This document shows positions 1 to 13,885 of a DNA stretch of 13,885 nucleotides, one piece after another. The notes beneath the pieces were generated by a model. That model saw only the letters and a list, made by a program, of their open reading frames with translations, searched no databases and had not been told where the DNA came from. How positions within the stretch are numbered: position 1 is the first letter of the stretch; each line of letters starts with the position of its first letter. The position numbers were made by a program, and so were the translations under genes. This DNA comes from Thermoplasmata archaeon (GTDB lineage Archaea > Thermoplasmatota > Thermoplasmata > Thermoplasmatales > Thermoplasmataceae), in assembly GCA_021846695.1 (NCBI GenBank), contig JAJZWN010000032.1, forward strand, positions 1 through 13,885, given 5' to 3'.

Positions 1-630
1 AGGATTCTAAAATCGCCCGAGAAAGAGTTGTTTACCAGACACTGGAAGAAGATAATTGCAGGTACACTACTTGCAGGTTCCTCCGGCAACTTTTTCTACT
101 TTGCAATATCACTTCTTCCTGTTCTCTTCGAATCACTGAATAAGATATCGGTTTTTGATGGGCTGATAGGTACTGCATTATTTGGGATCATTGACGTAAT
201 TTTTGTATTTGTAGGCGGGCAGTTGTCGGATAAACGTGGAAGAAGGGCAATTATAGCCGGTGCCAATATACTTGCACTGATTGTTTTATTCCCTTCCATC
301 TACCTGGTTGGCTTCGGGTATTTTGTAGTTTTCCTTTCCCTGTTTGCAATTGCGCATGGTCTCAGCTATTCACCTTTAGGTGCAATGATTTCAGAAATTT
401 TTCCCACGAATGTAAGGTATTCAGGGAACTCAGCCAGCTACCAGTATGGCAATTCATTCATAGGAGGGCCTGCTCCATACGCATCTGACCTCCTTGGCAG
501 TGTGTCTTATGTACTTTATCCTGTATTTACCCTGATTTTTATTCTTATTGCCCTTGGAGTTATCTACAAATCCAAAGAATCAGAGAAAATGTCTCTGGAG
601 GATTCCGCGTCCGGGTACATAGAATATTAA
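1..630 (+). CDS. MFS transporter, metabolite:H+ symporter type, C-terminal half (5' end outside window)
   Basis: The frame is open from base 1, so the start lies upstream and about 209 C-terminal codons are visible. They contain six hydrophobic segments, matching helices 7-12 of a 12-helix major facilitator transporter. After the second segment comes GGQLSDKRGRR, the loop 8-9 copy of MFS motif A (GxLxDrxGRR). Further on, SEIFPTNVRYSGNSASYQYG closely follows the conserved stretch of the metabolite:H+ symporter (MHS) family, whose members take up organic acids, betaines or other small solutes with protons in the cytoplasmic membrane. The substrate cannot be told from this half. The end is a soluble tail of about 25 residues. 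The TAA stop overlaps the stop of the convergent chelatase gene by 4 bp. A TTG at 28 could be read as a start but would leave only half a transporter, so a truncation by the window edge is the simpler reading. Confidence 0.88.
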   Translation, partial: RILKSPEKELFTRHWKKIIAGTLLAGSSGNFFYFAISLLPVLFESLNKISVFDGLIGTALFGIIDVIFVFVGGQLSDKRGRRAIIAGANILALIVLFPSIYLVGFGYFVVFLSLFAIAHGLSYSPLGAMISEIFPTNVRYSGNSASYQYGNSFIGGPAPYASDLLGSVSYVLYPVFTLIFILIALGVIYKSKESEKMSLEDSASGYIEY

Positions 631-2465
631 TTTATTTTTATATTTTCTATATTATTTATTATTTTTGCCCCTGCGTATGATGATATTATACCGTTATATG
701 TTGGAAGAAATTTATTGTCATTTTTATCGATTATGTACATACTTGACAATGGCTTAATTTTCTTAGATATTTCCATCAGGTTTTCCCTTGCATTTCCTGG
801 AAACACATTTCCCCTTCCGTCCGTTACCAGAAGTGATACCGTTTTTAATTTTTCATACGAAGATAATTTATATATATTCTCAAGGGCATCGTACAGTGGG
901 GTCTTTCCGCCACTGGAAATATTATCGATAATGTTTTTCAACGCCGTAAAATTCCTTGAAAAATTCATTAATACTTCCGATCGCTCGCCTGCAAATTTTA
1001 TAAGTGCAACTCTGCTTCTCATAATATACAATTTTTTGAGCAGCATATCTGAAAATTCTCTGGCGATTTCAATTCTTGAACTGAAATTCATTGACCTGCT
1101 CGAGTCTATGGCTATTATAAATGGAATTGAGCCTTTTGAGTAGGAATCTTTCATAACAATGGTTTTCTCATTTATCATTCTGAAGCCCGAACTCCATGTA
1201 TTCAGAAGTGAATGCCTTATATCCATGTAGGTTCCTGATTTCCTGCCTCTATGCCTGAATTGCTTTGCTCTTCCGCTACGCCCTGATTTTTTTGTTTCTA
1301 TTTTTTTGCCGGGATTTACTTCAAGATTATGGACTGTGCTTTCCCTGTTTTCCTTCTGCTTCTGCTGCTTCTCCTCTCCATTTCTCCCTGCTTCATGATT
1401 CTTTTGATCCGTGGGAGTGGACTGATTGCTGGCAGAATCCTGTTCCTGGTTATCATCTGTGTTATCTCCATTATTGCCCGGGTCATTAAAATTATAATCT
1501 GGCCTGCTCTTCCCTTTTTCCTTCATCCTGTGGTTAAGGGCAAATTGCAGTGCCTTCTTCAGATCATCTTCATTGACTTCTGTTCTTCCATAATATGCAG
1601 CTATTGCCTTTGCAGTTTTTACAGTGCTTATCATGGCCCTGTTGCTCAGGGAATTTTTGATCACTAAATCTGCTATAAAAACCCTGTATTCCCTTTTTAT
1701 CTTCACATAAGGCAACAGTTTTCTTGCGTTAACTATCTTTAACTGAATTTCACGATCCGGAGCCCTGAACTTTTCTATAAAGCTTTCCCTATCACTGTCA
1801 AATTCTTCAACCCGATCAGCTATATCAAGAAGTGTTTCCGGAGATTCTGGCATTTTTCCTTCAACAGAGATGCCAAAACGGTCAAGCAATTGTGGCCTGA
1901 GTTCTCCCTCTTCAGGATTCATTGTGCCTACAAGGATGAATCTGGCAGGGTGTGTGTAAGATACCCCCTCCCTTTCAACAATATTTATCCCGGAAGCAGC
2001 TGAATCAAGTATTGAATCCACGATAGAATCATCAAGGAGGTTTACCTCATCTATATACAATATTCCCCTGTTTGCTTCGCCTATCAAACCTTCACGGAGA
2101 ACAGATTCGCCTTTTATAGCATGGGATATGTCAAGTGACCCGACAACACGGTCAAGGGTGGTGCTATTGGGCAGATTTATTATCCTTATCTTCATATTTT
2201 CAGTTTTAAGTTCTCCTTTTTTCTTGGCTTCCAGGCATTCGTCACACAGATCGCCATCAGGGTCGCAGTGGAACCTGCATCCCTTGACCGCCTTAACTTC
2301 CGGAAGTATGGATGACAGTGCACGCACCATTGTTGATTTGGCTATACCCTTTGGGCCTGTTATGAGTAAACCGCCAATATTGCTATCTATTGCATTTACA
2401 ATAAGCCCGAGTTTTATGTCTTCGTTATCGACTATGGCAGAAAAAGGAAATGGATATGTCCTCAT
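627..2465 (-). CDS. Fused ChlI-ChlD type chelatase subunit (AAA+ ATPase plus VWA domain), probable CobN partner
   Basis: This 612-residue protein joins the two small subunits of a CobN/ChlH-type metal chelatase. Residues about 1-315 form the ChlI-like AAA+ motor: Walker A GPKGIAKST (37-45), Walker B ILYIDE (135-140) and the sensor-1 region VGTMNPEEGELRPQLLDRF (179-197). An insertion holds four cysteines (63, 67, 74, 77), the Cys-rich insertion seen in many ChlI/ChlD-type proteins. Residues about 316-410 are a hydrophilic linker, first acidic and Asn/Gln-rich, then basic. From about 445 to the end is a von Willebrand A domain with a full MIDAS: DSSRS (454-458), Thr522 and Asp549. Such proteins use ATP to drive metal insertion by the large subunit. 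The start ATG (2465) overlaps the cobN stop by 4 bp and has an AGGGTGA-type ribosome site just upstream, so translation is probably coupled to cobN. The paired cobN points to cobalt rather than magnesium, but the metal is inferred. Confidence 0.9.
   Translation of the reverse strand: MRTYPFPFSAIVDNEDIKLGLIVNAIDSNIGGLLITGPKGIAKSTMVRALSSILPEVKAVKGCRFHCDPDGDLCDECLEAKKKGELKTENMKIRIINLPNSTTLDRVVGSLDISHAIKGESVLREGLIGEANRGILYIDEVNLLDDSIVDSILDSAASGINIVEREGVSYTHPARFILVGTMNPEEGELRPQLLDRFGISVEGKMPESPETLLDIADRVEEFDSDRESFIEKFRAPDREIQLKIVNARKLLPYVKIKREYRVFIADLVIKNSLSNRAMISTVKTAKAIAAYYGRTEVNEDDLKKALQFALNHRMKEKGKSRPDYNFNDPGNNGDNTDDNQEQDSASNQSTPTDQKNHEAGRNGEEKQQKQKENRESTVHNLEVNPGKKIETKKSGRSGRAKQFRHRGRKSGTYMDIRHSLLNTWSSGFRMINEKTIVMKDSYSKGSIPFIIAIDSSRSMNFSSRIEIAREFSDMLLKKLYIMRSRVALIKFAGERSEVLMNFSRNFTALKNIIDNISSGGKTPLYDALENIYKLSSYEKLKTVSLLVTDGRGNVFPGNARENLMEISKKIKPLSSMYIIDKNDNKFLPTYNGIISSYAGAKIINNIENIKIN
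631..670 (+). terminator. T-rich tract downstream of the transporter gene
   Basis: Straight after the transporter stop the + strand is mostly T with some A and contains several runs of four or five T. Archaeal RNA polymerase commonly terminates at such U-rich tracts without a hairpin. The tract lies inside the 3' coding end of the convergent chelatase gene, where it encodes an Asn/Ile/Lys-rich tail. Termination here is an inference from base composition and position only. Confidence 0.35.
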
Positions 2466-5400
2466 TCGTTTTCACCCTCTATTTCCATGTACTCTTCCTC
2501 AAGCTGTTCCTTCATGCTATCGCTGGCATGCCATATATCCCGCTTATATGCCTCTATCATTCTTGAGGTAATTTCTGAAAGGGCCCATGGATTTTCTTTT
2601 TTGAACCACTCCTTCATTTCCCTGTCAAGTACAAATTTATTAGCTATATTATTGAAAATATTGTCGTTCACCATTCCGGTAGTAGCGCCCCAGCCGTATA
2701 GATGCTCGATCTTTTTCAGCATTTCTGTAGCGCCCCTATAGCCGAAATTTTTCTGTGCTTCAATCCATTTTTCATTCAACAATTTCCCAATAGCAGTACG
2801 TTCTATTTCCTCTTTCATTGTCCGTACCTGTGGCTTATTGGGATTAAATGTGTCTTCAAACATAAGCGATGGCTTTGAGCCGCTTTTCTTCGCCATAAGA
2901 TAGAAGCCGCCTGCATAGGAATAATTGCACGAATCGTCGTTTATGTCTATCTCATCGATTTCCCTTTTATGTATTATAGTTTCTATATCCTTAGAGATTG
3001 AAAGCAGCTCATCCTTTGATTCTCTTCCAAAGTTGTTTTTGCCATATGAATATCCCATCCATTCCGTAAATACATCCGCAAGGTCATTCTCATTTTCCCA
3101 TTTTGATGATTCTATTGCATTGTTAACTCCGGAACCGTAGGAACCGGGCTTCGAAGAAAATATTCTATCAAGGTGCCCGTATTTCTTATGGTGCTTGACA
3201 ATGAAATTTACATCATCATCTTCATCCAGTTCAGATACCTTTTTTATTGCCAGATCTATTAATTCTATTATATTGAAAAGATTGTCCCTTACAATGCCAC
3301 TGGATTCTACCACAACGTCGATTCTGGGCCTTTTAAGGACATCCAGGGGTATTGGCTTAACATCCTTTACCTTCTTTGTCCCTTCCTGCCACACAGGTTC
3401 TACACCAATTGTATAGAGTATCTGGGATATCAATTCCCCATCTGACCTGTATGCATCGGTAGACCAGAGAACAAATCCAATGGTTTCCGGAAATTTATTA
3501 TTTTTTTTGTATTCATTTTCAATGAGTTTGTTTGCCAGTATTACACCAACCTGCCATGCTGAATGGCTGGGTATCTTGAACGGATCAACGGCATAAAAAT
3601 TCCTGCCTGACGGCAATACATCATACCTTCCCCTGGTGAGCGACCCGGAAACTCCGGGTTCTATAAATTTGCCATTCAATGCCATCAGGAGATTGTTCTT
3701 TTCGTTTTCAGGCGAAAACTTTAGTTTTTCTATTATTCCGGTTTCGAGTTCGGGAATTGGTGTACCCTCATTTAAATAGGCCATTATTTGATTTTCAGCT
3801 TCTTCCTTGCCATATTTTTTGGATAATGACTCGTCAAAACGTGTGGCAGTTGTAACGTAATCCTTTAAATCATCTTTGTCAATATCTTTTCCGTAGATAT
3901 ATAATCCCTTGCTGATTATGGAATCCTTGAAGAGATTGAGGCGGTGTTCAATTTCATGCGTAGCTTTATGTGCATCCTTAAAATCTATGGATAAGCCAAT
4001 TTTATCTGAAATCTTCTGGATTTTCTCAAGGATCATGGTTTCCCTTGATGTATTCTCTGCCTTTTCTGTTTCCTCATAATCATCTATGAGGTCTTCTAGC
4101 TCCTTTATATCATCGGGAACATCATCGTAGGCTGTTGGCGGAGTAATATAATCAAGAAGGACTGCATAGCTTCTCCTTTTAGCTATTATCCCTTCTCCGG
4201 GAACATTTGTGGAATAAAGGTATAGATTTGGAATCTCACCGATAGAAATCTCCGGAAAATCTGATGGTGATAGCCCGAGGCCTTTCCCCGGCGTGAATTC
4301 CAGTGTTCCATGTGTTCCAACATGTATTATTGCATCTGCCCTGAAAATTTCCTGGATCCATTTATAAAATGCAAGCCAGTAATGGGTAACCGGCGTCAGG
4401 GAGTCATGTATTGACCTGATGCTATTATCATTGTCAGCAAATGTAATTCTCTTTGGCTGTATGCCTATAAAAATATTCCCTGATATGATCCCGGGAATAT
4501 GCATGGTACCGTTAAGGAGCATGTAGTCCCTTTCAGTGTTAAGTTCCCCCCAGCGCTTGATTATCATATCCTGCGAATCCTCTGGCAATTCGCGGAAAAA
4601 TTTCATATACTCTTTTACTGGCATTCCATAGACGGATCCGCCCTTATTTATTATTTCTTCAACAGGCGTCCACTTTCCTTCAGGTATTGCCTTTTTCTCC
4701 ATTATTGTTTTAATAAGAGATTCGCCGTTCTCCGGCAGGTAATCCATATTATATCCATTCTCACGCAGTAATGACATTATGCTGGATACTGAATTAAGTG
4801 TGTCAAGCCCTGTTGCTGTACCGATATTGGCTTCCAGATCCTTGAAAGATGAACCTGAATGCAGTATAATAGCTATCTTTTTCTCAGAATTTTTCATATA
4901 GCGCAGGTTGACCCATTTCCGGATCCTGTTAATCATGTATTGTGCCTGTTCCTTGACGGGGACGAGTTCCCTGTATATGGTGCCCCTGTCATAAATTTTC
5001 TTAATAACGCCGATAAGTACAGGCTCAATAGTCCCATCCATTTCAGGAAGCATTGCGCTCATAATAGTTGATACAACGTCCAGCCCGGAAGAATCAAGCC
5101 ATTCCTTTTCCTCTTTATAATAATATATTAAACCCTGAAATACAGGAACACCCAGATTCATCAGTGTACTTTTATCCTCCTTCTTGATTAGGGAGAACGA
5201 TAATAGATTTATAACTGCATCAACAACTGGCTTCCCATCGCTGTAGAAATATGTATTTATGCATTCTTCAGCACTCATTATTCCCCTTGACCGGTCACCA
5301 AAGCCGTTTGTGAACACCGGTATTGCAGAAATTTTATTATTATTTAAATTATCTATAATGTACTGTATTATTTTTGTGTCCCTGTCTACCCATGCTGTCC

Positions 5401-5872
5401 GGTAAAATAATATTCCTACCTTCTTAGGAAACTCAGTATTTCCATATTCATAGATTCCGGAAAATGGCATCTCAACCGGCTCTTCATAATGCCGGGGGGT
5501 TATGGTGTTTTCAATGAATAATACCATATTCTTAATATTTTCATAGCCACCGTAGAAATAGTAATTTGATACTTTTTCTTCGACAAATTTGCTCACCGTT
5601 GAATAATTGCTCAGTATCGGGTCAATGGCTATTACATTCTTCTTCCCCTTAATGACGCTTTCTATGTCTTCAAGAATATTGCTGTAAATATTTTCACCGG
5701 AAAAATGATGGATGAATACAGCATCGGCATCTCTAACAAAGTCTATAAATTCCTTATCTACAGGATCAAGCCTTGGATATTTTATTTTTATTTCATTGCC
5801 TGTTTCCTCACCTGCGTGTAAAAATGACTGGATAACGGAACCGTTCCATCCTATAAGTACGGCAAACTTCAT
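2462..5872 (-). CDS. cobN: CobN-type cobaltochelatase large subunit
   Basis: This 1136-residue soluble protein has a length near that of CobN/ChlH chelatase large subunits (about 1,100-1,300). Two family blocks are plain: HVGTHGTLEFTPGKG (517-531), followed by NVPGEG (556-561) and AKRRSYAVLLDYITPP (564-579), and later SLTRGRYDVLPSGRNFYAVDP (744-764). The His and Glu of the first block sit in the substrate and metal site in this family. In known systems the protein binds hydrogenobyrinate a,c-diamide or another tetrapyrrole and inserts the metal with an ATP-driven AAA+/VWA partner, which here is the next gene. CobN is favoured over magnesium-chelatase ChlH because the organism appears to be a non-phototrophic archaeon. 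No other corrin gene lies in the window, so the exact substrate is unproven. The ATG at 5872 lies about 23 nt from a TATA-like box, which fits a leaderless mRNA and supports this start. Confidence 0.93.
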   Translation of the reverse strand: MKFAVLIGWNGSVIQSFLHAGEETGNEIKIKYPRLDPVDKEFIDFVRDADAVFIHHFSGENIYSNILEDIESVIKGKKNVIAIDPILSNYSTVSKFVEEKVSNYYFYGGYENIKNMVLFIENTITPRHYEEPVEMPFSGIYEYGNTEFPKKVGILFYRTAWVDRDTKIIQYIIDNLNNNKISAIPVFTNGFGDRSRGIMSAEECINTYFYSDGKPVVDAVINLLSFSLIKKEDKSTLMNLGVPVFQGLIYYYKEEKEWLDSSGLDVVSTIMSAMLPEMDGTIEPVLIGVIKKIYDRGTIYRELVPVKEQAQYMINRIRKWVNLRYMKNSEKKIAIILHSGSSFKDLEANIGTATGLDTLNSVSSIMSLLRENGYNMDYLPENGESLIKTIMEKKAIPEGKWTPVEEIINKGGSVYGMPVKEYMKFFRELPEDSQDMIIKRWGELNTERDYMLLNGTMHIPGIISGNIFIGIQPKRITFADNDNSIRSIHDSLTPVTHYWLAFYKWIQEIFRADAIIHVGTHGTLEFTPGKGLGLSPSDFPEISIGEIPNLYLYSTNVPGEGIIAKRRSYAVLLDYITPPTAYDDVPDDIKELEDLIDDYEETEKAENTSRETMILEKIQKISDKIGLSIDFKDAHKATHEIEHRLNLFKDSIISKGLYIYGKDIDKDDLKDYVTTATRFDESLSKKYGKEEAENQIMAYLNEGTPIPELETGIIEKLKFSPENEKNNLLMALNGKFIEPGVSGSLTRGRYDVLPSGRNFYAVDPFKIPSHSAWQVGVILANKLIENEYKKNNKFPETIGFVLWSTDAYRSDGELISQILYTIGVEPVWQEGTKKVKDVKPIPLDVLKRPRIDVVVESSGIVRDNLFNIIELIDLAIKKVSELDEDDDVNFIVKHHKKYGHLDRIFSSKPGSYGSGVNNAIESSKWENENDLADVFTEWMGYSYGKNNFGRESKDELLSISKDIETIIHKREIDEIDINDDSCNYSYAGGFYLMAKKSGSKPSLMFEDTFNPNKPQVRTMKEEIERTAIGKLLNEKWIEAQKNFGYRGATEMLKKIEHLYGWGATTGMVNDNIFNNIANKFVLDREMKEWFKKENPWALSEITSRMIEAYKRDIWHASDSMKEQLEEEYMEIEGENE

Positions 5873-5889
5873 AAAAGTAAAGTCAATTT

Positions 5890-5899
5890 TATTATTTAA
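5890..5899 (-). promoter_or_regulatory. TATA box of the cobN operon
   Basis: On the minus strand this reads TTAAATAATA and is centred about 23 nt before the cobN ATG. That is close to the usual archaeal distance between TATA box and transcription start, so the mRNA would begin at or very near the start codon (leaderless). No ribosome binding site is seen before the ATG, which agrees. Confidence 0.6.
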
Positions 5900-6053
5900 C
5901 TGTTCTTGATATTCCTGATCACAGAAAAAAACAGTGTGTGTATAATAATCCTATTACATCCGTACAATATTCAAAACACAATGCATATAACCACGATAAT
6001 TAGTTTTCAATATGCCGTAATCCGTTACATATAATTAATTTTTCAAAATAAAA
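5900..6053. other. Divergent intergenic region between the cobN operon and the hydrogenase-like operon
   Basis: About 260 bp separate the two divergent start codons (5872 and 6134). Apart from the two TATA boxes I see no gene, tRNA or long repeat. There is a short GT run (5934-5942) and a weak TGAT/ATCA dyad (5906-5920, in TGATATTCCTGATCA) that could be an operator, but 4-bp arms are not enough to claim it. No cobalamin riboswitch-like element was recognised. Confidence 0.5.
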
Positions 6054-6063
6054 TTTAAATATA
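6054..6063 (+). promoter_or_regulatory. TATA box of the hydrogenase-like operon
   Basis: TTTAAATATA is preceded by an A-rich stretch that could serve as a BRE. It predicts a transcription start near 6084-6085, giving a leader of about 50 nt before the chosen hyfC start at 6134. The other two start-proximal promoters in the window (cobN and the helicase) look leaderless, so this leadered arrangement stands out. Confidence 0.6.
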
Positions 6064-6088
6064 GATAAACGATTAAGGTGTGGAATGA

Positions 6089-6157
6089 CGTCTCCAAATT
6101 GCAGTGCGCTGATGACGCCTACTGGTGATACATATGTTAATATTGATCATGGAGACG
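6089..6157 (+). promoter_or_regulatory. Possible structured 5' leader around the hyfC start
   Basis: CGTCTCCA (6089-6096) and TGGAGACG (6150-6157) are perfect 8-bp reverse complements that enclose the GGTGAT ribosome site (6124-6129) and the ATG at 6134. Between them AGTGCG (6103-6108) can pair with CGCCTACT (6116-6123), leaving a 2-nt bulge, and ends directly before the ribosome site. If the mRNA begins near 6085, both stems would form in the leader. A regulatory role is inference only. Confidence 0.3.
6124..6129 (+). promoter_or_regulatory. Ribosome binding site that decides the hyfC start
   Basis: GGTGAT matches the complement of the archaeal 16S rRNA 3' end and lies 4 nt before the ATG at 6134. 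The same core precedes the second gene of the operon (GAGGTGAT at 7061-7068, 3 nt before its ATG). A possible GTG start at 6125 falls inside this site and is therefore unlikely. Confidence 0.6.
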
Positions 6158-7075
6158 CTATCGCAGTACCTATTCGTTGTGTTATTTTCGCCACTTGCAA
6201 TTGGTATATTTGAAAAATTAAAAGCCAATATTGAATCAAGAAAAGGCCCTAGCATATTTCAGCCCTATTATGATTTATTCAAGCTGCTTAAAAAGGAAAC
6301 TATAGTTACTGAAAATTCCTCCAGATTCTTTCTATATTCCCCATATATTGCCTTTGGTATATATTCCCTGATTGCACTGATTATACCCGTATTTATGACA
6401 GAGCCAATAATATTCACTGCATCGGGTGATTTTTTCGCCGGTGCCATATTATTTTCCCTTGCCGCTTTCGTAAAAATTATAGGCACTTTGGATTCCGGAA
6501 GCAACTTCTCATCCATGGGTGCATCGAGGCTCATGTCCTTTAATTTCTTTGGAGAGGGCACATTAATAACAGTATTCTTTGCAGTTGCACTGATAAGCGG
6601 GACAAACAATCCCTATACAACAAACCATTATTTAATATCACATCCACTTTCAAATCTCACTCTGGTACATATTTTTGCAATCTTTGCATTCTTTATGGTT
6701 TTCCTCTATGAATTTGGAAAAATGCCAACACAGAGCGAAGGAAACCAGGAAATGGGAATGATCGATTCTGGAATTGATTATGAATACAGCGGAAAAGCAC
6801 TGGCGATAAATAAATGGTCTTCCTATATGAAAACCTACCTGCTGGGCTCTGTGCTGATAAATGTATTCCTGATACCATGGGGGATGTTTAACACATTTCC
6901 CCTATTCTTTTTAAATGCCCTTACCATGATTGGGAAATGGCTATTATTAATAGTAATCGTGCTTGTAATAGATACATCACTGGCAAAACTCAGGCTATTC
7001 AGGGTTATTGATTACCTTGCTGTTGCATTCACCTTTTCCATTCTGTTCCTGATACTCACAGAGGTGATCACATGA
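6134..7075 (+). CDS. hyfC: HyfC/HycD/NuoH-like membrane subunit of an Ehr-type complex
   Basis: This 313-residue protein has about eight membrane helices and is close in length to E. coli HyfC and HycD. It is the NuoH-type subunit that holds the hydrophilic arm on the membrane and links the redox site to the ion pumps. Near the N-terminus, ESRKGPSIFQPYYDLFKLLKKE matches the family pattern RxGPxxxQxYxDxxKLxKxE. MGASR and the loop with YEFGKMP, QEMGMI and DYEYSGKALA carry the conserved acidic residues of HyfC/NuoH proteins. The gene is first in the operon, behind its own TATA box. The start at 6134 is chosen for the GGTGAT site 4 nt upstream; a second ATG at 6149 would remove five more residues. 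It overlaps the next gene by 4 bp (ATGA). Confidence 0.88.
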   Translation: MLILIMETLSQYLFVVLFSPLAIGIFEKLKANIESRKGPSIFQPYYDLFKLLKKETIVTENSSRFFLYSPYIAFGIYSLIALIIPVFMTEPIIFTASGDFFAGAILFSLAAFVKIIGTLDSGSNFSSMGASRLMSFNFFGEGTLITVFFAVALISGTNNPYTTNHYLISHPLSNLTLVHIFAIFAFFMVFLYEFGKMPTQSEGNQEMGMIDSGIDYEYSGKALAINKWSSYMKTYLLGSVLINVFLIPWGMFNTFPLFFLNALTMIGKWLLLIVIVLVIDTSLAKLRLFRVIDYLAVAFTFSILFLILTEVIT

Positions 7076-7713
7076 ATATAATATACACATTTATTTATCT
7101 CCTTGCTGCACTGATTGTTGTCACCGGATTTTATATCCAGTCCAATAAATACCTGAGGTCCATGGTATTAACCCAGGCATTCCAGTCATTTATTATTGCA
7201 TTAATTGCATTCCTCCTTGGAATTGTATTGAGACAGTATACATTCTTCATACTGGGTGCACTGGTTATTCTGCTCAGGACTGTACTTGTTACATATTTCC
7301 TGGTGTCAAAGATACCGAAGAACAAGAATTATCTCTACGAATCAAAGCTGCCTACTACATATTATTTGCTGATTGACCTGGCATTTATAGTAATTTCAAT
7401 ATTCATTGTCTATTCCATATCATTTATACATATAAGGTCGCACATATTTCCTGACAGTGATATAATCCTGTTTCCTCTTCTACTTTTCTTCCAGGGGCTC
7501 TTCGTAATAGCTTCAAGGAGAAGGACGGTGGCCCAGATACTTGGATACATTGAAGAGGAAAATTCCCTGATACTTCTCGGTACATTCATACTGCCGGTTC
7601 CAATTATAATTGAGAGCAGCGTATTTCTTGATGTGCTGGTACTTGTTGTTATATTTTCCATAATTAGCATTGAAAAAACAGAGCATAAGCCTGTGGAGGA
7701 GTTGAGAGGATGA
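7072..7713 (+). CDS. hyfE: HyfE-like membrane subunit
   Basis: This 213-residue, very hydrophobic protein has about seven membrane segments, much like E. coli HyfE in length and layout. The C-terminal third contains a NuoK-like part: EEENSLILLG (161-170) and IIIESSVFLDVLV (178-190). Glu181 lies within a membrane helix, where NuoK-type subunits carry a glutamate of the ion path, and the acidic cluster at 161-163 lies where the second NuoK glutamate would be. The subunit sits between the NuoH-like and antiporter-like subunits in the known complexes. It begins in a 4-bp overlap with hyfC behind a near-perfect GAGGTGAT ribosome site and ends in a 4-bp overlap with the next gene, so translation is probably coupled on both sides. 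The family match rests on length, position and the C-terminal motif. Confidence 0.82.
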   Translation: MNIIYTFIYLLAALIVVTGFYIQSNKYLRSMVLTQAFQSFIIALIAFLLGIVLRQYTFFILGALVILLRTVLVTYFLVSKIPKNKNYLYESKLPTTYYLLIDLAFIVISIFIVYSISFIHIRSHIFPDSDIILFPLLLFFQGLFVIASRRRTVAQILGYIEEENSLILLGTFILPVPIIIESSVFLDVLVLVVIFSIISIEKTEHKPVEELRG

Positions 7714-9035
7714 TTTATGAAATTCTTATACTGGCAATACCGCTTATATCTATGGCTTACTTTAAAAAGATAAAGGAGGCAAGCATAATAGGTGCAATCA
7801 TAGAGATGGTATTGCTGATTCCATTGTACTTTAATATGGCTCCATCTGGATTCTTCTTTATAGACCATATCACATATATATTCATTTTAATGGTAAGTTC
7901 AGTATATCTTATGTCCCTGATATATTCCGTGAAATATGTGCATAACATAAAGAATAAAGGGATTTCAGAAAACGTTTATTACATGCTTATGGGATTCTTT
8001 TATGTTGCAATGGAATTTGCACTCATGGTAAATAATTACGGATTTATGTGGGTGGGGATAGAGACAACAACAATATCCTCTGCATTGCTTCTTATCACTG
8101 AAAAATCAGATATTTCACTTGAAGCCACATGGAGATATATTATTATTGTATCCGCAGGCGTCACATTTGCGTTTATATCTGTAATACTTATTTATTATTC
8201 ATTTGGAACGCTTACAATTACAACCATATTAGCCTATGGGGCAAAGGATACAATAGCTGTAAGGCTTGCAGTTGCAATAGCCCTCGTTGGGTTCGGTACA
8301 AAAGTAGGCGTATTTCCGGTACATACATGGCTTCCCGATGCCCATAGCGAAGCCCCGGCACCTGTCAGTGCAATGTTTTCAGGTGTGCTGTTGCCCGTTG
8401 CTCTTTATGTATTATACAGGATTTATGAAATATTTCCCATGAGGGAACTCTTTGTATGGGCTGGAACAATATCGGTACTGTTTGCAGCTATATTCCTTGG
8501 ATACCAGAAAAATTACAAGAGGATGTTTGCCTATTCTACAATGGAAAATATGAATATAGCGTTGATAGGTTTCAGTACTTTTACAATAACCGGGCTTATA
8601 GGTTCACTTCTCCTGCTGCTTGCCCATAGTTTTGGCAAAGCGGGGGCTTTCTATTCATCCGGAAATGTATATGAAATGTCTGGAACAAAATCAATCGATG
8701 GCGTATCAGGATTAATAAGGAACAGATCCAGTGCAGCTTCCATGCTTTTATCATCCTTTGCAGTAACCGGAACTCCTCCCTTCGGAACGTTCTTCGGTGA
8801 GTTCCTCATACTGTATTCCGTGTTTACAATCCACTTCTATGCCCAGTTTGTCATAATAGTTTTATCATTATTCCTGGCATTTGTATCAATTAATTTTAAT
8901 GTTTCAAAAATGATTTTCAGGGGAAAATCTGAGTACAGCCAGTCTGGAATTAATACGGCCTTGCCACTCATAGCCGCCATATTGTCAATATTTATTGGAG
9001 TGGTATTTCTGGTGGTGTATCATGCAATATTATAA
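7710..9035 (+). CDS. hyfF: HyfF/NuoN-like antiporter-type ion-pumping subunit
   Basis: This 441-residue protein with about 13-14 membrane helices belongs to the NuoL/M/N-Mrp antiporter family. The hallmark residues are present: Glu118 in the fifth-helix motif MWVGIETTTISSALLL, Lys198 in GFGTKVGVFPVHTWLPDAH (194-212), Lys270 in the next cytoplasmic loop or helix region, and Lys310 in AHSFGKAGAFYSSG. The segment VHTWLPDAHSEAPAPVSAMF is typical of HyfF, HyfD and NuoN relatives. In these complexes the subunit moves protons (or Na+) across the membrane when the redox arm turns over. It is shorter than E. coli HyfF (about 526 residues) and ends after the core helices with no lateral helix. A GGAGGA site precedes the ATG, which overlaps hyfE by 4 bp. 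Which ion is pumped is not visible, although protons are likely in an acidophile. Confidence 0.88.
   Translation: MIYEILILAIPLISMAYFKKIKEASIIGAIIEMVLLIPLYFNMAPSGFFFIDHITYIFILMVSSVYLMSLIYSVKYVHNIKNKGISENVYYMLMGFFYVAMEFALMVNNYGFMWVGIETTTISSALLLITEKSDISLEATWRYIIIVSAGVTFAFISVILIYYSFGTLTITTILAYGAKDTIAVRLAVAIALVGFGTKVGVFPVHTWLPDAHSEAPAPVSAMFSGVLLPVALYVLYRIYEIFPMRELFVWAGTISVLFAAIFLGYQKNYKRMFAYSTMENMNIALIGFSTFTITGLIGSLLLLLAHSFGKAGAFYSSGNVYEMSGTKSIDGVSGLIRNRSSAASMLLSSFAVTGTPPFGTFFGEFLILYSVFTIHFYAQFVIIVLSLFLAFVSINFNVSKMIFRGKSEYSQSGINTALPLIAAILSIFIGVVFLVVYHAIL
9011..9017 (+). promoter_or_regulatory. Ribosome binding site that decides the start of the large subunit
   Basis: GGTGGTG lies inside the end of hyfF and places its final GGTG 4 nt before an ATG at 9022. 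This favours 9022 over the ATG at 8995, which would add nine residues (rich in Trp, starting MEWYFWW) and has no comparable site in front. Confidence 0.6.
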
Positions 9036-10176
9036 GTTTGGAGAAAGTTCAGGGCGTTATATAGGAAGGAGCAAAAACTACGACGTATATGCCTCTTCAA
9101 TAGCTCCGGCAGTTGAAAACACAGACCAATTTGCGGATAAAAATCCAGGGGAAATCTATTTTAATTATGGTCCATCGGCAGGAGGGCTCAGGGAATCAGT
9201 AAATTTCAGCCTGCTTACTCCAGGGGAAACAATAAGGGATGTGATAATACATCCTGAATACAAAAAGCGCGATTTAAAAATTCTCGGAGACCCGGTTTCA
9301 CGTGCATTGCTTAAAGTTGAGAGGATAAATGGATTCCATGCCGCATCCAATAGCATAGGATACATTCTGGCAGTAGAAGAGGCACTGGGCATCGAAAATT
9401 CTGAATTAAATGACATGAGAATAGTGGAACTTGAACTGGAGCGCATAAGATCAAATATAGATGTTATAAAGGGCATGTGCGAATCAGCTGGATTTGCTGT
9501 TCCTGAAAAACAGCTCCTATATCTCAGGGAAGAGGTAGCACGGATTATATCCAGGGCATTCGGCCATAGATACTTTTTTTCTGTTAATGGTTTTGGAACA
9601 GTATCAGGAGATTTTTCAACAATAAAATTAAATGCCATTGAAAAACAGTTCCGTGATATTTATGATGGATTGTTATCCTCCAAGATATTCCTTGATAGGA
9701 TCCAGGAAAATGGAATCGTTAAAAATGAGAATTCAACAGGGCCAGCCGCCAGGGCAGCCGGATTTAAATTTGATGCAAGAAAAGATTCAAAATCGCTGGA
9801 TTATAGAAATTTTACACCGGTAACAGAATCTGGAGCAGACTCGTTCTCCCGGTTAGTTGTAAGATCAGAAGAGGTATTTGAAGCGATAAATATTATAGAT
9901 TCATATGGCGTTAAGAATATTAAAACACGGACAAAAAATGAATTAACAGGTTCAGGGAAGGGGTCTGCCCGTATAGAATCCCCTGCAGGCGATATTTTTT
10001 ATTATGTAAATATAGAAAATGGGAAATTAAATGATATCCAGATGGTTTCGCCTTCATACCTTAATTTAAGGCTGTTCAGGGAAGCTTTGAAAAATAACAA
10101 TATATTCACAGATTTCTTCTTTGTGTGGGAAAGTTTTGGCATATGGATTTCTGAACTGGAGGTGAATTTTATATGA
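9022..10176 (+). CDS. hyfG: HyfG/NuoD-like large subunit lacking all Ni-Fe cysteine ligands (Ehr large subunit)
   Basis: This 384-residue protein is a homologue of the large subunit of group 4 [NiFe] hydrogenases and of NuoD. Family blocks occur in order: GPSAGGLRESVNF near the N-terminus, VERINGFHAASNSIGYILAVEEALG (about 99-123), TGPAARAAGFKFDARK (239-254), SRLVVRSEEV, SPAGDIFYYV and a C-terminal block SFGIWISEL. The two ligand pairs of hydrogenases (RICGIC and SFDPCxxC) read RINGFH and SFGIWISE here, so no Ni-Fe site can form. Only one cysteine remains in the whole chain, at 153. The NuoC-like domain fused to E. coli HyfG is missing and no separate gene replaces it. No C-terminal extension is cleaved in known Cys-lacking members, and none is obvious here. 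Its fold probably hosts a different active site facing the proximal Fe-S cluster. It overlaps hyfF by 14 bp and hyfI by 4 bp. Confidence 0.87.
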   Translation: MQYYKFGESSGRYIGRSKNYDVYASSIAPAVENTDQFADKNPGEIYFNYGPSAGGLRESVNFSLLTPGETIRDVIIHPEYKKRDLKILGDPVSRALLKVERINGFHAASNSIGYILAVEEALGIENSELNDMRIVELELERIRSNIDVIKGMCESAGFAVPEKQLLYLREEVARIISRAFGHRYFFSVNGFGTVSGDFSTIKLNAIEKQFRDIYDGLLSSKIFLDRIQENGIVKNENSTGPAARAAGFKFDARKDSKSLDYRNFTPVTESGADSFSRLVVRSEEVFEAINIIDSYGVKNIKTRTKNELTGSGKGSARIESPAGDIFYYVNIENGKLNDIQMVSPSYLNLRLFREALKNNNIFTDFFFVWESFGIWISELEVNFI

Positions 10177-10772
10177 ACTGGTTCCTCAAGGGGGTAAAAA
10201 ATAGAATAAAGACGGAAGAGCTTGAGGGCTATAGGGTTGAACAGCCATCGTTCCTTGATGGGAAGAGCGATTATGATTGCCCTACAGATGCCCTGGAGAA
10301 TGGGAAATGGGACATGAACAGATGTATATTCTGCAGGGAATGTGATCTAAAACCCACAGGAAAACAGACAACTTTCACAGTTAATAGGGAAACACCACAC
10401 ATATTTGAAAAATCCCTGTATTTATATCCTATAGATTCCGGTACATGTGGAGCCTGCAATGTTGAGTTTACAACATTATTTTCCCCGCAGTATGATACAA
10501 ACAGATTTAAGATTTTTATGTCAAATACACCGAGGCATGCTGATGCACTTGTTGTTATGGGAGTGTACACAGATGGCATGGAAGCTGTTTTAAAGGAGGC
10601 TTATGATGCTATGCCTTCCCCTAAAATAGTCATAGGAATAGGGGCATGTGCACTCTCCGGAGGAATTATTGGCAGCAGGGCAATGGATAAATATGATATA
10701 GAAGTTGCAGGATGCCCACCCACACCTGCTTCTATAATAAACGCGATAATAAAGGCGAGGGGTAAAAGATGA
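10173..10772 (+). CDS. hyfI: HyfI/NuoB-like small subunit with N-terminal single-cluster ferredoxin domain
   Basis: This 199-residue soluble protein has two parts. Residues about 85-199 are the NuoB/HyfI-like small subunit, with the proximal [4Fe-4S] ligands in GTCGACNVEF (Cys92, Cys95), GIGACALSGG (Cys159) and AGCPPTP (Cys181). The CxxC spacing is that of group 4 hydrogenases, not the adjacent Cys-Cys of Complex I NuoB. Residues about 30-65 resemble a NuoI/HyfH dicluster ferredoxin reduced to one site: CPTDA (Cys36) followed by CIFCREC (Cys51, 54, 57). The first CxxCxxC is absent, and the last Cys-Pro reads Lys-Pro (60-61). The four left are those expected for a single [4Fe-4S] cluster. The protein would thus carry electrons from a soluble donor through its own ferredoxin site and the proximal cluster to the large subunit. 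A GGAGGTGA ribosome site lies 8 nt before the ATG, and there are 4-bp overlaps at both ends. Confidence 0.87.
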   Translation: MNWFLKGVKNRIKTEELEGYRVEQPSFLDGKSDYDCPTDALENGKWDMNRCIFCRECDLKPTGKQTTFTVNRETPHIFEKSLYLYPIDSGTCGACNVEFTTLFSPQYDTNRFKIFMSNTPRHADALVVMGVYTDGMEAVLKEAYDAMPSPKIVIGIGACALSGGIIGSRAMDKYDIEVAGCPPTPASIINAIIKARGKR

Positions 10773-12514
10773 TACTGTACTATTTACCGTTAATCCTTGT
10801 ATTTTTATCGGTCCTGATTTCCATAAAGTACAGGACAGCCGGATATTTGCTCACTGCCATAGCATCGGCAATGTTCTTTTTATTCACGTTCAGGATTTAT
10901 GACTATATAACATACTTTTATCTTATTGCTGCAATCGTGTGGATAATAGCCTCAGTTTTTTCCATATCATATTCAAAGAAGTATGGCAGGTGGCTGGCAC
11001 CATTATTCATATTGACAATAGCTGGAATGATGCTTATACTTTATTCCCCAAATTACCTTTTATTCATAACAGGCTGGGAAATCATGTCTATTCCTGCATA
11101 TGTTACAGTAGCTGTAAACAAAAAGAATGATATGGAAGCTTATATATTCATGTTTTTCTCTGAAATCAGCACAGTTTTAATAATTACAGCTGCTGTGATT
11201 TCATATGTTTATACCGGCACTTTAGACTTTTCAAAACTTACCAACGACACAGTATTGCTTATATTTGCCATAGGTGCAATGTCAAAAATGGGTTTAACCC
11301 CATTCATGATCAGTGAATGGCTGCCCATTGCACACGGGAGCGCCCCGGCAAATACTTCAGCAATATTCAGTGCTACAATGACGTTAATGGGTGTATATGG
11401 CATAGTAAAAATTGCATTGCTTTCTGTAGTTTCAATAGACATAGGAATTATATTTATAATAATAGGGGTCATATCTGTCCTATTCGGAGCATTATATGCT
11501 TATATATCGGAAAATATGAAGTCCTTAGGCGGTTTCAGCACCATAGAAAATAACGGTGCACTGATGGCAACAATAGGTTTATTTGTAGCTGTAGACAACA
11601 GTGTGTTAAGGGAATTTATACTCATATCCATAGCTATCTTTGCCATGGCACATTCAATAGCCAAAACCGGTTTGTTTATAACTGTCGGCCATACCGGGGT
11701 AGAATATTTCAGTGCTGTTAATGGTGAGAAAAGTACAATAAACCAGATCGGGAAGTTTTTTGCACTTTCATCCCTTTCCGGGTTGTTCCCCTCATTAGGT
11801 GGGCTGGGTACCTGGATGATACTGGAATCTTTCTTCATGGGAGCTTACCTCTATGGCCCATTGGGCATAACATCCATAATAGCAGGCTCCCTTATAGCTA
11901 TGGGAGAGGGCTTTGCCACTGCAGCCATGCTCAAGGTGTTTTACTTTACAGATAACCACAAGAAAACATCCGGAAAGAATCTTGAGAATTATACAATACT
12001 TGCTACGGGATTAATCCTTGTCTTTCTTTTCGCTGTATCATTCCTGTTGATCGGAAATGAATACATATCCGGAATACCGTCTGTACTGGTTTTCAAGGGA
12101 TTAATGATTGAATCGCGTTTCGGGCCAGCCGATTTCGGGCTTATAACACCGCTTTACATATTTATATTCCTTATATTATTTTCGCTGATAGTTTACCTCG
12201 TGTTCGGGAAGCCACGTGTGAGGGTTGCTAAAAGATGGAATGGAGGAATAGAACATAATGAGTATTTTAACTCATTTAACTATTCCAACAATATAAGGCT
12301 CATACTTAAAAGGGTGCTCAGGACATCATATACCAGCGAAGATGGCGTAGAAACTGTGGATATTTTCTGGCTTGTAATGATAAATATAGCAAAATCGTAT
12401 AGAAAATTCGCCCGGCTTGTAGCCTATAAAATTATGAACAGTTCAATATCATATTATATTATCTATATGATAATAGCGTTTATTCTGGTCATTATAATAG
12501 CCTCATTCTCATGA
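10769..12514 (+). CDS. hyfB: HyfB/HycC/NuoL-like antiporter-type ion-pumping subunit
   Basis: This 581-residue membrane protein has about 14-16 helices and belongs to the NuoL/M/N antiporter family. Glu104 in ITGWEIMSIPAY is the fifth-helix glutamate. Lys173 in GAMSKMGLTPFMISEWLPIAHG (169-190) is the seventh-helix lysine. Lys251, Lys299 and Lys389 lie where further charged residues of the ion channel are found. A C-terminal extension (about 485-581) has a soluble basic segment with KRWNGG, RLILKRVLRTSY and a final membrane helix, as in HyfB/HycC proteins. It should form the second pumping unit beside the HyfF-like subunit. Being last in the operon while hyfF stands third matches no simple Nuo order and is typical of scattered Hyf/Ehr clusters. 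A purine-rich GAGGGG site precedes the ATG, which overlaps hyfI by 4 bp. After the stop come 97 bp without a gene. Confidence 0.87.
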   Translation: MILYYLPLILVFLSVLISIKYRTAGYLLTAIASAMFFLFTFRIYDYITYFYLIAAIVWIIASVFSISYSKKYGRWLAPLFILTIAGMMLILYSPNYLLFITGWEIMSIPAYVTVAVNKKNDMEAYIFMFFSEISTVLIITAAVISYVYTGTLDFSKLTNDTVLLIFAIGAMSKMGLTPFMISEWLPIAHGSAPANTSAIFSATMTLMGVYGIVKIALLSVVSIDIGIIFIIIGVISVLFGALYAYISENMKSLGGFSTIENNGALMATIGLFVAVDNSVLREFILISIAIFAMAHSIAKTGLFITVGHTGVEYFSAVNGEKSTINQIGKFFALSSLSGLFPSLGGLGTWMILESFFMGAYLYGPLGITSIIAGSLIAMGEGFATAAMLKVFYFTDNHKKTSGKNLENYTILATGLILVFLFAVSFLLIGNEYISGIPSVLVFKGLMIESRFGPADFGLITPLYIFIFLILFSLIVYLVFGKPRVRVAKRWNGGIEHNEYFNSFNYSNNIRLILKRVLRTSYTSEDGVETVDIFWLVMINIAKSYRKFARLVAYKIMNSSISYYIIYMIIAFILVIIIASFS

Positions 12515-12543
12515 TCTGTGTTGAAAGTTTCATGACACAGCCG

Positions 12544-12579
12544 TCTACAGAAAACATAGATTTAATTTTTTTATGTAGA
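12544..12579 (+). terminator. Likely terminator of the hydrogenase-like operon
   Basis: An inverted repeat TCTACA (12544-12549) / TGTAGA (12574-12579) encloses a T-rich run with seven consecutive T (12566-12572 region), and an alternative stem ACATA/TATGT lies inside it. It sits about 30 bp after the hyfB stop and just before the helicase promoter. U-rich tracts are the main archaeal terminators; the dyad may be incidental. Confidence 0.4.
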
Positions 12580-12583
12580 TAGC

Positions 12584-12592
12584 TATTTAAAA
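12584..12592 (+). promoter_or_regulatory. TATA box of the Hel308-like gene
   Basis: TATTTAAAA is centred about 24 nt before the ATG at 12612. No ribosome binding site is seen, so the transcript is probably leaderless, as for cobN. This also shows that the helicase is transcribed separately from the hydrogenase-like operon. Confidence 0.6.
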
Positions 12593-12611
12593 CATACTAT
12601 CATAATCCATT

Positions 12612-13885
12612 ATGAAGTTAAGTGAAATTACCCCATCGGAATTCCTGAAAGTTACAGATAACAATGATTTCACTCTATATGAACACCAGGAAGAAGCCGT
12701 TGCTAAATTAAGGGAAAATAAAAATGTGATAGTTTCCGTACCTACTGCATCCGGAAAAACCCTGATAGGGTATATTTCTATTTACGATACTTATCTGAAA
12801 GGAAAGAAATCAATGTATATTGTTCCGCTCCGTTCACTGGCTATGGAAAAGTTCTCCGAATTGCTGTCACTGAGAAACCTTGGGGTAAAGGTTACAATGT
12901 CTATAGGCGACTACGATGTTCCACCATCATTCGTTAAAAATTACGATGTTATTATAGCTACATCGGAGAGAGCTGATTCCATGTTGCACAGGGACCCGGA
13001 TATCCTCAACTATTTCGGGCTTGTTATAATTGACGAGATACATATGATATCTGACCCTTCAAGGGGGCCACGGCTGGAAACAGTTATATCATCATTGCTG
13101 TATCTCAATCCAGAAATCCTGTTACTAGGGCTCTCAGCAACTGTTTCCAATATTCAGGAAATTGCTGAGTGGATGAATGCAGAAACAGTTGTTTCCAATT
13201 TCAGGGCAGTTCCCCTTGAAACAGGGATAATATTCAAGGGCAATCTTATAACTGATGGTGAAAAAAAGCATCTTGGCAGGGATGATGAAGTATCACTTAT
13301 TAAGGAAAGCATAGAATCGGGCGGTCAGGCGCTGGTATTCAGGAATTCCAGGAGAAATGCTGAAAAATATGCCCAGAGTATGGTTAATTTCTTTGATTTC
13401 CAGAACGATTTCGAGAAACTGGAAATACCTCCTGACCTTTTTAATGAAGCCCAGGCAAATATGGTTGCCCATGGTGTAATGTTCCACCATGCAGGCCTTT
13501 CAAATGACCAGCGTACCATGATTGAAAAATTATTCAAGCAGGGATACATAAAAATATTGACGGCGACACCAACACTTGCTGCAGGTGTAAACCTCCCGGC
13601 CAGGACAGTCATAATAAGGGATATTACAAGATTTTCTGATGGATACAGCAAACCAATATCAGGGATAGAAATTCAACAGATGATAGGCAGGGCAGGAAGG
13701 CCCAAATACGATAAAAAAGGGTATGGATATATTTATGCAGCTTCACCCGGGATGCTCCGTGTAGCAGAGGGATATCTAACAGGAGAATTGGAACCTGTAA
13801 TATCGAGGATGGATTCAAATAGCCTGATAAGGTTTAATGTGCTGGCTCTCATATCCTCTGGAATTGCCACGGACCTTAAGGGCAT
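12612..13885 (+). CDS. hel308: Hel308-like (Ski2-family) DNA helicase, N-terminal 424 codons (3' end outside window)
   Basis: The frame is open from the ATG at 12612 to the window edge. The visible 424 residues contain the helicase core in order: a Q-motif region YEHQ (23-26), Walker A PTASGKT (44-50), the DEIH box (141-144), SATVSN (175-180), HHAGLS (292-297), TPTLAAGVNLPA (319-330) and QMIGRAGRP (356-364). HHAGL, TLAAGVNLPA and QMxGRAGR are typical of archaeal Hel308, a 3'-5' superfamily 2 DNA helicase that acts at stalled or damaged replication forks; the related Ski2-like RNA helicases share them. The winged-helix, ratchet and C-terminal domains of Hel308 (total about 700 residues) would lie beyond the edge, so the family call rests on the core. 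The start is supported by the leaderless promoter 24 nt upstream. There is no functional link to the operon before it. Confidence 0.88.
   Translation, partial: MKLSEITPSEFLKVTDNNDFTLYEHQEEAVAKLRENKNVIVSVPTASGKTLIGYISIYDTYLKGKKSMYIVPLRSLAMEKFSELLSLRNLGVKVTMSIGDYDVPPSFVKNYDVIIATSERADSMLHRDPDILNYFGLVIIDEIHMISDPSRGPRLETVISSLLYLNPEILLLGLSATVSNIQEIAEWMNAETVVSNFRAVPLETGIIFKGNLITDGEKKHLGRDDEVSLIKESIESGGQALVFRNSRRNAEKYAQSMVNFFDFQNDFEKLEIPPDLFNEAQANMVAHGVMFHHAGLSNDQRTMIEKLFKQGYIKILTATPTLAAGVNLPARTVIIRDITRFSDGYSKPISGIEIQQMIGRAGRPKYDKKGYGYIYAASPGMLRVAEGYLTGELEPVISRMDSNSLIRFNVLALISSGIATDLKG

Follow-up and report, generated by a model that had tools for sequence, protein, structure and literature searches.

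A hydrogenase-like large subunit of Ferroplasma with Asn, His, Trp and Glu at the Ni-Fe ligand positions

What does a complex built like a group 4 hydrogenase do when its large subunit has no ligands for nickel and iron? Complex I and the group 4 hydrogenases share a common ancestry and, to our knowledge, complex I and MBS are the only complexes lacking a Ni-Fe site whose mechanisms have been worked out. The large subunits of Ehr complexes, exemplified by those of Sulfobacillus, Geobacter, Nitrospira and ammonia-oxidising archaea, are described in passages of PMC4378227, PMC10432482 and PMC10284858 as group 4-like without Ni-Fe motifs. Their function is called unknown in several papers, including parts of these three and of PMC7894505. 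A six-gene cassette of Ferroplasma raises the same question.

The locus and its Ni-Fe ligand positions

The window, the whole stretch of 13,885 nucleotides that was analysed, is part of a single-contig Ferroplasma genome of 1,826,943 bases. The cassette comprises six genes on the + strand in the 5'-to-3' order HyfC/NuoH, HyfE, HyfF, L, FdS and HyfB, with neighbours overlapping by 4 to 14 bases (4 nt between HyfC and HyfE) (Table 1). The large subunit L has five neighbours, where the first-pass annotation had counted six, and its reading frame (9022-10176, +) replaces a span of 9295..10150 whose end cuts the SFGIWISE motif. From the similar locus layout, we infer that these are the genes described in the published Ferroplasma genome paper. 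A sigma-70 promoter scan upstream, with a model ill-suited to archaea, gave no match above chance. Divergent from the cassette (627-5872, - strand) lie a CobN-type chelatase gene and a ChlI/VWA chelatase-like gene. A functional tie of these CobN/ChlD-like genes to the cassette was rejected, as they do not adjoin the cassette in locus L005.

Table 1. Positions of the cassette genes, domains and ligand-site motifs in the window.
Feature	Position	Strand	Basis
HyfC/NuoH-like membrane anchor, 316 aa	6125..7075	+	PF00146 5.6e-33; alignment to HyfC of E. coli and to NuoH of the same genome; GTG start as listed
HyfE-like membrane subunit, 213 aa	7072..7713	+	NF008556 of NCBIfam (hydrogenase 4 membrane subunit), 39.6 bits against a cut-off of 136, 5e-10
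HyfF-like antiporter-type subunit, 441 aa	7710..9035	+	NF005042 567 bits, above cut-off 437
Large subunit L, 384 aa, group 4 hydrogenase/NuoD fold without Ni-Fe ligands	9022..10176	+	ATG at 9022
L residue E58, beta1-beta2 loop	9193..9195	+	equivalent of HycE E193
L motif RINGFH, residues 101-106	9322..9339	+	N103 and H106 at N-terminal ligand positions
L motif SFGIWISE, residues 371-378	10132..10155	+	W375 and E378 at C-terminal ligand positions
FdS N-part: ferredoxin domain, ligands for one [4Fe-4S] cluster	10173..10409	+	alignment with HyfH and own NuoI
FdS C-part: NuoB/HyfI domain, four proximal-cluster cysteines	10410..10772	+	PF01058 1.6e-21; MbhJ 9.9e-22
HyfB-like antiporter-type subunit, 581 aa	10769..12514	+	NF005046 643 bits, above cut-off 460

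Alignment with E. coli HycE placed N103, H106, W375 and E378 of L opposite C241, C244, C531 and C534, with both CxxC spacings preserved. The single cysteine of L (C153) lies outside both motifs, which bears out the earlier claim that all four Ni-Fe cysteines are gone. The group 4 [NiFe] hydrogenase ligand motifs RxCGxC and DPCxxC were both absent from L in the alignment. L scored 16.1 bits against PF00374 (cut-off 25.8), and this profile found no match in the genome at E 0.001.

The replacements are very regular. The top matches listed came to 127 proteins, of which the 120 full-length ones (7 shorter ones were dropped) form the family set used here. N103, W375 and E378 occur in all 120 and H106 in 119, the exception carrying Phe or Tyr. 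The loop residue E58, whose HycE counterpart has a role described in part of PMC9474812, is likewise kept in 120 of 120, as are the equivalents of HycE R395 (R244, 119) and E437 (E284, 117) in nearly all. Other parts of the hydrogenase site have changed. The canopy Asp and canopy Arg are both lost, with G373 at the Asp position, and the position of the proton-route His (H284) is Asn in L (N in 85 and H in 35 of 120). At the positions of the complex I quinone His and Tyr, the alignment places R57 and G104. In sister subfamilies with the cassette, the first three ligand positions differ, including N103 and, in several rows, H106 (again Phe or Tyr), and only Glu/Asp at the last is shared. The Ni-Fe site thus appears, from these alignments, to have been rebuilt and kept in the family, though sister subfamilies vary. 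Two sister-subfamily large subunits, L045 (G168) and L048 (G148), read ERYCGP, with Cys at the first ligand position and none at the others.

A structure search with the L model returned the fold of HycE, most rows among the matches listed covering model residues 40-381. MBS (6u8y) was not among the 50 structure matches listed, which says nothing about the fold of L. N103, H106, W375 and E378, together with the loop residue E58, would line the emptied Ni-Fe pocket.

Neither decay of the operon nor sequencing error explains these replacements. L differs by one residue from a protein of Ferroplasma acidarmanus Fer1 (NC_021592), and its dN/dS against a Ferroplasmaceae MAG locus (L002) was ~0.08, a rough value given a dS of 1.3. 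Decay is unlikely because of this low ratio, and the gene set is intact, as the first-pass annotation had held, and subject to purifying selection. An error at the two motifs is very unlikely because the near-identical Fer1 protein and the 120 relatives carry the same residues.

Database names (among them Ni,Fe-hydrogenase III large subunit; formate hydrogenlyase subunit 3) would make this a functional [NiFe] hydrogenase or a formate hydrogenlyase. Against this stand the missing ligands, the loss of the canopy Arg and Asp, and the lack of HypD. HypD, the Hyp gene searched for, gave no match in this genome, while control genomes did give matches. None of the 20 phylum-sample genomes in which L is full-length (match >520 bits) has it either, while 160 of the 389 sample genomes do. 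The chance that the names describe the activity is next to nil, and hydrogenase activity was rejected on sequence grounds. The complex almost certainly belongs to the Ehr class and is no hydrogenase.

Loss of the ligands in these archaea has been in print since 2013. The relevant passages of Yelton et al. (PMC3750248) state that their putative group 4 hydrogenases lack both Ni-binding motifs, and those of Justice et al. 2014 (PMC4378227) describe the same loss in Sulfobacillus and liken it to Ehr. The portions of open-licence literature searched, a body outside of which the main Ehr surveys lie, made no mention of the Asn-His-Trp-Glu site, of the missing canopy residues or of the one-cluster fusion described below.

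The predicted electron wire and membrane arm

The start of FdS resembles HyfH and NuoI, but the first CxxCxxC and the final CP are missing in the alignment. Retained are C36-P and C51xxC54xxC57, ligands for a single [4Fe-4S] cluster, so that the domain is predicted to hold one cluster. By comparison with complex I, we take this to be the cluster adjoining the proximal one. The structure prediction for FdS had a pLDDT of 44 and the model was not used. The one-cluster cysteine pattern was found in 17 of 19 inner-clade rows, the window counted, two of them with an extra cysteine nearby. In the NuoC-fused type (L060, L061, L064), all eight cysteines of the ferredoxin part are retained. A further variant was seen in L058 and L059 (family f2, same order), where the fused ferredoxin part has an eroded cysteine pattern and the NuoB cysteines are unchanged; their complex may carry a single cluster in total.

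The NuoB part of FdS has its proximal cysteines at C92, C95, C159 and C181, with hydrogenase-type CxxC spacing. As it aligns without gaps through the CxxC with MbhJ and HycG, four ligands are expected at the proximal cluster. Neither the vicinal cysteines of complex I NuoB nor the shortened three-cysteine motif of MBS/Mbx was seen in the FdS alignment. The earlier statement that the Fe-S ligands of the small subunit are intact therefore holds for the proximal cluster, while the ferredoxin part no longer has those for one of the two HyfH/NuoI clusters.

In the membrane arm, HyfF shares E118, K198, K270, H306, K310 and E364 with its homologues, and HyfB shares E104, K173, K251, H295 and K299. 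One HyfB position departs from the rest: T348 is a charged residue in all seven other proteins aligned (HyfF of the window; E. coli HyfB, HyfF and HyfD; and NuoL, NuoM and NuoN of the same genome), and one antiporter unit may be altered. No Mrp-type distal module is present among the six cassette genes.

Relatives and known systems

In a tree of 41 rows, 35 ligand-poor rows (one of which, L048, has Cys at the first ligand position) were set apart from the hydrogenases and NuoD with support of 100/99. The remaining rows were HycE/HyfG, two archaeal sequences in which the four cysteines are complete (G171, G303), and NuoD, with no named bacterial Ehr included. This grouping, the ligand-less group 4-like L and its NuoB-, NuoH- and antiporter-like partners uphold the earlier assignment to the Ehr class, and the likeness extends to the Ehr-like locus of Sulfobacillus, where, according to a passage of PMC4378227, six syntenic genes show homology to nuoH, nuoL, hyfE and hyfB, among others. 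A topology test of one ligand loss in common with complex I gave p-AU 0.489 and favoured neither answer.

The rows closest to the split are of the NuoC-fused type (ERxSGDN...KSFNLSYSG), those of Methanocella and Methanomassiliicoccus included. For this type, SGDN occurs in 93 of 120 relatives among the matches listed, others ending in KSFNLSYSG. We place this archaeal type, Methanocella included, in the Ehr class. The cassette differs from it in the residues at the ligand positions (N/H/W/E), in having no NuoC domain and one ferredoxin cluster rather than two, and in the additional loss from L of the canopy Arg and H188. HyfB is the last gene of the cassette and the first of the NuoC-fused type.

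Gene order was compared across loci holding all six genes, the other loci ending early or being partly unresolved. The order HyfC-HyfE-HyfF-L-FdS-HyfB is the same in L001, L005, L048, L050, L051, L059 and L066, and in L056 with L in two pieces. Such a split gene was observed in the second cassette copy of G204 (L056, C3:748000-758500) and in the G177 copy (L039); an assembly error is possible in both. In L051-L055 (family f5), large-subunit frames run to 441-898 aa and some overlap HyfF; some of these loci have no separate HyfF or FdS frame, pointing to fusions or over-long frames.

Unlike formate hydrogenlyase and hydrogenase 4 (HycE, HyfG), the cassette has no Ni-Fe ligands and no HycB-type gene, and its genome has no HypD. 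L shares with NuoD the fold, the loss of all four cysteines and, as in NuoD of the same genome, Glu at the last ligand position. In contrast to complex I, it lacks the His/Tyr pair of NuoD, which we take to bind quinone (in part PMC9474812), FdS has CxxC rather than vicinal CC, and the cassette has no separate NuoA, NuoC, NuoJ or NuoK genes. With MBS/Mbx of Pyrococcus it shares lost Ni-Fe ligands and an ion-pumping arm. MBS, as portrayed in parts of PMC7684303, reduces polysulfide and carries an Mrp-type distal module; a shortened loop leaves its proximal cluster with three cysteines, and of the four Ni-Fe cysteines two remain. By comparison, L keeps none of the four, the proximal cluster of FdS has four cysteines and the cassette has no Mrp module.

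Candidate donors, acceptors and direction

The reading we prefer, held tentatively and at somewhat under an even chance for the chain as a whole, is a proton pump that oxidises ferredoxin and hands the electrons, without forming H2, to an acceptor in the rebuilt pocket, for which a quinone is the leading candidate. Reduced ferredoxin from 2-oxoacid:ferredoxin oxidoreductases would be the most likely electron source. The ferredoxin domain of FdS, with its one cluster, would take up the electrons and hand them to the [4Fe-4S] cluster on the four proximal cysteines; that cluster would reduce an acceptor in the emptied pocket of L (N103, H106, W375, E378, E58). The likeliest acceptor would be a membrane quinone, bound by residues unlike the set of complex I, and the reaction would drive protons through HyfC, HyfE, HyfF and HyfB. 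Ferredoxin is suggested as donor because of the ferredoxin-type entry domain and the 2-oxoacid oxidoreductase of these genomes, and pumping because Glu and Lys residues are retained in HyfF and HyfB. A quinone site here would be new, because the complex I His and Tyr are missing, neither canopy residue (Asp, Arg) is left and the H284 position is Asn. Further points against the ferredoxin-quinone pump are the other residues in sister subfamilies, T348 of HyfB, and the Fdh-alpha genes of 33 of 37 genomes detailed below.

Genes for the alpha and beta subunits of a 2-oxoacid:ferredoxin oxidoreductase lie ~8.6 kb past the end of HyfB (G000:C1:520.3-523.1 kb, L015). All 101 genomes sampled from the order have an alpha match for 2-oxoacid:acceptor oxidoreductase, 81 of them above cut-off; co-occurrence with L has no discriminating power, since the family is in every genome. 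Complex I (NuoABCDHIJKLMN) is encoded in the same genome at G000:C1:572.9-582.5 kb (L017), ~35-36 kb from the cassette, with no NuoEFG within the stretch read. Its NuoD keeps the quinone His and Tyr.

Iron oxidisers must drive electrons uphill, and members of this superfamily can work in either direction. With the pumping residues retained, the complex might run in reverse, using the steep proton gradient of an acidophile to push quinol electrons up to ferredoxin for biosynthesis. We consider this quite unlikely, as complex I of the same genome could provide the uphill flow. Donation by formate dehydrogenase in an FDH-Ehr complex is unlikely as well. Such a complex has been proposed (in a passage of PMC6349859), Ehr proteins of Geobacter were more abundant on formate (part of PMC7894505), and a formate hydrogenlyase cluster was noted in Fer1 (part of PMC3750248). 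Two Fdh-alpha genes above cut-off are present in this genome, and in the order sample, 33 of the 37 genomes with L >520 bits have Fdh-alpha above cut-off, one has a weak match (G219, 97% complete) and three have none (G336, 96%; G421, 85%; G433, 78%). However, the FDH genes of this genome lie >330 kb from the cassette, which has no HycB-like gene among its six. Cassette genomes such as G336, and G090, a one-contig genome with a sister subfamily, have no Fdh-alpha match, although part of the missing matches may be missing data. Conversely, G050, G096, G156 and G271, of the genus of T. volcanium (G093), have Fdh-alpha and no cassette. FDH is thus no obligate partner, though a link is possible.

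The pocket itself allows other readings. Asn, His and Glu at the exact four-cysteine spacing, invariant or almost invariant in the family, could with E58 form a catalytic site for another metal, for example iron, zinc or manganese. This is very doubtful: W375 occupies one of the positions, H106 is Phe or Tyr in one of 120 proteins and several sister rows, and N103 is replaced in sisters. We regard it as doubtful, though less so, that the Asn-His-Trp-Glu set is a second-generation active site, served by two Fe-S clusters only, that holds a different metal or takes an acceptor of another kind than complex I and MBS do. If true, this would add a third kind of emptied hydrogenase site to the two in complex I and MBS. 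With six subunits, the complex is a compact Ehr; its rebuilt site is very regular across the family, its wire is predicted to have two clusters, and its hosts are culturable archaea.

The first-pass annotation had drawn an analogy to Mbx/Mbs and proposed a sulfur compound or a quinone as acceptor. In an MBS-like complex, the proximal cluster would reduce polysulfide with ferredoxin electrons. Common superfamily membership, the ligand loss and polysulfide reduction of MBS (according to part of PMC7684303) and an acidic, sulfur-rich habitat favor this. The hydrogenase CxxC spacing at the proximal cluster (the MBS motif is three residues shorter), the loss of all four cysteines and the lack of an Mrp module among the six genes weaken it, and T. 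acidophilum has no cassette, yet Thermoplasma spp. respire S0 (a passage of PMC3750248). The cassette is therefore not needed for S0 respiration in Thermoplasma; it could add to sulfur respiration where present. An MBS-type mechanism was rejected as first choice on cluster spacing and distribution and is improbable; a quinone acceptor is possible, though without the complex I His/Tyr pair.

The two Thermoplasma species were told apart by sequence. G096 was assigned to T. acidophilum by its proteasome alpha subunit, which matches PDB 2ku1 exactly over 233 aligned residues, with 1pma next best; we take both entries to be the T. acidophilum proteasome. G096 has no HyfE match, and its match to the L profile is weak and NuoD-like (98.8 bits). 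T. volcanium (G093) has both HyfE and L, the latter identical to protein P0100, which gives a natural species pair, with and without the cassette, in which Ehr function becomes testable.
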